A stretch of DNA of 64,000 nt from the NCBI GenBank assembly GCA_014860445.1, contig JACZJT010000032.1, forward strand, positions 138,268-202,267. The letters run 5' to 3'. Source of the DNA: Burkholderiales bacterium. Lineage in GTDB: Bacteria > Pseudomonadota > Gammaproteobacteria > Burkholderiales > SG8-39. A program made the position numbers and the translations under genes. The notes under the pieces were generated by a model. That model worked only from the letters and a program-made list of their open reading frames with translations, had not been told where the DNA came from and did not search any database. Below, piece by piece: positions 1 through 64,000 of the stretch; positions within the stretch are counted from its first letter, which is position 1; every line of letters starts with the position of its first letter.

Positions 1-1
1 C

Positions 2-727
2 GTGACCGGTCCGACCGGATCGGGCAAGACCACGACGCTCTACGCCTCGCTCTCCAGGCTGGACCCCAAGGCGCTCAATATCATGACGGTGGAAGATCCG
101 ATCGAGTACGACCTCGACGGCATCAGCCAGACGCAGATCAACACGCGCATCGAAATGAGCTTTGCGCGCGCGCTGCGCACCATTCTGCGACAGGATCCGG
201 ACGTCGTGATGATCGGCGAAATCCGCGACCTGGAGACGGCGCAGATCGCGGTCCAGGCGAGCCTTACCGGCCATCTGGTGTTCGCCACGCTGCACACCAA
301 TGATTCGGTTAGCGCCGTCACCCGCCTCGTCGACATGGGCGTGGAACCGTTTCTGCTCGCCACCAGCCTGATCGGCGTGGTCGCGCAGCGACTCGTGCGC
401 CGCCTTTGCCTGGAATGCCGCAAGCCGTATACGACGGATGGAACGCAATTGAAGGCGCTGGGGTTTGCGCCGCAGGCGGGAAGCTTCTACACGGCGCAGG
501 GCTGCCCCGCCTGCAACCACTCCGGCTATCGCGGCCGCACCGGCATCTACGAATTGCTGAGCGTCGACGATGCGTTGCGCCGGCTGGTTCACGACCGCGC
601 ATCCGAGCAGGTGCTGCGCGAACACGCACTCGCGCATGGCATGCGCTCCCTACGCGACGACGGCATGCGCTGGGCCGCACAAGGCGCGATCAGCCTTGAA
701 GAAGTGGTGCGCGTGACGCGCGAGTAA
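2..727 (+). CDS. gspE: Type II secretion ATPase GspE, C-terminal part (5' end outside window)
   Basis: Cytoplasmic hexameric ATPase that powers pseudopilus assembly in type II secretion. Only 241 codons are visible, because the reading frame is open at the left edge and the N-terminal domains lie upstream. Visible motifs are Walker A ([10 protein letters not shown], about residue 3), Walker B/Asp box (MIGEIRD, about 70), the His box ([12 protein letters not shown], about 89), and a tetracysteine zinc site (CLEC at about 136, CPAC further on) typical of GspE/PilB. It overlaps the next gene, gspF, by one base (TAATG), so the two are translationally coupled. PilB of type IV pili is the main alternative; the GspF-like neighbour and the zinc site favour GspE. 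No other gsp genes are in view downstream. Confidence 0.9.
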
Positions 728-1932
728 TGGAAGCATTCCGCTACGAAGCCCTGGACGCGGCCGGGCGCACGGTATCGGGAGTGGTGCAGGCCGATACGCC
801 GCGCCAGGCACGGGCACAACTGCGCGCGCAAGGGTTGCTCCCTTCTGCGGTCGATCTGGTGCGCGCGCGCGAGCGGGCGCTGCAGCCATGGTCGCGGGGC
901 ATCTCCTCGGACGAGCTGAGCCTGGTGACCCGGCAGCTGGCGACCCTGCTTGCGTCCGGGCTGACCATGGAGCAGTCGCTGAGCGCGCTGATCGAGGAAA
1001 GCTCCGAACCGATGACGCGGGAAGTGCTCGGCGGTGTGAAATCCGAAATTACCGCTGGCCTGTCCCTGGCAGGCGCGCTGGGCAGCTACGACAAGAGTTT
1101 TCCCGACTTTTATCGCGCGCTGGTGCACGGCGGCGAGGAATCCGGCGCGCTGCCGACGGTACTGCAGCATCTCGCGGATTATCTCGATGCGCGCCAGGCC
1201 CTGAAGCAGAAAACCGGGCTCGCGCTGCTTTATCCGATACTGGTTTCGCTGGTTGCGGTGAGCATCGTGACCGGCCTGCTGGTATTCGTCGTGCCGCAGA
1301 TCGTGCAGGTGTTCCAGCAGTCGCGGCAGAGCCTGCCGCTGCTCACGCGCGGCTTGATCGCGCTGTCGGATTTTCTGCGCGCGACCTGGCCTTATATCGC
1401 CGTCGCCGTCATCGGTGCCGTGGTCGCGACGCGGCTGGCCTTGCGCCGCGATGCGCCGCGACGCAGTTTGGACGCCCTGCTGTTGCGCATGCCCTGGCTC
1501 GGGTCGTTGATACGCAGCGTCAACACTTCGCGCTTCGCCAGCACGCTCGCGATTCTGGTGGGCGGCGGCGTGCCGCTGCTGTCCGCGCTAAATTCCGGTG
1601 CGCGCGTCATGACCAACACGGTGATGCGCGAGGCCATCGAAGGCGCGATCGAACGCGTACGCGAAGGCGAGAGCCTGGCGCGCGCGCTCGGTGCGACGAA
1701 AGTGTTTCCGCCGCTGATGGTGCACCTGGTCGCGAGCGGCGAAGTGAGCGGCAAACTGGAGCAGATGCTGCAGCGTGCCGCACAGCTCGAAACCCAGTCG
1801 CTGGAGCGGCGGCTGGCGGTGTTTCTGACCCTGCTCGAGCCGGTCATGATCCTGGTGATGGGCGGCGTGGTGCTGCTGATCGTGCTTGCCATCCTGCTTC
1901 CCATAATCGAGATCAATCAGCTGGTGCGTTGA
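727..1932 (+). CDS. gspF: Type II secretion inner-membrane platform protein GspF
   Basis: Polytopic inner-membrane platform protein that works with GspE to assemble the pseudopilus. It is 401 aa, the normal family length. The N-terminus ([14 protein letters not shown]) is the typical GspF start. Two T2SSF repeats follow (about 70-190 and 270-390), each ending in hydrophobic stretches; membrane segments are seen near 170-195, 215-235 and 370-395. The start codon overlaps the gspE stop, which gives strong support for the start chosen and for a gspE-gspF operon. PilC is the alternative identity, but PilC is usually next to pilD and pilB, which are not visible here. Confidence 0.9.
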   Translation: MEAFRYEALDAAGRTVSGVVQADTPRQARAQLRAQGLLPSAVDLVRARERALQPWSRGISSDELSLVTRQLATLLASGLTMEQSLSALIEESSEPMTREVLGGVKSEITAGLSLAGALGSYDKSFPDFYRALVHGGEESGALPTVLQHLADYLDARQALKQKTGLALLYPILVSLVAVSIVTGLLVFVVPQIVQVFQQSRQSLPLLTRGLIALSDFLRATWPYIAVAVIGAVVATRLALRRDAPRRSLDALLLRMPWLGSLIRSVNTSRFASTLAILVGGGVPLLSALNSGARVMTNTVMREAIEGAIERVREGESLARALGATKVFPPLMVHLVASGEVSGKLEQMLQRAAQLETQSLERRLAVFLTLLEPVMILVMGGVVLLIVLAILLPIIEINQLVR

Positions 1933-1965
1933 GCCGGCGCCAGTTTCGCTTTAGGAACCTCGCGT

Positions 1966-2784
1966 ATGGCCCCACGTAGATTCGGAATCGCACTCTGTAT
2001 GATTGCTGCGGCAGTGCTAGTCGGCTGTCAAACGAGCACATCGGGCGGCGTTGTCGGCGGCCAGCGCAAACAATTGTTGCTGGTTTCGTCGCAGGAACTC
2101 GATCGCGTCGCCTCGCAGAGCTATGCCAAGCTGCTATCGGAATCGACCAAGCAGAAGACCTTGAACCAGGATCAGGCCCAGCTGCGGCGCGTACGCGCGG
2201 TGGCCGGCCGTATCGAGCCGCAGACCGCCGTGTTCCGAAGCGACGCGCCAGGCTGGAAATGGGAGGTGAACGTGATCAGCAGCCCCGAGCTGAACGCGTT
2301 TTGCATGCCCGGCGGGAAGATCATGTTTTACTCCGGCCTGATCCAGAAACTCGATCTGAGCGATGACGAGATAGCCGTCGTGATGGGTCACGAGATCACG
2401 CACGCGCTGCGCGAGCATTCGCGCGAGCAGGTGTCGCAGGCGCTTGCCGCGCGCACGGCGATCGACCTCGGCGCGGTGCTGCTGGGCCTGGGGCAGAGTT
2501 CGGCCGATCTCGCGGGCGTCGTCTATCAGGCCCTGATTGCGACTCGCTTCAGCCGGGCCGACGAGAGCGAAGCCGACCGCATCGGCCTGGAACTCACCGC
2601 TCGCGCCGGCTACGACCCGCGCGCCGGCGTGTCGCTGTGGCAGAAAATGATGAAGGCGAGCAGCGGCGGGCGGCCCCCCGAATTGCTGAGCAGCCATCCG
2701 GCCGAATCGAACCGCGTGCAGCAGATCCAGGCGCTGCTGCCGCGCGTCATGCCGCTTTACGAGGCGGCGCGCCGGGGTCGCTGA
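1966..2784 (+). CDS. M48-family zinc metalloprotease, lipoprotein
   Basis: A 272-aa envelope protease of the M48 (LoiP/YcaL/BepA-like) group. The signal peptide ends in a lipobox (LVGC, Cys21), so the protein should be lipid-anchored. The metal site HEITH is at about 142-146, and a downstream DESEAD motif supplies the third ligand, as in M48 enzymes. It has no TPR extension, unlike BepA, so it is closer to LoiP/YcaL-type outer-membrane quality-control proteases. It begins 33 bases after gspF and may be read through from that operon, which would suit a role in maturing envelope or secretion proteins. The substrate is unknown. Confidence 0.85.
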   Translation: MAPRRFGIALCMIAAAVLVGCQTSTSGGVVGGQRKQLLLVSSQELDRVASQSYAKLLSESTKQKTLNQDQAQLRRVRAVAGRIEPQTAVFRSDAPGWKWEVNVISSPELNAFCMPGGKIMFYSGLIQKLDLSDDEIAVVMGHEITHALREHSREQVSQALAARTAIDLGAVLLGLGQSSADLAGVVYQALIATRFSRADESEADRIGLELTARAGYDPRAGVSLWQKMMKASSGGRPPELLSSHPAESNRVQQIQALLPRVMPLYEAARRGR

Positions 2785-2853
2785 CGACAGGCGGCGGCAT
2801 AGCCGGGTTGAAGCACACCCGTTCGCGAAGCCAAACCATTCTGACGGGGTGCG

Positions 2854-3516
2854 TTACTTCAACAGCTGTCTGAGCCAGACGCCGATAGCGGCGATTTCCT
2901 GCGGGCACACCGAGTGCTCCATCCGGTATTCGTTCCATTCGGGCGCATAGCCCTGCCGCACGAGCAGATCGCGCGACTCCTTCGCGCGTGCGATGGGAAT
3001 CATCGCGTCGTGCGTGCCATGCGCCATGAATATCGGCACATTGCGATTCGCGGGGCTTGCCTCGGCCGCCAGCTTGTCGGCGATCGGCACATAGGTCGAG
3101 AGTGCCATTACGCCGGCGAGTCGTTCACCATGGCGAAGACCCGTCTGCAGGGCGATCGCGCCGCCCTGCGAAAATCCGGCGAGCACGATCCTGTCCGCCG
3201 CGATGCCGCGCGCCTTTTCGCCTGCGATCAAGGCTTCCACGCTCTGTTGCGATGCGCGCACGCCGGCCTCGTCTTCGCGCCGGATGGCGGAATCGCTGAT
3301 GTCGTACCAGGCGCGCATGACATAACCGCCGTTGATGCTCACCGGCATCATCGGCGCATGCGGGAAGATGTAGCGCACCGCCACGGGTAATTCGATTTCG
3401 TCCACCAAGGGCGCGAAGTCGTTGCCGTCGGCGCCGAGTCCGTGCATCCAGATGATGCCTGCCCGCGGATTGGGCGCAGTCTCGATTTCCAGGGTTTCCA
3501 GCGGTTCTGCGCTCAA
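2854..3516 (-). CDS. Alpha/beta-fold carboxylesterase (phospholipase/carboxylesterase family)
   Basis: A 220-aa cytosolic serine hydrolase of the Abhydrolase_2 (EstB/acyl-protein thioesterase-like) family. The nucleophile lies in GFSQGG (Ser about 116); Asp170 (THD) and His201 (MEHSV) complete a plausible triad, and the oxyanion loop HGLGADG is near residue 25. The frame stays open far upstream, but family length and context place the start at a TTG whose codon overlaps the mog stop codon (TTGA). Third gene of darP-mog-esterase. Substrate is likely a short-chain or phospholipid ester; this is not decidable from sequence. Confidence 0.82.
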   Translation of the reverse strand: MSAEPLETLEIETAPNPRAGIIWMHGLGADGNDFAPLVDEIELPVAVRYIFPHAPMMPVSINGGYVMRAWYDISDSAIRREDEAGVRASQQSVEALIAGEKARGIAADRIVLAGFSQGGAIALQTGLRHGERLAGVMALSTYVPIADKLAAEASPANRNVPIFMAHGTHDAMIPIARAKESRDLLVRQGYAPEWNEYRMEHSVCPQEIAAIGVWLRQLLK

Positions 3517-4160
3517 GCTGTCGAATCCTTTTTCGGTCGGATTGCTGATTTCGGGCGGAAGGCCTTGATCACCGCTTCGTGTGTTTCGATGTAGGGACCG
3601 CCGATCAGATCGATGCAGTAGGGCACGGCGGCGAAAATTCCCGGAACGAGTTGTTTGCCTTCCTTGTCCTTGAGGCCTTCCAGGGTTTCGCGGATGGATT
3701 TTGGCTGGCCCGGCAGATTGATGACGAGGCATCCGCCCGGGGCAACGCCGGCCGCGCGGCGGTAGCGGATCACCGCCACCTGGCGCGACAGGATCGCGGT
3801 CGGCACGAATTCCAGGCTGATTCTGCGCATTTGCTCGCCGAAGCCGGGCATGAGCTTGTGCGCAACCGCGAGCGTGGCCTCGGGCGTCACATCGCGTTCG
3901 GCCGGGCCCGTGCCGCCGGTGGTGAGCACGAGGTGGCAAGCGGCCTCGTCGACCAGTTCGATGATCGCTTTCTCGATCAAGGGTTGTTCATCCGGGATCA
4001 GCCGTGTTTCCACGCGCCAGGCCGGCCCCGCGATGGCTTTGCCGAACCAGTCCTCGAGCGCGGGTATGCCCTCGTCCTTGTACACGCCGGCCGAGGCGCG
4101 GTCGCTGATGGAAATCAGGCCGATCAAAAGTGTGTCGTTATCGTCTTTGTCGTTTTGCAT
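3513..4160 (-). CDS. mog: Molybdopterin adenylyltransferase Mog
   Basis: Adenylylates molybdopterin before molybdate insertion in molybdenum-cofactor synthesis. At 215 aa it is a standard MogA/MoaB-fold protein, with the nucleotide/MPT-binding signature TTGGTGPAERDVTPEAT near the middle and a conserved C-terminal segment (INLPGQPKS). It starts at an ATG 22 bases after darP and overlaps the esterase start by four bases. It fits with the several molybdenum hydroxylase genes elsewhere in the window, which need the cofactor. MoaB is an alternative, but the ~200-aa length and sequence favour Mog. Confidence 0.9.
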   Translation of the reverse strand: MQNDKDDNDTLLIGLISISDRASAGVYKDEGIPALEDWFGKAIAGPAWRVETRLIPDEQPLIEKAIIELVDEAACHLVLTTGGTGPAERDVTPEATLAVAHKLMPGFGEQMRRISLEFVPTAILSRQVAVIRYRRAAGVAPGGCLVINLPGQPKSIRETLEGLKDKEGKQLVPGIFAAVPYCIDLIGGPYIETHEAVIKAFRPKSAIRPKKDSTA

Positions 4161-4182
4161 GCTTGGTTTTGGCTGCCGAAGT

Positions 4183-4683
4183 TCAGCTATCGGCCGCCGG
4201 CTCCTTTATGGTCATTTCACGCAGTACCCGGAACAATTCGCGGTAGCTCTTGGGTGGCAATGCAGCCGCCTGCTCGCGCCGCGCGTTGCGGATCAGAGTG
4301 CGCAATTGCTGACTATCCGCGCCCGGGTATTCGGCCAGGAAGCGCGCCAATGCTGGATCTCCGGCCATCAGCTCGTCGCGCCAGCGCTCCAGCGCATGCA
4401 ACTGCGCCGTGTGCTCGCGCCCCTGTCCCTTCCATTGCTCCAGCTTGTCGCGTATCGGTGCAGCATCGATGTCGCGCATCAGTCGGCCGATGTATTGCAT
4501 CTGCCGCCGCTTCGCCTCGTGCTTGCTGAGACGCCGCGCTTCCTGCACGGCCGCGAGCAGGGACTCGGGTAGTTGCATGGTCGCGAGTTGCTGCTCGTTC
4601 AGCTCGACCAGCTCGGCGCCCACGTCCTGCAGGGCCTGCATGTCCTTTTTCCTGCGTGTCTTGCTGGTCGGTTCGTCTTGCAT
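4183..4683 (-). CDS. darP: Ribosome-associated protein DarP (YjgA, DUF615)
   Basis: A 166-aa member of the YjgA/DUF615 family, known to assist late 50S ribosomal subunit maturation. It is rich in charged helices, with a basic N-terminus (SKTRRKKDMQ) and the conserved stretch RRLSKHEAKRRQMQYIG around residues 51-67. It is first in a darP-mog-esterase unit and divergent from pmbA, an arrangement common in betaproteobacteria, which supports the call. No membrane segment or signal peptide is present. Confidence 0.9.
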   Translation of the reverse strand: MQDEPTSKTRRKKDMQALQDVGAELVELNEQQLATMQLPESLLAAVQEARRLSKHEAKRRQMQYIGRLMRDIDAAPIRDKLEQWKGQGREHTAQLHALERWRDELMAGDPALARFLAEYPGADSQQLRTLIRNARREQAAALPPKSYRELFRVLREMTIKEPAADS

Positions 4684-4798
4684 GAGGCCGGGATAGGAAG
4701 GTTCGACCTGCTATGATAATGGTTTTTAGCGCCGCATTACGCGCTTCGCAGCCTGTCCTCCACTGAAAACTCCTCCTCGCGGATTGCACACACAGCCA

Positions 4799-6154
4799 AT
4801 GACAAAGAATACGCGGACGACCGCACGCTTTACCTATCCGCTCGACACGCTCAGGCAAATCGCCCTGGATCTCCTGCGTCAGGCCGCCGCGCAAGGCGCG
4901 AGCGCCTGCGAAACCGATGTGTCGGAAGGTTATGGACAGACCGCGGTGGTGCGCAAGGGCGAAGTCGAGACCATTGAATACAACCGCAACAAGAGCATAG
5001 GCGTCACCGCCTATCTGGGGCAGCGCAAAGGCTTCGCCAGCACATCGGATTTTTCTCCCAAGGCGCTGACCGATACCGTGGCCGCGGCGGTCAGCATCGC
5101 GCGTTTTACCGCGAGCGACGATTGTGCCGGCCTGGCCGAGCCGGAACTGATGGCACGCGAAATTCATGATCTCGATCTGTTCCACCCCTGGGATCTGTCC
5201 ATAGAGGAAGCCATCGATCGCGCGCGCGCCTGCGAGGCAGCCGCTTTCGCGCTCGATCCGCGCCTGGTCAATTCCGAGGGGGCGGGCGTCTCGACGCAGC
5301 AGCACCAGTTCGTGGTTGCCAACTCCAACGGATTTGCGGCGGGCTATCCGACCACGCGCCACTACCTCTCCTGTGCGGTGATCGCCGAGCAGAACGGGTC
5401 GATGCAGCGCGACGACTGGTATGCCGAGGCGCGCGCCGCGCGCGATCTGCCTGCGGGCGAGGCGCTCGGGCGTTATGCCGGGGAGCGCGCGCTTGCGCGT
5501 TTGCGCAGCCGCAAGCTCAGGACCATGAAAGTGCCGGTGCTGTTCGAGGCGCCCGTGGCAGGCGGGTTGCTGGCGAGTTTTGTCGGCGCCGTGAGCGGCG
5601 GCAGCCTCTATCGCAAGACTTCGTTTCTGCTCGACAGTCTGGGCAAGCAGGTGTTCTCGCCACTGGTGCAGTTGAGCGAACAGCCGCATCTGAAAAAAGG
5701 CCTGGCAAGCTGCTATTTTGACGACGACGGCGTCGCCACGCATGCGCGGGAGGTGGTGAGGGACGGCGTACTGCAAGGCTATTTTCTCGGGACTTACTCG
5801 GCGCGCAAACTCGGCATGAAAAGCACGGGCAATGCCGGCGGCAGCCACAATCTGGTTCTGAAGAGCGGCGATCTTGACCTGCAGGGCCTGTTGAAAAAAA
5901 TGGGCCGCGGCCTGCTGGTTACCGACCTGATGGGGCAGGGAATCAATATGGTCACGGGCGATTATTCGCGCGGCGCAGCCGGCTACTGGGTCGAAGACGG
6001 GGAAATCCGCTATCCGGTGGAGGAAATTACCATCGCCGGCAATTTGCGCGATATGTTCAAAGGCATCGTGGCGGTGGGCAGGGATGAGCTGACGCGCGGT
6101 TCGCGCCGCTGCGGTTCCATTCTGGTCGAGCGCATGACCATCGCCGGCAATTGA
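4799..6154 (+). CDS. pmbA: Metalloprotease subunit PmbA/TldE
   Basis: Subunit of the TldD/TldE protease complex, which processes modified peptides such as microcins and CcdA. The chosen ATG gives 451 aa, matching the usual ~450 aa; an in-frame TTG lies five codons upstream. Family features include ETIEYNRNKS in the N-terminal domain and the glycine-rich C-terminal half with TRGSRRCGS-like motifs. The catalytic partner TldD is not in this window, which is normal because the two genes are usually unlinked. It is divergent from darP. Confidence 0.9.
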   Translation: MTKNTRTTARFTYPLDTLRQIALDLLRQAAAQGASACETDVSEGYGQTAVVRKGEVETIEYNRNKSIGVTAYLGQRKGFASTSDFSPKALTDTVAAAVSIARFTASDDCAGLAEPELMAREIHDLDLFHPWDLSIEEAIDRARACEAAAFALDPRLVNSEGAGVSTQQHQFVVANSNGFAAGYPTTRHYLSCAVIAEQNGSMQRDDWYAEARAARDLPAGEALGRYAGERALARLRSRKLRTMKVPVLFEAPVAGGLLASFVGAVSGGSLYRKTSFLLDSLGKQVFSPLVQLSEQPHLKKGLASCYFDDDGVATHAREVVRDGVLQGYFLGTYSARKLGMKSTGNAGGSHNLVLKSGDLDLQGLLKKMGRGLLVTDLMGQGINMVTGDYSRGAAGYWVEDGEIRYPVEEITIAGNLRDMFKGIVAVGRDELTRGSRRCGSILVERMTIAGN

Positions 6155-6172
6155 CGGCGGCCCTGCGGATTC

Positions 6173-6850
6173 TTATTTGAACGCCGGACCGTAAGCCCAG
6201 GCCACCAGCGAACGGCGCACCCCGGTCTGCACCGGCGCGACGCGGTGTGCAAGATAGGATGGGAACACGGTCGCCGAGCCGATTTCCCTGGCGGTGTCGG
6301 GGCTGGGCGCGTTGATGAATTCGAGCGCGCCGCCCGAGTACTCGCCGGCGTCCGACAATTGCACCGTCATGCTGAGTTTGCGCGCGCTGGTCTGCCCCGA
6401 ACCCAGGTCGATATGCCAGTCGAAATGCTGCCCGGGACCGTACACCGTGTATTGCAGGGCTTCGACCAGGCCGGTCAGTTCAAGACCGTAGTGCCGGTTG
6501 GCCTGTGCAAACATCACTCCGAGGCGGTGGTAGATCCAGTGTGTCGCTTCACCCGGTTCGATCCAGACAATCTTGCTGACGCGGTAGGTGTCGGCGCCGA
6601 TTTCTACGCGACCAGCGGTCCCGTCGAGGCCGTTGCCCAGGGCGATGATGGCCCCGCATTCTGCCGGATCGAAGACGCCGCGCAGCAACTGCAGCGTCGG
6701 TAGCGCATCGTTGAACGCAAGAGCGCGTTCGGCTTCGAACGGGTTGCCCACCGTAGCGGCCCACTGCAGCGAAACCGCGCCACCGGCGCCTGCCGCGACG
6801 CTTTCGGGAAACAGATAGCTGAACTTCTGCTGCGTGGAGTAGGCGCTCAT
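6173..6850 (-). CDS. 2-oxoglutarate/Fe(II) dioxygenase, PKHD-type hydroxylase
   Basis: A 225-aa prolyl-4-hydroxylase-fold oxygenase. The iron ligands are visible as HFDWHID (HxD) and a distal His in YLAHRV, followed by the Arg in VRRSLV that would hold 2-oxoglutarate. The length and the FPSYLAHRV signature match PKHD-type hydroxylases (YbiX/PiuC-like), which in other bacteria are often linked to iron uptake. No TonB receptor or siderophore gene is nearby, so the substrate is unknown. It is convergent with pmbA, with an 18-base gap. Confidence 0.82.
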   Translation of the reverse strand: MSAYSTQQKFSYLFPESVAAGAGGAVSLQWAATVGNPFEAERALAFNDALPTLQLLRGVFDPAECGAIIALGNGLDGTAGRVEIGADTYRVSKIVWIEPGEATHWIYHRLGVMFAQANRHYGLELTGLVEALQYTVYGPGQHFDWHIDLGSGQTSARKLSMTVQLSDAGEYSGGALEFINAPSPDTAREIGSATVFPSYLAHRVAPVQTGVRRSLVAWAYGPAFK

Positions 6851-7155
6851 ATCGGGTGCTCGGGCCAGGCGCAGATGTTAGCACGCGGATTCCGCGTTAC
6901 CGCATCCGGTGAGTATCGAGACAATTCAGCTAAATCCGTGGCGACAACAGGGAGAAATCCCCTATAATTCCCCCCGCCGCTGTCGATCGTGCTGCGCGGA
7001 AAATGCGGCCTGACGCGATTCGGCGTATGTGCCTGACGATATCAATAACAAGAAGATCGCAAAGAGAACAAATGTGGCGACGGCTGTTGCGTCGCCGACC
7101 AAGAGGAGCGCGGGGTTTCTGTCCCCGCGTCTTGTGATACCGCAAGAGGGGTCTG
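6851..7155 (+). other. Gene-free region and structured leader upstream of the TRAP permease operon
   Basis: About 300 bases between the divergent hydroxylase and TRAP genes. I see no convincing reading frame. It holds a sigma-70-like promoter at 6941-6968 and then, just before the permease start, three consecutive hairpins: 7076-7096 (GGCGAC/GTCGCC), 7109-7129 (CGCGGGG/CCCCGCG) and 7131-7146 (CTTGTG/CGCAAG). The last one overlaps the purine-rich ribosome-binding region just ahead of the ATG at 7156. This suggests a leader that could control transcription or translation; no known riboswitch class is recognised. Confidence 0.5.
6941..6968 (+). promoter_or_regulatory. Candidate sigma-70 promoter for the TRAP permease operon
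   Basis: A perfect -10 hexamer TATAAT at 6963-6968 is preceded, after a 16-base spacer, by GCGACA (4 of 6 matches to TTGACA). It points toward the permease genes about 190 bases downstream, which leaves a long structured leader. Predicted by eye only. Confidence 0.45.
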
Positions 7156-7746
7156 ATGAAAATTCTTCTCCGCATATCCGGTCTGATCGACGCGCTTAAC
7201 AATCTCGTCGGCCGCCTGAGCTATTGGCTGATCCTGGTGGCGGTGCTGGTCAGCGCCGGCAACGCGACCATGCGCTACGCGTTCGACAAAAGCTCGAACG
7301 CCTGGCTCGAAATCCAGTGGTATTTGTTTTCCGCGGTGTTTCTGTTTTGCGCGGGTTACACGCTGCTGCACAATCAGCATGTGCGCATAGATGTGCTCAG
7401 CTCGCACCTGTCCAAGCGCGGGCGCGCCTGGATCGACATTCTGGGGACGCTGTTTTTCCTGCTGCCGATGGCGATCGCCATCCTGTGGATGTCCTGGCCG
7501 GTGTTTGTCCAGGCCTATCAATTGCATGAGATGTCGACCAATGCCGGCGGCCTGATCGTCTGGCCGGCGCGTCTGATGCTGCCGGTTGGATTCTTCCTGC
7601 TGATCCTGCAGGGACTTTCCGAACTGATCAAGCGCATCGCTTTTCTGGGCGGATTGATTCCGGACCCGACCGACAAGGACGAGGGCCCGAGCCTGGAAGA
7701 ACAACTGGCCGAGGCGCTGCGCAAAGAGCGGGGGGAAACCGCATGA
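7156..7746 (+). CDS. TRAP transporter small permease (DctQ-type)
   Basis: Small membrane subunit of a tripartite ATP-independent periplasmic transporter. It is 196 aa, with four hydrophobic segments near residues 20-40, 55-75, 95-115 and 135-155, and a charged C-terminal tail. The sequence (NAWLEIQWYLF, HVRIDVL) resembles the FcbT2/mannitol-chloroaromatic subgroup. The stop codon overlaps the large permease start (ATGA), so the two are coupled. The cognate binding proteins are the two convergent genes at 9647 and 11089. Confidence 0.9.
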   Translation: MKILLRISGLIDALNNLVGRLSYWLILVAVLVSAGNATMRYAFDKSSNAWLEIQWYLFSAVFLFCAGYTLLHNQHVRIDVLSSHLSKRGRAWIDILGTLFFLLPMAIAILWMSWPVFVQAYQLHEMSTNAGGLIVWPARLMLPVGFFLLILQGLSELIKRIAFLGGLIPDPTDKDEGPSLEEQLAEALRKERGETA

Positions 7747-9536
7747 TAGAACTGCTGACGAACAATATGGCGCCCCTGATGTTCGGGGCGCTGGTGATTT
7801 TCCTGCTGGTCGGCTATCCGGTTGCTTTTGCGCTCGCCGCCAACGGCGTGCTGTTCGGCTTGATCGGCATCGAACTCGGCTTGCTGCATCCCGCGCTGTT
7901 TCAGGCCTTGCCGCAGCGCATCTGGGCGGTGATGTACAACGACACCCTGCTCGCCGTACCGTTTTTCACCTTCATGGGCCTGATCCTGGAACGCAGCGGC
8001 ATGGCCGAGGACCTGCTGGACACCGTCGGCCAGTTGTTTGGGCCCTTGCGCGGCGGCCTCGCTTTAGCGGTGGTACTGGTGGGCGCGCTGCTTGCCGCGA
8101 CCACTGGCGTGGTGGCGGCGTCTGTGATCTCGATGGGGCTGATATCCCTGCCCATCATGCTGCGCTACGGTTACGACCGGCGCCTGGCCTGCGGTGCAAT
8201 CGCGGCCTCTGGAACGCTGGCGCAGATCATTCCGCCCTCGCTGGTGCTGATCGTCATGGCCGACCAGTTGGGCAAATCGGTGGGTGACATGTACGCCGGC
8301 GCCTTTTTGCCGGGTATGGTGCTCACCGGTCTGTACGTCTCCTATGTCGTGGGCGTGGCGATATTCAAACCTTCATGGGCGCCGGCGCTGCCCAAGGAAG
8401 CGCGCACCTTTCGCGAGCCCGACGGCGGCAGCGGCGTGGCCTCGCTGATCGTACTCGTAGTCGTTGCGGCGGTCGTTTCGATCGCGTTTTCAAAGTACCA
8501 CTACCCGCCCGATGCGCCCCTGGACGAACTGCTGGTGGTCTCGACGGCGGTCGGGGTCGGCGTCGCGTTTACAGCAGCGGTGATCAACCATGTGTTCAAG
8601 ATGGGCTTGCTCTCCAAGATCGCGGCGCGGGTGACTTTCGTGCTGATCCCGCCTCTGGCACTGATCTTTCTGGTGCTGGGTACCATATTCCTGGGCGTAG
8701 CGACGCCCACCGAGGGCGGGGCGATGGGCGCCTCCGGCGCGCTGGCCATGGCGCTCGCTCGCAGGCGCCTTAGCTTTCCGCTGTTGCGCCAGGCCATGGA
8801 TGCGACCGCCAAACTGACTTCCTTCGTGGTGTTCATCCTGGTCGGGGCGCGCGTGTTCAGCCTGACCTTCTATGGCGTCGACGGCCATATCTGGGTCGAG
8901 CACCTGCTGCTCGGGCTGCCCGGCGGCCAGCTCGGCTTCCTTATCGTGGTTAATATCCTGGTGTTCGTGCTTGCGTTCTTCCTCGACTTTTTCGAACTCG
9001 CGTTCATCATCATCCCCTTGCTCGGACCGGTGGCGGAGAAGCTTGGTATCGACCTGATCTGGTTCGGCGTGCTGATGGCGATCAATATGCAGACTTCCTT
9101 CATGCATCCGCCTTTCGGCTTCGCACTGTTCTACTTGCGCAGCGTCGCCCCGGCCAAGGATTATGTGGACCGGCTCAGCGGCAAGCTGACCGCCAAGGTG
9201 ACCACCATGCAGATCTACTGGGGCGCAGTGCCTTTCGTGCTGATCCAGATCATCATGGTCGGATTGGTGATCGCGGTGCCCGATATCGTAGGCGGCGGCA
9301 TGGTGAAAAAGAAAGCTGTCGACACGGACAGCATGCAAATCATGATCCCGGACGCGGCGGTCGGCGCCGGTGCCAAAGGTCAGGATGCAATGCAGGAGGC
9401 CCTCGACAAAGCGTTCGACACGGACGCCGAGCCCGAGCCGCCGCCGGACGCGCAGGATGCAGATAAGGCCGACGCCGACAAACCGGACGCCGCTCCGGCT
9501 GAGTCCGCCGAAAAAGCGCCCAAAGACAAGAAGTAG
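7743..9536 (+). CDS. TRAP transporter large permease (DctM-type)
   Basis: Large, sodium-coupled permease subunit, 597 aa with about 12 or more hydrophobic segments. Landmarks are the N-terminal FGALVIFLLVGYPVAFAL and the conserved GVATPTEGGAMGA and MQTSFMHPPFGFALF stretches. It belongs to the FcbT3-like group of longer large permeases. The last ~70 residues after the final membrane span are strongly charged and Ala/Asp/Pro-rich (DAEPEPPPDAQDADKADA and following), an extension beyond the core fold. Probable substrates of this subgroup are organic acids, including aromatic or 2-oxo acids; not decidable here. Confidence 0.92.
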   Translation: MIELLTNNMAPLMFGALVIFLLVGYPVAFALAANGVLFGLIGIELGLLHPALFQALPQRIWAVMYNDTLLAVPFFTFMGLILERSGMAEDLLDTVGQLFGPLRGGLALAVVLVGALLAATTGVVAASVISMGLISLPIMLRYGYDRRLACGAIAASGTLAQIIPPSLVLIVMADQLGKSVGDMYAGAFLPGMVLTGLYVSYVVGVAIFKPSWAPALPKEARTFREPDGGSGVASLIVLVVVAAVVSIAFSKYHYPPDAPLDELLVVSTAVGVGVAFTAAVINHVFKMGLLSKIAARVTFVLIPPLALIFLVLGTIFLGVATPTEGGAMGASGALAMALARRRLSFPLLRQAMDATAKLTSFVVFILVGARVFSLTFYGVDGHIWVEHLLLGLPGGQLGFLIVVNILVFVLAFFLDFFELAFIIIPLLGPVAEKLGIDLIWFGVLMAINMQTSFMHPPFGFALFYLRSVAPAKDYVDRLSGKLTAKVTTMQIYWGAVPFVLIQIIMVGLVIAVPDIVGGGMVKKKAVDTDSMQIMIPDAAVGAGAKGQDAMQEALDKAFDTDAEPEPPPDAQDADKADADKPDAAPAESAEKAPKDKK

Positions 9537-9573
9537 CGCGAGCGCAGTCGAGCAAGGCCTGATCGGCAGGCAT

Positions 9574-9608
9574 AAAAAAACCCCGCGCAAGCGGGGTTTT
9601 TCTTGGGC
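9574..9608. terminator. Bidirectional intrinsic terminator between permease and binding-protein genes
   Basis: Stem CCCCGC/GCGGGG (9581-9596) with loop GCAA, flanked by an A-run on the left and a T-run on the right, so it can stop transcription on both strands. It lies between the convergent large permease and binding-protein genes. Its right arm is an exact 18-base inverted match to the terminator at 11011-11045. Confidence 0.85.
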
Positions 9609-9646
9609 AGGCCGGGGCGAACCCCGGACCCACGGCGCAGTCGAAC

Positions 9647-10759
9647 TTACTTCTTCTTCGAGCGTTGCGCGCTGCGCTGAGCCGCACCCATGAAGCCGTC
9701 GAAGCGGCTTTCCGCGAGCGAGAACCACTGGATCTGTTCGTCGCGGAATTTCTTCCACGGCTCATAGACCTTCTTGAATTTTTCGTTCTTCTCCGCGATC
9801 CCGTCATAAACTTCCGTGGTGGCCTTGTAGCAGGCCGCCATGATTTCGTTTGAGAACGGCCGCAGCTTGACGCCGTTGGCGATCAGCCGCTTCAACGCCG
9901 GCGGATTGAGCGCATCGTACTTCGCCAGCATCGATACGTTTGCAGCGGCACAGGCCGATTCCAGGACCGCCTGGTATTCCTTGGGCAGGGCTTCCCATGC
10001 TTTCAGGTTCACCAGCAGGTCGAGCTCGGGACCGCCTTCCCACCAGCCCGGATAGTAGTAATACTTCGCCACCTTGTAGAAGCCGAGCTTCTCGTCGTCA
10101 TACGGACCGACCCATTCCGCACCGTCGATGGTGCCTTTTTCCAGCGCCGGGTAGACGTCGCCGCCGGCGATCATCTGCGGCACCACGCCGAGTTTGGCCA
10201 GCGGCAGGCCGCCGGTTCCGCCGACGCGGAATTTCAGACCCTTCAAATCGGCTACGGTCTTGACTTCCTTGCGGAACCAGCCGCCCATCTGGGAGCCGGT
10301 ATTGCCCGCAGCGAAATTGATGATGTTGTAGCCTTTGAAGAAATCCTGCATCAATTCCTTGCCGCCGCCGTGCATGGTCCAGGCATTCTGCTGGCGTGCG
10401 TTCATGCCGAACGGAAGGGCGCAGGACAGGGCAAACGTGGGGTCCTTGCCGAAGTAGTAATACGTCGCGGTATGTCCGCACTCGACCGTATTGTTCTGCA
10501 CTGCATCCAGGACCTGCAATCCGCCTACGATTTCACCGGCTGCGAACACCTTGATGGTGAACTTTCCGCCCGTCGCGGCCGATACGCGCTGGGAGATCTC
10601 CTCCATACCGCCGTACAGGGTCGCCAGGCTCTTCGGCCAGCTTCCGGCCATGCGCCAGGATACGGTTGGGGATTGCGCCTTGACTACTGCCGGCGCGGCT
10701 ACGGCCGCGCCTGCGGCCAAACCGAGGCCGGCTTTTTTCAGGAATGAACGACGTTGCAT
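9647..10759 (-). CDS. TRAP transporter solute-binding protein, copy 1 (DctP/TakP-like, Tat-exported)
   Basis: Periplasmic substrate-capture subunit, 370 aa. The N-terminus MQRRSFLKKAGLGLAAGAAV is a twin-arginine signal, cut near VVKAQ. The mature protein carries TakP/FcbT1 family hallmarks (YYYFGKDPTFALSCALPFG, GTIDGAEWVGPYDDEKLGF, YYYPGWWEGGPELDLLVN). A GAGGAG ribosome-binding site sits about seven bases before the ATG. It is highly similar by eye, end to end, to the next gene upstream, so this is a tandem duplication. It is convergent with its permeases. Homologues bind 2-oxo acids or aromatic acids. Confidence 0.92.
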   Translation of the reverse strand: MQRRSFLKKAGLGLAAGAAVAAPAVVKAQSPTVSWRMAGSWPKSLATLYGGMEEISQRVSAATGGKFTIKVFAAGEIVGGLQVLDAVQNNTVECGHTATYYYFGKDPTFALSCALPFGMNARQQNAWTMHGGGKELMQDFFKGYNIINFAAGNTGSQMGGWFRKEVKTVADLKGLKFRVGGTGGLPLAKLGVVPQMIAGGDVYPALEKGTIDGAEWVGPYDDEKLGFYKVAKYYYYPGWWEGGPELDLLVNLKAWEALPKEYQAVLESACAAANVSMLAKYDALNPPALKRLIANGVKLRPFSNEIMAACYKATTEVYDGIAEKNEKFKKVYEPWKKFRDEQIQWFSLAESRFDGFMGAAQRSAQRSKKK

Positions 10760-11088
10760 AGTGGTCTCCTCATATTGGTCTACTAGGTTTTTTTGTGGTG
10801 ATGCCGCTTACTGAGACTCAGTTCGCGTGCGCCCATTGTGCCGGATCATTGGGAAAACTGCCACACCCTTGTCTTGGCCAGAAGGGGGCGGTTTATCCCG
10901 GCTCACGCGAGGCGAAGCACTATTGCGGCAAACGACGGTCGGGAGTGGCTTGTCGCGAACGAGTTGGCGGTGCTCAGCGCCAATGTAAAGATCGGATGTT
11001 TCGGCGCGCAGCCCAAGAAAAACCCCGCGCAGGCGGGGTTTTTCTAATCAAATGGAGCCGGATCCGTTGCGGATCCGGCAAAGCGAGC
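10760..11088. other. Gene-free spacer between the two binding-protein genes
   Basis: About 330 bases with the upstream region of copy 1 (its promoter is expected here but I cannot place it firmly) and the terminator of copy 2 at 11011-11045. No convincing coding potential is seen. Confidence 0.5.
11011..11045. terminator. Intrinsic terminator after binding-protein copy 2
   Basis: Stem ACCCCGC/GCGGGGT around loop GCAG/GCA, with A-rich left and T-rich right flanks, downstream of copy 2 on the minus strand. Bases 11011-11028 are the exact reverse complement of 9591-9608, so copy 1 is bracketed by inverted terminators. Confidence 0.8.
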
Positions 11089-12201
11089 TTATTTCTTCTT
11101 CGACCCGCGCTGCTCCATGCGTTGTGCCGCGACCATGAAGTTGTCGTAGCGGTTTTCCGCGATAGAGAACCACTGCACCTGGTCATTGCGGAAATTGACC
11201 ATGGCGCCGTAGATCTTCTTGAAATTGGCGTTCTTGGCCGAGATTTCCGCGGCGACCTCGCTGGCGGCTTTGTAGCAAGCCGCCAGAATCTCGTTCGAGA
11301 AAGGCCGCAGTTTGACGCCGTTTGCGATCAGCCGCTTCAGCGCAGGAGGATTGAGCTGGTCGTACTTCGCCAGCATGTGTATATTCGCCTCCGCGCACGC
11401 CGCTTCGAGGATCTCCTGGTATTCCTTGGGCAGCGCTTCCCACGCCTTGATATTCACCAGCAGATCGAGTTCCGGACCGCCTTCCCACCAGCCAGGGTAG
11501 TAGTAATACTTCGCCACCTTGTAGAAGCCGAGTTTCTCGTCGTCATAGGGGCCAACCCATTCCGCGCCGTCGATGGTGCCCTTTTCCAGCGCAGGATAAA
11601 CGTCGCCGCCGGCGATCTGCTGCGGCACCACGCCGAGCTTGCTCAGCGCCAGTCCGGCGAAGCCGCTGACGCGGAACTTGACGCCCTTGAGATCAGCAAC
11701 CGTCTTGATTTCCTTGCGGAACCATCCACCCATCTGCGCACCGGTATTGCCCGCGGAGAACTGCATGACGTTGTAGGTCTTGTAGAACTCACGCATCAGT
11801 TCCTTGCCGCCGCCGTAATACATCCAGGCATTCTGCTGGCGCGCATTCGGGCCGAAGGGGACTGCGCAGGAGAGCGCAAACGTGGGGTCCTTGCCGAAGT
11901 AGTAATAGGTCGCTGTATGCCCGCATTCCACCGTGCCATTCTGGACCGCATCGAGCACCTGCAGCCCGCCTACGATTTCGCCGGCGGCGAACACCTTGAT
12001 ATTGAACTTGCCGCCGGTCGCACCCGATACGCGTTTGGCGATTTGTTCCATGCCGCCGTAAAGGGTTTCCAGGCTCTTGGGCCAGCTTCCTACCATGCGC
12101 CACTGCACGGTGGGGGACTGCGCCTTGACGATGCTTGGCGCGACGGCCGCGCCTGCAGCCAATCCGAGGCCGGCTTTTTTCAGAAATGAACGACGTTGCA
12201 T
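11089..12201 (-). CDS. TRAP transporter solute-binding protein, copy 2 (DctP/TakP-like, Tat-exported)
   Basis: A second 370-aa periplasmic binding protein, with the same twin-arginine leader (MQRRSFLKKAGLGLAAGAA) and nearly the same sequence as copy 1. Differences include ERVSGATGG-type changes, MYYGGGKELMREF for MHGGGKELMQDF, and FRVSGFAGLALSK for FRVGGTGGLPLAK, the last near the expected ligand pocket. The start is the ATG at 12201, preceded by a good AAGGAG site; the frame is open 16 codons further. It has its own terminator, so the two copies can be expressed independently. It may widen or shift ligand range. No second permease pair is seen. Confidence 0.92.
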   Translation of the reverse strand: MQRRSFLKKAGLGLAAGAAVAPSIVKAQSPTVQWRMVGSWPKSLETLYGGMEQIAKRVSGATGGKFNIKVFAAGEIVGGLQVLDAVQNGTVECGHTATYYYFGKDPTFALSCAVPFGPNARQQNAWMYYGGGKELMREFYKTYNVMQFSAGNTGAQMGGWFRKEIKTVADLKGVKFRVSGFAGLALSKLGVVPQQIAGGDVYPALEKGTIDGAEWVGPYDDEKLGFYKVAKYYYYPGWWEGGPELDLLVNIKAWEALPKEYQEILEAACAEANIHMLAKYDQLNPPALKRLIANGVKLRPFSNEILAACYKAASEVAAEISAKNANFKKIYGAMVNFRNDQVQWFSIAENRYDNFMVAAQRMEQRGSKKK

Positions 12202-12441
12202 TGCAAACTCCTTTTCTTTTTTGAAGGGGTAAATTTGTGGCAGCGGCATGCACTGCCCTGCATTGTGTGCACCTGTATTTTACCCCTATTAAAGGTAGGG
12301 GTTTTGTTTCCGCTACCGGCTAGTGCGACCGCCAGCCAGTCTTTTTGGCAGGCGGTTCCAAGGGGCGTGCTGGAGCGGATTGGCGATTTAGGTGGGCGGT
12401 TGCATAATGTCTGCATTGCAAACACAACACGGGGAATCAGC
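12202..12441. other. Divergent intergenic region with two hairpins upstream of alcohol dehydrogenase
   Basis: Between binding-protein copy 2 (minus) and the dehydrogenase (plus). Hairpin one at 12282-12302 (ACCCCTA/TAGGGGT) is followed by TTTTGTTT and looks like an intrinsic terminator reading toward the dehydrogenase. Hairpin two at 12328-12356 pairs ACCGCC with GGCGGT and has a further inner stem. With no plus-strand gene just upstream, the first may be an attenuator or a protein-binding site in the dehydrogenase leader. No coding sequence is seen. Confidence 0.45.
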
Positions 12442-13548
12442 ATGGGACGCAAGTCGAAAGCCGTCGTCTGCCGACAGAACAACGTACCGGTGGTGGTGGA
12501 AGAGATCGAAGTCGATTCGCCGCACCGCGACGAGGTGATGGTCAAGTTGGGGGCATGCGGCGTGTGCCACAGCGATCTGTCCGCCGTCAATGGCACCATC
12601 GGCATGCCCCTGCCGCTGATCCTCGGCCATGAAGGCGCGGGTACCGTGGTCGAAGTGGGCGAAGGCGTGACCGAGTACGCCGTCGGAGACACGGTGATCA
12701 GCTCATTCGTCAACATGTGCGGCAAATGCCGCTACTGCGTCACCGGCCGCCCGCACCTGTGCGACGTCGGCGCCAAGGCGATCATCGCGCTTCCCGACGG
12801 CAGCCTGCGCACGCGCGACGCAGCGGGCAAACCGCTCAATATCTTTTCCGCCTGCGGCGTGATGGCCGAATACGCCACGCTGCACGTCAACAACGTTGTC
12901 AAAATCGCGCCCGGCATGCCGCTGCCGCAGGCGGCGCTGATCAGCTGCGGCGTCATGACCGGTGTGGGCGCGGCGATCAATACCGCGCGCGTGGAAGCGG
13001 GCTCCAGCGTGCTGGTCATCGGCGCAGGCGGCGTGGGGCTCAATGTGATCCAGGGCTGCGCCATCGCCGGCGCGGGCATTATCATCGCGGTGGATCTCGC
13101 CGACAACAAGCTGGAACTGGCGAAGCAATTCGGCGCCACGCATGTGATCAATGCCGGCAAAGAAGAAAATCTGGTCAAGGCGGTGAAAAAGCTCACCGGC
13201 GGCGGCGCGGACTATGCGTTCGAATGCATCGGCATGGGCAAGATGGTCGAGCAGGCCTTCCGCGCGGTGCGCAAGGGCGGCACGGCGCTGGTGGTCGGCG
13301 TTGCGCGCGGCGAAGACAATACCTCGATCAAGACCGCGTCGATCACCTTCGAGGAAAAGACACTCACCGGCAGCTACTACGGCTCGGCGCGCCCGCGCGA
13401 GGATTTCCCGCGGCTGATCGCGCTGTATCAGGCGAAGAAACTCAAGCTGGACGAACTGATCACGCGCACCTACAGGATTGAAGAGGCGGCGCAGGCGTTT
13501 GCCGACCTCGAAGCGGGGCGCAACGCTCGCGGCGTGATTGTGTTCTAG
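12442..13548 (+). CDS. Zinc-dependent alcohol dehydrogenase (MDR family)
   Basis: A 368-aa NAD(P)-dependent medium-chain dehydrogenase. Catalytic zinc ligands lie in GVCHSDL and GHEGAG; the structural-zinc cysteine cluster is CGKCRYCVTGRPHLC; the nucleotide-binding loop is VIGAGGVGLN. The length and the ATVEVG/NMCGKC pattern are nearest to the class III-like group acting on alcohols or hydroxy compounds. The start is an ATG preceded by GGGGAA; the frame continues upstream without family support. It is followed by the IorAB-like pair, which could oxidise an aldehyde product; this is an inference. Confidence 0.88.
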   Translation: MGRKSKAVVCRQNNVPVVVEEIEVDSPHRDEVMVKLGACGVCHSDLSAVNGTIGMPLPLILGHEGAGTVVEVGEGVTEYAVGDTVISSFVNMCGKCRYCVTGRPHLCDVGAKAIIALPDGSLRTRDAAGKPLNIFSACGVMAEYATLHVNNVVKIAPGMPLPQAALISCGVMTGVGAAINTARVEAGSSVLVIGAGGVGLNVIQGCAIAGAGIIIAVDLADNKLELAKQFGATHVINAGKEENLVKAVKKLTGGGADYAFECIGMGKMVEQAFRAVRKGGTALVVGVARGEDNTSIKTASITFEEKTLTGSYYGSARPREDFPRLIALYQAKKLKLDELITRTYRIEEAAQAFADLEAGRNARGVIVF

Positions 13549-13567
13549 AATTTTGTTACGACAGGAG

Positions 13568-13586
13568 GCGCGCGCATTGCGCGCGC
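13568..13586. other. GC-only hairpin between alcohol dehydrogenase and the 2Fe-2S subunit gene
   Basis: An 8-base perfect stem GCGCGCGC/GCGCGCGC around ATT. There is no T-run, so it is not a classic terminator. It could stabilise mRNA ends or cause partial termination in the operon. Confidence 0.35.
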
Positions 13587-13636
13587 GGACCTGACCGCGT
13601 AGCGACGAAGTCATCGGCAACCAGGGAGGAATCCGA

Positions 13637-14104
<468 letters not shown>

Positions 14105-14106
14105 GC

Positions 14107-16242
14107 ATGAATGCCCTATTCAACGCATCGCGCCGCAGCTTCCTCAAGACCTCGGCGCTGGCCGGTGGCGGGCTGGTGCTCGGTTTCACGCTGCCGGGCG
14201 CTACGCGTCTGGCGCAAGCGGCTTCCGTATTCAGCCCCAACGCCTATCTGCGCATCGCTACGGACAATCACATCACCGTGATCTGCGGCTTGTCGGAAAT
14301 GGGGCAGGGTGTGCACACCGCGATACCGATGCTGGTGGCGGAGGAACTCGACGCCGACTGGTCGAAGGTGAGCGTAGTGCAGGCGCCGGCCGATCCCGCG
14401 TTCAACAATCCGATTTTCGGCATGCAGGCGACCGGCGGTTCGACCTCGGTGCGCGGGCACTGGGAGCCGATGCGCAAGGCGGGCGCCGCCGCGCGCGCCA
14501 TGCTGGTCGCCGCGGCGGCAAAAAAATGGAAAGCCGACCCGGCGGATTGCCGCACCGAGAACGGCATGGTCATACACAAGAGCGGCAAGAAGCTCTCCTA
14601 TGGACGGCTTGCCCATGCCGCAGGCAGGCAGGCGGTGCCGGCAAAACCGGATCTCAAGCATCCGAAGGATTTCAGGATTCTCGGAACGGAGCGCAATCGT
14701 CTGGACACGCCGGCCAAGGTGAACGGCAGCGCCAAGTTCGGACTGGACGTGCGTCTGCCCGGGATGCTGATCGCGGTGATGGCCCGCCCGCCGGTGCCCG
14801 GCGGCAAGCTGGTATCGGTGGACGAGAGCAAGGCGAAAGCGATACCCGGGGTGAGGCAGGTGATCACGATCCCCAGCGGTGTCGCCGTGCTCGCCGATGG
14901 TTTCTGGGCAGCGAAAAAGGGGCGCGATGCGCTCGCGATCAAATGGGACGACGGTGCGCATGCCACGCTGTCCTCGGAGGGCGTCTCGAAGATGCTGGCA
15001 GAGGGTGCAGCCAAAGGCGGCGCGGTGGCGCGCAGCGAGGGCGACGCCGGAGCGCCGGCGGCGAAGCGGCTGGAAGCCGTGTACGAAGCCCCCTATCTCG
15101 CCCACGCCTGCATGGAGCCGATGAACGCCACGGTGTGGGTCAAACCCGGCGCGATCGAAGTCTGGGCCGGCACGCAGTCGCAGGGACCGTCGCAGGGCAT
15201 ACTCGGCAAGGTCGCGGGTGTCGCGCCCGGAAAGGTCAAGGTCAACACCATGTATCTGGGTGGCGGATTCGGCCGGCGCTTTGCCCCGGACTTCACCGTG
15301 GACGCAACGCTGTTGTCGAAGATTTCGGGCAAGCCGGTGAAGCTGGTCTATACCCGCGAAGACGACATGAAGGCGTATTTCTACCGCCCGGCTTCGGTCA
15401 CGCGCTTCAGCGGCGGCCTCGACGCGACCGGCAGGGCGATATCGTTTTCCGCCAGCGTGGCCTCGCCTTCGATCATGGAAGCTTCGGGCTTCATGAAACT
15501 TCCGGCCAGCGGCGTGGACGAAATGGCCGTCGAGGGGATAAAAGATTGCCCCTATGATTTTCCCAATCTGCGCGTCGAGTACGCGAGGCGCGAGCCCGGC
15601 GTGCAGGTCTGGTTCTGGCGCTCGGTGGGACATTCGCAGAACCTGTTTTTCATTGAGAGCTTCGTCGACGAAATGGCCGCCGCCGCGGGCAAGGATCCGT
15701 ACGAATTCCGCCGCGGCCTGCTGGGCAAACAGCCGCGCTACAAAGGCGTGCTCGAACTCGCCGCGCAAAAGGCCGGCTGGGGCAAGCCGCTGCCGCCCGG
15801 CGTGCATCGCGGCATTGCCGTGGCGCAATCCTTCGGCAGCTATGTGGCCGAGGTGGCGGAGGTCTCGGTGGCCAAGGACGGCAAGGTCAAAGTGCACCGC
15901 GTCGTCGGCGCCGTCGACTGCGGCATGACCGTCAACCCGCTGATCGTCAAGCGCCAGATCGAAAGCGCCATTGTCTACGGCCTGAGCGCTGCGCTGTACG
16001 GCAGGATCTCGTTCAAGGACGGTCAGGTGGAGCAGTCGAATTTCCACGACTACCCGGTGCTGCGCATCGACGCAATGCCGGAAGTGGAGGTGCATATCGT
16101 CGCTAGCACGGAAGCGCCCGGCGGCATGGGCGAACCCGGACTGCCTCCGCTTGCGCCGGCGCTCGCGAACGCGATATTCGCCGCCACCGGCAAGCGCGTG
16201 CGCAAACTGCCAATCGACACCGAGCAGCTGAAGCAGGCCTGA
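14107..16242 (+). CDS. Molybdopterin-binding subunit, xanthine dehydrogenase family (IorB-like), Tat-exported
   Basis: A 711-aa catalytic subunit. The N-terminus carries a twin-arginine signal (SRRSFLKTSALAGGG), so the enzyme is probably periplasmic and its 2Fe-2S partner co-exported. Landmarks are GQGVHTAIPMLVAEELD, GGGFGRRFAPDF, and, near the C-terminus, GGMGEPGLPPLAPALANA, where Glu is the conserved active-site base. IorB-type enzymes oxidise N-heterocycles or aldehydes. The alcohol dehydrogenase just upstream suggests an alcohol-aldehyde-acid sequence, but the substrate is not provable. Maturation would need MobA/XdhC-type helpers such as those at 34.1-35.7 kb. Confidence 0.9.
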   Translation: MNALFNASRRSFLKTSALAGGGLVLGFTLPGATRLAQAASVFSPNAYLRIATDNHITVICGLSEMGQGVHTAIPMLVAEELDADWSKVSVVQAPADPAFNNPIFGMQATGGSTSVRGHWEPMRKAGAAARAMLVAAAAKKWKADPADCRTENGMVIHKSGKKLSYGRLAHAAGRQAVPAKPDLKHPKDFRILGTERNRLDTPAKVNGSAKFGLDVRLPGMLIAVMARPPVPGGKLVSVDESKAKAIPGVRQVITIPSGVAVLADGFWAAKKGRDALAIKWDDGAHATLSSEGVSKMLAEGAAKGGAVARSEGDAGAPAAKRLEAVYEAPYLAHACMEPMNATVWVKPGAIEVWAGTQSQGPSQGILGKVAGVAPGKVKVNTMYLGGGFGRRFAPDFTVDATLLSKISGKPVKLVYTREDDMKAYFYRPASVTRFSGGLDATGRAISFSASVASPSIMEASGFMKLPASGVDEMAVEGIKDCPYDFPNLRVEYARREPGVQVWFWRSVGHSQNLFFIESFVDEMAAAAGKDPYEFRRGLLGKQPRYKGVLELAAQKAGWGKPLPPGVHRGIAVAQSFGSYVAEVAEVSVAKDGKVKVHRVVGAVDCGMTVNPLIVKRQIESAIVYGLSAALYGRISFKDGQVEQSNFHDYPVLRIDAMPEVEVHIVASTEAPGGMGEPGLPPLAPALANAIFAATGKRVRKLPIDTEQLKQA

Positions 16243-16292
16243 ATTGCGATAGCGGGGGCGCATGGTCGCCGCGTGCAGTACCATACGCGGCG

Positions 16293-17228
16293 ATGCAGCT
16301 GCCCTTCATTTCAGCGGAACAGGTTCATGCCGCGCTCGATTACAAACGCCTCGCCGACGCGCTGCGCGAGGCGTTTCGCGCGGGCTGTGTTGCGCCGCTG
16401 CGCCATGTGCACGATGTCACCGGCGCGGGCGACCGGCTGCTGCTGATGCCGGCCTGGCGTCCGGGCCAGGACCTCGGCGTGAAATTGGTCACGGTGTTTC
16501 CGCGCAATCGCGAGCGCGGCCTTGCCACGGTATCGGCGCTGTACATATTGCTCGACGCCGCCACCGGACATCCGCGTGCGCTGATCGACGGCGAAGCGCT
16601 CACGCTGCGGCGCACTGCCGCGGCGTCGGCGCTCGCATCGACTTATCTGGCGCGCAAGGACAGCTCCGCATTGCTGATCGTAGGCGCCGGCGCACTCGCC
16701 CCGCATATGGCGCGCGCACACTGCGCGCTGCGTCCGATCAAAAAACTGCTGCTCTGGGGGCGAAGTTCGGAACGCGCGCAGGCACTCGCGGCGCGATTGC
16801 GCGATGAGGGCCTGCCGGCACAGGCGCTGGCAAATCTGGAGCAGGGGCTGGCCGGGGCCGACATTGTCAGCTGCGCCACGACGGCCATCGATCCCGTGCT
16901 TCGCGGCGCCTTGATCCGCGCCGGCACGCATGTGGACCTGGTCGGGGGCTTTACGCCGCAGATGCGCGAAGCCGACGACGCATTGATCAGGTGCGCCGAG
17001 ATCTTCGTCGATACCTATGCCGGCGCGCTGAAGGAGGCAGGCGACCTGGTGCAGCCCCTGGCGAGCGGCGCGCTGGCGCGCGAGCGGGTGCGCGCCGAAC
17101 TGGCGGAGCTCGTCGCCGGCGCACATCCGGGCAGGCGCGGCGCCGGGGAGATCACGCTGTTCAAATCGGTAGGGACCGCGCTGGAAGATTTATGCGCCGC
17201 GCGTCTGGTGCTGGAAACTCAGGTATAG
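16293..17228 (+). CDS. Ornithine cyclodeaminase / mu-crystallin family protein
   Basis: A 311-aa NAD(P)-dependent enzyme of a family that includes ornithine cyclodeaminases, imino-acid reductases and alanine dehydrogenases. Landmarks are LTLRRTAAASALASTYLA around the substrate site, the Rossmann glycine motif IVGAGALAPH and the NAD pocket DIVSCATTA. True ornithine cyclodeaminase and the reductases of this family differ in a few residues that I cannot resolve by eye. It lies 50 bases after the IorB-like gene and its 3' end overlaps convergent coxG by ten bases. Confidence 0.8.
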   Translation: MQLPFISAEQVHAALDYKRLADALREAFRAGCVAPLRHVHDVTGAGDRLLLMPAWRPGQDLGVKLVTVFPRNRERGLATVSALYILLDAATGHPRALIDGEALTLRRTAAASALASTYLARKDSSALLIVGAGALAPHMARAHCALRPIKKLLLWGRSSERAQALAARLRDEGLPAQALANLEQGLAGADIVSCATTAIDPVLRGALIRAGTHVDLVGGFTPQMREADDALIRCAEIFVDTYAGALKEAGDLVQPLASGALARERVRAELAELVAGAHPGRRGAGEITLFKSVGTALEDLCAARLVLETQV

Positions 17229-17767
17229 CGGGCGAGCAGGAATAGGGTCGCGAGGACGGCGATCACCCACCATAGGGGCGTCGCAGCAGGCGCGGACGCG
17301 ACTGGCGTTTCCGTGGGGGTGGGGACGGGCCGGCCGATTTTCTGATTGAAGGCGACAAAGAAATCATCCGCCATTTTCTTCGCAACGCCGTCGATCAGCC
17401 GCGAGCCCAGTTGCGCCAGTTTGCCTCCGACCTGCGCCTTCACCGCGTAGCGCAGGCGCGTTCCGGCCTCCGCGGCTGCGAGCGACACCTTGGCAGTCCC
17501 CTTGCCGAAGCCCGCGGCGCCGCCCTGGCCGTCGAAGGAGAGCGCATAGGCATTCGGCGGATCGAGGTCCGCGAGCAGGAGTTTGCCGCGAAATTTTGCC
17601 TTGACCGGGCCGATCGCCGCGACAGTGACGACGCTGTACTCGGTGTCGCTCAGTTTTTCCAGCGATTCGCAGCCCGCAATGCAGGACTTGAGCACTTCAG
17701 GATCATTCAAGCCGCTCCAGACGTCGGCCTGTGCGGCGGGAATGATCTGCTCCCCGGTCATTTCCAT
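17219..17767 (-). CDS. coxG: CoxG-family protein (SRPBCC) with C-terminal membrane anchor
   Basis: A 182-aa protein with a START/SRPBCC fold (residues 1-145; CoxG signature FxGKLLLADLDPP) followed by a Pro/Ala-rich linker and a single C-terminal hydrophobic segment (WWVIAVLATLFLLA) ending in a short basic tail. In CO dehydrogenase clusters, CoxG anchors the enzyme to the membrane and recruits it to the quinone pool. It is last in the moxR-MCD-coxE-coxG unit on the minus strand and convergent with the OCD-family gene. Good identification by fold, tail anchor and context. Confidence 0.85.
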   Translation of the reverse strand: MEMTGEQIIPAAQADVWSGLNDPEVLKSCIAGCESLEKLSDTEYSVVTVAAIGPVKAKFRGKLLLADLDPPNAYALSFDGQGGAAGFGKGTAKVSLAAAEAGTRLRYAVKAQVGGKLAQLGSRLIDGVAKKMADDFFVAFNQKIGRPVPTPTETPVASAPAATPLWWVIAVLATLFLLARYT

Positions 17768-17786
17768 CTATTCATGTCCCCCAGGC

Positions 17787-18980
17787 CTAGGCGGCGATTT
17801 TGCCGGGCCGGCGCTGCCACTTGCCGTGCTCCAGTTCGCGCGCGAGATCGACCAGGCTCTCGATATTGTGCACGGGCAGGAAAGCGTCCACATGCGGCAG
17901 CATCGCGCGCACCCCGGACGGTCGCGGCTGGAATCCGTCGTAGCGCAGCAAGGGGTTGAGCCAGACGAGCTTGCGGCAGGACTTGTGCAGTCTCTCCATC
18001 TCGGCGCCCAGGCCGGCGCCGAGGTCGCGGTCCAGGCCATCCGAAATCAGCAGCACCACCGCATTCTGGCCGAGCAGGCGGCGCGACCACTTGCGGTTGA
18101 ATTCCGTGAGGCAGGTGCCGATGCGCGTGCCACCGGCCCAGTCCTGGATCGCATCGGTTACGCGGTTCATTGCGATATCGACGTCGCGATTGCGCAGATG
18201 GCGGGTGATGTTGGTAAGCCGGGTGCCGAAGACCAGGGTGTGCACGCGGTCACGGTCATTGGTGATGGCGTGCAGAAAATGCAGGAACATGCGCGAGTAG
18301 CGGCTCATCGAGCCCGAAATGTCGCACAACACCACCAGCGGCGGATGCCGGCTGATGCGCGAGCGGCGTTTGAGCGCGATGATCTGCGCGCCGCCCCTGA
18401 GACTCGCGCGCAGCGTTGCGCGAAGGTCGACGCCGGTGCCGTGCGTGTCGGCGTGAAAGCGGCGCGTCCGCACCTCCGGGATGGGCAGGCGCAGGCGCGC
18501 GATCAGCTTTTTCGCCTGTGCCAGTTCGGCGCCGCTCATGCTTTCGAAGTCGGCGTGCTGCAGCAGTTCGCTCTGTGAAGATGCGGGAATCGCGTCGCCG
18601 TCGATTTCCTGCTGCTGCTCCTCGCCCTGCGGCTGCTCCTGCGTCGGCCGCAGCGCGTCGGCCAGCCGCCTGCTTGCCTTGCCGCGTTCATCCTGGCCCG
18701 CGCGTCCGTCGATCGGGGGCAGCAGCAGGCTCATGACGCGCTCGAGCAACTGCGGGTCGCGCCAGAAAATGTGGAAGGCCTGATCGAACAATTCCTGCTG
18801 CTCGCGCTTGGACAGGAACACCGCGGCCAGCGTCCAGTAGAAATCCTCGCGCCGCTCGATGCCCGCGGCCTCCAGCGCCTTCAGCGCATCGATGACGCGG
18901 TCGGAGCCGATGGGCAAGCCCGCCGCGCGCAGCACGCGCGCGAAGTGCATGATGTTTTCAGCCAGTTTGCCGGCGGCCAT
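17787..18980 (-). CDS. coxE: CoxE-like von Willebrand factor A domain protein
   Basis: A 397-aa soluble VWA protein that partners with the CoxD ATPase in maturation of the molybdenum-copper site of CO dehydrogenase and related hydroxylases. The metal-ion-dependent adhesion site (DISGSMS) is near residue 220; a downstream DGLDRD completes it. The N-terminal half is helical and charged, with a Gln/Glu-rich linker (EEQQQEIDGD) at about 120. It starts just upstream of coxG (19-base gap). The family is well defined, so confidence in class is high. Confidence 0.88.
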   Translation of the reverse strand: MAAGKLAENIMHFARVLRAAGLPIGSDRVIDALKALEAAGIERREDFYWTLAAVFLSKREQQELFDQAFHIFWRDPQLLERVMSLLLPPIDGRAGQDERGKASRRLADALRPTQEQPQGEEQQQEIDGDAIPASSQSELLQHADFESMSGAELAQAKKLIARLRLPIPEVRTRRFHADTHGTGVDLRATLRASLRGGAQIIALKRRSRISRHPPLVVLCDISGSMSRYSRMFLHFLHAITNDRDRVHTLVFGTRLTNITRHLRNRDVDIAMNRVTDAIQDWAGGTRIGTCLTEFNRKWSRRLLGQNAVVLLISDGLDRDLGAGLGAEMERLHKSCRKLVWLNPLLRYDGFQPRPSGVRAMLPHVDAFLPVHNIESLVDLARELEHGKWQRRPGKIAA

Positions 18981-19012
18981 GCGAGCTCAGGGCACCAGCG
19001 GTTTCGGCGCGC

Positions 19013-20332
19013 TCATCCGGCCTGCCCGAGCTTCACGCGCGCGAGCAGGCTTCCGCGAGCGAGCAGCGACAGTCCCGGCGAGGCCACGACAAATTGCTCT
19101 TTCGCATAGGCTTCGTGATTGTGCTCGATATCCTTCAGCCGGTAGACGTAATTGACCATCAGGCCGGCAGAGCGCGCCATGCCCGTCGTGGAGGTGTCGG
19201 CGAGCCAGTTGAGGCGTTCCATGCGCGCGCCGTTGCCCAGATGAAAGCGTGCCACCGCGTCGGCGGGTTCATTGCGGTGCTTGACGTGCTGCAGGTAGTA
19301 GGCGCAAAGGCGCATCAAATCGGTGCGCACGCGCGCGCCCGGCGCGAGGTTCTCGAACCAGTTTTCGCCGCTCAAGGTATCGATCAGTTCGGCCAGTTCG
19401 CCGTGCACGGCAGCCGTCTCCGTGAGCCACTTGCGGAATCCGGGAATGGGCGAAAGCGTGGCGAAAGTCTTGAGTCTCGGGAATTCGCGACCGAGGTCCT
19501 CCGCCACCTGCTTGATCAGGAAATTGCCGAACGAGATGCCGCGCAGGCCCGCCTGGCAATTTGTGATGGAATAGAAAATGGCCGTGTCCGCGCCGCTGGG
19601 ATCGACCACCGGGGAGTCGGGGTCGAGCAGCGGCTGCACCCGGTCGCTCATGCCTTTGGTGAGCGCGACTTCGATGAATATGATCGGCTCATCGGGCAGG
19701 GCGGGGTGGAAGAAGGCGAAGCAGCGGCGGTCGGATTCCAGACGGCGGCGCAGGTCCTGCCAGCCCTGGATTTCATGCACTGCCTCGTATTGCATGAGCT
19801 TTTCCAGAACCAGCGCGGGCGTGCGCCAGTCGATGCGCTGCAGTGAGAGGAAGCCGCGGTTGAACCAGGAGCTGAGCAAGTGGAACAGGTCGGCATCGAT
19901 GCCCGCCCATTGCGACTGTTCGCGCAGTTCTCGCGACAGGCGCCGGCGCATTTCGACCAGCGCGGCGGTTCCGCCCGTGGCCAGGTTGAGTCGCCGGAAC
20001 AATTCCTGCCGCTGCGATTCGACCACCTGCTGCAGACGGATCAAGTTGGACTGCGAGGGCTCCAGCCGGTAGGCATTGGCCGCGTCTTCGACCTCGGCAG
20101 GATCCGGAGAAAATTCCCGCGCGAGCACGTCGAAAAACGCCCTCAGTGCCGGACCGGAGAGCAGGCCGTAGGCCGCCAGCGCCTCGCGCGCGATCGCCGC
20201 GCCGGACGCCTCGCCGCGCTCGGAAAGCAGCGCATGGCACAGGGCCACGGTCTTGCGCGTATGCCGGTCGGCTTTGCTGCCGGTTGCCGCGGCAGGGGCG
20301 AACAATCGTTTGATGAACGCGGGAGATTTCAT
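19013..20332 (-). CDS. Malonyl-CoA decarboxylase
   Basis: A 439-aa enzyme converting malonyl-CoA to acetyl-CoA and CO2. Family signatures are TALVEMRRRL, YSITNCQAGLRGISFGNFL and FATLSPIPGFRKWL (the catalytic GNAT-like region with a conserved Ser/His pair). The ATG at 20332 gives a normal length; an open frame extends 40 codons upstream into the MoxR gene end. It lies between the coxD-like ATPase and coxE, an unusual insertion into that conserved pair. Malonyl-CoA decarboxylase could serve malonate use, or remove methylmalonyl/malonyl-CoA by-products; this is an inference. Confidence 0.88.
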   Translation of the reverse strand: MKSPAFIKRLFAPAAATGSKADRHTRKTVALCHALLSERGEASGAAIAREALAAYGLLSGPALRAFFDVLAREFSPDPAEVEDAANAYRLEPSQSNLIRLQQVVESQRQELFRRLNLATGGTAALVEMRRRLSRELREQSQWAGIDADLFHLLSSWFNRGFLSLQRIDWRTPALVLEKLMQYEAVHEIQGWQDLRRRLESDRRCFAFFHPALPDEPIIFIEVALTKGMSDRVQPLLDPDSPVVDPSGADTAIFYSITNCQAGLRGISFGNFLIKQVAEDLGREFPRLKTFATLSPIPGFRKWLTETAAVHGELAELIDTLSGENWFENLAPGARVRTDLMRLCAYYLQHVKHRNEPADAVARFHLGNGARMERLNWLADTSTTGMARSAGLMVNYVYRLKDIEHNHEAYAKEQFVVASPGLSLLARGSLLARVKLGQAG

Positions 20333-20354
20333 GATCTTTGGCGCAGGGACGCCG

Positions 20355-21269
20355 TCAGCCGGGGCTAAGTTCTGCCCGGACCTCGGACAGCAGGCGTTCC
20401 GCTTCGCTGCCGCGCACGCGGCCGATATCGTCCTGGTACTTGAGCAGTGCACCGAGTGTGTCGTTGACCGTGGCCGGATCGAGCGCGAGCTTGTCCAGCG
20501 CCATCAGCGCATTGGTCCAGTCTATGGTTTCGGCGACGCCCGGGAGTTTGAACAAATCCAGCTTGCGCAGCCGCTGCACGAAGGCAACGATCTCGCGCGA
20601 CAGTCGTTCCGCTGCGCCCGGTGCCTTGCGGCGCAGGATGTCGAGCTCGCGCGCCGCATCCGGAAAATCGACCCAGTGATAGAGGCAGCGGCGCTTGACG
20701 GCGTCATGGATTTCGCGTGTGCGGTTGGACGTGATGATCACGATCGGGGGTTTGCCCGCCTTGATCGTTCCGAGTTCGGGAATGCTCACCTGGTAATCGG
20801 ACAGCACCTCCAGCAGGTAGGCTTCGAAGGGTTCGTCGGTGCGGTCCAGTTCGTCGATCAGCAGGACCGGCGCCGCGCCGTTCTCGCCCGCTTCGAGCGC
20901 CTGCAGCAGCGGGCGCTTGATCAGAAATTCGGCGGAAAAAATGTCCCGCCCGAGTTTCTTGCGATCCGCGTTGCCGCCGGCCTCGGCGAGGCGGATTTCT
21001 ATCATCTGCCGCGGATAATTCCATTCATAGACCGCCGAGGAAATATCCAGCCCTTCGTAACACTGCAAGCGCACCAGCTTGCGCCCCAGCGTACTCGCCA
21101 GCACTTTCGCGATTTCGGTCTTGCCGACACCGGCCTCGCCCTCGAGAAACAGCGGCCGCTCCATTTTCAGCGCGAGGAACAGTGCCGTGGCCAGGCTGCG
21201 CTCCGCCACGTAGTCTGCGCGCGCGAGCAGCGCTGCAGTGTCGTCGATCGATTTCGGCAGTTTGACCAT
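20355..21269 (-). CDS. coxD: MoxR-type AAA+ ATPase (CoxD-like)
   Basis: A 304-aa MoxR-family ATPase. Walker A is GEAGVGKTE (about residues 44-52), Walker B is LLIDELDR, and sensor motifs TSNRTREIHDAVKRRC follow. In CO dehydrogenase clusters, CoxD works with CoxE as a chaperone that inserts sulfur and copper into the active site. It is the first gene of a minus-strand unit reading moxR-malonyl-CoA decarboxylase-coxE-coxG; its start is an ATG near 21269. Other MoxR proteins have different partners, but the VWA partner two genes on supports CoxD. Confidence 0.86.
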   Translation of the reverse strand: MVKLPKSIDDTAALLARADYVAERSLATALFLALKMERPLFLEGEAGVGKTEIAKVLASTLGRKLVRLQCYEGLDISSAVYEWNYPRQMIEIRLAEAGGNADRKKLGRDIFSAEFLIKRPLLQALEAGENGAAPVLLIDELDRTDEPFEAYLLEVLSDYQVSIPELGTIKAGKPPIVIITSNRTREIHDAVKRRCLYHWVDFPDAARELDILRRKAPGAAERLSREIVAFVQRLRKLDLFKLPGVAETIDWTNALMALDKLALDPATVNDTLGALLKYQDDIGRVRGSEAERLLSEVRAELSPG

Positions 21270-21448
21270 CGGATTTATGGCGGAGGTGATTGCGGGCTAG
21301 GGCGTACAGGCGGATTCTATACCCATGTGTGTTCATGATTCACGCCAAATTTACCGCCTAGCAGCCGTGTCTGGCGTAACTGCCCGCGTTGAATTCCGGC
21401 GCGAAGCGGGGTAGATTTCATCAAGTTTTGCGCTAGCACAAAACGCTT

Positions 21449-21463
21449 GCGCACGCGGTGCGC
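21449..21463. promoter_or_regulatory. Small perfect inverted repeat between moxR and DUF1847 genes
   Basis: GCGCAC-GCG-GTGCGC, located about 37 bases before the DUF1847 start in a divergent intergenic region. Possibly an operator; may be chance in GC-rich DNA. Confidence 0.25.
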
Positions 21464-21499
21464 TATCCTGCCATTCAGTCTCCACAAAGCGAGTCCAAG

Positions 21500-22234
21500 A
21501 TGAGCGATGACAAGCACGGCTACGATAACCACGGGTACGAGACACCGGGCTGCGCCTACTGCCCGAGCACGGTGCGCGCCTGCCGCCAGGGCGAAGGCGA
21601 TGAGCGCGGCCCGGCCTACTGCCCGTCCAAGGTGGATCCCGAGGGCGTCGCCGCGGCCTGGGAACCGTATCGCGATCCGTTCACCCTGCGCGTCGCGCAC
21701 ACCGCGGCGGTGGTCGAGAGCGAAGGCTACTGCAAATGGACGCGCGTGGAGGAGATTTGCCAGTTCGCAAAAAAAATGGGCTTCACCAAGGTGGGTATCG
21801 CGATGTGCATCAGTTTCGTCGATCTCGCGCGTGTGTTCAGCGCCATTCTGGAAAGTCACGGACTGGAGGTGACCTCGGTGGCCTGCAAGAACGGCGGCGT
21901 GCCGAAAGAGGACATAGGCGTGAAAGAGGGGGAGAAAATCCGCCCCGGGAATTTCGAGCCGATGTGCAACCCGGTATCGCAGGCCGAACTGCTGAACCGC
22001 GCAGGCTGCGAGCTGAACGTCATCATGGGTTTGTGCGTGGGGCATGACAGCCTGTTCATCCGCCAGGCGCAGGGGTTGGTAACGAACCTGGTGGTCAAGG
22101 ACCGCGTGCTGGCGCACAACCCGGTGGGCGCCCTGCAATTGGCCGACACCTATTACAGTCGTGTCTGGGGTCCGCAAAAACCGGAAAAACTGCCGAGCAA
22201 GCCGGCGCGGCGCAAGGCGAAAGCCAAGGCCTAG
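21500..22234 (+). CDS. DUF1847 cysteine-rich metal-binding protein
   Basis: A 244-aa protein recognised as DUF1847, a family of putative metal-binding proteins. The N-terminus has CAYCPSTVRAC and a second AYCPSK, so cysteine pairs are ready to bind a metal; further Cys occur in MCISF, ACKNGG, MCNP and GLCVGH. No signal peptide or membrane segment. The start chosen is the ATG at 21500, because the fourteen upstream codons are poorly conserved in style. The C-terminus is basic (PARRKAKAKA). It is divergent from moxR; the function is unknown. Confidence 0.75.
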   Translation: MSDDKHGYDNHGYETPGCAYCPSTVRACRQGEGDERGPAYCPSKVDPEGVAAAWEPYRDPFTLRVAHTAAVVESEGYCKWTRVEEICQFAKKMGFTKVGIAMCISFVDLARVFSAILESHGLEVTSVACKNGGVPKEDIGVKEGEKIRPGNFEPMCNPVSQAELLNRAGCELNVIMGLCVGHDSLFIRQAQGLVTNLVVKDRVLAHNPVGALQLADTYYSRVWGPQKPEKLPSKPARRKAKAKA

Positions 22235-22246
22235 TCCCCGAATAAT

Positions 22247-22317
22247 GTCATTCCGAGGCCGGAGGCCGAGGAATCTGCTTCTCGAAAAAGTAGATTCCTC
22301 GCTACGCTCGGAATGAC
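22247..22317. repeat. Dispersed palindromic repeat, copy 1
   Basis: A 71-base imperfect palindrome bounded by GTCATTCCGAG and CTCGGAATGAC, with internal GAGGAATCTGCTT and GTAGATTCCTC arms. It sits between the convergent DUF1847 and kinase genes and could fold into a bidirectional hairpin. A second copy is at 51865-51942. Confidence 0.8.
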
Positions 22318-22334
22318 GGCTTCTTAACTGCGCT

Positions 22335-24224
22335 TCAAGATTTCTTCCCTGCGCCGAACCAGCGCCCGCGCAGCTGCTTGATGCCGGAGAGCAGCTTTTG
22401 CCCGACGCTGGAGTTGCTTAGCTGCTCGGACTTTTGCACCTGGTGCTGGCGCAGCAACTGCGGCGATTCACCGAAAGCCAGATAGCGTTCGAGCGCGGCC
22501 TCGACGTGCTGTTTCAGCAGCTTGACGTTCACGGGCTTGTTGAGAAAGCGGAACACCTGTGCCTCGTTGATCAGATGTATCACCAGTTCCGCATCCGATG
22601 CGCTGGTGAGCACGATGCTCAGAATCTGCGGATTTTCCTGCTTCAGCAGCTTCAGCATCGCCGTGGTGTCCTCGTGGCCCGCCTGCACGTCGGCGAGCAC
22701 CACGGCGATTTCCTGCGCCTGCATCGCCTCGAGCGCGTCGTCCAGGCTGTTCGCGTAGAAGACGGGGCAACGGCCGCCGATCAGTTCCTTGGCGACCCGA
22801 AATATTTCCTGGTCGTTGTCGATCACCAGCACGCCCTGGCGCATTTTCTGCGGCAGCGCCACCGCCGCGGTCTTGGTCTCGGCGAGTTCGAGCGCGATGG
22901 TCACCGCTTCGGCCACTGTCTGCTGCAGTTCCTTGTTGTCCCAGGGTTTGCTGACGAAGCGGTAGATCTGCCCGTCGTTGATCGAGCCGACGATCGACGC
23001 AAGATCGGAGTAGCCGGTGAGCAAGATGCGCACGCTCGCCGGCGAAATTTCGCGCGCCTGGCGCAGCAGTTCGACGCCGGGCATGATGGGCATGCGCTGG
23101 TCGCTGATGACCACGTGCATCTGGTATTTCTTCATGAACTCCAGCGCCTTGTTGCCGTCCGTGGTGGCAAACACGTGGTAGCGCATGCGGAACATCGATT
23201 TCAGCGCCGTCAGGATGCGCTCCTCGTCGTCCACGACCAGCATCCGCGCTTTCCTCACGCTGCTGTCCAGGCTGATCGCGCCCTGCTCGCCGGTACCCTG
23301 CGGGGTGCCGCCGCCGGCCGCCGCCTGCGTTCCCGCGCCGGCATCGATCAGGTGCGCCGCGGCCATGAGACCCGCGCCCGGTGCGGCGTCGTCGTGCTTG
23401 AGGCTGGCCTCGATCGCCGAGCGGAAGGCTTCGGCGAATGCGCGCGCATTCTGAAAGCGGTCCTCGGGCTTTTTCGCCAGCGCGCGCTGCAGCACCTGAT
23501 CCATCACGGGCGACAAGGCGGAATTCAGGCTGGAAGGATCGGCGGGACGCTGGTTCAGCACCTGCTGCATCACCGTGGCGGTGGTGCCCAGGAACGGCTT
23601 GACGCCGGTCAACAGGTCGTAGGCGATGATGCCGACCGCGTACAGGTCGGTCGCAACGCAAATCGTCAGGCCGAGAAACTGCTCCGGAGCCATATAGTAC
23701 GGCGTGCCGAGCACGTCCCCATGCTGCGTTAGTTCGGAGGCTTCGGTATGCGCGATCCCGAAGTCGCTGATCTTGATGCCGCCGTCCCGGTTGATCATGA
23801 TGTTCGACGGTTTCACGTCGCGGTGCACGACGCCCGCTGCGTGCGCGTGGCCCAGGGCGTCCAGCAGTGTGCTGATGATTTCACCGACCTCTCGCAGGTC
23901 GTAATTCGCCTGCCCCTGCAGATGCTCGTGCAGGGTCTTGCCGTTGACCAGTTCCATTACGATGTAGGCGAGTTCGTCTTCCTCGCCGTAGTCGTAGATT
24001 TGCACGATGCCCGGATGTGCGAGCCGGCCGACGACCTGCGCCTCGTGGCGAAAGCGCGCGAGCAGGTGCTGCAATTCGCTTTCGTCCAGCGAGGACTTGG
24101 CGATCGTCTTGATCGCAACCGCGCGCGAGATCGCCGGGTCGAAACCCTTGTAGACGGCGCCCATGCCGCCGCGGCCGAGCACTTCGAGGATTTCGTATTT
24201 TCCGATCTTTGCCGGTTGCGTCAC
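22335..24224 (-). CDS. Serine/threonine protein kinase fused to two receiver domains
   Basis: A 629-aa three-module signalling protein. Residues 8-270 are a PknB-type kinase with P-loop GRGGMGAVYKG, catalytic Lys39 (VAIKTI), HRDVKPSN (Asp136) and DFG (Asp154). An Ala/Gly-rich linker follows (about 275-325). Receiver 1 (about 328-445) has DDE, phospho-Asp375 in VVISDQRMP, Thr in LLTGYSD and Lys in VSKPW. Receiver 2 (about 464-580) has DND, Asp512, Thr540 and Lys563. Both receivers keep the residues needed for phosphorylation. It follows a histidine kinase gene by 12 bases, which likely phosphorylates it. No transmembrane segment is visible. The output of the receivers is not a DNA-binding domain, so kinase control is the probable output; inference. 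Confidence 0.88.
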   Translation of the reverse strand: MTQPAKIGKYEILEVLGRGGMGAVYKGFDPAISRAVAIKTIAKSSLDESELQHLLARFRHEAQVVGRLAHPGIVQIYDYGEEDELAYIVMELVNGKTLHEHLQGQANYDLREVGEIISTLLDALGHAHAAGVVHRDVKPSNIMINRDGGIKISDFGIAHTEASELTQHGDVLGTPYYMAPEQFLGLTICVATDLYAVGIIAYDLLTGVKPFLGTTATVMQQVLNQRPADPSSLNSALSPVMDQVLQRALAKKPEDRFQNARAFAEAFRSAIEASLKHDDAAPGAGLMAAAHLIDAGAGTQAAAGGGTPQGTGEQGAISLDSSVRKARMLVVDDEERILTALKSMFRMRYHVFATTDGNKALEFMKKYQMHVVISDQRMPIMPGVELLRQAREISPASVRILLTGYSDLASIVGSINDGQIYRFVSKPWDNKELQQTVAEAVTIALELAETKTAAVALPQKMRQGVLVIDNDQEIFRVAKELIGGRCPVFYANSLDDALEAMQAQEIAVVLADVQAGHEDTTAMLKLLKQENPQILSIVLTSASDAELVIHLINEAQVFRFLNKPVNVKLLKQHVEAALERYLAFGESPQLLRQHQVQKSEQLSNSSVGQKLLSGIKQLRGRWFGAGKKS

Positions 24225-24236
24225 AGCTGTTGCGTC

Positions 24237-25994
24237 CTAGGCGTCGAGTTCTGCGTCGGCCGGCGGTTTCGGCGGCAGCCATACCGTGAAGCGGGTGCCC
24301 TTGCCGGCTTCAGACGCGACGTCTATGCGCCCGCCGTGCTGTTGCACGATCTTGTAGGAAATCGACAGTCCGAGGCCCGTGCCCTTGCCGATCTCCTTGG
24401 TGGTGAAGAAGGGGTCGAAAATCTTCGGCAGCACGTCGGGCGCAATGCCCTTGCCATTGTCGGCGACCTCGACCTCGACGCCGTCCTTGTCGGCGCGCGT
24501 CGTCAGCGTGATCTCGCCGTCGGCCGGCGGCAGCGCCTGCGCGGCGTTGGTGATCAGGTTCAAAAACACCTGGTTGATCTGCGAAGGTGCGCAGGTGATG
24601 GCCGGTATCTCGCCGAATTGACGGTTCACCTTGACCGACTTGAGCATATGCCGCGCGAGGCCGAGCGAACTGACCAGGCCGTCGTTCAGGTTGAAGCGGG
24701 TGACCTTGCTCCGGTCCAGGCGGCTGAAATCCTTGAGGTTGCCGACGATTTCCGCGACCTCGCCGATGCCGAAGAGCCCGTCCTGAACCAGGCCGCCGAG
24801 TTCGGTCACCACGCGTTCCCGCTTGAGCTTGGTGAGCAGCGCCGCCGTGTCCGCGAATTGCTTTTTCAGCGCCTCAGGATTGGATTTTCCGGTGCGCAGC
24901 AAGGCGAGCAGCTTTTCGCTATGCTCGATCGCGGCAAGGATCTGCGGCAGGCGTTCGTTGACCGTGCCCAGGCTGTTTTTCACGTATGCGAGCGGTGTGT
25001 TGATTTCATGCGCGACGCCTGCGACCATCTGGCCCAGCGACGACATCTTTTCAGACTGGATCAGCTGTGCCTCGGATTCCTTCAGGTGGCGCAGTGCCTC
25101 CGACAGTTCCTGCGTGCGTTCGATGACGCGCTGTTCCAGGCTTTCGTTCGCCCCCTTGAGCCGTACGCCGAGATAGCCGATACCGACGAGCAGTGCGGCG
25201 GCGTAGGCAAGCAGGTACACCCGGAACAATTCCTTTTCCTGCAGCGCTGCTTCGAGCTCGCGATTGAACGAGAACGTCATCTTGTCCAGGCGCGGGCCGG
25301 ACGAGAGCGAAGACACCTTGTCGAACAGCGCCTCTTCGGCGGGTTTGCGCCTGAGCAGTTCCTGGATCGCGCCGTCCATTGCGGCGGCCTGTTCGCGCGC
25401 CTGGATGCCGATGCCCGCGGCGCGTTCCTGCACCTCGCGCGCGGCCATTTGCAGGCTCATGGGCGGCGCGGACTTGCCCAACCAATAGTACTGTTGCACG
25501 GAGGCGACCAGCCGGTTGACCGCCTGCTCGAGTTCCTTTTGCTGCGCACTGCCGCTCGTCACCGCGCCGACCTGGCCCCCCAGCGCGGCAGCGCCGGCGA
25601 TCGTCGCATGGAGCGCGATCTTGGCGGCCGAACTCTCGGCATTGTACTTTTCCACTAGGAGCGCTTTTTCCAGGATCGCCTTGCTCAGTTCACCCAGGCC
25701 TTCGCGCAACGCCTCGCTGTCCGAGTTCGGGAGCAGGGTGCTCAGGCTTGCCAGCGCCTTTCTCGCCGTTGCCGTGCGGCTCGGCGGCGTGGGCTGGTTC
25801 GGGTCGAATTCGGAGCGCCCGCGCAATACATCGATGTCCCAGCGGCTGTCGATTTCGCGCAGGGTGTCGAGCTGCGCCGCGATGTCGTTGCGCTCGCGCA
25901 GATCGACCGCCTGCGTCTTGTCGTAAAGAAACACGAGCGCCGCGATCAGCGCGAGAGCGACCAGGGCAATCACCAGGTGGCGCGATGTTTTCAT
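24237..25994 (-). CDS. Membrane sensor histidine kinase
   Basis: A 585-aa kinase. Transmembrane segments lie at about 8-24 and 259-278, enclosing a periplasmic sensor of about 235 residues that is predicted helical; I recognise no named sensor domain. A coiled-coil linker ([20 protein letters not shown]) leads to the H-box ([19 protein letters not shown], His329), then N-box ([10 protein letters not shown]), G1 (DNGKGIAPD) and G2 ([11 protein letters not shown]). It is upstream of, and probably co-transcribed with, the kinase-receiver-receiver gene. The ATG start avoids an 18-codon extension that has no family support. Confidence 0.9.
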
Positions 25995-26135
25995 AACGTC
26001 GTTCTTGACACCCTGACAATGGTAAAGAACCGTGAAAGCGGGCGGCATGCGCGTTCGACATGCCGTTCATCCGTACGCGATTCCGGGCGCAACACTGTTC
26101 CTCGCCCGTAGTGTACTGAAAGGGTCGGGCCTACG

Positions 26136-26726
26136 CTACGCGCCGTAATGCTGCAGCCGCTCTATGTAGCGCGCGACCAGATCGACTTCGAGATTGACCC
26201 GGCTGCCGGGCTTGAAATTCTTCAGGTTGGTCACGGTAAGCGTGTGGGGGATCAAATTGATTTCGAAGTCCGCGCCCTCGACGCGGTTGACCGTGAGGCT
26301 GACGCCGTTCACGGTGATGGAGCCTTTGCGCGCGATGTATTTGGCAAGTTCCCGTGGAGCGCGGATGACGAGCAGGAAGCTCTCGCCCGCGGGCTCGAAG
26401 CGCGTCACCTCGCCCACGCCGTCGACGTGGCCGGACATCAGGTGCCCGCCCAGGCGGTCCGACAGGCGCAGGGATTTTTCCAGGTTGACCTCGTTCGGCC
26501 CGTCCAATCCGACGGTGCAGTTGATGGTCTCCTGCGACACGTCCACCTCGAAGCGGTCCTCATGCAAGGCGATCACGGTCAGGCAGACCCCGTTCACGGC
26601 GATGCTGTCGCCCAGCGCCACGTCGGAAAGATCGAGCATGCCCGCGTCGATGGAGAGGCGCAGCCCCTGGTCGCGCGGCGCGGCGTTGGCGATATTGCCG
26701 ATTGCAGTGACGATGCCGGTAAACAT
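26136..26726 (-). CDS. ribE: Riboflavin synthase alpha chain
   Basis: A 196-aa enzyme that dismutates 6,7-dimethyl-8-ribityllumazine to riboflavin. N-terminal MFTGIVTAIG is the hallmark; two lumazine-binding repeats are visible (around 1-95 and 96-190), each with a GHLMSGHVD- or VSLTVN-like segment. It is last in the glyA-nrdR-ribD-ribE operon; 86 bases separate it from ribD. The genes for ribBA and ribH are not in the window. Confidence 0.92.
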   Translation of the reverse strand: MFTGIVTAIGNIANAAPRDQGLRLSIDAGMLDLSDVALGDSIAVNGVCLTVIALHEDRFEVDVSQETINCTVGLDGPNEVNLEKSLRLSDRLGGHLMSGHVDGVGEVTRFEPAGESFLLVIRAPRELAKYIARKGSITVNGVSLTVNRVEGADFEINLIPHTLTVTNLKNFKPGSRVNLEVDLVARYIERLQHYGA

Positions 26727-26812
26727 GGTGCTGTTTGAAAACGAAGGGTGATGTCCCCTCGTGCTCCCCTATGTCAGTGGTCAGAGGCGATTTCGCTGAA
26801 TCCGAAATTGCC

Positions 26813-27907
26813 TCATATTGCATTCAGGACCCGCGCCAGTACGCGCAGGTCGCTGCCTATGGTCTGTACCTGGCCGAATTGTACCAGCCGTTTCTGCGCA
26901 AGGTCCTCGAGTTCGGGCAAATCGAACATGCCGCGCGCACCATGGCCGAGTATGCTGGGCGCGAGGTAGATCAGCAGTTCGTCCACCAGGCCGGCGCTCA
27001 GCAGCGAGCCGTTCAGCTTGAAGCCGGCCTCTACGTGCACTTCGTTCAGCTCGCGGCGCGCGAGTTCGCGCATCAGTTCCGTCAATTCCACCTTGCCGCT
27101 CGCATTGGGTAGCAGGAGCACCTCGGCGCCCCGGTCCTGCAATGCGGCGATGCCGGCCTTGTCCTCGACTGCGGCGGCAACCAGCACCCGGCCGCCCTCG
27201 AGCAGTTTCGCCGACAAGGGCAACTGCAGCCGGCTATCCACGAGCACCTTGAGCGGCTGTCGCGGGGTCTGGACCTCGCGCACGTTCAGTTGCGGGTCGT
27301 CGTCCCTTACCGTGCCGATACCGGTGAGCACGGCGCAGGCGCGCGCGCGCCAGGCATGGCCGTCGCGGCGCGCCTCGGGCCCGGTGATCCACTGGCTGCG
27401 GCCGTTGGCAAGCGCCGTCCTGCCGTCGAGGCTGGCTGCGATTTTCATGCGCACCCAGGGCCGGCCGCGGCGCATGCGCGAGACGAAACCGACATTCAGC
27501 GCCTGCGCTTCGTCTTGCATCAGCCCGGACTCGACGGCGATGCCTGCGGCGCGCAGCCGGTCGAAGCCGCTGCCCGCGACCTTGGGATTGGGATCCTGCA
27601 TGGCGGCGACCAAGCGTGTGATCCCGGCTTCGATGAGCGCGTCGATGCAGGGCGGCGTACGCCCGTGGTGGCTGCAGGGCTCGAGCGTTACGTAGGCCGT
27701 CGCGCCGCGCGCGCGCTCGCCCGCTGCGCGCAGGGCCACGATTTCGGCGTGCGGCCCGCCGGTCTTCTCGTGCCAGCCCGTGCCCACCACCTCCCCGTCA
27801 CGCACGATCACGCAGCCGACGCGCGGGTTGGGCGTGGCCGTATACAGTCCTTTTTCGGCGAGGCGCAGCGCCTCGGCCATGTGCTGATGATCGGCGGGAT
27901 TGAACAT
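26813..27907 (-). CDS. ribD: Bifunctional deaminase/reductase RibD
   Basis: A 364-aa bifunctional enzyme of riboflavin synthesis. The N-terminal deaminase has the zinc site HAEIVAL and PCSHHGRTPPC; the reductase domain starts near residue 150 (RPWVRMKIAASLDGRTAL). Length is normal. It follows nrdR by 42 bases and precedes ribE, a typical gammaproteobacterial/betaproteobacterial arrangement. No FMN riboswitch is apparent upstream in this operon. Confidence 0.93.
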   Translation of the reverse strand: MFNPADHQHMAEALRLAEKGLYTATPNPRVGCVIVRDGEVVGTGWHEKTGGPHAEIVALRAAGERARGATAYVTLEPCSHHGRTPPCIDALIEAGITRLVAAMQDPNPKVAGSGFDRLRAAGIAVESGLMQDEAQALNVGFVSRMRRGRPWVRMKIAASLDGRTALANGRSQWITGPEARRDGHAWRARACAVLTGIGTVRDDDPQLNVREVQTPRQPLKVLVDSRLQLPLSAKLLEGGRVLVAAAVEDKAGIAALQDRGAEVLLLPNASGKVELTELMRELARRELNEVHVEAGFKLNGSLLSAGLVDELLIYLAPSILGHGARGMFDLPELEDLAQKRLVQFGQVQTIGSDLRVLARVLNAI

Positions 27908-27949
27908 TTGGCGCGCTAGAAAGGAAAAGTGCGCGGGGCCCGACCGACC

Positions 27950-28416
27950 CTAACGCCGCGCTTTGCGCCCGGGGCGCTTGACCTGCAGGATGGCGTCGCG
28001 GAAATCGTCGACGCGCTGGAAATCCTCGTATACCGAGGCGAAGCGAATGTAGGCCACGTCGTCCATTTTCTTGAGTTCGCGCATCACCAGCTCACCGATG
28101 GTGCGCGACTTGATCTCACGTTCGCCCAGGGCGAGGATGCGGGCTTCGACGCGGTTGATGGCGTCGTCGACGTTGTCCGTGGGCACCGGACGTTTGTGCA
28201 GCGCGCGCATGAAGCCGGTGCGGATCTTTTCCCTGTCGTAGGCGGTGCGGTAACCGTTCGATTTGATCACCGTGGGCATGGCGAGTTCGACCCGCTCGTA
28301 GGTGGTAAAGCGCTTGCCGCATTCCTTGCACTGGCGCCGCCGGCGCACGCTCGCGGCGTCCTCGGACAGGCGCGAGTCGATGACCGCAGTGTCGTCAGCC
28401 TTGCAGAACGGGCATT

Positions 28417-28420
<4 letters not shown>
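27950..28420 (-). CDS. nrdR: Transcriptional repressor NrdR
   Basis: A 156-aa ATP-cone regulator of ribonucleotide reductase genes. The N-terminal zinc ribbon (MKCPFC, then [15 protein letters not shown]) and the ATP-cone region follow the family pattern. The start is GTG, overlapping the glyA stop in a GTGA arrangement, so translation is coupled to glyA. No NrdR box was found in this window, as its targets (nrd genes) lie elsewhere. Confidence 0.93.
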
Positions 28421-29712
<1,292 letters not shown>

Positions 29713-29790
29713 GGGGCTACGCTTGCAGAATGGGGAGACGCGATTTTACCATGCGGGTTCGCGCCTGCCGGGAGTTGAAATCCGGATTTA

Positions 29791-29831
29791 GGGATAGCCT
29801 ATAACAGTCTGTATTAAAACAGAATAATCCC
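29791..29831. promoter_or_regulatory. Nested inverted repeat upstream of glyA
   Basis: An outer pair GGGAT/ATCCC (29791-29795/29827-29831) encloses TCTGT-ATTAAA-ACAGA (29808-29823). AT-rich in a GC-rich setting, in the divergent region between glyA and a small membrane protein gene. It could be an operator or a promoter element; no regulator is identified. Confidence 0.35.
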
Positions 29832-29945
29832 TGGCGGCGGGAACCGCGCGGACCGCGATTGCGGGCGGCGTAACTTCGGTCACAGACCCGGTCCCCGCGT
29901 TGGATTAACATTAGCAACTGATCAACGTCGGGATAGGACCAATTC

Positions 29946-30152
29946 ATGAAAGCGAACGTAGGTGGTGTAGACAAGGTTTTGCGCATCGTTGCAGGTCTGG
30001 GCCTGCTCAGCCTGATCCTGATACTGGAGGGCAATGCGCGTTGGTGGGGGCTGGTCGGCGTGGTGCCGCTGCTGACGGGCTTGGTCAACTTCTGCCCGCT
30101 GTACACGCTGCTCGGTTTGAATACCGGCGCAGGCAAGGGCAAGAGCGCCTGA
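29946..30152 (+). CDS. DUF2892/YgaP-type small membrane protein
   Basis: A 68-aa protein with two hydrophobic segments (about 12-30 and 34-52) and the family sequence NVGGVDKVLRIVAG near the N-terminus plus PLLTGLVNFCPLYTLLG. DUF2892 resembles the membrane domain of the rhodanese YgaP. No rhodanese domain is attached here. Short but well supported by family motif; its role is unknown. Confidence 0.8.
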   Translation: MKANVGGVDKVLRIVAGLGLLSLILILEGNARWWGLVGVVPLLTGLVNFCPLYTLLGLNTGAGKGKSA

Positions 30153-30186
30153 GAGTTGCGCGCAGGAAGCGAATTTTCGCAGCCTG

Positions 30187-31173
30187 CTAGCTCATGCGGC
30201 AGAGTGCCTTGATGTCGGCGTTGCCGCCGGAAATCACCACACCGATGCGCTTGCCTTTGTAATCGTGGCGGCCGTCGAGTTTGCCCTCGAGCAGGGCCGC
30301 GGCGGCGAGAACGCCGGTGGGTTCAGCCACGATTTTCATGCGTTCCCAGATCCAGAACATGCTGCGCAGCAATTCGGCATCGCTGACCGTGAGCATGTCC
30401 TGCACATAATGCATCACCAGCGGGAAGGTGATCGAACCGAGCGAAGGCGTGCGCGCGCCGTCGGCGATGGTGTCCGGGTTGTTGCAGCTTTGCAGCGTCT
30501 TGGAGCGGAACGAGCGCGTGGCGTCGTCGCCCGCCTCGGGCTCGACCCCGATCACCTTGCAAGCCGGCGACCAGTGGCTCGCCGCGACCGCGCAGCCTGA
30601 GAGCAGCCCGCCGCCGCCGCAAGGCACCAGCAGATAGTCCAGCGCGCCGGTCTCCTCGATCAACTCCTTTGCCGTCGTGCCCTGCCCGGCGACGACCTGG
30701 ACGTGGTTGTAGGGCGGGATGACGCTCATGCCGCGCTCTGCCGCGATACGTGTCGCCAGTTCTTCACGTTTGACGGTTTTCGGATCGTAGGTGATGACCT
30801 CCGCGCCATAAGCGCGCGTGGCCTCGATTTTCACCTGCGGCGCATCCAGCGGCATGACGATGACCGTCTTTACGCCGAGGAGCGTTCCCGCCAGCGCCAC
30901 GGCCTGGGCGTGATTGCCCGAAGAGTAGGCGAGCACGCCGCCGCGTTTCTGCTCCGGCGTCAGCTGTGACAACGCATTGAACGCGCCGCGAAACTTGAAT
31001 GCGCCCATGCGCTGGAAATTCTCGCACTTGAAAAACACCTGCGCGCCGGTGCGCGCGTCCACGGTGCGCGATGTCATCACCGGCGTGCGCCGGGCGTGGC
31101 CGTCCAGGCGCTGGGCGGCGGCAGCGATGTCCTGCGCGCTGACGGGAAGTTGCTTGGTGTCGGTTGAGGGCAT
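30187..31173 (-). CDS. Threonine/serine dehydratase (PLP fold type II)
   Basis: A 328-aa enzyme deaminating threonine or serine. The PLP lysine is in FKFRGAFNAL, the phosphate-binding loop is CGGGGLLSG, and the substrate loop is SSGNHAQAVA. It lacks the regulatory ACT domain of biosynthetic IlvA, so it matches the short catabolic form (TdcB-like or serine racemase/dehydratase). The gene stands alone; nearest neighbours are the small membrane gene and the Deg protease. Confidence 0.88.
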   Translation of the reverse strand: MPSTDTKQLPVSAQDIAAAAQRLDGHARRTPVMTSRTVDARTGAQVFFKCENFQRMGAFKFRGAFNALSQLTPEQKRGGVLAYSSGNHAQAVALAGTLLGVKTVIVMPLDAPQVKIEATRAYGAEVITYDPKTVKREELATRIAAERGMSVIPPYNHVQVVAGQGTTAKELIEETGALDYLLVPCGGGGLLSGCAVAASHWSPACKVIGVEPEAGDDATRSFRSKTLQSCNNPDTIADGARTPSLGSITFPLVMHYVQDMLTVSDAELLRSMFWIWERMKIVAEPTGVLAAAALLEGKLDGRHDYKGKRIGVVISGGNADIKALCRMS

Positions 31174-31246
31174 GGTGACGTTCGATTCGTTTGGATAATG
31201 CGCATTCTACCCGCGCCCGCGTGGGCCGTATGCGTGCACGCCTGGG

Positions 31247-32617
31247 TCAGCGGATCGTCAGCGTAAGCCGCGAATCCCCGCGCAGCAGAAATATCCGCAA
31301 GGGCCGTTCCGCCTCGCGCAACGAAGCAAGCAGCTCGGTCACCGAGTGCACGCGCCTGCGATTGACGGCGTAGAGTACGTCGCCCGGGCGCAAGCCCGTT
31401 TTCGCACCCGGCGATGTCTTGTTGATACGGGTGACGATCGCGCCCTCGACTGTTCCGTATTGCGGCATGCCCGGTTCGATATTGGACACGCGCACGCCGG
31501 CGAGCTGCGGCACCGCCTCGCCCGGAATCTCGGTCATGGTGTAGAGCTCGGCGATACGCAGGCGCAGGGTCGTCGCTTTCCCGCTGCGTTGCACCTGGAG
31601 TACCGCCTCTTCGCCGACGGGTATCAACCCCATGCGATTGCGCAAATCGGCGGAGCCGCGCACCGGCTTGCCGTTCACCGCGGTCACGATGTCGCGCGGC
31701 CTCAGCCCGGCCTTGGCCGCAGGCGAGTCCGGCTCGACCTTGACGACCACGGCGCCGTTCGCCGAGCCCGCCGCCAGCGATTGTGCCAATTCGTGCGACA
31801 TGTCCTGGGTGACCACGCCGACCCGGCCGCGTCGGACTTCGCCATAGCGGATGATCTGCTCCATCACGCTGCGCACCATGTTCGAGGGCACGGCGAAGCC
31901 GATGCCGACGCTACTGCCGGAAGGACCGAGGATGGCGGTATTGATGCCTATCAGTTCGCCCGAAAGGTTCACCAGCGCGCCTCCGGAGTTGCCTGGATTG
32001 ATCGATGCGTCGGTCTGAATGAAATCTTCGTAGCCCTCGATGCCCAGGCCGGTGCGTCCCAGCGCGCTGACGATGCCCGAGGTGACCGTCTGGCCGATGC
32101 CGAAGGGGTTGCCGATGGCCACGACGAAATCGCCCACGTTCATGGTGTCCGAATCGCCGAACGGCAGTTCGGACAGGTCCGCGGCCTCGATTTTCAGCAC
32201 GGCGATGTCGGTGCCCGGGTCGGTGCCGACCAGGCGGGCCTTGAACGTGCGCCGGTCTTTCAGCGTCACCACCACTTCCTGCGCGTTGTTTATCACGTGA
32301 TTGTTGGTGAGCACATAGCCGCGCGCGCGATCGACGATGACCCCCGAGCCGGCGCTTTGCTCTTCGCGCGAGGGGCGTTCCGGAATATTGAAAAACCGCC
32401 GGAACAGGGGATCGCGAAACAGCGGGTTGTCTTCCATCGGCGAGCGCGTGACCACCGATATATTCACCACGGCCGGCGTTACGTGCGCGAGCATGGGCGC
32501 CAGCGTGGGCGCGCCCCTTACGTCCAGCGGCAGGGCCGCCTGCGCGCATTGCAGGGTCAGGAACAGCAACAGCAGGGACTGGAACGGGAACCGGATGGTG
32601 CGCAATCGCATCGACAT
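31247..32617 (-). CDS. Periplasmic Deg/HtrA serine protease with two PDZ domains
   Basis: A 456-aa protein. The signal peptide (FQSLLLLFLTLQCAQA) is followed by a trypsin-like domain: His in VLTNNHVI, Asp in DIAVLKI and Ser in NPGNSGGAL. Two PDZ domains follow (about 265-350 and 370-450; GRVGVVTQ and GAIVTRINKTSPGAKTGLRPGDVLY). It matches DegQ/DegP envelope quality-control proteases. DegQ is nearer by length and the lack of a long Q-linker. The start is an ATG 127 bases from the divergent hydrolase. Confidence 0.9.
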   Translation of the reverse strand: MSMRLRTIRFPFQSLLLLFLTLQCAQAALPLDVRGAPTLAPMLAHVTPAVVNISVVTRSPMEDNPLFRDPLFRRFFNIPERPSREEQSAGSGVIVDRARGYVLTNNHVINNAQEVVVTLKDRRTFKARLVGTDPGTDIAVLKIEAADLSELPFGDSDTMNVGDFVVAIGNPFGIGQTVTSGIVSALGRTGLGIEGYEDFIQTDASINPGNSGGALVNLSGELIGINTAILGPSGSSVGIGFAVPSNMVRSVMEQIIRYGEVRRGRVGVVTQDMSHELAQSLAAGSANGAVVVKVEPDSPAAKAGLRPRDIVTAVNGKPVRGSADLRNRMGLIPVGEEAVLQVQRSGKATTLRLRIAELYTMTEIPGEAVPQLAGVRVSNIEPGMPQYGTVEGAIVTRINKTSPGAKTGLRPGDVLYAVNRRRVHSVTELLASLREAERPLRIFLLRGDSRLTLTIR

Positions 32618-32744
32618 AGTACTCCGTAAATCGCAGCTTCAGATACTGTTGCGTAGTATAAGCGGTGCGCGCGTCGTCGTGCAGCCGCCCCGGAAGCTGG
32701 GTATATTGCGAACGCTGCATTCCACGCCACTCAAGGAGAAAACC

Positions 32745-34085
32745 ATGTCCGCACTGTTGCGCCGTACCGGCGCGCTGTCTTTGTTGCTGTTGTTCTCGGC
32801 CTGTGCCGCGTTGCAACCGGCGGCGGAACCGGCGTCGCCCATTGTTTTCGTGCATGGCAACGGCGATACCGCGGCGCTGTGGCACACCACCGAATGGCGC
32901 TTCGAATCGAATGGGTACGATCGCAAGCTGCTGCATGCCGTCGATTTGCCGTATCCGCTGGCGCGCAGCGTTGACGCAAGGCCGCAGCCGCTGCGTTCCT
33001 CCACGGCCGACCAGATGGCGGCGCTTGCGCGCGAGGTGGCAGAGGTGCGCAAGCGCACCGGCCACGACAAAGTGGTGCTGATCGGCAATTCGCGCGGTGG
33101 ATATGCGATACGCAATTACCTCAAGAACGGCGGTGGTGCAGCCTACGTGTCGAAGGCCATCCTTTGCGGCACGCCCAACCACGGGGTATTCGACTGGGAA
33201 GAAACCCGCGGCAGCGAGTTCAACGGCAAAGGCGCGTTTCTGACCCAACTCAACAGTGGCGCGGACGAGGTGGTCGCGGGCGTGCGCATCATGACCATAC
33301 GCAGCGACAGCAACGACAAATACGCGCAGCCCGACGGCGCTTTCGTCGGCAAGCCGGGCCGGCCGACCGGTGTCGGCTACGACGGTCCCGCGCTGAAGGG
33401 GGCGGAAAACGTGGTGATTCCCAAGATCGACCACCGCGAGACCGCCTTCGGGCCGCTCGCATTCAGGGAAATGTATCGCTTTGTCACCGGCCACCCGCCT
33501 GCGCGCACGGATATCGCACCCGAGACCGAGGTGGTGTTGAACGGCAAGGTAGACGGCGTGTCCGCAGGCGTGCCGACCAATATCGCGGTAGCGGGCGCCG
33601 AGGTGGAAATTTACGAGGTCTCGGGGACGACCGGCGCCAGAGCAGGGGGCGCAGTCCACGCCAAAACTACCGGATCGGACGGGCTCTGGGGACCATTCAG
33701 GGCGAAGCAGGGCGCCTATTATGAATTCGTCATCACAGCATCCGGTCACGCGATCACCCACATCTACCGCTCGCCCTTCCCGCGATCCAGTGACATCGTG
33801 CACCTGCGGCCCGCCGATTTTGCCAAGGGCGAGGCTGGCGCCGGTAGCGTGGTCGTGATGACGCGGCCGCGCGGTTATTTTGGCCATGGGCGTGACACCT
33901 TCCTGCTTGACGGCAAGGTGCCGGCCGGAATCAACAAAGGCGTCCCCGGTACGTCGACCGGAAAACTGTTATTGCCCGAGGGGCCGATGCAGGCTGTATC
34001 TGCGCGCTTTAACGAGGAAACGATCACCGTACAAAGCTGGCCCGCGAAGGACAGGCACATCGCGATAGCCGAGTTTCATTATTGA
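32745..34085 (+). CDS. Lipid-anchored alpha/beta hydrolase with C-terminal beta domain
   Basis: A 446-aa exported hydrolase. The leader LLLLFSACAALQ is a noncanonical lipobox, so outer-membrane anchoring is likely but not certain. Residues 35-245 are an alpha/beta hydrolase: oxyanion loop VFVHGNGDT, nucleophile GNSRGG (Ser) and a likely His in KIDHRE. The C-terminal ~190 residues (EVVLNGKVDGVSAG onward) look like beta domains, as in two-domain lipases. A clear AAGGAG site precedes the ATG. The frame stays open 136 codons further without family support. Substrate could be an ester or polyester; the phasin gene elsewhere shows PHA metabolism, but this gene is not a known PHA depolymerase. Confidence 0.75.
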   Translation: MSALLRRTGALSLLLLFSACAALQPAAEPASPIVFVHGNGDTAALWHTTEWRFESNGYDRKLLHAVDLPYPLARSVDARPQPLRSSTADQMAALAREVAEVRKRTGHDKVVLIGNSRGGYAIRNYLKNGGGAAYVSKAILCGTPNHGVFDWEETRGSEFNGKGAFLTQLNSGADEVVAGVRIMTIRSDSNDKYAQPDGAFVGKPGRPTGVGYDGPALKGAENVVIPKIDHRETAFGPLAFREMYRFVTGHPPARTDIAPETEVVLNGKVDGVSAGVPTNIAVAGAEVEIYEVSGTTGARAGGAVHAKTTGSDGLWGPFRAKQGAYYEFVITASGHAITHIYRSPFPRSSDIVHLRPADFAKGEAGAGSVVVMTRPRGYFGHGRDTFLLDGKVPAGINKGVPGTSTGKLLLPEGPMQAVSARFNEETITVQSWPAKDRHIAIAEFHY

Positions 34086-34112
34086 TGCGCTATTGCGCGG
34101 CTTCATGCGGGC

Positions 34113-34679
34113 TTACAGGTCGGCGGGCGTATCGATGTCGCGGCACACGCCGGGGTCGTTGACGTCGATCAGCTTGATCAGGCCGGCGTGCTCTTTGAGC
34201 AGCGCGCGCGCGCCTTCGTCTGCGCCCAGGGCCTCGAGCTGCGGCCTGAAGCGCGCCGCCAGCCCGACCGGATGGCCGCGCGCGCCCTTGTAGCTGGGCG
34301 CAACGATGGGGGCGCCGGCCGCGAGGGCGGACGCAATCGTACCGATGGTTTCAGCTTGGATATAGGGCATGTCGGCCAGCGCAATGATCCAGCCGCTGAC
34401 CTCGCCCGAGGCACGCACCGCCGTTGCCAGGCTCGCGCCCATGCCATCTTCGGCATTCGCACACAGGATCACCGTCGCGCCGGATTCGCTTAGCAGATTC
34501 TGCAACTGGGCGGTGCCCGGCCGCACCACGGCAATGACGTGTGGAATGGCTGCACGCAGATTGGCGAGTGCCGCCGAGGCGACCGTTGACTGCCCAGTCA
34601 GTGGATGCAGCAATTTGTCGGAGCCGAAGCGCTTCGAAGCCCCGGCAGCGAGCAGTATGCCGCAGATGTTCGCGGCCAT
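34113..34679 (-). CDS. MobA/MocA-like nucleotidyltransferase
   Basis: A 188-aa NTP transferase that probably attaches CMP (or GMP) to molybdopterin for a molybdenum hydroxylase. The N-terminal GILLAAGASKRFGSDKLL nucleotide-binding loop and ALADMPYI (metal-binding Asp) are clear. It follows xdhC by 26 bases on the same strand, and xdhC with a MobA-like gene is a common maturation pair of xanthine-dehydrogenase family enzymes. MocA (CTP-specific) is the most likely function; MobA for bis-MGD is less likely. Confidence 0.85.
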   Translation of the reverse strand: MAANICGILLAAGASKRFGSDKLLHPLTGQSTVASAALANLRAAIPHVIAVVRPGTAQLQNLLSESGATVILCANAEDGMGASLATAVRASGEVSGWIIALADMPYIQAETIGTIASALAAGAPIVAPSYKGARGHPVGLAARFRPQLEALGADEGARALLKEHAGLIKLIDVNDPGVCRDIDTPADL

Positions 34680-34705
34680 CGGCTAGTTGCGGTGCGCGCC
34701 CGGAT

Positions 34706-35713
34706 TCAACTTTGAGAGACGCCGCATCCGGCTTCGATTCCCGTCTTGGGCGGCTCCACGCTCTGCGGGATTTGCACGCCGCGGCGCACGGCCGTCATTT
34801 CCGCGAGGATCGCCACTGCGATCTCGGGCGGGGTGCGGCTGCCGATCTTGAGTCCGACCGGCCCGTGCAGGCGCGCGATCTCGCCTGCGGACAGATCAAA
34901 ATTCGCCAGTCGCTTCCTGCGCTTGTCGTTGTTGGCTTTCGAACCGAGCGCGCCGACGTAGAACGCCGGAGACTTGAGCGCTTCCATCAAGGCTGCATCG
35001 TCGAGCTTGGGATCGTGCGTGAGCGCGACGACCGCGCTGTGTGCGTCCAGATTCATCGCCTGCACCACGTCGTCGGGATAACCGCGGTCGATCGCGACGT
35101 CCGCCACGTCCCAGGCCGCGGCATATTCCTCGCGCGGGTCGCACACCGTGACGTGGTAGTCGAGGGCCTGGGCCATCTGTCCCAGATAGCGCGACAACTG
35201 CGCTGCGCCGATAATCAGCAGGCGCCAGCGCGGGCCGTGCACGGTCTTGAGCAGCTTGCCGTCAAACTCGAGCGCGTCCGACCAGCGGCCGGGCTCGAGG
35301 CGGGATTTGCCCGACTCGAGATCGAGAAACCGCGCCACCAACTCGTGGCGCTCGATGATGCCCAACAGCTCGTCCAGTCCGGCGCTGTCCTTGACGGGCT
35401 CGAGCACCAACTGCAAGGTTCCGCCGCAGGGCAGGCGGAAGCGATCGGCCTGCTCCTTGGAGACGCCGTAGGTCGCAACTTCCGGCTTGTCGCCGGCGAG
35501 CCTGTGCTCGCGCACGCGCTCGATCAGGTCGTCTTCCACGCAACCGCCCGACACCGAGCCCGACACCTGGCCGTCGTCACGAATCGCGAGCATTGCCCCC
35601 AGCGGCCGCGGCGCCGAGCCCCAGGTCTTGACCACCGTGGCCAGCACCACCGCGTGCCCCGCCTTGTGCCAGCTGCTTGCGTTGCGAATAACTTCCAGAT
35701 CGACACTGTCCAT
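34706..35713 (-). CDS. xdhC: XdhC/CoxI-family molybdenum hydroxylase maturation factor
   Basis: A 335-aa protein that binds molybdenum cofactor and delivers sulfurated cofactor to xanthine dehydrogenase-family enzymes. Features: N-terminal VVLATVVKTWGSAPRPLGAM with SGSVSGGCVEDDL, a linker, and the C-terminal Rossmann-like domain (LLIIGAAQLSRYLGQMA and YVGALGSKANNDKRRKRL). It is the first gene in a two-gene unit with a MobA-like transferase, and is divergent from coxS/coxM. Confidence 0.9.
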   Translation of the reverse strand: MDSVDLEVIRNASSWHKAGHAVVLATVVKTWGSAPRPLGAMLAIRDDGQVSGSVSGGCVEDDLIERVREHRLAGDKPEVATYGVSKEQADRFRLPCGGTLQLVLEPVKDSAGLDELLGIIERHELVARFLDLESGKSRLEPGRWSDALEFDGKLLKTVHGPRWRLLIIGAAQLSRYLGQMAQALDYHVTVCDPREEYAAAWDVADVAIDRGYPDDVVQAMNLDAHSAVVALTHDPKLDDAALMEALKSPAFYVGALGSKANNDKRRKRLANFDLSAGEIARLHGPVGLKIGSRTPPEIAVAILAEMTAVRRGVQIPQSVEPPKTGIEAGCGVSQS

Positions 35714-36002
35714 TGCACACCTTTGTCCGTCCGTGGGTGAACCCCGGTCGCCAGCTCACGCGTCATTCGCGCGTTCGTCTTCAGCTCGCCAACCAGCGCC
35801 GCGGGCCGATTTCCCGGGGGCGCGGCGGTCAAGACTATTCCTCGTGGCGTGGTGGGTCAAGCAGCCGGCTGCCGCCCTTGCAGTTGATTCCAGGCATGGC
35901 ATGGTCTAGGATTTCGACCCTGCACAGGCCGCGCGTGCCTGCTCACATTCGCAGTACGGTCACCCGGCAAAACGGTTTTATTGCCGCGCAAAGGAGAGTT
36001 GC
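35714..36002. other. Divergent region between xdhC and coxS
   Basis: About 290 bases. No reading frame with coding character is seen. A stem CGGCAA (35965-35970)/TTGCCG (35981-35986) lies just upstream of the AAGGAG ribosome site of coxS (35991-35996) and could modulate its translation. Confidence 0.45.
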
Positions 36003-36464
36003 ATGAAAGTTTCGATGACCGTGAACGGCAAAGCGGTCAGCGCCGAGGTGGAAACGCGCACGCTGCTGGTCACCTTTATCCGCGAAAACCTGCGTCTTAC
36101 CGGCACCCACGTGGGCTGCGACACCGGCCAGTGCGGCGCCTGCACCGTGCACATGAACGGAAGGGCGGTGAAAAGCTGCAATCTCCTGGCGCTGCAGGCA
36201 GAAGGCGCCGACATTGTCACCATCGAAGGTCTGGCCGGGGCGGACGGTACGTTGCATCCCATGCAGGAGGCGTTTCGCGAACATCACGGCCTGCAATGCG
36301 GTTTCTGCACGCCCGGCATGGTGATGAGCGCAATCGACCTGGTGAACAATCATTCCGATCCCTCGGAGGAAACCATACGCGCAGAACTGGATGGCAATCT
36401 GTGCCGTTGCACGGGCTACCACAACATCGTCAAGGCGGTGATGGCCGCCGCGGCGAACAGCTAG
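36003..36464 (+). CDS. coxS: 2Fe-2S subunit of a CO dehydrogenase/xanthine dehydrogenase-family enzyme (CoxS)
   Basis: A 153-aa electron-transfer subunit with two 2Fe-2S sites: [15 protein letters not shown] for the first, [10 protein letters not shown] and CRCTGY for the second. AAGGAG site upstream. It is 53 bases before coxM. It is different from the 2Fe-2S gene at 13.6 kb, so the organism has at least two such enzymes. The expected molybdopterin large subunit (coxL) is missing next to it. Confidence 0.9.
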
Positions 36465-36517
36465 GGGATTCACTGCCCAGGCGGGGACGGACGAGGGACG
36501 GCACAAGGACGATAATC

Positions 36518-37312
36518 ATGCATCCATTCAATTACCAGAACCCGAAGAGCGTCGCCGAAGCGGCTGCGTTCCTCGCCAAGGGCGGCGACGCGAAGTTGCT
36601 CGCCGGCGGTCAGAGCCTGATCGCGGCGATGAAACTGCGCCTGTCCGCGCCAACGGACCTGATCGATCTGAGCGGCATCAAGGAACTCGCCGGCATGAAG
36701 ACGGAGGGAACGGTGATCACGATCGGCGCCATGACCCGGCACGCGGAAGTGGCGCGATCGAAGGACGTGCTCGCCGGGATCCCGGCGCTCGCGAGCCTTG
36801 CCGGCAGCATCGGCGACCGCATGGTGCGCAACATGGGCACCATCGGCGGCGCGCTCGCGCACAACGATCCGGTGGCGGATTATCCGGCGGCGGTGCTGGG
36901 CCTGAACGCGACGGTCAACACCAACAAGCGCAAAATCGGCGCGGATGCGTTTTTCAAAGACATGTTCGAGACGGCCTTGGAAGCGGGCGAGATCATCGTC
37001 TCGGTAAGTTTTCCGTTTCCGAAGCGCGCCGCCTACGTGAAGTTCAAGAACCCGGCCTCGCGCTATGCAATCGTCGGCGTGATGGCAGCCGAAACCGCCG
37101 GCGGTGTGCGCGTGGCGGTCACCGGCGCGGCGTCCAGCGTGTTCCGCGTCGCCGAGATGGAAACAGCGCTCGCCGCAAACTGGTCCCCCGATTCGCTTGC
37201 CGGCATCAGCGTGCCCGCGGACGAACTCAACTCCGACATGCATGCGAGCGCCGAGTACCGCGCGCACCTGATAGGCGTGATCGCGCGACGCGCGGTGGAG
37301 GCGGCCAGGTAG
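36518..37312 (+). CDS. coxM: FAD-binding subunit of a CO dehydrogenase-family enzyme (CoxM)
   Basis: A 264-aa medium subunit that binds FAD and passes electrons from the iron-sulfur subunit to the acceptor. The FAD motifs are KLLAGGQSL and NMGTIGGALAHNDP; the C-terminal CO_deh_flav_C domain is present. Length is normal. It has an ATG start with modest ribosome-binding signal. No coxL follows; instead the region of 37.3-37.8 kb is non-coding, so this pair may act with a large subunit coded elsewhere or be a remnant. Confidence 0.88.
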   Translation: MHPFNYQNPKSVAEAAAFLAKGGDAKLLAGGQSLIAAMKLRLSAPTDLIDLSGIKELAGMKTEGTVITIGAMTRHAEVARSKDVLAGIPALASLAGSIGDRMVRNMGTIGGALAHNDPVADYPAAVLGLNATVNTNKRKIGADAFFKDMFETALEAGEIIVSVSFPFPKRAAYVKFKNPASRYAIVGVMAAETAGGVRVAVTGAASSVFRVAEMETALAANWSPDSLAGISVPADELNSDMHASAEYRAHLIGVIARRAVEAAR

Positions 37313-37823
37313 CGGGGCCGCAAGCGCGGGTGGGGGGGCAAATTTCGGCTTCAGCCCGCGATCAGATGCTGCTCCTGCGGGTCATCCAGACCTGAACGCG
37401 GTTCGAAGCGGCACTAATGAACTTGCCAAATATGAGAAGTTAATACGCCGGAATATAAGACAGATACTAACTGTCGATTAAATAATGTTTTGAAATTCGG
37501 CTACCGGCTGGACCTTCAGCAGGCGGCGCGAGCTCGAGGAGCGCTACGGCCCCGAGGGTGCGACGTTTTGGACCGCACGCCGCAACAGCTTCGCATAACC
37601 TTAAGGCCGGTGACCCGGCCCACTTGCATCCGGACTTTCGGCGTCCGCAACGGATGTCCGTGTCTGGCTTCTGATATGTGCAAGTGGTGGCACCCGGCCA
37701 TTTCCGGCCACTGGCCTTGGCTGGATGTACTTCGACAACTACGAGCACACGATGTCTGACTTGTTCCCCGGCTTGGGAGTCCGGCATCTCACAGGTAGTG
37801 GGTCATGTCTGCGATTTTCGGCT
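37313..37823. other. Gene-free or degenerate region after coxM
   Basis: About 510 bases with no convincing intact gene. Frames on both strands are short and overlap one another. A plus-strand stretch near 37509-37595 reads WTFSRRRELEERYGPEGA and FWTARRNSFA before a stop, and another near 37718 reads GWMYFDNYEHT. They look protein-like but broken, and could be remnants of a lost gene. Weak evidence; no family recognised. Confidence 0.35.
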
Positions 37824-38735
37824 TTAAACATGCGCCAGTTCGCGTAGCTTGTCGAGACAATTGAAATGCCAGCCTTGAGCATCAATAATCAGCCACCCGG
37901 CGCGCTTCCAGTGACCAAGGGCGCGCGCCACAGTCTCGAAGCGGGCATCGATGATTTCGCTTATTTGTACCAACGTCAGGAACACGGGTAGCCGCGCTTG
38001 CCCGCCCTGGGCATCGACGCCATAACGGTAGACCAGTTGTAGCAGCAGTACCGCAATACGTTGTTCGATTGAGCCCGCACTGATGATCTCGATCTTGTTG
38101 ATAAACGCTTCGCTGAAACGAGTGACTTCACCATTCAGATTCCTGGAAAGCTGCGGGTATTGTTCCGCCAGATCGGATATTTCTCCGGCATCGATGGTGA
38201 TCAGGATCACACCCTCGTTAAGGGCGATGGCGTCGGTCGGATAGCGCATGCCGGCCCAGAAGGCATAAAGGCCCATGGAGTCACCGGGTCCGAACAGACC
38301 ATAGGTCTTGCTGGCTCCATTTCGGTTTCGGCGCGATGCCTTGACGAAACCCGAGCCTATCAGCACTATCGTTCTGGCAGGGTCCCCGCGCTGCCAGAGG
38401 AATTCGCCTTGATGAAAGGTCCGTAGCTGCGCGTTCGCGGCCACCATCTGCAACACGGTTCGGGGTACGCCCTCGAACAGTTCGAAGTGGCGCAGCCTTT
38501 TGGCCAACTCGGTCCTTTCGATTTGCTGTGACTGCGCGGGGATGATCGCAGTCGCACGGCTGCGAAAGAATGCACCGCGCGACAAACCCTGACTCGGAAA
38601 GACCCCGCGGTCACGTAGGCCGATCCACGCGTCTGCGTGCTCCTGTTGGAAATTCATTCCATCGGTAATATTCATATATTGATTCGAAGCCGCTTTAGAA
38701 CTTGATCCGGGATAAGTTTGGTTTTGTTCAGCCAC
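37824..38735 (-). CDS. Crp/Fnr-family transcriptional regulator
   Basis: A 303-aa regulator with a cyclic-nucleotide-binding-like fold (about 75-195; FLWQRGDPARTIVLIGSGFVK) and a C-terminal winged helix (LTLVQISEIIDARFETVARALGHWKRAGWL). No N-terminal FNR iron-sulfur cysteine cluster is seen, so it is not a classic oxygen-sensing FNR. The start is uncertain: a GTG at 38735 gives 303 aa, while internal ATGs at 38675 and 38657 give shorter proteins closer to the usual ~230 aa. It is separated from the decaheme gene by a terminator. Confidence 0.85.
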   Translation of the reverse strand: MAEQNQTYPGSSSKAASNQYMNITDGMNFQQEHADAWIGLRDRGVFPSQGLSRGAFFRSRATAIIPAQSQQIERTELAKRLRHFELFEGVPRTVLQMVAANAQLRTFHQGEFLWQRGDPARTIVLIGSGFVKASRRNRNGASKTYGLFGPGDSMGLYAFWAGMRYPTDAIALNEGVILITIDAGEISDLAEQYPQLSRNLNGEVTRFSEAFINKIEIISAGSIEQRIAVLLLQLVYRYGVDAQGGQARLPVFLTLVQISEIIDARFETVARALGHWKRAGWLIIDAQGWHFNCLDKLRELAHV

Positions 38736-38825
38736 ATAGGGCGTTGAAGTCGATGCTGCGTTCGGGATCTCCGAACAGAACGAAATGTCGTGCTATGGCT
38801 GGCGAATGGTTTCAGAGTGACAAAA

Positions 38826-38862
38826 AACAACCCGGAACCGTTTCCGCTCCCGGGTCATTTTT
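38826..38862 (-). terminator. Terminator after the decaheme cytochrome gene
   Basis: A hairpin ACCCGG (38830-38835)/CCGGGT (38850-38855) with a T-rich run on both strands (TTGTTTTTTG on the minus strand). It is about 80 bases downstream of the decaheme stop codon and lies upstream of the Crp-family gene, so it isolates the two. Confidence 0.6.
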
Positions 38863-38943
38863 TTATCGCTGGTGCGCAGGCACGGCGTACCGTGCCGCGA
38901 CGATCGGGGGCAGGCATTGCACCCGTCGCGCACCCTTCTCGCC

Positions 38944-41547
38944 TTACTTCTTGTGGACCGCCCTCACGCCCAGACCGAACGCGCTGGTATCGCTGTGGCA
39001 GAAGGTGCACTGCTCGCCCGATGCGGTGACATTCGAAGCGATGTGACCCAAGGCCGCGGTGCTGTCGTGGCAGGTGCCGCAGGCGCGCTGGGTAGGTGTC
39101 GTGTACCAGGCAGTCCGGTTCTCCAGCAAAGTCGTGGTACCGGGCTTGGTGGCGGTTTGGCTATGGCAGACCTCGCAGTCCGCAATGTTCCCCGGGAAGG
39201 CGCTGTAGCTATAGTTGTGCGTGCCGTTGATCGCATAGGAACCGCCCGCCACGACGCTGGGCAGATCCTTGCCCCGGTGGAGCTTGTGCACGATCCTCTG
39301 GAAATCGACCGGATCCGCAGTGAACGGGTCCAGCGTGAGCTGATTATGGCAGGTCACGCAGTACTCCGTGGCATAGCCAGAATGCAGCTTCACCCCCGCA
39401 TGGCAGGTGGCGCAGGTGTTCATGGTCACGATATTGCGCGTCGTCTTGACCGCGCTGCCGTCGGGTACGAAATCGAAATAGGCGTTCGTCAGGTTGTCGA
39501 CATTGGGGGTGCCAACTTTCTGGAACGTCATCGCGACCCTATGGGTCAGGGTAGGCTCGTATGCCACCGTGTGCGGACCTGTATTGGCGCCACCCGTTGT
39601 CGATGCTTCGGTCCAGGTCTTGGCGGCCGCATTCCAGGTCCATGTCCCGATCGTCGTATCAGCGGCAGGGCCGACCGACGACGCAACGTGGGCGTGCGAG
39701 ATGGTGCTGATGTCACCGGGAGTGCTTCCGTTTTTCAACTCGAACTTGTAGCTGAAGGTGCCGTCGGCGTTGGCGGTCAACGTTCCGGCATTTTCATTGG
39801 ACGACTGCAGTACGGGTGCCTTGGCCGCGTCCTTGGTGCGGAAGCGGGCGGTGTAGCTGACCCAGTAGGTGGACGATCCGAGTGCTGCGGGTACAAGCTT
39901 CACCAACCCGAACGAAGGTTTGGTGAATTTTGTGGAGTCGGTAACTGCCACGCCTGCGTCGGTTACGCTAAAGGTGACCGTCACGCCACCGGCGGCATCC
40001 ACGGCCACTTTGCTGATGCTCGCGCTCAGGGTTCGTTTGGCTGCGTCAGCTGTCGTGGGCATGGTGTCGCTGTGATAGACGGGAATGTTCGTTTCGTTAT
40101 GACACAGCACGCATAGTGTGTCATCCTGCTTGGAGCCACCGATGTGGCCAGTGGTCGCGCCACCCAAGGTCGTCCCTTTCCCGGTCGAAAAGTCGATACC
40201 GTCGTGGCAGGCACCGCAAGCATCTCGGCTAGGCACGGTTTTCCAGTTGTCGCCCTGCGCCGTATTGTTGGTGGCGGTCGCGGAACCGTCGTGGCACTTC
40301 ACGCAGTTTTGCTGCGCCTGCGGATAAGTGAAGCCTATCTTCGTGGCTGCCGCATCTGCCAGCACACCTTTGGCCACAGCGCGAACGATCTGATAGTCTT
40401 TAGTCAGATCCTTGCCCGCGTGAAACTTGTGGATCATGTTCTTCAGGTCGATGGTGTTATTGGTGTTGTAGTCCTTGCTGCCAGGGTTGTGGCAGATCAC
40501 GCAATAGTTCGGATCGACGCGCGTGCCGTGTGCGGTCAGCGTGGAATGACATTCGTTGCAGGAAGCCTTGTCCACTACTTTCTTGACATCGGTGATGGTC
40601 TTGCCATCGGCGGCTTTGAATGGAACCGCAACGCCGTCGGCGCCGACGGTGAAATCGAGCAGAGGATTGACGACCACTTTCGCGTTCGACGCCGGATCGG
40701 TGTAGCACAACTGCACGCCTACGCGATGTACGGTCTTGCCATCCTTGACCGCGACATTGCCGTTATTGGCAACCTTACCGGACACACCGTTCTTGCCGTC
40801 GACTGCATCGGCTAACAGCAGCGGCGTAACCACGTCGGTGGCGAACCTATAAGTGTAATAGCCGCCGGCGGTATTCTCTTCCAGTATGCCCACTAAACGG
40901 GTGCTGGGATCCGTTACGGCAGTGTCGGGATTGGTGACGGTTGCAGTGGGTTTGGGATCCGTCGTGCCCTCCGCCACGGAATAGCGATAGGTCGGAGGAT
41001 AGAGCTTAGCCGTATCGCTACTCGCATAGCGTTTCGTCAGATCGTCGGCTGCATATCTCTGACGGGAGATCAGGCTCTGCCAGGTGCTCGGGCTGTTATC
41101 CGTCGGTTGTGTCAACTTGGCCATGGCGAAGGTCACGTTGCCGCTGGTGGACGTCGCGCTGGTGCTGCAGGCCGGGTCGGCCGACCCAGCCGCTTTTACC
41201 AGCGTCAGGCCAGTAACGAATTTGCCGGCGGCGTCGATGACCGTGAAATTGACTACAGGGGGACTTTGGATAATCACCGGCGTCGCGCCAGCTGCCACGA
41301 TCAGGCCAAACGCCTGGGCCGGGTTACCAGCAGTATTGGTGGTGGTTGGACTCGCTGCCGCCGCCGTGACTACGGCGGTACCGACCGGTGCGCCCGCAAC
41401 GGTCCCGGTCGAGCCGGCTGGCGCCGCTGCAGCCGGGGCAGCAGTATCACTACTACCGCCGCATCCGGCCAAGGCTATTGCAAACACGCTCACCGCCACA
41501 AATCTGGCCCACTGGGGCAAAAATCGGCTCTTGCAAAATATATTCAC
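38944..41547 (-). CDS. OmcA/MtrC-family decaheme c-type cytochrome (outer-membrane lipoprotein)
   Basis: An 867-aa multiheme lipoprotein that in known homologues moves electrons across the cell surface to extracellular acceptors. Signal peptide FVAVSVFAIALAGC contains a lipobox. Exactly ten CxxCH heme motifs are seen: CNECH, CVICH, CVKCH, CGACH and CVLCH (about residues 329-480), then CATCH, CVTCH, CEVCH, CGTCH and CTFCH (about 712-846). The 5+5 spacing with beta-rich domains between matches MtrC/OmcA. The start is a GTG at 41547 placed after GGAGG; an upstream GTG gives five extra residues. No mtrA or mtrB neighbours are in the window. It is divergent from a NarXL-like two-component pair. 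Confidence 0.9.
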   Translation of the reverse strand: MNIFCKSRFLPQWARFVAVSVFAIALAGCGGSSDTAAPAAAAPAGSTGTVAGAPVGTAVVTAAAASPTTTNTAGNPAQAFGLIVAAGATPVIIQSPPVVNFTVIDAAGKFVTGLTLVKAAGSADPACSTSATSTSGNVTFAMAKLTQPTDNSPSTWQSLISRQRYAADDLTKRYASSDTAKLYPPTYRYSVAEGTTDPKPTATVTNPDTAVTDPSTRLVGILEENTAGGYYTYRFATDVVTPLLLADAVDGKNGVSGKVANNGNVAVKDGKTVHRVGVQLCYTDPASNAKVVVNPLLDFTVGADGVAVPFKAADGKTITDVKKVVDKASCNECHSTLTAHGTRVDPNYCVICHNPGSKDYNTNNTIDLKNMIHKFHAGKDLTKDYQIVRAVAKGVLADAAATKIGFTYPQAQQNCVKCHDGSATATNNTAQGDNWKTVPSRDACGACHDGIDFSTGKGTTLGGATTGHIGGSKQDDTLCVLCHNETNIPVYHSDTMPTTADAAKRTLSASISKVAVDAAGGVTVTFSVTDAGVAVTDSTKFTKPSFGLVKLVPAALGSSTYWVSYTARFRTKDAAKAPVLQSSNENAGTLTANADGTFSYKFELKNGSTPGDISTISHAHVASSVGPAADTTIGTWTWNAAAKTWTEASTTGGANTGPHTVAYEPTLTHRVAMTFQKVGTPNVDNLTNAYFDFVPDGSAVKTTRNIVTMNTCATCHAGVKLHSGYATEYCVTCHNQLTLDPFTADPVDFQRIVHKLHRGKDLPSVVAGGSYAINGTHNYSYSAFPGNIADCEVCHSQTATKPGTTTLLENRTAWYTTPTQRACGTCHDSTAALGHIASNVTASGEQCTFCHSDTSAFGLGVRAVHKK

Positions 41548-41735
41548 GGCATCCTCCGTCACAAATTAAGCTTCTTAGGTTATTGACCAGGAGAGCATAT
41601 GCCGTGGTGAACTCGCCCACTATAGCCATTCTATTCAAGTTGACTGGGGCCTAAAGCCTTGTTGTGATCAGACTTTGGTCGCATCATAAGTGGCACCCTT
41701 GCGTGCTATGCTTGCTTGGACCTTAACTATCCGCC
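41548..41735. other. Divergent promoter region between decaheme cytochrome and histidine kinase
   Basis: About 190 bases without a gene. It should hold promoters for both the cytochrome and the kinase, and binding sites for the response regulator. A GTGG/CCAC inverted pair occurs near 41603-41621. I find no clean Crp, Fnr or sigma-54 site. Confidence 0.4.
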
Positions 41736-43178
41736 ATGGCACAACCAACGTTCCCGCGACCCCTGTTAATGGCGATGAAGTTAACCTTCGGTCGCCTGAA
41801 CCTTTCGCGCCAGTTCGTGGTGGCGAGTTTCGCGATCCTCCTCGCCGGAATGCTCATCATCGGAACCTGGCTTGGCGATCAGATCGAGAGCAGCAGCGTC
41901 AACCGCGCCGCATCGATAGCGACCGTTTACGTGGAGAGTATCCTGGCCACACAGCTGCGCGCGCACGCCAGCGGCGGCGGCATCGGCAGCGAGGAGCGTG
42001 CGGCGCTGGATCGCGTGTTCGTCGAAGGACCTCTGCGCCGCAAAGTAGTCCGCTTCAAGCTCTGGGACCCCGACGGCACCATTCTCTACAGCAGTGACGC
42101 TGCGCAGTTGGGGCACCGCTACGTGGTAGAGGGGATGCTCGCCGCGGCCTTTGCGGGGACGGTTCAGTCCAGGATCAGCAGTCTGGACGATTCCGACAAC
42201 GCCTCAGAACGTGCGCATTGGTCGGAACTACTTGAAGTCTACGTGCCGTTTCGAACCGACGCGAATGGCAAGGTCAGCACCGTCGCCGAGTTCTATCACT
42301 CGACCGCGAACCTGGGCCGCGACATCCGCGCCGCCAAAAGGCGCAGTTGGGTGTTGGTCACAGTCGCTACTGCCGCGATGTACCTAATGCTGCTCGGCAT
42401 TGTGCGCCGCGCAAGCACCACCATCGTGGGCCAGCAGCGCGACCTGAGCCGCCAACTGCGGCAACTGCAGGCCACGGTCGGCGAAAACAATCGCATGCGC
42501 GGGCAGCTGCGCGAGGCGGTTGCGCGCACAACCGCGCTCAACGAGCAGTTTCTGCAACGGGTAGCCGCCTACCTGCACGACGGACCGGCGCAGGAGGTTT
42601 CCTTGGCCCTGATGCGCCTAGAGACACTCGGCGAAGCACGATACGGCAAGGATGCGCTACAGCGCAATACGTCTCATGACTTCGAAATCATCTACCGAGC
42701 GCTGAATGCCTCGCTCGTGGATCTGCGCAATATGGCCTCCGAATTGGGAATGCCGAAAATCGCCGATCTGTCGCTCGCCGACACCGTGAGGCGTGCCGTG
42801 AGCGATTTCCAGTGCAAGTCCGGAACGACAGTCCAGCTCGAGGTCGACGACGCACTGGAGGAAGCCCCGCTTGCGGTCAGGATCACCGTCTACCGTTTGC
42901 TCCAGCAGTCGCTCGCCAATGGTTGGCTGCATGCGCGCGGGGCGGCGCAGCAGGTGCGCGCGCGTCGCGCCGGTGGGCAGGCGCTGATCGAGGTTAAGGA
43001 CCAGGGTCCGGGCTTCGTTCCACAGGCGGCCTTCGAGTCCGGGCGATTAGGACTCGCGTTCATGCGCGAGCGCGTTCGAATGCTCGGCGGAGTCTTCGAG
43101 ATCGTGTCCGAACCTGGGCGCGGTACGCGCATCCTGGCTAGACTTCCGCTTTCAATCGAGGATGCGGAACGTGCCTGA
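41736..43178 (+). CDS. NarX-like sensor histidine kinase
   Basis: A 480-aa kinase of the HisKA_3 family. Membrane segments at about 27-45 and 204-222 enclose a periplasmic sensor of about 155 residues. After a coiled-coil linker (residues 228-262), the phospho-acceptor is in YLHDGPAQEVSLAL (His281), with HATPase motifs DQGPGF and GLAFMRERV after. It overlaps the LuxR-type response regulator gene by 17 bases, so the two form a pair. Divergent from the decaheme cytochrome gene. The signal is unknown; respiration or redox is a reasonable guess from context. Confidence 0.88.
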   Translation: MAQPTFPRPLLMAMKLTFGRLNLSRQFVVASFAILLAGMLIIGTWLGDQIESSSVNRAASIATVYVESILATQLRAHASGGGIGSEERAALDRVFVEGPLRRKVVRFKLWDPDGTILYSSDAAQLGHRYVVEGMLAAAFAGTVQSRISSLDDSDNASERAHWSELLEVYVPFRTDANGKVSTVAEFYHSTANLGRDIRAAKRRSWVLVTVATAAMYLMLLGIVRRASTTIVGQQRDLSRQLRQLQATVGENNRMRGQLREAVARTTALNEQFLQRVAAYLHDGPAQEVSLALMRLETLGEARYGKDALQRNTSHDFEIIYRALNASLVDLRNMASELGMPKIADLSLADTVRRAVSDFQCKSGTTVQLEVDDALEEAPLAVRITVYRLLQQSLANGWLHARGAAQQVRARRAGGQALIEVKDQGPGFVPQAAFESGRLGLAFMRERVRMLGGVFEIVSEPGRGTRILARLPLSIEDAERA

Positions 43179-43863
43179 TCCGATTCGCATCCTTCTCGCC
43201 GATGACCACCCGATGTTCCGCGAGGGCGTCGCGCACTCGCTCGGCGGCGAGCCCGATCTCGAGATCATCGCCCAGACCGAAAGCGGCGAAGAGGCGGTGG
43301 AGCTGGCGCAGCGCTTGACTCCCGATATGGCGCTGCTGGATATCACCATGCCCGGGATCGGGGGCATTGCGGCCGCCGCAAGTATTGCCGCTAGCGTGCC
43401 TGACGTGCGCATCCTGATGCTCACCGTATCCGAGGACAAGGACAACCTGTTGGCCGCCCTTAAGGCCGGGGCGCACGGCTACGTGCTCAAAGGGACCTCG
43501 GCTAGCGAGTTGCGTGCCATCGTACGCAGCGTGGCGGGCGGCGATGCCTTCGTCACAGCTGCGCTTGCTACGCGGCTGCTGGTCGAATTCTCGCGCCCGA
43601 AGAAACACAATCCACTCTCAGAGCTAACGGCGCGTGAGCATGATGTTATCGAACTCCTTGGCATGGGTTGCAGCAATCGCGAGATTGCTGCACGCCTCCA
43701 CCTCGCCGAAAAGACGGTCAAGCACTATGTGACTTGCATCCTTCAGAAGCTCCACGCGCGTAGTCGCACTGAGGCGGCCCTGATCTCGGTCGGGCACGGC
43801 TTGCCCAAGCGTGCAGCGCCCGGGGCGATACCAGCCAAACAGCCGCCGAACAACAAGCGGTAG
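43162..43863 (+). CDS. NarL/LuxR-type response regulator
   Basis: A 233-aa response regulator. Receiver: DD at 14-15, phospho-Asp60 (MALLDITMPG), Thr in MLTVSE and Lys in YVLKGTS. C-terminal LuxR helix-turn-helix: LTAREHDVIELLGMGCSNREIAARLHLAEKTVKHYV. A short basic C-terminal tail follows. It overlaps the kinase gene by 17 bases. It is a good candidate to control the decaheme gene that reads away from the shared intergenic region. Confidence 0.9.
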   Translation: MRNVPDPIRILLADDHPMFREGVAHSLGGEPDLEIIAQTESGEEAVELAQRLTPDMALLDITMPGIGGIAAAASIAASVPDVRILMLTVSEDKDNLLAALKAGAHGYVLKGTSASELRAIVRSVAGGDAFVTAALATRLLVEFSRPKKHNPLSELTAREHDVIELLGMGCSNREIAARLHLAEKTVKHYVTCILQKLHARSRTEAALISVGHGLPKRAAPGAIPAKQPPNNKR

Positions 43864-43966
43864 TTTTCTTGGAAAGCTGCTTGCGCGCGTTGGACGCGAA
43901 TACGCTAATACGGGTTGATGTCATCAAGCGCGGCCTGAACAGGTGGCCATCCGTAGCGGGTCTCGG

Positions 43967-44563
43967 TTAGATCACGGGTCCGCGACCGACTGCCGAATGA
44001 AAGTAAAAGTCCAGCATCGCGTTTAGCGGTGCCGGACTCCCTCGCAAGCGGCTGCGAAGCGCCGCACCCTCCCAGCAGTCCACCAGCAGGCTCGCCATCC
44101 GCCGTGTATTGGACTCGGCCGGGATGTCACCGCGTTTTCGCGCCTCTTCCAGGCAAACGGCGATCCGCTTGGCAATTTCTGAAAAACAGCCCTCGACTTT
44201 CCGTCGAAACACTTCGCTGACGCCTGCGAGTTCCTGTCCGAGTCCGCCCAAAAGGCAGCCCAGGTAACCCTCTCTTCGATAGTTCTGCTCTACCGTTTCG
44301 AAGAATAGGCGCACGCGCGCGAGCGGGGGCCGGTTAGCGTCCCCGAGGCAAGCGTCAAGCCCCGCATGCACGTTCCCCATATACTGGTCGATGACCTGGA
44401 GCGCGAAGTCCTCTTTGTCCTTGAAGTGATGGTAGAAAGACCCCTTCTGGGTACCCGTGGCTACGAGCAGGGCCTGAACCCCTAAATCGTGGTAGCCATG
44501 CTCAAGGAGCATGGCCATCCCCGCGTCGAGCAGGCGCTGCTTGGTTGAATGGGCCGGCTGCAT
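43967..44563 (-). CDS. TetR-family transcriptional regulator
   Basis: A 198-aa regulator. The N-terminal helix-turn-helix (KQRLLDAGMAMLLEHGYHDLGVQALLVATGTQKGSFYHHFKDKEDF) is characteristic of TetR/AcrR; the C-terminal ligand domain includes CLLGGLGQELAG. Using the ATG at 44563 drops a 23-residue extension of low complexity. It follows a cupin gene on the same strand. The 20-base palindrome at 45107-45126, upstream of that cupin, is a likely binding site for it. Confidence 0.85.
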   Translation of the reverse strand: MQPAHSTKQRLLDAGMAMLLEHGYHDLGVQALLVATGTQKGSFYHHFKDKEDFALQVIDQYMGNVHAGLDACLGDANRPPLARVRLFFETVEQNYRREGYLGCLLGGLGQELAGVSEVFRRKVEGCFSEIAKRIAVCLEEARKRGDIPAESNTRRMASLLVDCWEGAALRSRLRGSPAPLNAMLDFYFHSAVGRGPVI

Positions 44564-44686
44564 TGTGGTCGAGTAATAAGTCCTGGCGGGCGAACTGCGT
44601 TGCGGCAGTTTAACGCAGACTCCTGCAGCCATGCGTGCCGGCGCCCGCGGCCGTAGCGCACCTGCGCCGCGGCTCCCCGGCCCGCC

Positions 44687-45073
44687 CTAGCTCTTCACTT
44701 TCTCGATCATGTGGTTAATGACATGGCTGTGTTCGTGCTGCGGGCTGAACATGATAATTTCCGCGTCAGCATCGACCTTTACGTTGTGCCCAGGGGGCCA
44801 GTAAAAAAGGTCATTCGTCCTGACCGTCTCCTGCACGCCAATCGCGTCGGTGGTGGTGATCTGGCCGCGTATGACGAAGCCCCAGTGAGGGCATTGGCAC
44901 AGGTCGCCTTCCAGTCCTTGGAAGAGCGGCGTTGTATCGACACCCGCTGAGAGGGTGAAGTACTCGCCGCTGATCGAGTTGGTTCCGTTCGCCACACCAA
45001 AGTCCATCCGCTGACGAATTACTGCGCCTGGAATCTCCATCCTAACGTCCACGTTATCTTTAGCTACATGCAT
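44687..45073 (-). CDS. Cupin-fold small protein
   Basis: A 128-aa protein with a single cupin-like beta barrel. Features include PHWGFVIRGQITTT and a later WPPGHNVKVDADAEI with FSPQHEHSHV, which would provide metal ligands (His). No signal peptide. It precedes the TetR gene, with about 120 bases between, and lies just downstream of the 20-base operator palindrome. Function unknown; cupins are often isomerases, dioxygenases or sensors. Confidence 0.7.
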   Translation of the reverse strand: MHVAKDNVDVRMEIPGAVIRQRMDFGVANGTNSISGEYFTLSAGVDTTPLFQGLEGDLCQCPHWGFVIRGQITTTDAIGVQETVRTNDLFYWPPGHNVKVDADAEIIMFSPQHEHSHVINHMIEKVKS

Positions 45074-45106
45074 GGTCGTTTCTCCTTTTTTATCGTGTTT
45101 GAGCGA

Positions 45107-45126
45107 ACTAGACCGATCGGTCTAGT
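45107..45126. promoter_or_regulatory. Perfect 20-base palindrome, probable TetR operator
   Basis: The core TAGACCGATCGGTCTA is a TetR-family-type palindromic operator; the complete palindrome is 20 bases. It lies 34 bases upstream of the cupin start, where an operator overlapping the promoter would be expected, and the TetR gene is one gene downstream. Confidence 0.75.
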
Positions 45127-45277
45127 CGCCATTGTACGCAAGATTCGGACGGCGTCAACTAGGCCATCGACTCGGCCCCGAACCGGAGGACTTGCCGAAC
45201 GCGAGTCAGGCAACCTTCAGCCGGAGACGGGCTTGGGTCTGGAGTGGGCCTCCGCGTTTTGCGATAGCGTGCACGGA

Positions 45278-46267
45278 TTAGATACGAAGGCGAGCGCGCA
45301 ACTCCGAAGGCCTGAGATAAGCGGGTGACGGATTCCCTTCCAGGCTCCGCACCAGGTTGACGAGCCCATCGTTGATGGGCGTGGGCCATTTCTGCGCATG
45401 ACCCAAAGCGACGATCTCGCCGTTGATCTGATCGACCTCGGTCTTTCGGCCCATCTCAATGTCTACAACCATAGACGGATACGAGCCTTCCTGAATACCA
45501 TTCTTGACCTTCGCTATCCACCACGACAAAGGACCCCCGCGCAGGAGAATCTGACGGAAAAATTTGTACGGCAAGGGCATCGGAAGTTGAAACGGAATGC
45601 CTGCGTGCGATAACAGGCCGACCGCTTCGTCCAGCGCGGCGGCGTAAATCGCGCGCATATCCCGCTGCGTCAGCAAATCCCTGAAGCTTGTATGCGTGAT
45701 TGCACAAACCGGATTGGCAAGATTGATCAGAAGTTTTCCCCAGGCGGTGGCATGGCCGTCGGCTCTGATTACCCGCATATTGCTGTTATCGAACAGCCCA
45801 AGTAACTTCGGATCCGCACTATCGATTATCACCAGCGGCTTGGTCGTTATGTGCGTATGCAGTGGCGACAATAATTGCGCGTTGAACATCACGGTCATGT
45901 TAGCCACGCGGTCGGCGGGGTAGCGCTGCCTAATCCGGGGAAGTGCGCTAATCCCGTTGAGGGTAGGCACCAATGTCAGACCAGGGGGCAAGGTCGCGGG
46001 CAACTGCAGCAGAACGTCGTCGAGGGCCGCATGCTTGACGCAAATCAGCAGATAGTCGACCCCTGATACATCCAGTTTCGTCGTCAGTTCTGGTTTCGGC
46101 ACCACAAGCGGTGCACTGCCTAAAGCATTGTCCACCGTCAGCTGCGCCACGGACTGACACCGCGCTGTATTCCGATCACGTATAAGCAGCCGAACGGGTT
46201 GGTGTGCCGCCATCAGATAGCCAGCCAGCGTCGTGCCAACCGCTCCCGCGCCAACTGTCAGTATCAT
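45278..46267 (-). CDS. Ketopantoate reductase-family protein (ApbA/PanE)
   Basis: A 329-aa NAD(P)-dependent reductase. The nucleotide loop is MILTVGAGAVGTTLAGYL at the N-terminus; the C-terminal ApbA domain has GKLLINLANPVCAI. The ketopantoate reductase of pantothenate synthesis is in this family, but many paralogues act on other 2-oxo acids, and no pan genes are nearby, so the specific name is not assigned. It overlaps the upstream hypothetical gene by four bases (ATGA). Confidence 0.8.
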   Translation of the reverse strand: MILTVGAGAVGTTLAGYLMAAHQPVRLLIRDRNTARCQSVAQLTVDNALGSAPLVVPKPELTTKLDVSGVDYLLICVKHAALDDVLLQLPATLPPGLTLVPTLNGISALPRIRQRYPADRVANMTVMFNAQLLSPLHTHITTKPLVIIDSADPKLLGLFDNSNMRVIRADGHATAWGKLLINLANPVCAITHTSFRDLLTQRDMRAIYAAALDEAVGLLSHAGIPFQLPMPLPYKFFRQILLRGGPLSWWIAKVKNGIQEGSYPSMVVDIEMGRKTEVDQINGEIVALGHAQKWPTPINDGLVNLVRSLEGNPSPAYLRPSELRARLRI

Positions 46268-46620
46268 CGTCGTCCCGCTGTGCTTTGGTGCGCCATCAGG
46301 TATCGGTCCACAACCCGTTCATCGAACTTCGGTATTTTCGACACACCGCTCATATTGGCCATTGAACGGCCGCTTTTCAAGTAAGTTTGCTTCCGCTGCG
46401 ACTCGAGAGTGACTTTGGTGTTTTTGGGAAAGCCGACCTTTGCAGGAATTTCAATACATAGCGGCAATGAAAACACAAGCCACGAACTGCGGTTGAACGG
46501 CAGTTGTGCCGCGATGCCGGCCACTGACCACGCTTCGGTGTGCTTAACCATCCCACACTCGCGCCAGGCAAGTGCTTTCTGAAAATAAGCCCTGGCGCCG
46601 GGTTTTAGCTGGGGCGCCAT
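46264..46620 (-). CDS. Hypothetical protein, translationally coupled to the PanE-family gene
   Basis: I do not recognise this protein. The ATG at 46620 gives 118 aa; longer in-frame starts exist further upstream. The stop codon overlaps the start of the PanE-family gene (ATGA), which supports real translation. The sequence contains a mix of hydrophobic and basic segments (e.g. SWLVFSLPLCIEIPAKV) and no clear signal or catalytic motif. Its 5' end overlaps an opposite frame, so the exact start is uncertain. Confidence 0.45.
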   Translation of the reverse strand: MAPQLKPGARAYFQKALAWRECGMVKHTEAWSVAGIAAQLPFNRSSWLVFSLPLCIEIPAKVGFPKNTKVTLESQRKQTYLKSGRSMANMSGVSKIPKFDERVVDRYLMAHQSTAGRR

Positions 46621-46798
46621 GAGTGCGGTAATGCACAGACGCGCCGGTACGGAGAGGGCAATGTTCCAGCCACAGCCTGAACTCCCGGCCGAATTGCTGG
46701 ACGAGAAGACGATGCGCGTGCCCCGCAACAGCGCGGCGCGTTTTTCCACGTTGACCGCGCGAGCGATCCTCGCGCCACTACTTAATAGAGGAATTCCA

Positions 46799-47191
46799 AT
46801 GCTCAAGTACGAATTGCGGCAAGACGACGGGATGCTCGTGCTACATCCGGAAGGGCCGCTCGAGGCGGCAGACTTCACGACCCTGGCGCGAGACGTCGAT
46901 GCTTATCTGAAGCGGCACGGGGTGCTGCGCGGCGTATTGATCCGCGCAAAATCGTTCCCCGGCTGGAAAGACTTCGGCGCGCTGCTTGCGCACCTGAAAT
47001 TCCTCAAGGCGCATCTTCGGAGAATCGAAAAAGTTGCGATTGTTGCAGACGGCTCCATCGCTACGCTCATGCCGAATATTGCAAAACATTTTGTCCATGC
47101 GCAGGTGCAGCACTTCGATCTTGCGCACGAGGACGCGGCGTGGATCTGGCTCGAGCAAAGCGGGAATGCCGAGCTGCGCCCAGCCGCGTGA
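46799..47191 (+). CDS. SpoIIAA-like (STAS-related) protein
   Basis: A 130-aa protein of the SpoIIAA-like family: sequence LVLHPEGPLEAADFTTLARDVDAYL at the N-terminus, RRIEKVAIVADG in the middle and a C-terminal FDLAHEDAAWIWLEQ. This fold in small soluble proteins is related to STAS domains but usually lacks the phosphorylatable Ser. The start at 46799 has a good AGAGGA site; an in-frame extension of 60 codons upstream has no family support. Function unknown. Confidence 0.72.
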   Translation: MLKYELRQDDGMLVLHPEGPLEAADFTTLARDVDAYLKRHGVLRGVLIRAKSFPGWKDFGALLAHLKFLKAHLRRIEKVAIVADGSIATLMPNIAKHFVHAQVQHFDLAHEDAAWIWLEQSGNAELRPAA

Positions 47192-47238
47192 CACCATGTG
47201 CGCGCACTTTCCCTGAATGAGAGTAGTGTGTCGGCATT

Positions 47239-47787
47239 ATGAATATCGGTACCATTGGATCGGGTTCGAAAACGCACACCGCAATTCTCTTCGCCTACGT
47301 CGCCATTGTCGCCGCTCTCGCTGCATATGCGCAGCATACGTATGAACAGCTGAAGGATCAGCGCAGCGTCCCTGTCATTTTGCCTGGCTACGCGTTCTAC
47401 ATACTCGACGATTCGGACAAAGGAAGCGTGGTCCAGGCCACTGGCACCTGGCGTGTCACGAACGGCGCGATCCCTGCAATAGCCACACAGACCAGCACCA
47501 TCGAATGCAGGAAGACCGGGATGCAGTGCGTGGAGTCGACCGCAATGGTGTCCGTGCCAGAAAAGGGCTTTCTCGACGCAATTTCGACGGTGTTCGAAAT
47601 AGAACACTGGACCGATGCGGGAATCGTCACCAAGCCGGCGACTGGGCGGTGCACAACGCGTTTCGTGACCCTGGATCTCGTGAATCGATCGGTCACTAGC
47701 GTACTCACTGAAATTCCTGGCGTTGAGAAATGCAAGGAACAGCCGGGCACGCTCAAGCTTGAAGGCGGCGTGAAGATGCGGAAGTAG
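47239..47787 (+). CDS. Hypothetical single-pass membrane protein
   Basis: A 182-aa protein I do not recognise. It has an N-terminal membrane segment (about 14-32) and the rest would be periplasmic, with Cys residues in ECRKTGMQCVES, GRCTTRF and EKCKEQ that could form disulfides. No signal cleavage site is obvious. Predicted beta-rich domain. It stands between the SpoIIAA-like gene and hrpA. Plausible real gene by length and codon use; no function proposed. Confidence 0.5.
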   Translation: MNIGTIGSGSKTHTAILFAYVAIVAALAAYAQHTYEQLKDQRSVPVILPGYAFYILDDSDKGSVVQATGTWRVTNGAIPAIATQTSTIECRKTGMQCVESTAMVSVPEKGFLDAISTVFEIEHWTDAGIVTKPATGRCTTRFVTLDLVNRSVTSVLTEIPGVEKCKEQPGTLKLEGGVKMRK

Positions 47788-47996
47788 TCGCTAAATTCTG
47801 CTGAACGTCCAGATTCGCCCGGCACTCGGCATTTTCATCGGGCACCTGCCTTGGACTCACCCGGTTGTTCCCTACGCACCGGCTATTTTGTAATTCAAGC
47901 GTTCGGATTGTTTTCGTCGATTGACCGTCGCTACAGGCGTCCTTGGCACTGACATCCGGGCATTCCTGCGCGGGGGGCGCCTCCAGAGCCGGTAGA

Positions 47997-50900
47997 ATGC
48001 GCGGGGTGAAGCCCGAGCAAATCAACAGCAGGCGCAGGAATCCGCAGCAGCACCGATACTCAGCCGCCGAACTCACGCAGCGCCGCGCCGCACTGCCCAA
48101 GCCGGAGTACCCCGAAGAACTGCCGGTCAGCGCCAGGCGCGCCGACATCGCGCAGGCGATCGCCGCGCACCAGGTGGTCATTGTCTGCGGCGAGACCGGT
48201 TCGGGCAAAACCACACAGCTGCCGAAGATCCTGCTCGAGCTTGGCCGCGGCATCGACGGCCTCATCGGGCACACCCAGCCGCGGCGCATCGCGGCGCGTG
48301 CCACGGCGGCGCGCATCGCGCAGGAGCTGAAGACCGAGCTCGGCGGCGTGGTCGGTTACAAGATCCGCTTTAACGACAAGACCAGCCCGCGCTCCTATAT
48401 CAAACTCATGACCGACGGCATTCTGCTCGCCGAGACTCAGGGTGACCGCGATCTGCGCCAGTACGACGCGATCATCATCGACGAAGCGCATGAGCGCAGC
48501 CTCAACATCGATTTCCTGCTCGGCTACCTCAAGCAGCTGCTACCGCGGCGCCCCGATCTGAAACTGGTCGTCACCTCCGCAACCATAGACGCAGAGCGCT
48601 TCTCCAGGCATTTCGGCGACGCGCCGGTGATCGAGGTGTCCGGCAGGCTTTACCCCGTGGAGGTGCGCTACCGGCCGCTCGAGACGGTGAAGACGGCAGG
48701 TGGCGCCATGCCCCGCACCGGCGCAAACGATGCGCCGGATCTCGCAGATGCCATCGTCGACGCCGTGGACGAGGCTGCGCGCTGCGGTCCGGGCGACGTG
48801 CTGGTGTTCCTGCCGGGCGAGCGCGAGATTCGCGAAACCGCAGAGGCGCTGCGCAAGCACCATCCACCACACACGGAAATCCTGCCGTTGTACGCGCGCC
48901 TGTCGGCTGCGGAGCAGGAGCGGGTGTTCAAATCCCATGGCGGCCGGCGCATCGTGCTCGCCACCAACGTCGCCGAAACCTCGCTCACCGTGCCGGGCAT
49001 ACGCTACGTGGTCGATCCCGGCGAGGCGCGCATCAAGCGCTACAGCTTTCGCAACAAGGTCGAGCAACTGCAGATAGAAAAAATTTCACAGGCGAGCGCC
49101 AACCAGCGCGCCGGACGCTGCGGCCGCGTCGCAAGCGGTGTGTGCATACGCCTGTACGGCGAGGACGAGTTCAAGGCGCGTCCGGCCTACACCGAGCCCG
49201 AACTCCTGCGCTCTTCGCTCGCCGGGGTGATCCTGCGCATGAAGTCGCTGCGTCTGGGCGAAGTGGAGGACTTCCCGTTTCTCGACGCGCCGCTGCCCAA
49301 GGCGATCAGCGACGGCTACGGTCTGCTTGCCGAACTGGGCGCGGTGGACGAGTCGAACCAGCTCACCGAAATCGGCCGGCAGCTCGCGCGTGTGCCGCTC
49401 GATCCCTGCATTGCCCGCATGATCCTCGCGGCAAAGCAGGAGGGCAGCCTCGCCGAAGTGCTGATCATCGCCGCTGCGCTTTCGCTGCAGGACCCGCGCG
49501 AGCGTCCGATGGAGCGGGCCGGTTCCGCCGACGCCGCGCAGCTCAAGTTCGAAGACGAGAAATCCGATTTTCTCGCCTATCTCAAGCTCTGGAAGTTCTA
49601 CCAGGAGGCGCTGGCGCACAAGAAATCGAATCGCAAGCTGGCCGATCTGTGCCGCGAACATTTTCTGTCGTACAACCGCATGCGCGAATGGCTGGACATT
49701 CACAGCCAGCTGCATACCTTTGTCGCCGAGCTCGGCTGGAAGCTGTCGGGGAAGGAGGCGACGTACGCGCAGATCCATCGCGCATTGCTTGCGGGACTGC
49801 TCGGCAACGTCGGCTGCAAGTCCGAGGACAGCGAGCATTACCTCGGCGCGCGCGGGATCAAATTCCTGGTCCACCCGGGATCGGGCCTGGGCAAGAAAGC
49901 CGGGCGCTGGATCATGGCGGCGGAAATCACCGAGACCACGCGTTTGTACGCGCGCTGCGTCGCGCGCATCGAACCGGAATGGCTGGAGGGCATAGGGGCG
50001 CACCTGATCAAGCGCCATCAGTACGAGCCGCACTGGGAAAAGAAGCCCGCGCGCGTCGCCGCGTTCGAGCGCGCGACGCTGTACGGCATCCTGCTCTACG
50101 CAAAACGGCGCATCCATTACGGTCCGCTCGATCCGTCGGAATCACGCGGCATATTCATACGTCAGGCGCTGGTCGAGGGCGAGTACGAGACGCGTGCACC
50201 GTTTTTTCAGCACAACCGCAAGCTGATCCACGACATTGAGACGCTCGAGCACAAATCGCGTCGCCCCGACGTGCTCGTGGACGAGGAACTGATTGTCGCG
50301 TTTTACGACAGCCTGATTCCCGCGGGCATCCACAACGGCGCGGCCTTCGAGCACTGGCGGCGAGAAGCCGAGGCCGCGGCGAACAATCCGAAGCTGCTCT
50401 ACCTCAGGCGCGAAGACCTGATGCGCCACGAGGCCGCAGGCATCACCACGGCGCAGTTTCCGCACCAGCTCACCATCGGCGCACGCAACTACGCGCTCGA
50501 ATATCTGCACGACCCCGGCAATGCGCGCGACGGCCTCACGCTGACCGTACCGTTGATCGCGCTCAACCAGCTCTCGGCCAAGCCCTGCGACTGGCTGGTG
50601 CCCGGACTGCTGAAGGAAAAAGTCGCGTTGCTCGCGAAGACACTGCCGCAGAAAATCCGCCACAAGCTCGGGCCGCTGCCGGAGTTCGCCGAGGGTTTCG
50701 TCGCCGCAATGGCGCCGGTCGAGGCGCAGCGCAGGGACGAGCTTGCGCTGACCGAGGCCCTGGCCCGCTACGCGCGCGAGGAACTCAACCTGGTCGTGCC
50801 GCTGGATGGGTTTCGCCCGGAACTGCTGCCGGCGCATTTGAGCATGAATTTCCTGGTGGTCGACGAGCATGGCCGGCAACTCGCCATGGGCCGGAACCTG

Positions 50901-51827
50901 GCGCAATTGCGCGCCGAACTCGGCGAACAGGCGGGGGAGCAGTTCAGCGCCATCGCCCAGCCCAAGGCTGCGCTATCGGGAATCACAACGTGGAATTTCG
51001 GCGCGTTGCAGGAGATCATGGAAATCCGCCAGGGCGCGCAGACGCTGATCGGCTACCCGGCGCTCGTGGACCGCGGCGACAGCGTGGACCTGGAAGTGCT
51101 CGATGCGCCGCAGAAGGCGCGCGCGCTGCATCGCGACGGCCTGCGCCGCCTGTTCATGCTGCAACTGAAGGAGCAGACCAAATATCTGGAGAAGAACCTG
51201 CCCGGGCTGCGCGACATGGGCATGCAGTTCCTGCCGTTCGGCGACGCCGCGTCGTTGAAGGACCAGCTGCTGCGCGTGAGCTTCGATCGCGCCTGCATGG
51301 CCGAGCCCCTGCCCACGATGCAGGCGGAGTTTCTGCGCCGCTGCGACGAGGGCAAGACGCGGCTCTCGCTGCTCGCCCAGGAAATCTGCCGGCTGGTGGG
51401 CGGCATACTCACCGAGTATCAGGCGCTGCACAAGAAGCTGCAGGGGTTGAAGAATTTTCCGCAGGCGGCGCGCGAAATCGAGGAACAGCTCGCGCAGCTG
51501 CTGCCGAAGAATTTCATCGCGGCCAGTGCCTGGGAACGCCTGCAGCACTTTCCGCGCTATCTCAAGGCGGTGGCGCTGCGCCTGGACAAGCTGCGCGCAG
51601 ACCCCGCGCGTGACGCGCGCTTCGGCGCCGAGTTCAATCCGCTCTGGCAAATGTGGCAGCGCGAAGACCTGAAGCAGCGAAAACAGGGGGTGGCCGATCC
51701 GCAGCTGGAGCAGTTCCGCTGGCTGCTCGAGGAACTGCGCGTCTCGCTGTACGCGCAGGAATTGCGCACCCCGGTGCCGGTGTCGGTGAAACGGCTGCAG
51801 AAAATGTGGCAAGCTATGCAAAGATGA
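47997..51827 (+). CDS. hrpA: ATP-dependent RNA helicase HrpA (DEAH box)
   Basis: A 1276-aa RNA helicase, close to E. coli HrpA (about 1300 aa), which rescues stalled ribosomes. Motifs: GETGSGKTTQ (I), TQPRRIAAR (Ia), DEAHERS (II), VTSATID (III), NVAETSLTVPG (V) and QRAGRCGR (VI), then the C-terminal HA2/OB and DUF3418 regions. The frame is open 18 codons upstream; I chose the ATG at 47997. An alternative GTG start is at 48006. Stands alone, with a palindromic repeat at its 3' side. Confidence 0.95.
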   Translation: MRGVKPEQINSRRRNPQQHRYSAAELTQRRAALPKPEYPEELPVSARRADIAQAIAAHQVVIVCGETGSGKTTQLPKILLELGRGIDGLIGHTQPRRIAARATAARIAQELKTELGGVVGYKIRFNDKTSPRSYIKLMTDGILLAETQGDRDLRQYDAIIIDEAHERSLNIDFLLGYLKQLLPRRPDLKLVVTSATIDAERFSRHFGDAPVIEVSGRLYPVEVRYRPLETVKTAGGAMPRTGANDAPDLADAIVDAVDEAARCGPGDVLVFLPGEREIRETAEALRKHHPPHTEILPLYARLSAAEQERVFKSHGGRRIVLATNVAETSLTVPGIRYVVDPGEARIKRYSFRNKVEQLQIEKISQASANQRAGRCGRVASGVCIRLYGEDEFKARPAYTEPELLRSSLAGVILRMKSLRLGEVEDFPFLDAPLPKAISDGYGLLAELGAVDESNQLTEIGRQLARVPLDPCIARMILAAKQEGSLAEVLIIAAALSLQDPRERPMERAGSADAAQLKFEDEKSDFLAYLKLWKFYQEALAHKKSNRKLADLCREHFLSYNRMREWLDIHSQLHTFVAELGWKLSGKEATYAQIHRALLAGLLGNVGCKSEDSEHYLGARGIKFLVHPGSGLGKKAGRWIMAAEITETTRLYARCVARIEPEWLEGIGAHLIKRHQYEPHWEKKPARVAAFERATLYGILLYAKRRIHYGPLDPSESRGIFIRQALVEGEYETRAPFFQHNRKLIHDIETLEHKSRRPDVLVDEELIVAFYDSLIPAGIHNGAAFEHWRREAEAAANNPKLLYLRREDLMRHEAAGITTAQFPHQLTIGARNYALEYLHDPGNARDGLTLTVPLIALNQLSAKPCDWLVPGLLKEKVALLAKTLPQKIRHKLGPLPEFAEGFVAAMAPVEAQRRDELALTEALARYAREELNLVVPLDGFRPELLPAHLSMNFLVVDEHGRQLAMGRNLAQLRAELGEQAGEQFSAIAQPKAALSGITTWNFGALQEIMEIRQGAQTLIGYPALVDRGDSVDLEVLDAPQKARALHRDGLRRLFMLQLKEQTKYLEKNLPGLRDMGMQFLPFGDAASLKDQLLRVSFDRACMAEPLPTMQAEFLRRCDEGKTRLSLLAQEICRLVGGILTEYQALHKKLQGLKNFPQAAREIEEQLAQLLPKNFIAASAWERLQHFPRYLKAVALRLDKLRADPARDARFGAEFNPLWQMWQREDLKQRKQGVADPQLEQFRWLLEELRVSLYAQELRTPVPVSVKRLQKMWQAMQR

Positions 51828-51864
51828 GGGAGAGAGAACTAGCGCATGAGAGCCTCAAAAAATT

Positions 51865-51942
51865 GTCATTCCGAGGGCAAGGCCCGAGGAATCTGCTTTT
51901 GGGTTTGAAAAAAAGCAGATTCCTCCCTGCGGTCGGAATGAC
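51865..51942. repeat. Dispersed palindromic repeat, copy 2
   Basis: A 78-base imperfect palindrome bounded by GTCATTCCGAG and CGGAATGAC, with internal GAGGAATCTGCTTTT and AAAGCAGATTCCTC arms. It is the same element as 22247-22317 in a different locus, lying 38 bases after hrpA. It can fold into a long hairpin and may act as a terminator or be a non-autonomous mobile element. Confidence 0.8.
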
Positions 51943-51985
51943 AACAGCCGGGTAAACCGTGTAACGTATTTTGGAAAGATCAATC

Positions 51986-52720
51986 GTGAGTGAAATCACC
52001 AAAGCCCTGGTCAGGGCGCTCGTCAGCCTGCTGCATCCGCGCATGCTGTTGCTGATGCTCTGGCCGGTGGCCATCGCACTGGTCTTGTGGCTGGGGCTGG
52101 CGTTCGCATTCTGGTCCGAGGCGGCGGCCTGGCTGCAATCGCAATTTCAGCAGTCGGCGGTGATCGAATGGGCTATCACCGTCTGGCCGCTGACGCTCAT
52201 CGCGACGCACCTGGCCTGGGTGCTGCTCATCATGCTGTTTATCCCGCTGGTGCTGATCACCGCGGTGCTGATCATCGGCGTGTTCTCCATGCCTGCGATG
52301 GTCGCGCACCTAGCAGAGCGCGCGTATCCAAGGCTCGAGCAGCGCAGCGGCGGGTCCTTTGCCGGCAGCGTCTGGAACAGCATTGCCGCAGTGGGCTGGC
52401 TGACCTTGCTGGTCGTGCTGTCACTGCCGCTATGGTTGTTCCCGCCGCTATGGCCGGTGTTGCCCATCCTGCTGTTCGCCTACCTCAACCAGCGCGTGTT
52501 TCGCTATGACGCGCTGGCCGAACATGCCAGCGGCTGGGAGATGGAAACGCTGATCCGGCGCCATCGCCGGGAATTGTTTCTGCTGGGCATCGCGCTGGCG
52601 CTGATCGGCATGATTCCCATCTTGGGATTTTTCACGCCGGTGTACGGCGGTCTGGCGTTCATCCACTATTGCCTGGCGCGCCTGGCGCAACTGCGCGAGG
52701 AACCGGTAGCGACTCAATAA
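51986..52720 (+). CDS. EI24/CysZ-like membrane protein
   Basis: A 244-aa integral membrane protein of the EI24 family, to which CysZ (sulfate permease) belongs. Hydrophobic segments near residues 25-50, 65-95, 130-160 and 190-215. The start used is a GTG at 51986 with GGAAAG upstream; an in-frame TTG lies 15 bases further up. Its stop is 12 bases before the CinA-like gene, suggesting an operon. The substrate is unknown. Confidence 0.78.
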   Translation: MSEITKALVRALVSLLHPRMLLLMLWPVAIALVLWLGLAFAFWSEAAAWLQSQFQQSAVIEWAITVWPLTLIATHLAWVLLIMLFIPLVLITAVLIIGVFSMPAMVAHLAERAYPRLEQRSGGSFAGSVWNSIAAVGWLTLLVVLSLPLWLFPPLWPVLPILLFAYLNQRVFRYDALAEHASGWEMETLIRRHRRELFLLGIALALIGMIPILGFFTPVYGGLAFIHYCLARLAQLREEPVATQ

Positions 52721-52731
52721 GGAGCACAGCG

Positions 52732-53508
52732 ATGCCCATCGGCGCCCTGATCATCGGCGATGAAATCATGCGCGGCAAACGCCAGGACAAGCACCTGGCG
52801 CAGTTGATCGCGATCCTGCGCAAGCGCGGCCTGGTGCTCGCCTGGTGCCAGTACCTCGGCGACGACCCCGCCTTGATTACGGCGACGCTCAAGCGCCTGT
52901 TCGCGGGACCGGATATCGTGTTCAGCTTCGGCGGCATCGGCGCGACCCCCGATGACCATACGCGCGCCTGCGCCGCGGCCGCGGCCGGCGTGGACCTGGT
53001 GCTGCATCCGGAGGCCGAAGCGGAAATCCGCGGCCGCTTCGGCGTCGACACCACGCCCAACCGCCTCAAGATGGGCGAATTTCCGCGCGGCGCGCAAACC
53101 ATACCCAACGACTACAACCGCATCCGCGGATTTTCGCTGGGAGAACATCATTTCGTTCCAGGCTTCCCGATCATGGCCTGGCCCATGGTCGAGTGGGTGC
53201 TGGACCATCGTTATCCCCACCTGTTCAACTCGCAGGCGGAAGCCGAGGCCTCCATCATGGTGTACGACTCGGCAGAGAGCACGCTCACGCCGCTCATGGA
53301 AGCGGTCGAGGCCAGATATCCCGGGCTCAAGGTATTCAGTCTGCCAAGCGTGGGCGAGGGCGGCCGGCGCCGGCATATCGAGTTGGGCGTGCGCGGCGCG
53401 CCCGAAGCCGTGCCGGCTGCGCTGGATGAACTAGAGCGCGGCGTGATCGAGGCCGGCGGGAACTGGGAGGCGCACATCGCAGATTCGACTCAGGGAACGG
53501 CACCATGA
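52732..53508 (+). CDS. CinA-like molybdopterin-binding domain protein
   Basis: A 258-aa protein with the MoCF/CinA N-terminal fold: IGALIIGDEIMRG, FSFGGIGATPDDHTR (the GGxGxTxDD-type motif) and a further VPGFPIMAWPMVE. It lacks the C-terminal amidase domain of CinA, so it is the short form. The start uses a good AAGGAG; its stop overlaps the HpcH/HpaI aldolase start by four bases (ATGA). The link between this domain and an aldolase is not explained by known pathways. Confidence 0.8.
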   Translation: MPIGALIIGDEIMRGKRQDKHLAQLIAILRKRGLVLAWCQYLGDDPALITATLKRLFAGPDIVFSFGGIGATPDDHTRACAAAAAGVDLVLHPEAEAEIRGRFGVDTTPNRLKMGEFPRGAQTIPNDYNRIRGFSLGEHHFVPGFPIMAWPMVEWVLDHRYPHLFNSQAEAEASIMVYDSAESTLTPLMEAVEARYPGLKVFSLPSVGEGGRRRHIELGVRGAPEAVPAALDELERGVIEAGGNWEAHIADSTQGTAP

Positions 53509-54272
53509 AAAACAATCGCATGAAGGAAAAGCTGCAGGCGGGCGAACCCGTATTCGGCGTCTCGGTGATGATACCCTCGCCGCAGATCGTGGAAATGATC
53601 GCCGCCGCCGGCTTCGACTGGGTGCTGCTCGATTGCGAACACGGCACGCTCACGCTGGAGAGCGTGGAGCTGATGGCGATGGCCGCGGAAGCCAGCGGCA
53701 TCACCGCGATCGCGCGTCCGATGACGCGCAGCGCCGAGCACATTCTGCAGGTGCTCGACCGCGGCGTGATGGGCGTGCAGGTGCCGCACGTGAATACTGC
53801 GGAGGAAGCGCGCGAGGTGATCGCCGCGGTGAAATACCATCCCGCCGGGCGCCGCGGGCTCGCCGCCGGGACCCGCGCCGCGAATTACGATGCGCACGGC
53901 ACGCTCGCGGACTACGTCAAGGCCGCCAACGCCGCCACGCTGATCGCGATCCAGCTGGAAGACCAGGCCGCGATCGACAATATCGACGCGCTGCTGCAGG
54001 TGGAGGGCATCGACGTCTTCTTCATCGGACCGTCCGACCTGTCGCAATCCATGGGTCATCCGGGCAATCCCAAGGCGCCCGCGGTGGCGCAGGCGATCGA
54101 GTCCAGCCTGCGCAAAATGGTGGCGGCGGGCCGCACGCCCGGCATGCCCGCGACGGCCGAGAACGTGCATGAGGCCGTGGGCAAGGGCGTGCGCTACATC
54201 TATACGCACCTGCCGCGGCTTTTGTCGGGCAGCGCGAAAGCCTATCTGGCGAAGGCGAAAGGGCAGGGCTGA
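53505..54272 (+). CDS. HpcH/HpaI-family aldolase
   Basis: A 255-aa class II-type pyruvate-dependent aldolase. The signature is GFDWVLLDCEHGTL, with the metal-binding residues in AIQLEDQAA and GPSDLSQSMG. The family cleaves 4-hydroxy-2-oxo acids, such as 2,4-dihydroxyhept-2-enedioate, to pyruvate plus an aldehyde. It overlaps the CinA-like gene by four bases. Exact substrate unknown; aromatic-degradation products or 2-keto-sugar acids are plausible. Confidence 0.85.
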   Translation: MKNNRMKEKLQAGEPVFGVSVMIPSPQIVEMIAAAGFDWVLLDCEHGTLTLESVELMAMAAEASGITAIARPMTRSAEHILQVLDRGVMGVQVPHVNTAEEAREVIAAVKYHPAGRRGLAAGTRAANYDAHGTLADYVKAANAATLIAIQLEDQAAIDNIDALLQVEGIDVFFIGPSDLSQSMGHPGNPKAPAVAQAIESSLRKMVAAGRTPGMPATAENVHEAVGKGVRYIYTHLPRLLSGSAKAYLAKAKGQG

Positions 54273-54319
54273 TACACGGCGTCTCGTCCGCTAGCGGCCC
54301 GCGCCTGAACTGCGCCGGG

Positions 54320-54335
54320 TGGCAGTTCGCGTGCA
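54320..54335 (+). promoter_or_regulatory. Candidate sigma-54 promoter upstream of the FIST gene
   Basis: TGGCAGTTCGCGTGCA keeps the invariant GG-N10-GC spacing and matches 9 of 11 consensus positions of the -24/-12 element. It lies about 157 bases before the FIST start, and a sigma-54 activator is the next gene. Eye-made match only. Confidence 0.35.
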
Positions 54336-54491
54336 GGAAAAGGCAGCGGGCATCGGTGCCGTGCGTATTGTCGCGAGCCCTCGAATCGGCGTAGTATTCC
54401 CGGTGCGGTGCCCATACTCCCGCAGCGCAAGAACGGGAGACCCTGCACCGGCCTGAACTGCAGGCGCCACAGAACGCCCCGGGAGGACGCT

Positions 54492-55688
54492 ATGCTGAGA
54501 TTCGCATCTGCGCGCAGTGATGCAGTCAATTCGCAAACGGCAATGCGGGAGTGCCTCGATCAGGCGCGCGAGCGCCTGGACGGCGCAGAGATCGACCTGC
54601 TCGTATTTCATACGACGATAGGACACGACTTTGCCCGATTGATCGACGGTGCCAGGGAAGCAGCACCCGGCGCCGACATCGCCGGCTGCACCTGCGCCGG
54701 CGTTGTCGGCAGCGATGGGGCCAGCGAGCGCATGCGCGCCCTGGCCGTCATGGCCGTCAGCGGTCGCGACTACGCGGTCGCCCATGCGGATGTGATTCGC
54801 GGCGCCAATTCCTTCGAGGTCGCGAGCAAGGTCGCCGCTGCGCTCAAAGCGCAACAGCCGAACATAAGCATGGTGAACATTCTCGCCAGCGGTATCGACA
54901 TCGCCGGCGATCAGGCAATCGCGGGAATCGAATCGGTGTTCGGCCCGGAAACAATCGTATTCGGCGGTACCTCGGGCGACAATATGCGGGCGCGCGTCTG
55001 CTACCAGTTTGCCGGTTCGCGGATTCTCGAGCGCGGAATCGTGCTGGTCGGCTACGCCGATCCCAGCCTGAGCATGCTGACCGCGGTCCACCACGGCAGC
55101 AAGCCGATCGGCAAGCCGTTTACCGTGACCCGTTCGGAGAACAACCATGTGCTGGAATTCGACGGCGAAGCGGCATGGCCCGCATTGATGCGGCGGCTCA
55201 ATCTGCCGGTCGAGACGGATGTGTCGCAGACCCTGCCTGTCGCCGGACTGGGTCAGCGCATTCCGGACGATTTGCGCAAAGCCTACTGCAATGACTATTT
55301 TATCCACACGATTTTCAAGGTGAGCGAGGATCTGCAGTCGTTCTTTCTGCCGGCGGCCTGTCCCGAGGGCACGGAACTGCGCTTGATGCAGCGCGACGAA
55401 GACTATATTTTTGCCGGCGTTGAATCCATGATCGCCGGACTGGTCGGGCAGCTGGGCGAGCGCCAACCCGTGGCCGTGTTCCATACCGATTGCGCCGCGC
55501 GCGGCAAGTTCATGTTCAACCGCGTGCTCAAGGACGAGATCATTGCACGCATGCAGTACCCGGTATGCCAGGGCAGGGTCGTGCCCTGGCTGGGCAGCTA
55601 CGGCTTCGGCGAGTTTTCGCCCGTCGCGGGAACCAACCGCTTCCACACGCAGACCTCGTCGCTCTACGTTCTGACGCGCGAGCAGTGA
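54492..55688 (+). CDS. FIST-domain sensor protein
   Basis: A 398-aa protein with FIST N (about 25-215) and FIST C (about 220-375) domains, a sensor module found in signal-transduction proteins. Landmarks: IAGCTCAGVVG, VFGGTSGDNMR and AVFHTDCAARGKFM, then QGRVVPWLGSYGFGEFSPV. A strong GGAGG site precedes the ATG. It ends in a GTGA overlap with the downstream sigma-54 activator, so the two are translated together. The ligand of FIST is not established; binding of small molecules such as amino acids has been proposed. Confidence 0.88.
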   Translation: MLRFASARSDAVNSQTAMRECLDQARERLDGAEIDLLVFHTTIGHDFARLIDGAREAAPGADIAGCTCAGVVGSDGASERMRALAVMAVSGRDYAVAHADVIRGANSFEVASKVAAALKAQQPNISMVNILASGIDIAGDQAIAGIESVFGPETIVFGGTSGDNMRARVCYQFAGSRILERGIVLVGYADPSLSMLTAVHHGSKPIGKPFTVTRSENNHVLEFDGEAAWPALMRRLNLPVETDVSQTLPVAGLGQRIPDDLRKAYCNDYFIHTIFKVSEDLQSFFLPAACPEGTELRLMQRDEDYIFAGVESMIAGLVGQLGERQPVAVFHTDCAARGKFMFNRVLKDEIIARMQYPVCQGRVVPWLGSYGFGEFSPVAGTNRFHTQTSSLYVLTREQ

Positions 55689-57322
55689 ATTCCGCCGGCC
55701 CAAGCGCGCTGTCGCTCGCCGAGTTGAGCCGGCTTTGCGACGATTTGCAGCGCCAGGTCAGCAATCACATCAACACCAAGCAGGAGTTGATCGCGGCGCG
55801 CGACGCGCTCGACGGCGACCTGGACCGGTTTCGCGCGATACAGCGCTATAACCAGGAGGCGCTGAGCCTGACCAGCGTCGAAGCATTCATCGGGCATTCG
55901 GTCGAAGCGATCGTCGATGCCTTCGAACTGGAATGCGCCGCGGTGATGTGCTTCGGCCCGGACATGAGCAAGGTGCGCATCGACGGTCAGTTCGGCCTGG
56001 ACGGCGCGCCGCAGGATCTGCCTTTCGACCGCGCCTGGCTGGCCGGCGGCGGCTGCCAAATCTTCGCGTCGGACCACGCCATGTTGCGCGCCTGGTCCGA
56101 TCTGCGCCTGCTCGAAGCGATCGCCTGCCCGTTTCACGGCGCTGACGGACGCGCCATAGGCTGGATACTGGGCGCCCGTCGCGGGGCCACCTTCGATCCG
56201 ATTTCGCGCGACGTGGTTCCTTCATTCACCGTGATGGCGCAACAGGTCGGGTCCATTTGGCGCAGCCAGCAACTCACCGCGGACCTGCGCGAGGCACTGG
56301 CCGAAGTAGAACGCTACAAGGGGCGGCTGGAGGCGGAAAACATGTACCTGCGCGAGGAAATAGAGCGCAGCCATCATTTTGCCCACATCATCGGTCAGAG
56401 CGACGCGCTTCTTAATACGCTCGGTCTGGTCGATAAGGTGGCGCTCACCGATGCGAACGTCCTGATCTCCGGTGAGACCGGAACCGGCAAGGAATTGCTT
56501 GCGCGCGCGATTCACGACGGCAGCCGGCGCGGCGAGCGGCCGCTGGTCAAGGTCAATTGCGCAGCGCTGCCCGAGCATCTGATCGAATCGGAATTGTTCG
56601 GCCACAAAAAAGGCGCGTTCAGCGGCGCCGTGACGGATCGCGTCGGTCGTTTTGAACTTGCCGACGGCGGCACGATTTTTCTCGACGAGGTGGGCGAGTT
56701 GCCGCTAGAACTGCAGGCCAAGCTGCTGCGTGTCCTGCAGGAGGGTGAATTCGAGCGCCTGGGCGAGTCGAGCCCGGTGCGCGTGGACGTGCGCGTCATC
56801 GCCGCGACCAATCGCGATCTGTTGCGTGAAATCTCTAGCGGCGCGTTCCGCGAGGACCTTTACTACCGCCTGAATGTATTTCCGATCCACGCGCCGGCGC
56901 TGCGAGAGCGCGGCGGCGACGTGCTCATGCTGGCGATGCAATTTGCGCAGCAGATGGCGCAGCGCCTGGGACGGGAAATTACCGGTCTGTCGCAGGACGT
57001 CACCAAGTGGCTGCTGCAGTATTCCTGGCCTGGGAACGTGCGCGAACTGCAAAACGTGATCGAGCGTGCGGTGATACTCAGTCAGAGCAGCGTGCTGCAT
57101 TGGGACACCGGGCCGGCGCAGGGCGCGCGGCGCAGCGCGGCTGCCCTCGAGCCGGGCGTCGGGCCTGCGCGCACGCTGCGCGAAGCCGAAGCCGACTTGA
57201 TCCGCGCGGCGCTGCTCCAATGCAAAGGGATGATCGGCGGCAAAAACGGCGCGGCGCGCGTGCTCGACATCCCCGCGAGCACATTGCGCGACCGCATCCG
57301 CAAATACGATCTTAAGCTGTAA
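55685..57322 (+). CDS. Sigma-54-dependent activator with GAF-like sensor
   Basis: A 545-aa NtrC-family activator. Residues 1-60 are a coiled-coil region, 60-195 a GAF-like sensor (CPFHGADGRAIGWILGA), 200-230 a coiled-coil linker, and 232-470 the AAA+ domain with Walker A GETGTGKE (263-270), GAFSGA (310-315) for sigma-54 contact and Walker B GTIFLDEVGE. The C-terminal Fis-like helix-turn-helix (AARVLDIPASTLRDRIRKYDL) ends the protein. The contact loop has Ser where GAFTGA has Thr. The GTG start overlaps the FIST stop (GTGA). Likely regulated by the FIST protein; this is an inference. Confidence 0.9.
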   Translation: MNSAGPSALSLAELSRLCDDLQRQVSNHINTKQELIAARDALDGDLDRFRAIQRYNQEALSLTSVEAFIGHSVEAIVDAFELECAAVMCFGPDMSKVRIDGQFGLDGAPQDLPFDRAWLAGGGCQIFASDHAMLRAWSDLRLLEAIACPFHGADGRAIGWILGARRGATFDPISRDVVPSFTVMAQQVGSIWRSQQLTADLREALAEVERYKGRLEAENMYLREEIERSHHFAHIIGQSDALLNTLGLVDKVALTDANVLISGETGTGKELLARAIHDGSRRGERPLVKVNCAALPEHLIESELFGHKKGAFSGAVTDRVGRFELADGGTIFLDEVGELPLELQAKLLRVLQEGEFERLGESSPVRVDVRVIAATNRDLLREISSGAFREDLYYRLNVFPIHAPALRERGGDVLMLAMQFAQQMAQRLGREITGLSQDVTKWLLQYSWPGNVRELQNVIERAVILSQSSVLHWDTGPAQGARRSAAALEPGVGPARTLREAEADLIRAALLQCKGMIGGKNGAARVLDIPASTLRDRIRKYDLKL

Positions 57323-57324
57323 TC

Positions 57325-57346
57325 CGCCGCCCCTGCGCGGGCGGCG
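57325..57346. terminator. GC-rich hairpin between convergent sigma-54 activator and GST genes
   Basis: A perfect 8-base stem CGCCGCCC/GGGCGGCG (57325-57332/57339-57346). It lies in the short gap between convergent genes and could terminate both. There is no T-run, so the function is uncertain. Confidence 0.4.
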
Positions 57347-57371
57347 TGGTGTGGTGCTTGCGCCGGCACCG

Positions 57372-58019
57372 CTATCCGCGCATGCCCATGGGCTGCATCG
57401 GGAACAGGCTCACGTCGGCGCTCGGGCGGGCGGCGACGCGGTCGAACCAGGCCTGCAGCCTGTCGAGATCCTCGGGTATCGGCTGGCCTGCGTTGCGCAG
57501 CAGGTCGATGTAGGTGAACAGGCAGATGTCGGCCACGGTGAAGCGGTCGCCGCAAATCCATTTGCCCGGCTGCAGCAGGCCGTTCAGCCAGACCAAGCCC
57601 TTGCGCGCCTTCACCTTCAATTCGTCCGCTGCCTGGGGAATGCAGTGCACGCGTGTGTTGAACAGATCATAGCCTTCCTTGTAGTAGAAAGCGTGGACCA
57701 TGGGAATGCAGATATTGATCTCGACGCGGCGCAACCACATGCGCGTTTCGGCTCGCTCCTGCGCGGTTGCGCCGATCAGGGGATGCTTGGGGTTGAGTTC
57801 TTCCAGGTACTCGCAGATCGCGGCCGTCTCGGAAAGGTAGCTGCCGCCGTCGAGTTCCAGCACCGGCGTCTGGCCCGCGGGGTTCTTCTTCAGAAACGGT
57901 TCCTGCCGGTTTTCTCCGGCGAAAAGATCGACTTCGACTCGATCGACATCGATACCCTTTTCGGCCATGAACATCCGTACCAGTCGTGGGTTCATTCCAA
58001 ACGAGGTGTGCAGTTTCAT
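57372..58019 (-). CDS. Glutathione S-transferase
   Basis: A 215-aa GST with an N-terminal thioredoxin-fold domain (MKLHTSFGMNPRLVRMFMAEKG, NPAGQTPVLELDGGSYLSETAAICEYLE) and a helical C-terminal domain (GDRFTVADICLFTYIDLL). The start at 58019 has AAGGAG close upstream, so the 20-codon extension is dropped. It is divergent from the family III CoA-transferase across a region carrying a 34-base palindrome. Substrate not known. Confidence 0.88.
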   Translation of the reverse strand: MKLHTSFGMNPRLVRMFMAEKGIDVDRVEVDLFAGENRQEPFLKKNPAGQTPVLELDGGSYLSETAAICEYLEELNPKHPLIGATAQERAETRMWLRRVEINICIPMVHAFYYKEGYDLFNTRVHCIPQAADELKVKARKGLVWLNGLLQPGKWICGDRFTVADICLFTYIDLLRNAGQPIPEDLDRLQAWFDRVAARPSADVSLFPMQPMGMRG

Positions 58020-58149
58020 GAGCTTCTCCTTGTGCAGGGTTAGTGCTTGCTTTCCGCAGCCAACATGGCCCGGTGACAAAGGTCATCGCAACTAGCGTGC
58101 CGGGTCGGCCCTGCTGCAAAAGAATGAGTTAATAGTTATATGAAACAGT

Positions 58150-58164
58150 GTATTGCGCTAATAC
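58150..58164. promoter_or_regulatory. Small inverted repeat between GST and CoA-transferase genes
   Basis: GTATT-GCGCT-AATAC, close to the larger palindrome at 58192. May be part of the same control region. Confidence 0.3.
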
Positions 58165-58191
58165 GTGGGCACATCGAAGCGAACGATAATT

Positions 58192-58225
58192 GGCGCGGTA
58201 TCCGTGTCGACACGAATACCGTGCC
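58192..58225. promoter_or_regulatory. 34-base imperfect palindrome in divergent GST/CoA-transferase region
   Basis: Fifteen of seventeen base pairs match; the central CGTGTCGACACG is a perfect 12-base palindrome flanked by CGGTAT/ATACCG and then GGC/GCC. No T-run, so not a terminator. It is about 170 bases from the GST start and 120 from the CoA-transferase start. A protein-binding site for a dimer or tetramer is the simplest explanation. Confidence 0.5.
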
Positions 58226-58344
58226 GGATTCCGTCTCGAACGAAACTCCAGGCGCAAGGCCGGCGTCAGGCGCCGGGAAAGATTTGTGCTAAGGTCCTCG
58301 TGCCTCCTCGATGAGGACCGGCCGACCGAATTCCGGGACATGTT

Positions 58345-59730
58345 GTGACGACGAATTCCCATGAATTGCTCGCCAGCGTTTGGAGCCTCGCGGGATTGCC
58401 GCCGCAGTCGCTCGCGCATGCGGAATTGACTGGTGCGGAGCCGGTTCTGCCTTCATCCTTCGCCGTGGGCACGGCGGCGCAGCTACCCATTGCAGCAGCG
58501 GCACTCGCGGCCTGCGAACTCGGCCACGCGCGCGGCCAGACACGGCAGCAGGTGCGCGTGGACATGCAGCATGCCGCGCTTGAATGCGCCGGCTGGTTCA
58601 GCGTCGACGGCCGCGTGCCCGATATCCGCGACAGTTTCACCGGCGCCTATCGCTGTGCCGACGGCTGGGTGCGCGTGCACGCGAACTTCGCCCATCACCG
58701 CGACGGTGCATTGCGGCTGCTTGGACTCGCGCCGGAGAAGGCGCGGCGCGCCGACGCCGAGCGTGCACTGCTCGAATGGCGCGCGCAGGATTTCGAGCAG
58801 GCTGCGGCCGAGCGCGGACTGGTCGTCGCCGCGATGCGCGGTTTTGACGAATGGGATGCGCATCCCCAGGGCAAGGCCATCGCGGCGCAGCCGTTGATGA
58901 GTTTCGAGCGCATCGGCGACGCGCCGCCGCTTGCTTTTCCGCGATTGGAAGCAGACGAGCGGCCGCTCACCGGCATCAAGGTGCTCGATTTGACGCGCAT
59001 ACTCGCCGGACCGGTGGGCGGGCGCGCGCTCGCGGCTTACGGCGCCGACGTGATGCTGGTCAACGCGCCCCAACTGCCGAACATCGAATCGATTGCGACC
59101 ACCAGCCGCGGCAAGCTGTCGGCGCACGTGGATCTGCGCAGCGACCTGGGCCTCCGGGATATGAATGCGCTGCTGGTCGGTGCCCATGTGTTCATGCAGG
59201 GCTATCGGCCGGGTGCGCTGGAGGCATTGGGTTATGGCGCGCAGGCACTTGCCGAGCGCAGGCCCGGCATTGTCTGCATTTCGCTTTGCGCTTACGGCAC
59301 GGACGGTCCGTGGGGCGCGCGCCGCGGCTTCGACTCGCTGGTGCAGACGGCGACCGGATTCAACCACGCCGAGGCCGAGGCCGCCGGCCTGTCCAGCCCC
59401 AAGCCGCTGCCGATGCAGATACTCGATTACGCGACGGGTCATTTGATGGCGTACGCCGCTTCGGCGGCTTTGCTGCGCCAACAAAATGAAGGCGGCAGCT
59501 GGCAGGTGAAGGTTTCGCTGGCGCAGACCGGGCACTGGATTCGCAGCCTGGGGCGCGTGCCTGAGGGTTTCAGCGCGACATTGCCGGAGCGCGCGCCTTA
59601 CCTCGAAACCAGCCGATCGGGCTACGGCGAACTGGTGATGCTGCGCCACAGTGCACAGTTGTCGCGTACGCCCGCGCTGTGGACGCGGCCTTCGGTGCCG
59701 CCGGGCACCGATCCCCCTGTCTGGCCCTAG
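58345..59730 (+). CDS. Family III (CaiB/BaiF) CoA-transferase-like protein with swapped halves
   Basis: A 461-aa protein. The motif typical of the CaiB N-terminus (IKVLDLTRILAGPVGGRALAAYGAD) occurs only at about residue 213, and the residues before it (YRCADGWVRVHANF, HPQGKAIAAQP) resemble the family's C-terminal half. The catalytic Asp candidate is in ILDYATGHLMAYA. This domain order, C-half then N-half, is odd, and suggests circular permutation or fusion of neighbouring genes. Start is a GTG. Divergent from GST. Acts on unknown CoA thioesters. Confidence 0.75.
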   Translation: MTTNSHELLASVWSLAGLPPQSLAHAELTGAEPVLPSSFAVGTAAQLPIAAAALAACELGHARGQTRQQVRVDMQHAALECAGWFSVDGRVPDIRDSFTGAYRCADGWVRVHANFAHHRDGALRLLGLAPEKARRADAERALLEWRAQDFEQAAAERGLVVAAMRGFDEWDAHPQGKAIAAQPLMSFERIGDAPPLAFPRLEADERPLTGIKVLDLTRILAGPVGGRALAAYGADVMLVNAPQLPNIESIATTSRGKLSAHVDLRSDLGLRDMNALLVGAHVFMQGYRPGALEALGYGAQALAERRPGIVCISLCAYGTDGPWGARRGFDSLVQTATGFNHAEAEAAGLSSPKPLPMQILDYATGHLMAYAASAALLRQQNEGGSWQVKVSLAQTGHWIRSLGRVPEGFSATLPERAPYLETSRSGYGELVMLRHSAQLSRTPALWTRPSVPPGTDPPVWP

Positions 59731-59751
59731 ACCGGATCCGGACCGTCGCGC

Positions 59752-60903
59752 TCAGTTCCCGATCAGCTTGCGCAGGATCGCAAGGCGCGCACCCAGCTGC
59801 ACCGCGGGATCGAACAATGCGAGGCTGCGCGCGCGGCCCATTTCTCCGAGGCTCGCAAGCGCCCGTGCATCGCCGCGGTAGTGCACTACGCGCTCGACGA
59901 TCGCATCCGCGTCGGGCGGCACGATGCAGATCTCGGTGCCGTCGGCGTAGTAGTGGTTCTGTCGCATCACGTCCGAGCACATCAGGCCCACTCCGGAGAG
60001 TGAGGCTTCCACGCACGCGGCCGTGGGGAAACCGTCGGTCTTGCCGCCGCCGAGCAGATGCGGAATATTGGGCGAGATGACCATGTCCATGCCCGCGTAG
60101 AACGCGGGAAACTCGGGTGTGGGCTTGATTCCGTGAAAGCGGATCGTGTCGGACAGCGCGGAGACGTCGAGGTCCTCCGGACCGTAGTTGCCGACCACGT
60201 GGAAACGCGCTTCCGGAATCTTTTGCGCCAGAACGCGGGCGGCCGCGATGAACGTGTCATAGCCTTTGTCGCGACCCTGCGGCATGTATTTGTACGCGAC
60301 GAAGCACAGATCCAGTATCGGCTTGTCCAGCCCGAAGCGAAGTTTCACCTGCGGCGAAGTGAAATAATCGGCTGGGATGACCACTCCGTAAATCATTTCC
60401 ACGCGTTCCTGATCGTAGAAGTTTTTTGTCTTGAGGTATTCGAGGGTCGCAACCTGGGTCACGATCACTTTGCGCAGCTGTTCGTAGGCAAACAGTCGCG
60501 CGAGCTTTGCGTCGCTCGCGGCGTCGTCGATGCCGAAGTCGCCGCCTGGATACAAGGTCATCGCCAACGGCAATCCCTGCCGTTCCACGTGCGGAAGGTA
60601 GGCGTGGGCCGTGCTCAGAAAAACGCTGTAGACGAGCCTGCTCGCTGGCAGCGGCGCCTCCGGCTCGAACAGGCGCACCCGCGACGCAAGTGCAGGGTGA
60701 TGCGCAGCGTACACGGCATGGTGCTGCTCGAAGCCCGGAAGGGTGCTGAGAACGACGGAACCGGGTATCCGCTCCAGATAGTGACTGAATTCGGCGTAGC
60801 GGTAGGCCGACAGGGGGCTGGGGAAGGCCATGTCCAGTGTCAGCAGGGGAATCGTTTGCGGACGCGAGAAGATTTGATTCAGTAGTCCGCTGAGGATCGC
60901 CAT
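59752..60903 (-). CDS. Glycosyltransferase family protein (GT-B fold)
   Basis: A 383-aa protein that looks like a GT4-type glycosyltransferase. The C-terminal half has IRFHGIKPTPEFPAFYAG, a display near MDMVISPNIPH and a nucleotide-sugar-binding region FPTAACVEASLSGVGLMCSD, as in GT-B enzymes. The N-terminal half has no signal peptide. Its acceptor and donor are unknown. It is convergent with the CoA-transferase gene, with a 21-base gap, and single. Confidence 0.65.
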   Translation of the reverse strand: MAILSGLLNQIFSRPQTIPLLTLDMAFPSPLSAYRYAEFSHYLERIPGSVVLSTLPGFEQHHAVYAAHHPALASRVRLFEPEAPLPASRLVYSVFLSTAHAYLPHVERQGLPLAMTLYPGGDFGIDDAASDAKLARLFAYEQLRKVIVTQVATLEYLKTKNFYDQERVEMIYGVVIPADYFTSPQVKLRFGLDKPILDLCFVAYKYMPQGRDKGYDTFIAAARVLAQKIPEARFHVVGNYGPEDLDVSALSDTIRFHGIKPTPEFPAFYAGMDMVISPNIPHLLGGGKTDGFPTAACVEASLSGVGLMCSDVMRQNHYYADGTEICIVPPDADAIVERVVHYRGDARALASLGEMGRARSLALFDPAVQLGARLAILRKLIGN

Positions 60904-60997
60904 GGCAGCCGATTATTCGGCCGCCATGGTCGGCTGTCAATCTTCGCGCTGTGAAAGAAAAACACGCCGCATGCGGAACCCCAGGCCAGACTGAGCG

Positions 60998-61054
60998 CAA
61001 AAAAAACCCCGGGTCTGGCCCGGGGTTCAGGTTGCCCCGAGGTTGCCCTCGGGG
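60998..61054 (-). terminator. Tandem terminator after the phasin gene
   Basis: Two hairpins in tandem: CCCCGAGG/CCTCGGGG (61035-61042/61047-61054), then ACCCCGGG/CCCGGGGT (61006-61013/61019-61026) followed, on the minus strand, by a run of eight T. Strong intrinsic terminator for the phasin transcript. Confidence 0.85.
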
Positions 61055-61109
61055 CCGCTGACAACAAAGGAGGAGGAGAAGCTGCCAGCGTTTTCGTGAA
61101 GAAAGCCTA

Positions 61110-61649
61110 TTACGCTTTCTTTTTGCCGGCTTGTTTCACCACGGTCGCGGTGGCGGCAGTAACATTGGCTTCGGCGAGCTCGGTGGCTTGCTTGACCGCC
61201 TTGGTGAAGCTGTCGTAGGCGGAGTTGGCGGCAGCCATCGCGGATTTGACCGCGGCGATGGCGACGTCCGAACCGGCCGGCGCGTTCTTGCTCAGCTTGT
61301 CCATCAGCGAGACCACCGACTTGTTCATTTCGGCGGCCTGGAACTCGGCCAGCTTGGTCACTTCGGCTTGGGTCTGGGTCGCCACGTCATATACATTGCG
61401 CGAGTAGGCGATCGCTTTTTCCAGCGCCGGCTGGGCCGAATTGGCGCTCAGGTTGGCAAATTCCTGCGCATCCTTGACCGACATCAGGGCTTTTGCCTGG
61501 CTGACGCTGTCTTCGAACGCCGCCTTGGTGGTGTTGAAGTTCAGGGCCGACAGACGCTCGAACGCGGCGAACTGGGCTTGGGCAACGGTAAACAGCGCAT
61601 CGACGCCGGCTTTGTTTGCGGCAGCAAATTGTTCAGGTGTGGCGTACAT
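61110..61649 (-). CDS. Phasin, PHA granule-associated protein
   Basis: A 179-aa phasin of the Phasin_2 type that coats polyhydroxyalkanoate granules. N-terminal MYATPEQFAAANKAGVDALF is characteristic, and the rest is an Ala-rich amphipathic helix set (YDVATQTQAEVTKLAEFQAAE) with a Lys-rich end. The ATG at 61649 has a GGAG site; a 26-codon upstream extension has no support. It suggests the host stores PHB. The AT-rich upstream region (61650-61900) is a likely promoter/regulator target. Confidence 0.92.
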   Translation of the reverse strand: MYATPEQFAAANKAGVDALFTVAQAQFAAFERLSALNFNTTKAAFEDSVSQAKALMSVKDAQEFANLSANSAQPALEKAIAYSRNVYDVATQTQAEVTKLAEFQAAEMNKSVVSLMDKLSKNAPAGSDVAIAAVKSAMAAANSAYDSFTKAVKQATELAEANVTAATATVVKQAGKKKA

Positions 61650-62149
61650 TTTGAATCTCCATATAAAGTTACGAAAAGGTCCCGCAATCTTGGGTGCAAC
61701 GGCCTCGTAACTACGAAGATATTGCACTGCAACAATTTGAATTTTACGCTCAAGCCGTTGCCTGTCAAGTATTTTTTTAAAAAAGCTAGAACTGCTTTGA
61801 TGTGATGCACAAATTTAGTTAAATCATATAGTTAGCTTGTTGTTGGAGGCGAAGCGGCTGAATTTAACCAGTATTTATTGTTATAAAACAATGCGTTGCA
61901 GAAAATGGCGCGACGACTGCTGCAATGCTGGTTAGCGGGGGCTCACTTTTATCGCGTACTACGCAGGTAAATCGGTCGATTCCGGCCGACTTGATACAAT
62001 GCGCGGCTTTGCGACGGACAATATGCCTGCGAACTTTCCTGTAACCCGGTTGGAAAAGCGCGGAAGCATCGTCTTCTGCCCTCCCGATCCGGCGTCCGAC
62101 GCGCTGACCATGAGCGGGTCTCTACCTTTGCAGCGATTCGGACACGGCC
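61650..62149. other. AT-rich region between phasin and EamA transporter genes
   Basis: About 500 bases with no convincing gene. The left half (61650-61900) is AT-rich, unlike the rest of the window, with T-rich and A-rich tracts, consistent with a phasin promoter. A short plus-strand frame (61999-62160, 53 codons) overlaps the transporter start but lacks a ribosome site and is not called. A TACAAT-like -10 element near 61995 could serve the transporter. Confidence 0.4.
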
Positions 62150-63040
62150 ATGCCGATTGACGAGCGCGGCGCGGCGCGGCTCTGGTTGCAGGCAATGCCC
62201 GGCCTGTTCGTGCTTTTGTGGAGCACGGGATTTGTCAGCGCCAAATTCGGCTTGCCCTACGCCGAGCCGCTGACTTTTCTGCTGTTGCGCTTCGCCCTCG
62301 TCGTTGCGCTGATGTTGCCGCTTGCGCTGATCATGCGCGTCACCTGGCCGGATAGCTTGACCCAACTGGGACATGTCGCGGTCGTCGGCGTGTTGATGCA
62401 AGGCGGCTATCTCAGCGGTGTGTTCTGTTCCATTCATCTGGGCATGTCCGCAGGCGTCAGTGCACTGATCGTCGGCATACAGCCCATCCTCACCGCATTT
62501 GCGAGCGCGCCCCTGTTCGGTGAACGTTTGCATGTGCGTCAATGGTCGGGACTGGTGCTCGGTTTTGGAGGCGTACTGCTGGTCGTGCTCGGCCGCACGA
62601 CGCTGACCGGCATTACGCCGGCGACGCTGGCGCTATCGGTGATGGCGCTGCTTTCGATCACGGTCGGAACACTGTATCAAAAGCGCTACTGCGGCGCGGT
62701 CGATCTGCGCGCCGGTTCGGTGATTCAATTCTGCGCCGCCGGTCTGGTCCTGCTACCCCTGGCGCTGGTGTTCGAAACCATGCGCGTGAACTGGACCGGC
62801 GAATTCATCGCGACCCTGGCCTGGCTGGTACTGGTACTGTCGATCGGTGCGATTTCCCTGCTGTATATCCTCATACGCAAGGGCGCCGCGACCAGGGTGG
62901 CGAGCCTGTTCTATCTGGTCCCGCCGGCGACGGCGCTGATGGCCTATGCCATGTTCGGGGAGACGCTCGGCCCCATGGCAATGGCGGGAATGATGCTGGC
63001 TGCAATCGGCGTCGCGCTGGTGGTCTACCGACGCCAGTAA
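62150..63040 (+). CDS. EamA/DMT-family transporter
   Basis: A 296-aa inner-membrane protein with ten hydrophobic segments in two EamA repeats (about 10-145 and 155-290). Landmarks: LFVLLWSTGFVSAKFGLPYAEP at the N-terminus and LYILIRKGAATRVASLFYLVPPATALMAYAMFGE near the end. Members export amino acids, metabolites or drugs; the substrate is not predictable. Its 3' end overlaps the next convergent gene by 16 bases. Confidence 0.88.
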   Translation: MPIDERGAARLWLQAMPGLFVLLWSTGFVSAKFGLPYAEPLTFLLLRFALVVALMLPLALIMRVTWPDSLTQLGHVAVVGVLMQGGYLSGVFCSIHLGMSAGVSALIVGIQPILTAFASAPLFGERLHVRQWSGLVLGFGGVLLVVLGRTTLTGITPATLALSVMALLSITVGTLYQKRYCGAVDLRAGSVIQFCAAGLVLLPLALVFETMRVNWTGEFIATLAWLVLVLSIGAISLLYILIRKGAATRVASLFYLVPPATALMAYAMFGETLGPMAMAGMMLAAIGVALVVYRRQ

Positions 63041-63540
63041 AAGCCGCCGTATGGATGGAACGGGTAGCCGAAGTTCCATCCGTAGCCTGGGTATGCCGGC
63101 CACCACGGGTCAGGGGGGAAGTCATTGCGGCGCGCTTCCTGCTCGCGCTGCAATTCTTCCGCGTGGCGCTGCTCGCGCCGGTTGATTTCTTCGGCCATGC
63201 GATCGCGCGCATCGCGTTCCTGAGCCGCCTGAATATGGTCCAGCACTTCCGCGGGTACGCCCTGGGCGTGCAGGTCGATCAGTTGCGACGCGCTCAGCTC
63301 ATAGCGTGAGCCTGTCTCGATGATCCCGGCGATGAGCTGTTTCGCAGTGGCACCCTCCCTGGACATGCGCACCAGTTCCGCCAGGGGCAACTTGGGGGTC
63401 GGCTTGGGCAGGATCCGTGCGAGTTCCTCGGGTGAGATCCGCGCGATGCGCGGGCCTGCGACCGGCGGGGCCGGGGCAGTGGCGCAACCCAGCAGCGAAA
63501 GCGCCAGCGCAGCAATCATCATGGTCCGTAATGTTGGCAT
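63025..63540 (-). CDS. Small lipoprotein of unknown function
   Basis: A 171-aa protein with a signal peptide ending in a clear lipobox (ALSLLGC). The middle carries helical, Glu/Arg-rich sequence with MAEEINRREQRHAEELQREQEARR; the C-terminus is Tyr/Trp/Pro-rich (DPWWPAYPGYGWNFGYPF), likely at the cell surface or periplasm. Not recognised as a named family. Convergent overlap of 16 bases with the EamA gene. Confidence 0.72.
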   Translation of the reverse strand: MPTLRTMMIAALALSLLGCATAPAPPVAGPRIARISPEELARILPKPTPKLPLAELVRMSREGATAKQLIAGIIETGSRYELSASQLIDLHAQGVPAEVLDHIQAAQERDARDRMAEEINRREQRHAEELQREQEARRNDFPPDPWWPAYPGYGWNFGYPFHPYGGFYWRR

Positions 63541-63588
63541 CAGTGCTTGGACCGTTCGTCGCGGCGGAAGTGCACTTTCGTTTTGGGA

Positions 63589-64000
63589 TTATTTCCGGGC
63601 TTCGAAAAACCGGTAGGTGCCGCCCGCCTGCTTGGCTTCATACATCGCGGCGTCCGCGGCCTTGACCAGCGCGTCGGCGTCGTCGCCGTCCGCCGGATAG
63701 ACGGCGATGCCGATGCTGGCGCCGATTTCAACCGAGGTCCGCTCCGCACCGAGTTCGAAGGGCACGCCAAGCGCGGCGATGATCTTTATTGCGACGATTT
63801 CCGCTTCCTCGCGCCTGGCGATTTCAGGCAGGATCACCGTGAATTCATCGCCGCCGATGCGCGCCACCGTGTCCGATTCGCGTACCTGGTGACGGATTCG
63901 CGCGGCAAGGGCTTGCAACAACGCGTCGCCTGCGCCATGTCCCAGGGTGTCGTTCACCGGTTTGAATTTATCCAGGTCGAGGAACAGCAGCGCGAACTGG
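63589..64000 (-). CDS. GGDEF-domain diguanylate cyclase, C-terminal part (5' end outside window)
   Basis: Partial protein of which about 137 codons lie in view, with the reading frame open at the right edge. It contains the GGDEF signature in RIGGDEFTVIL and the N-terminal DLDKFKPVNDTLGHGAGD. It makes or senses cyclic di-GMP. The usual RxxD inhibitory I-site, four residues before GGDEF, cannot be confirmed. The protein ends soon after the GGDEF domain, with no EAL domain. The sensor part lies to the right and cannot be seen. Confidence 0.88.
   Translation of the reverse strand, partial: QFALLFLDLDKFKPVNDTLGHGAGDALLQALAARIRHQVRESDTVARIGGDEFTVILPEIARREEAEIVAIKIIAALGVPFELGAERTSVEIGASIGIAVYPADGDDADALVKAADAAMYEAKQAGGTYRFFEARK

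Follow-up and report, generated by a model that had tools for sequence, protein, structure and literature searches.

The window analysed here, a stretch of 64,000 nucleotides from the genome of a Burkholderiales bacterium, contains a gene for a decahaem cytochrome set back to back with genes for a membrane histidine kinase and a response regulator, and this arrangement is as the original prediction had described it. The features are as follows, with residues of the cytochrome in 872-aa numbering.

38944 to 41547, minus strand: gene for an OmcA/MtrC-family decahaem surface lipoprotein of 867 aa with a GTG start (ORF, HMM, fold model)
38995 to 39414, minus strand: second pentahaem group of the cytochrome, five CxxCH, residues 717-856
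40099 to 40560, minus strand: first pentahaem group of the cytochrome, five CxxCH, residues 335-488 (best stretch of Pfam PF22113, 327-497)
41461 to 41472, minus strand: lipobox LAGC of the cytochrome with Cys34, by inspection
41667 to 41684, no strand assigned: operator-like palindrome ATCAGACTTTGGTCGCAT in the divergent intergenic region, a candidate response-regulator site
41736 to 43178, plus strand: membrane histidine kinase of 480 aa, with an N-terminal TM helix, a mixed alpha/beta extracytoplasmic region (about 46-190), HisKA_3-type H281 and HATPase_c
43162 to 43863, plus strand: response regulator of 233 aa, receiver and LuxR-type HTH (NarL-like), with a candidate phospho-Asp in LLDITMPG

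At its longest, the open reading frame of the cytochrome extends from 38944 to 41562 on the minus strand (872 aa), with a gap of 174 bp to the divergent kinase gene, and the kinase and regulator genes overlap by 17 bp. A GTG start at 41547, with GGAGG immediately upstream, gives the 867 residues originally predicted, and the two pentahaem clusters are likewise present, with CxxCH at residues 335, 354, 420, 449 and 484 and again at 717, 735, 796, 828 and 852, whereas 1000 shuffles of the protein averaged 0.014 and never exceeded 1. By inspection, the LAGC lipobox is preceded by a hydrophobic stretch, as in a lipoprotein signal, and its Cys34 is invariant in an alignment of 45 sequences. The window protein is confirmed as an OmcA/MtrC-family decahaem lipoprotein by HMM search, in which it scores 426.3 bits against TIGR03507 (curated cut-off 209.3) and matches Pfam MtrC-MtrF_II-IV twice, and the PDB matches of its fold model (pLDDT 72, pTM 0.70) at ranks 1-15 are all MtrC, OmcA, MtrF or UndA (E 4e-22 to 1e-15). 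MtrC and OmcA possess a disulfide in domain III, and since no Cys lies between haem 5 and haem 6 of the window cytochrome, it would lack this bond; the same interval is free of Cys in the four decahaem proteins C55_Omc1-4, and the disulfide is not taken as defining for the family.

Within the window, an ORF scan and profile search found neither another CxxCH-rich ORF nor an MtrB, in agreement with the predicted absence of MtrA and MtrB beside the cytochrome. The genome's sole MtrB/PioB match (514 bits) and its sole MtrA-type match over the cut-off (303 bits) both lie on contig C55, which also holds four further decahaem OmcA/MtrC genes, and the window cytochrome gene, on contig C56, is linked to neither. 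The cytochrome is therefore an orphan by position only, and of the two possibilities offered for it, partners encoded elsewhere or a different conduit, the former is supported and the latter is weighed below as a rival. None of the outcomes that would have refuted the prediction was obtained: the protein fits the OmcA/MtrC family in both HMM and fold, it has a lipobox by inspection, and mtrAB does not adjoin it. The further claim that known surface decahaems come with MtrA and MtrB does not hold as a universal, as SO_1659 (mtrF-2) of Shewanella lies outside the mtr locus (PMC5357785), and because that gene is unlinked, linkage to mtrAB may be regarded as a frequent rather than a defining feature of the family. 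In each of the two other genomes found with a close orthologue of the cytochrome, G013 and G049, MtrB is also on a different contig. The window cytochrome is best read as an accessory MtrC/OmcA-type surface decahaem, the fifth of its kind in its genome.

In the phylogenetic tree, the window protein groups with its orthologues in G013 (100) and G049 (100); this group is sister (92) to L017, whose gene lies inside an intact mtr cluster, and all fall in a 24-row clade (99) made up of accessory MtrC paralogues and separate from the core MtrC that adjoins MtrA. The cytochrome gene looks relocated and is under purifying selection, with a dN/dS against G013 of 0.15 (kinase 0.33, regulator 0.30). The divergent pairing of cytochrome and two-component system is kept in G013, with an identical palindrome at equal distance, and the G013 cytochrome retains all ten CxxCH and the lipobox, as does the window protein. 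The orthologue in G049 carries nine CxxCH and, in addition, one motif of longer spacing; no two-component system was found in the 4.4 kb read upstream of it, and the downstream side ends at the contig end. With no such system upstream of this orthologue, the pairing is not obligatory.

The two-component system itself departs in part from the NarX-like and NarL-like description originally given to it. The kinase matches HATPase_c at 40.7 bits and HisKA_3 at 16.9 bits (cut-off 24), the latter domain being found in 18 of 18 kinase-family members at E<=1, and the regulator matches the receiver and GerE models at 88.2 and 58.7. However, neither reaches the equivalog cut-offs, at 47.2 of 578 for NarX and 167.9 of 250 for NarL. 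The sensor domain of NarX is a nitrate-binding helical bundle. No such helical domain was seen in the window kinase model, of moderate quality (mean pLDDT 68.5), which instead has five strands at 104-110, 115-119, 144-148, 165-173 and 180-189; the Foldseek matches listed for this model were mostly histidine kinases and phytochromes. Across the 18 kinases, no convincing Pfam sensor match was obtained for the extracytoplasmic region, the G485 kinase giving a weak sCache_3_2 match below the cut-off (20.3 of 28.4 bits). The system is thus NarX/NarL-like in the kinase core and the regulator only, and the NarX-like label is correct for no more of the kinase than its core. A promoter scan of 38736-43966 returned one promoter-like site against 1.5 in shuffles. 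The CRP/FNR gene at 37824-38735 was rejected as part of the module, as G013 has other genes after the cytochrome; FNR is marked by a cluster of Cys near the N-terminus, and the translation of this gene lacks one.

The surroundings of related kinases were compared between a family, admitted on full-length homology to the window kinase of 35% or more (which the window meets by construction), and controls that match in the kinase core only (20 of 22 listed, of which L179 yielded no kinase call). Within 1.2 kb, a divergent CxxCH gene was present at 24 of 30 family loci and at 0 of the 17 controls with that flank visible (Fisher p=3.7e-8), L189 and L193 having too little flank for this test; with close kin collapsed, the counts were 12 of 17 and 0 of 17 (p=2.3e-5). 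A first comparison at 4.5 kb (25/30 vs 0/19) was unfair, because a divergent flank of that length was visible at none of the controls, and was replaced by the 1.2-kb count. The partner genes are of several kinds, among them conduits of the MtrAB and MtrCAB sort, NapC types, Cyc2-like barrels and a hexahaem-NrfD module, the last being one cluster inherited by ten or eleven of the 30 loci. Six family loci were without a divergent CxxCH gene inside 1.2 kb: at L120 and L173 one lies at 3.5 and 2.9 kb, the flank of L118 ends at a contig start, and none was seen at L174 (only 2.3 kb visible), L175 or L176. The 30-locus count excludes the class-level G698, which has kinase and palindrome and no cytochrome, and the partial kinase matches G018:C280, G018:C295 and G015:C103, among which G018:C280 has a tetrahaem gene after the regulator and G015:C103 a divergent hexahaem gene. 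In G247 and G444 the orthologous system is divergent from mtrAB, with MtrA, MtrB and NapC-type genes and, in G247, MtrC; in G049 and G048 a paralogous system is on the same contig as mtrAB. The window genome has two paralogous pairs, one at a candidate inner-membrane module (C56, about 55-68 kb) and one at the surface cytochrome. Among the papers listed in searches of the open-licence PMC literature, none describes the pairing of this kinase with cytochromes in its title or the start of its abstract.

A palindrome, ATCAGACYWWGGTCTGAT, lies upstream of the kinase in most family loci, where it was first noticed by eye and scored afterwards. At 11/14 or better it occurs at 18 of 30 family loci and 0 of 19 controls (L193 has no upstream sequence for this test), and under a leave-kin-out matrix (p<=0.05) 23 of 31 loci passed and 8 failed, two of the former (G010, G014) passing on sites unlike the palindrome elsewhere in the same regions. 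The window copy scores 16/18, which 0 of 500 shuffles reach with a matrix from other clades. An FNR-type box precedes 7 of the 8 mtr clusters that were scored (none at L018) versus 0 of 27 kinase regions, and the main mtr cluster on C55 has such a box and lacks a convincing regulator palindrome. A partial palindrome match, ACCAAGGTCGCTT, sits about 60 bp ahead of the first decahaem gene of C55 (C55:7393) and is one of three exact genome matches to a relaxed pattern; as it gives p=0.14 with the matrix, and none of the seven further mtr upstream regions gave a match beyond shuffles when scored, the palindrome was rejected as the main mtr operator (five of seven regions taken, namely G004, G008, G006 twice and G011, were left out of this scoring). 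A scan of the window's own genome at two mismatches or fewer gave three sites (C7:111847, C40:93407 and the window). In the stretches read near the C7 and C40 sites there were no multihaem genes, and one single-CxxCH ORF of 160 aa lies 3.6 kb from the C40 site. With 3 matches forward and 2 in reverse, and a reversed control giving 3 and 6, the scan was no richer than the control pattern, and no regulon was drawn.

These data are probably best explained by an accessory surface cytochrome that has moved from FNR-type control to a dedicated two-component sensor and that works with the distant MtrA-MtrB. It is proposed that the cytochrome gene originated in the mtr cluster of an ancestral betaproteobacterium and moved from there to its present place, divergent from the genes of a membrane sensor kinase and a LuxR-type regulator. 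The kinase would read a periplasmic or envelope signal through its non-NarX alpha/beta extracytoplasmic domain, whereupon the phosphorylated regulator may bind the 41667-41684 palindrome and set transcription, up or down, in both directions, towards the cytochrome gene and towards its own operon; the related loci lend comparative support to the suggestion that the adjacent system regulates the cytochrome. The cytochrome would be exported as an outer-membrane lipoprotein, and could dock with the MtrA-MtrB(-MtrC) conduit encoded elsewhere and exchange electrons with it in either direction, as OmcA does with MtrC. Because the main mtr cluster has an FNR-type box and no convincing palindrome, the cytochrome could be switched apart from it.

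An alternate scenario, in which the cytochrome gene is a chance neighbour of a two-component system whose target is itself or some other gene, is unlikely. In its favour, the G049 orthologue does without the system on its upstream side, and no neighbouring cytochrome was seen for G698 or for three kinase relatives at order level. As G405 (L176 above) and G698 nonetheless keep the palindrome, it may mark self-regulation of the kinase operon rather than control of a cytochrome. However, G013 has the same arrangement with an identical palindrome, and the difference between family and controls at 1.2 kb spans many cytochrome types. Conversely, the system could reach further and drive the distant mtr cluster as well, making the five surface cytochromes one regulon. 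The partial match on C55 and the systems near or divergent from mtrAB in G049, G048, G247 and G444 are consistent with this; however, that match is not significant, and the seven other mtr regions, six of which have an FNR-type box, gave no palindrome beyond shuffles, so this wider regulation is rather improbable.

To a like degree it is improbable that the orphan cytochrome uses a non-Mtr conduit, or none, for example in cell-cell contact. No mtrAB was seen beside it in the window or G013, nor in G049, where the contig is only 7.2 kb, but a search covering MtrA, MtrB and PioB types showed that all three genomes encode MtrB elsewhere, and mtr clusters house the genes of L017 and of other members of the clade. 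Loss of function in a decaying paralogue would fit the orphan position and the nine CxxCH in G049, and deletion of SO_1659 in Shewanella gives no clear phenotype (PMC5357785); given the low dN/dS, and with neither the lipobox nor any of the ten CxxCH lost from the window protein or its G013 orthologue, it is very improbable.

Beyond the control of a single accessory cytochrome, relatives of the pair adjoin other electron-conduit genes in related bacteria, and this points to a possible, as yet undescribed family of switches for electron transfer across the cell surface. It is a possible, if tentative, extension that a two-component family of Burkholderiales and neighbours, placed divergently to MtrAB, MtrCAB-NapC, orphan MtrC, fused Cyc2-like cytochrome-barrels and hexahaem-NrfD quinone modules, chooses the cell's electron conduit via one conserved palindrome, and, as the two paralogous pairs of the window genome flank both ends of the chain, the family may sense extracellular electron donors or acceptors. 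How bacteria detect extracellular electron acceptors or donors and choose a surface conduit is largely an open question; in Sideroxydans sp. CL21, iron-oxidation genes are regulated in stages, the accessible text naming no regulator (PMC12442390). The present kinase family, with its defined palindrome and its presence next to conduits of several unrelated types, offers a testable candidate regulator, and would explain an accessory surface cytochrome expressed apart from a main mtr cluster with an FNR-type box.

Among known systems, MtrC, OmcA, MtrF and UndA of Shewanella (3pmq, 4lmh, 4lm8, 6qyc, 3ucp) share with the window protein two pentahaem groups, the lipoprotein nature and the fold, but at 14-18% identity in fold alignments, and the window protein, having no Cys between its haem groups, would lack their domain III disulfide. 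The window pair resembles the nitrate-responsive NarX-NarL and NarQ-NarP in its HisKA_3-type kinase core and receiver-LuxR HTH regulator, yet falls far below the NarX and NarL cut-offs and has a five-stranded modelled sensor; NarL binds the NarL heptamer, and the window palindrome is unlike it. Orphan surface decahaems are already known, as SO_1659 is likewise an OmcA/MtrC-family surface decahaem away from the mtr operon, and the less ordinary part of the locus is the two-component system rather than the orphan decahaem itself: the accessible text on SO_1659 mentions no adjacent two-component system (PMC5357785), whereas the window gene has a divergent one with a conserved palindrome. Extra mtrC genes occur in 44% of the mtrCAB clusters of one study (Baker et al., 2022; PMC8805035), and the tree places the window protein among such betaproteobacterial paralogues; those, however, adjoin mtrCAB, whereas the window gene is on another contig beside a sensor system. 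Finally, the loci of G444 and G247, with MtrA, MtrB, NapC-type genes and, in G247, MtrC, recall the mto/mtr operons of iron oxidisers with CymA-like genes, for which the accessible text describes no linked two-component system (PMC3770913), whereas both G444 and G247 possess divergent orthologues of the kinase.

The locus comprises four features, given in window coordinates.

38944-41562, minus strand: OmcA/MtrC-family decahaem cytochrome, 872 aa at its longest
41667-41684: palindrome ATCAGACTTTGGTCGCAT, candidate regulator site
41736-43178, plus strand: kinase
43162-43863, plus strand: regulator

The cytochrome proved to be the lipoprotein of 867 residues and ten CxxCH motifs in two groups of five described by the original prediction: a GTG at 41547, with GGAGG just before it, is the preferred start, five motifs fall within residues 335-488 and the other five within 717-856 (872-aa numbering; in 1000 shuffled proteins the mean was 0.014 and the maximum 1), and the LAGC lipobox has a Cys that does not vary across 45 aligned sequences. 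Membership of the OmcA/MtrC family was confirmed by TIGR03507 (426.3 bits; cut-off 209.3), with two Pfam MtrC-MtrF_II-IV matches and phmmer matches in the PDB to MtrF (7.5e-25) and also MtrC, and in structure by an AlphaFold model (45-row; pLDDT 72.1, pTM 0.70) for which Foldseek ranks 1-15 against the PDB held only MtrC, OmcA, MtrF and UndA. Its conduit partners do lie elsewhere in the genome (4.61 Mb in 73 contigs; completeness 99.5%), on contig C55, the window being on C56.

C55:7465-19415: four further OmcA/MtrC decahaems (C55_Omc1-4)
C55:19412-20428: MtrA/DmsE protein, ten haems (TIGR03508, 303 bits)
C55:20480-22567: MtrB/PioB barrel (TIGR03509, 514 bits), the sole MtrB match of the genome

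Because C55 holds four decahaems, MtrA and MtrB, the window cytochrome is a fifth surface decahaem with its conduit elsewhere; in G013 and G049, the genomes with close orthologues, MtrB is likewise on another contig. No NapC/NirT-family (CymA-type) gene was matched in the genome by Pfam PF03264, so the inner-membrane link must be of another type, and an NrfD module at C56:about 54800-67900 could provide the quinone link. That stretch (L111) contains a hexahaem-FeS-NrfD operon together with genes for tetrahaem cytochromes and a nine-haem protein, and beside them lies a kinase-regulator pair paralogous to that of the window (40% identity). Window positions 2-1932 encode a type II secretion ATPase and GspF-type proteins (PF00437, PF00482); in Shewanella, MtrC and OmcA reach the surface by type II secretion. 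A small protein (about 120-165 aa, signal-like N-terminus) directly precedes core MtrC at G000:C55:16425-16922 and in loci L017, L118 and L121, and may be the HhH protein named by Baker et al.

In a quick-method tree of 98 cytochromes (from 116 candidates, less those under 690 aa or with a haem count other than 9 or 10), the closest relatives of the window protein are those of G013 (100) and G049 (100), the next branch being L017, inside the intact mtr cluster of RIFCSPLOWO2_12_FULL_64_23 (support 92). All four belong to a clade of 24 rows (support 99) made up of accessory MtrC paralogues, mostly betaproteobacterial, whose members in mtr clusters are C55_Omc1-3, L017, L018 and L019; the core MtrC adjoining MtrA (C55_Omc4) falls outside. 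At L016 four decahaems follow one another and the 14.5 kb read contains no mtrAB; L020 is cut on one side, and on the other none was seen. From these sequences, relocation of an accessory mtrC is the simplest reading. According to the part of Baker et al. (2022) available, an extra mtrC adjoins 44% of mtrCAB clusters, counting only proximal genes. In comparison with G013, the cytochrome has a dN/dS of 0.15, the kinase 0.33 and the regulator 0.30. In G049 the orthologue carries nine CxxCH plus one motif of longer spacing, with no two-component system in 4.4 kb upstream, the downstream side ending with the contig.

The divergent, back-to-back kinase and regulator are real. The description NarX-like holds only for the kinase core, the kinase scoring far below the NarX/NarQ cut-offs; the NarL-like regulator scores below that of NarL. 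Kinase matches at E<=1e-20 occur in 29 of 98 genomes of the taxonomic family, many core-only, and at E<=1e-50 in 12 of 399 of the order, with matches in 2 of 369 at class level (own genome counted in both). No convincing Pfam match was found in the extracytoplasmic region of 18 kinases, that of G485 giving a weak single-Cache match below cut-off. After the H-box helix, many paralogues (e.g., L111, L115, L116, L119 and L149-L151; kinase alignment A2) carry a CxxC-type Cys pair that might act as a redox switch in the cytoplasm; it is missing from the window kinase and from the three orthologues closest to it. In two different families of bacteria, CoxS-like [2Fe-2S] and XdhC/CoxI genes are found no more than about 7 kb from a member of this kinase family (window 34706-36464; L172 1-3903, the latter by eye), possibly by coincidence.

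Pairing with cytochrome genes was counted at 30 loci at least 35% identical to the window kinase (the window, 17 from its family including the own paralogue, 11 from the order, and G485) and at 20 control loci with kinase-core-only homologues (28-35% identity, same taxonomic family), 19 of which had a kinase call. At 4.5 kb, a flank visible on the divergent side of no control, a divergent CxxCH gene was counted at 25/30 loci against 0/19, and any CxxCH gene at 27/30 against 2/19. When visible flank was taken into account, divergent CxxCH genes were found within 0.6 kb at 14/30 against 0/17 (p=0.0006), within 1.2 kb at 24/30 against 0/17 (p=3.7e-8) and within 2 kb at 24/29 against 0/13; with a single locus kept for each of three sets of close kin (the hexahaem-NrfD loci; the three single-haem-barrel loci from one family; the window and G013), the 1.2-kb count was 12/17 against 0/17 (p=2.3e-5). 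Six loci missed at 1.2 kb: L118, at a contig start, is followed downstream by genes for nine- and four-haem proteins, and its contig also carries mtrAB; for L120 and L173 the cytochrome genes are 3.5 and 2.9 kb away; and at L174-L176 no divergent cytochrome gene was seen (2.3 kb of flank visible for L174). G698, outside this count, has no cytochrome neighbour. The partners vary widely in type.

Partners of the kinase family
Window, G013: orphan OmcA/MtrC
G046:C4: dihaem
G058, G238: MtrA-like decahaem, below TIGR03508 cut-off
G444: dihaem-NapC-MtrA-MtrB
G247: monohaem-MtrA-MtrB-MtrC, NapC further on (PF03264, 247.6 bits); MtrC split in two (TIGR03507, 251.2 and 153.7 bits)
G116: dihaem-NapC
G110, G333, G485, G178: single-haem proteins of ~500 aa, N-terminal FARQTG, plus dihaems
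G001: PccH (PF22297, 210 bits)
G046:C33: DsrO/DsrP-like with trihaem
Own C56:59373 paralogue and others: hexahaem-FeS-NrfD

The single-haem proteins, which by eye we take to be Cyc2-like, show FARQTG, then CxxCH and barrel-like sequence in the two read through, and had no Pfam match (four scanned) or NCBIfam match (two). The products of L172:7559-9079 and L203:8144-9676, about 500 aa with one N-terminal CxxCH and barrel-like sequence, are Cyc2-like by eye and had no Pfam or NCBIfam match. In the kinase tree the window lies in a 12-row clade (94/88) together with MtrAB, MtrCAB, Cyc2-like and orphan-MtrC partners; thus, the partner changes and the partner type persists.

Upstream of the kinase, the intergenic regions share a palindrome, ATCAGACYWWGGTCTGAT; its window form, ATCAGACTTTGGTCGCAT, recurs unchanged in G013, equally far from the kinase. 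With a leave-own-clade-out matrix, 23 of 31 loci reached p<=0.05 (500 dinucleotide shuffles; window 0/500), two on a different-looking site, and eight failed; at least 11/14 was reached at 18/30 family loci against 0/19 controls (one without upstream sequence). This scoring was not blind, as the consensus was first spotted in the very loci scored. As G405 and G698 have the palindrome without a cytochrome neighbour, it may serve the kinase operon itself. An own-genome scan (16-mer, up to two mismatches) gave three sites, not above the control pattern; the best (G000:C7:111847-111862, one mismatch) is immediately upstream of a minus-strand ORF of 221 aa, and the 12 kb read around it contain no CxxCH gene. 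Of eight mtr clusters scored, seven (own C55, G019, G014, G010, G017, G009 and G048; not L018) have an FNR-type box, TTGAYNNNNRTCAA, no more than about 400 bp upstream of the first decahaem gene that was read, against 0/27 kinase upstream regions. The pattern had been derived from four of the seven, with three fresh matches and L018 a fresh miss; it occurs eight times in 105 kb of sequence from this genome and its kin, a stretch that includes two of the seven boxes. One example is TTTGACCTAAGTCAAA at G000:C55:7251-7266, upstream of the first decahaem gene. The palindrome matrix gave p=0.14 on the C55 mtr upstream region, and the partial match there is absent from seven other mtr upstream regions. 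Since the FNR-type box marks mtr clusters and not kinase regions, and the palindrome is not supported at mtr clusters, the orphan cytochrome seems, judging by these motifs, to have left FNR-type control.

A model may thus be proposed in which, most likely, the kinase would read an envelope signal, the regulator would bind the palindrome and set both divergent transcripts, and the cytochrome would become part of a surface pool that the distant MtrAB conduit supplies; electron flow could be outward, to Fe(III), Mn(IV) or an electrode, or inward. The sensor of NarX is helical, whereas the extracytoplasmic region of the window kinase is modeled (pLDDT 68.5) as mixed alpha/beta with five strands. 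No description of a two-component family with recurrent conduit partners and a palindrome was found in the open-licence literature searched; the available portions of PMC10734462, PMC12442390, PMC3770913 and PMC2755013 make no mention of one, and the terms two-component, histidine kinase, response regulator, sensor and regulat are absent from PMC5566968. It had been proposed that known decahaem surface cytochromes come with MtrA and MtrB; however, according to the part of PMC5357785 available, SO_1659/mtrF-2 is a surface decahaem outside the mtr operon, with no clear phenotype upon deletion. As this example is already known, an orphan surface decahaem is not new by itself, and the window cytochrome adds a new member to a known family, in an orphan position of a kind already known.
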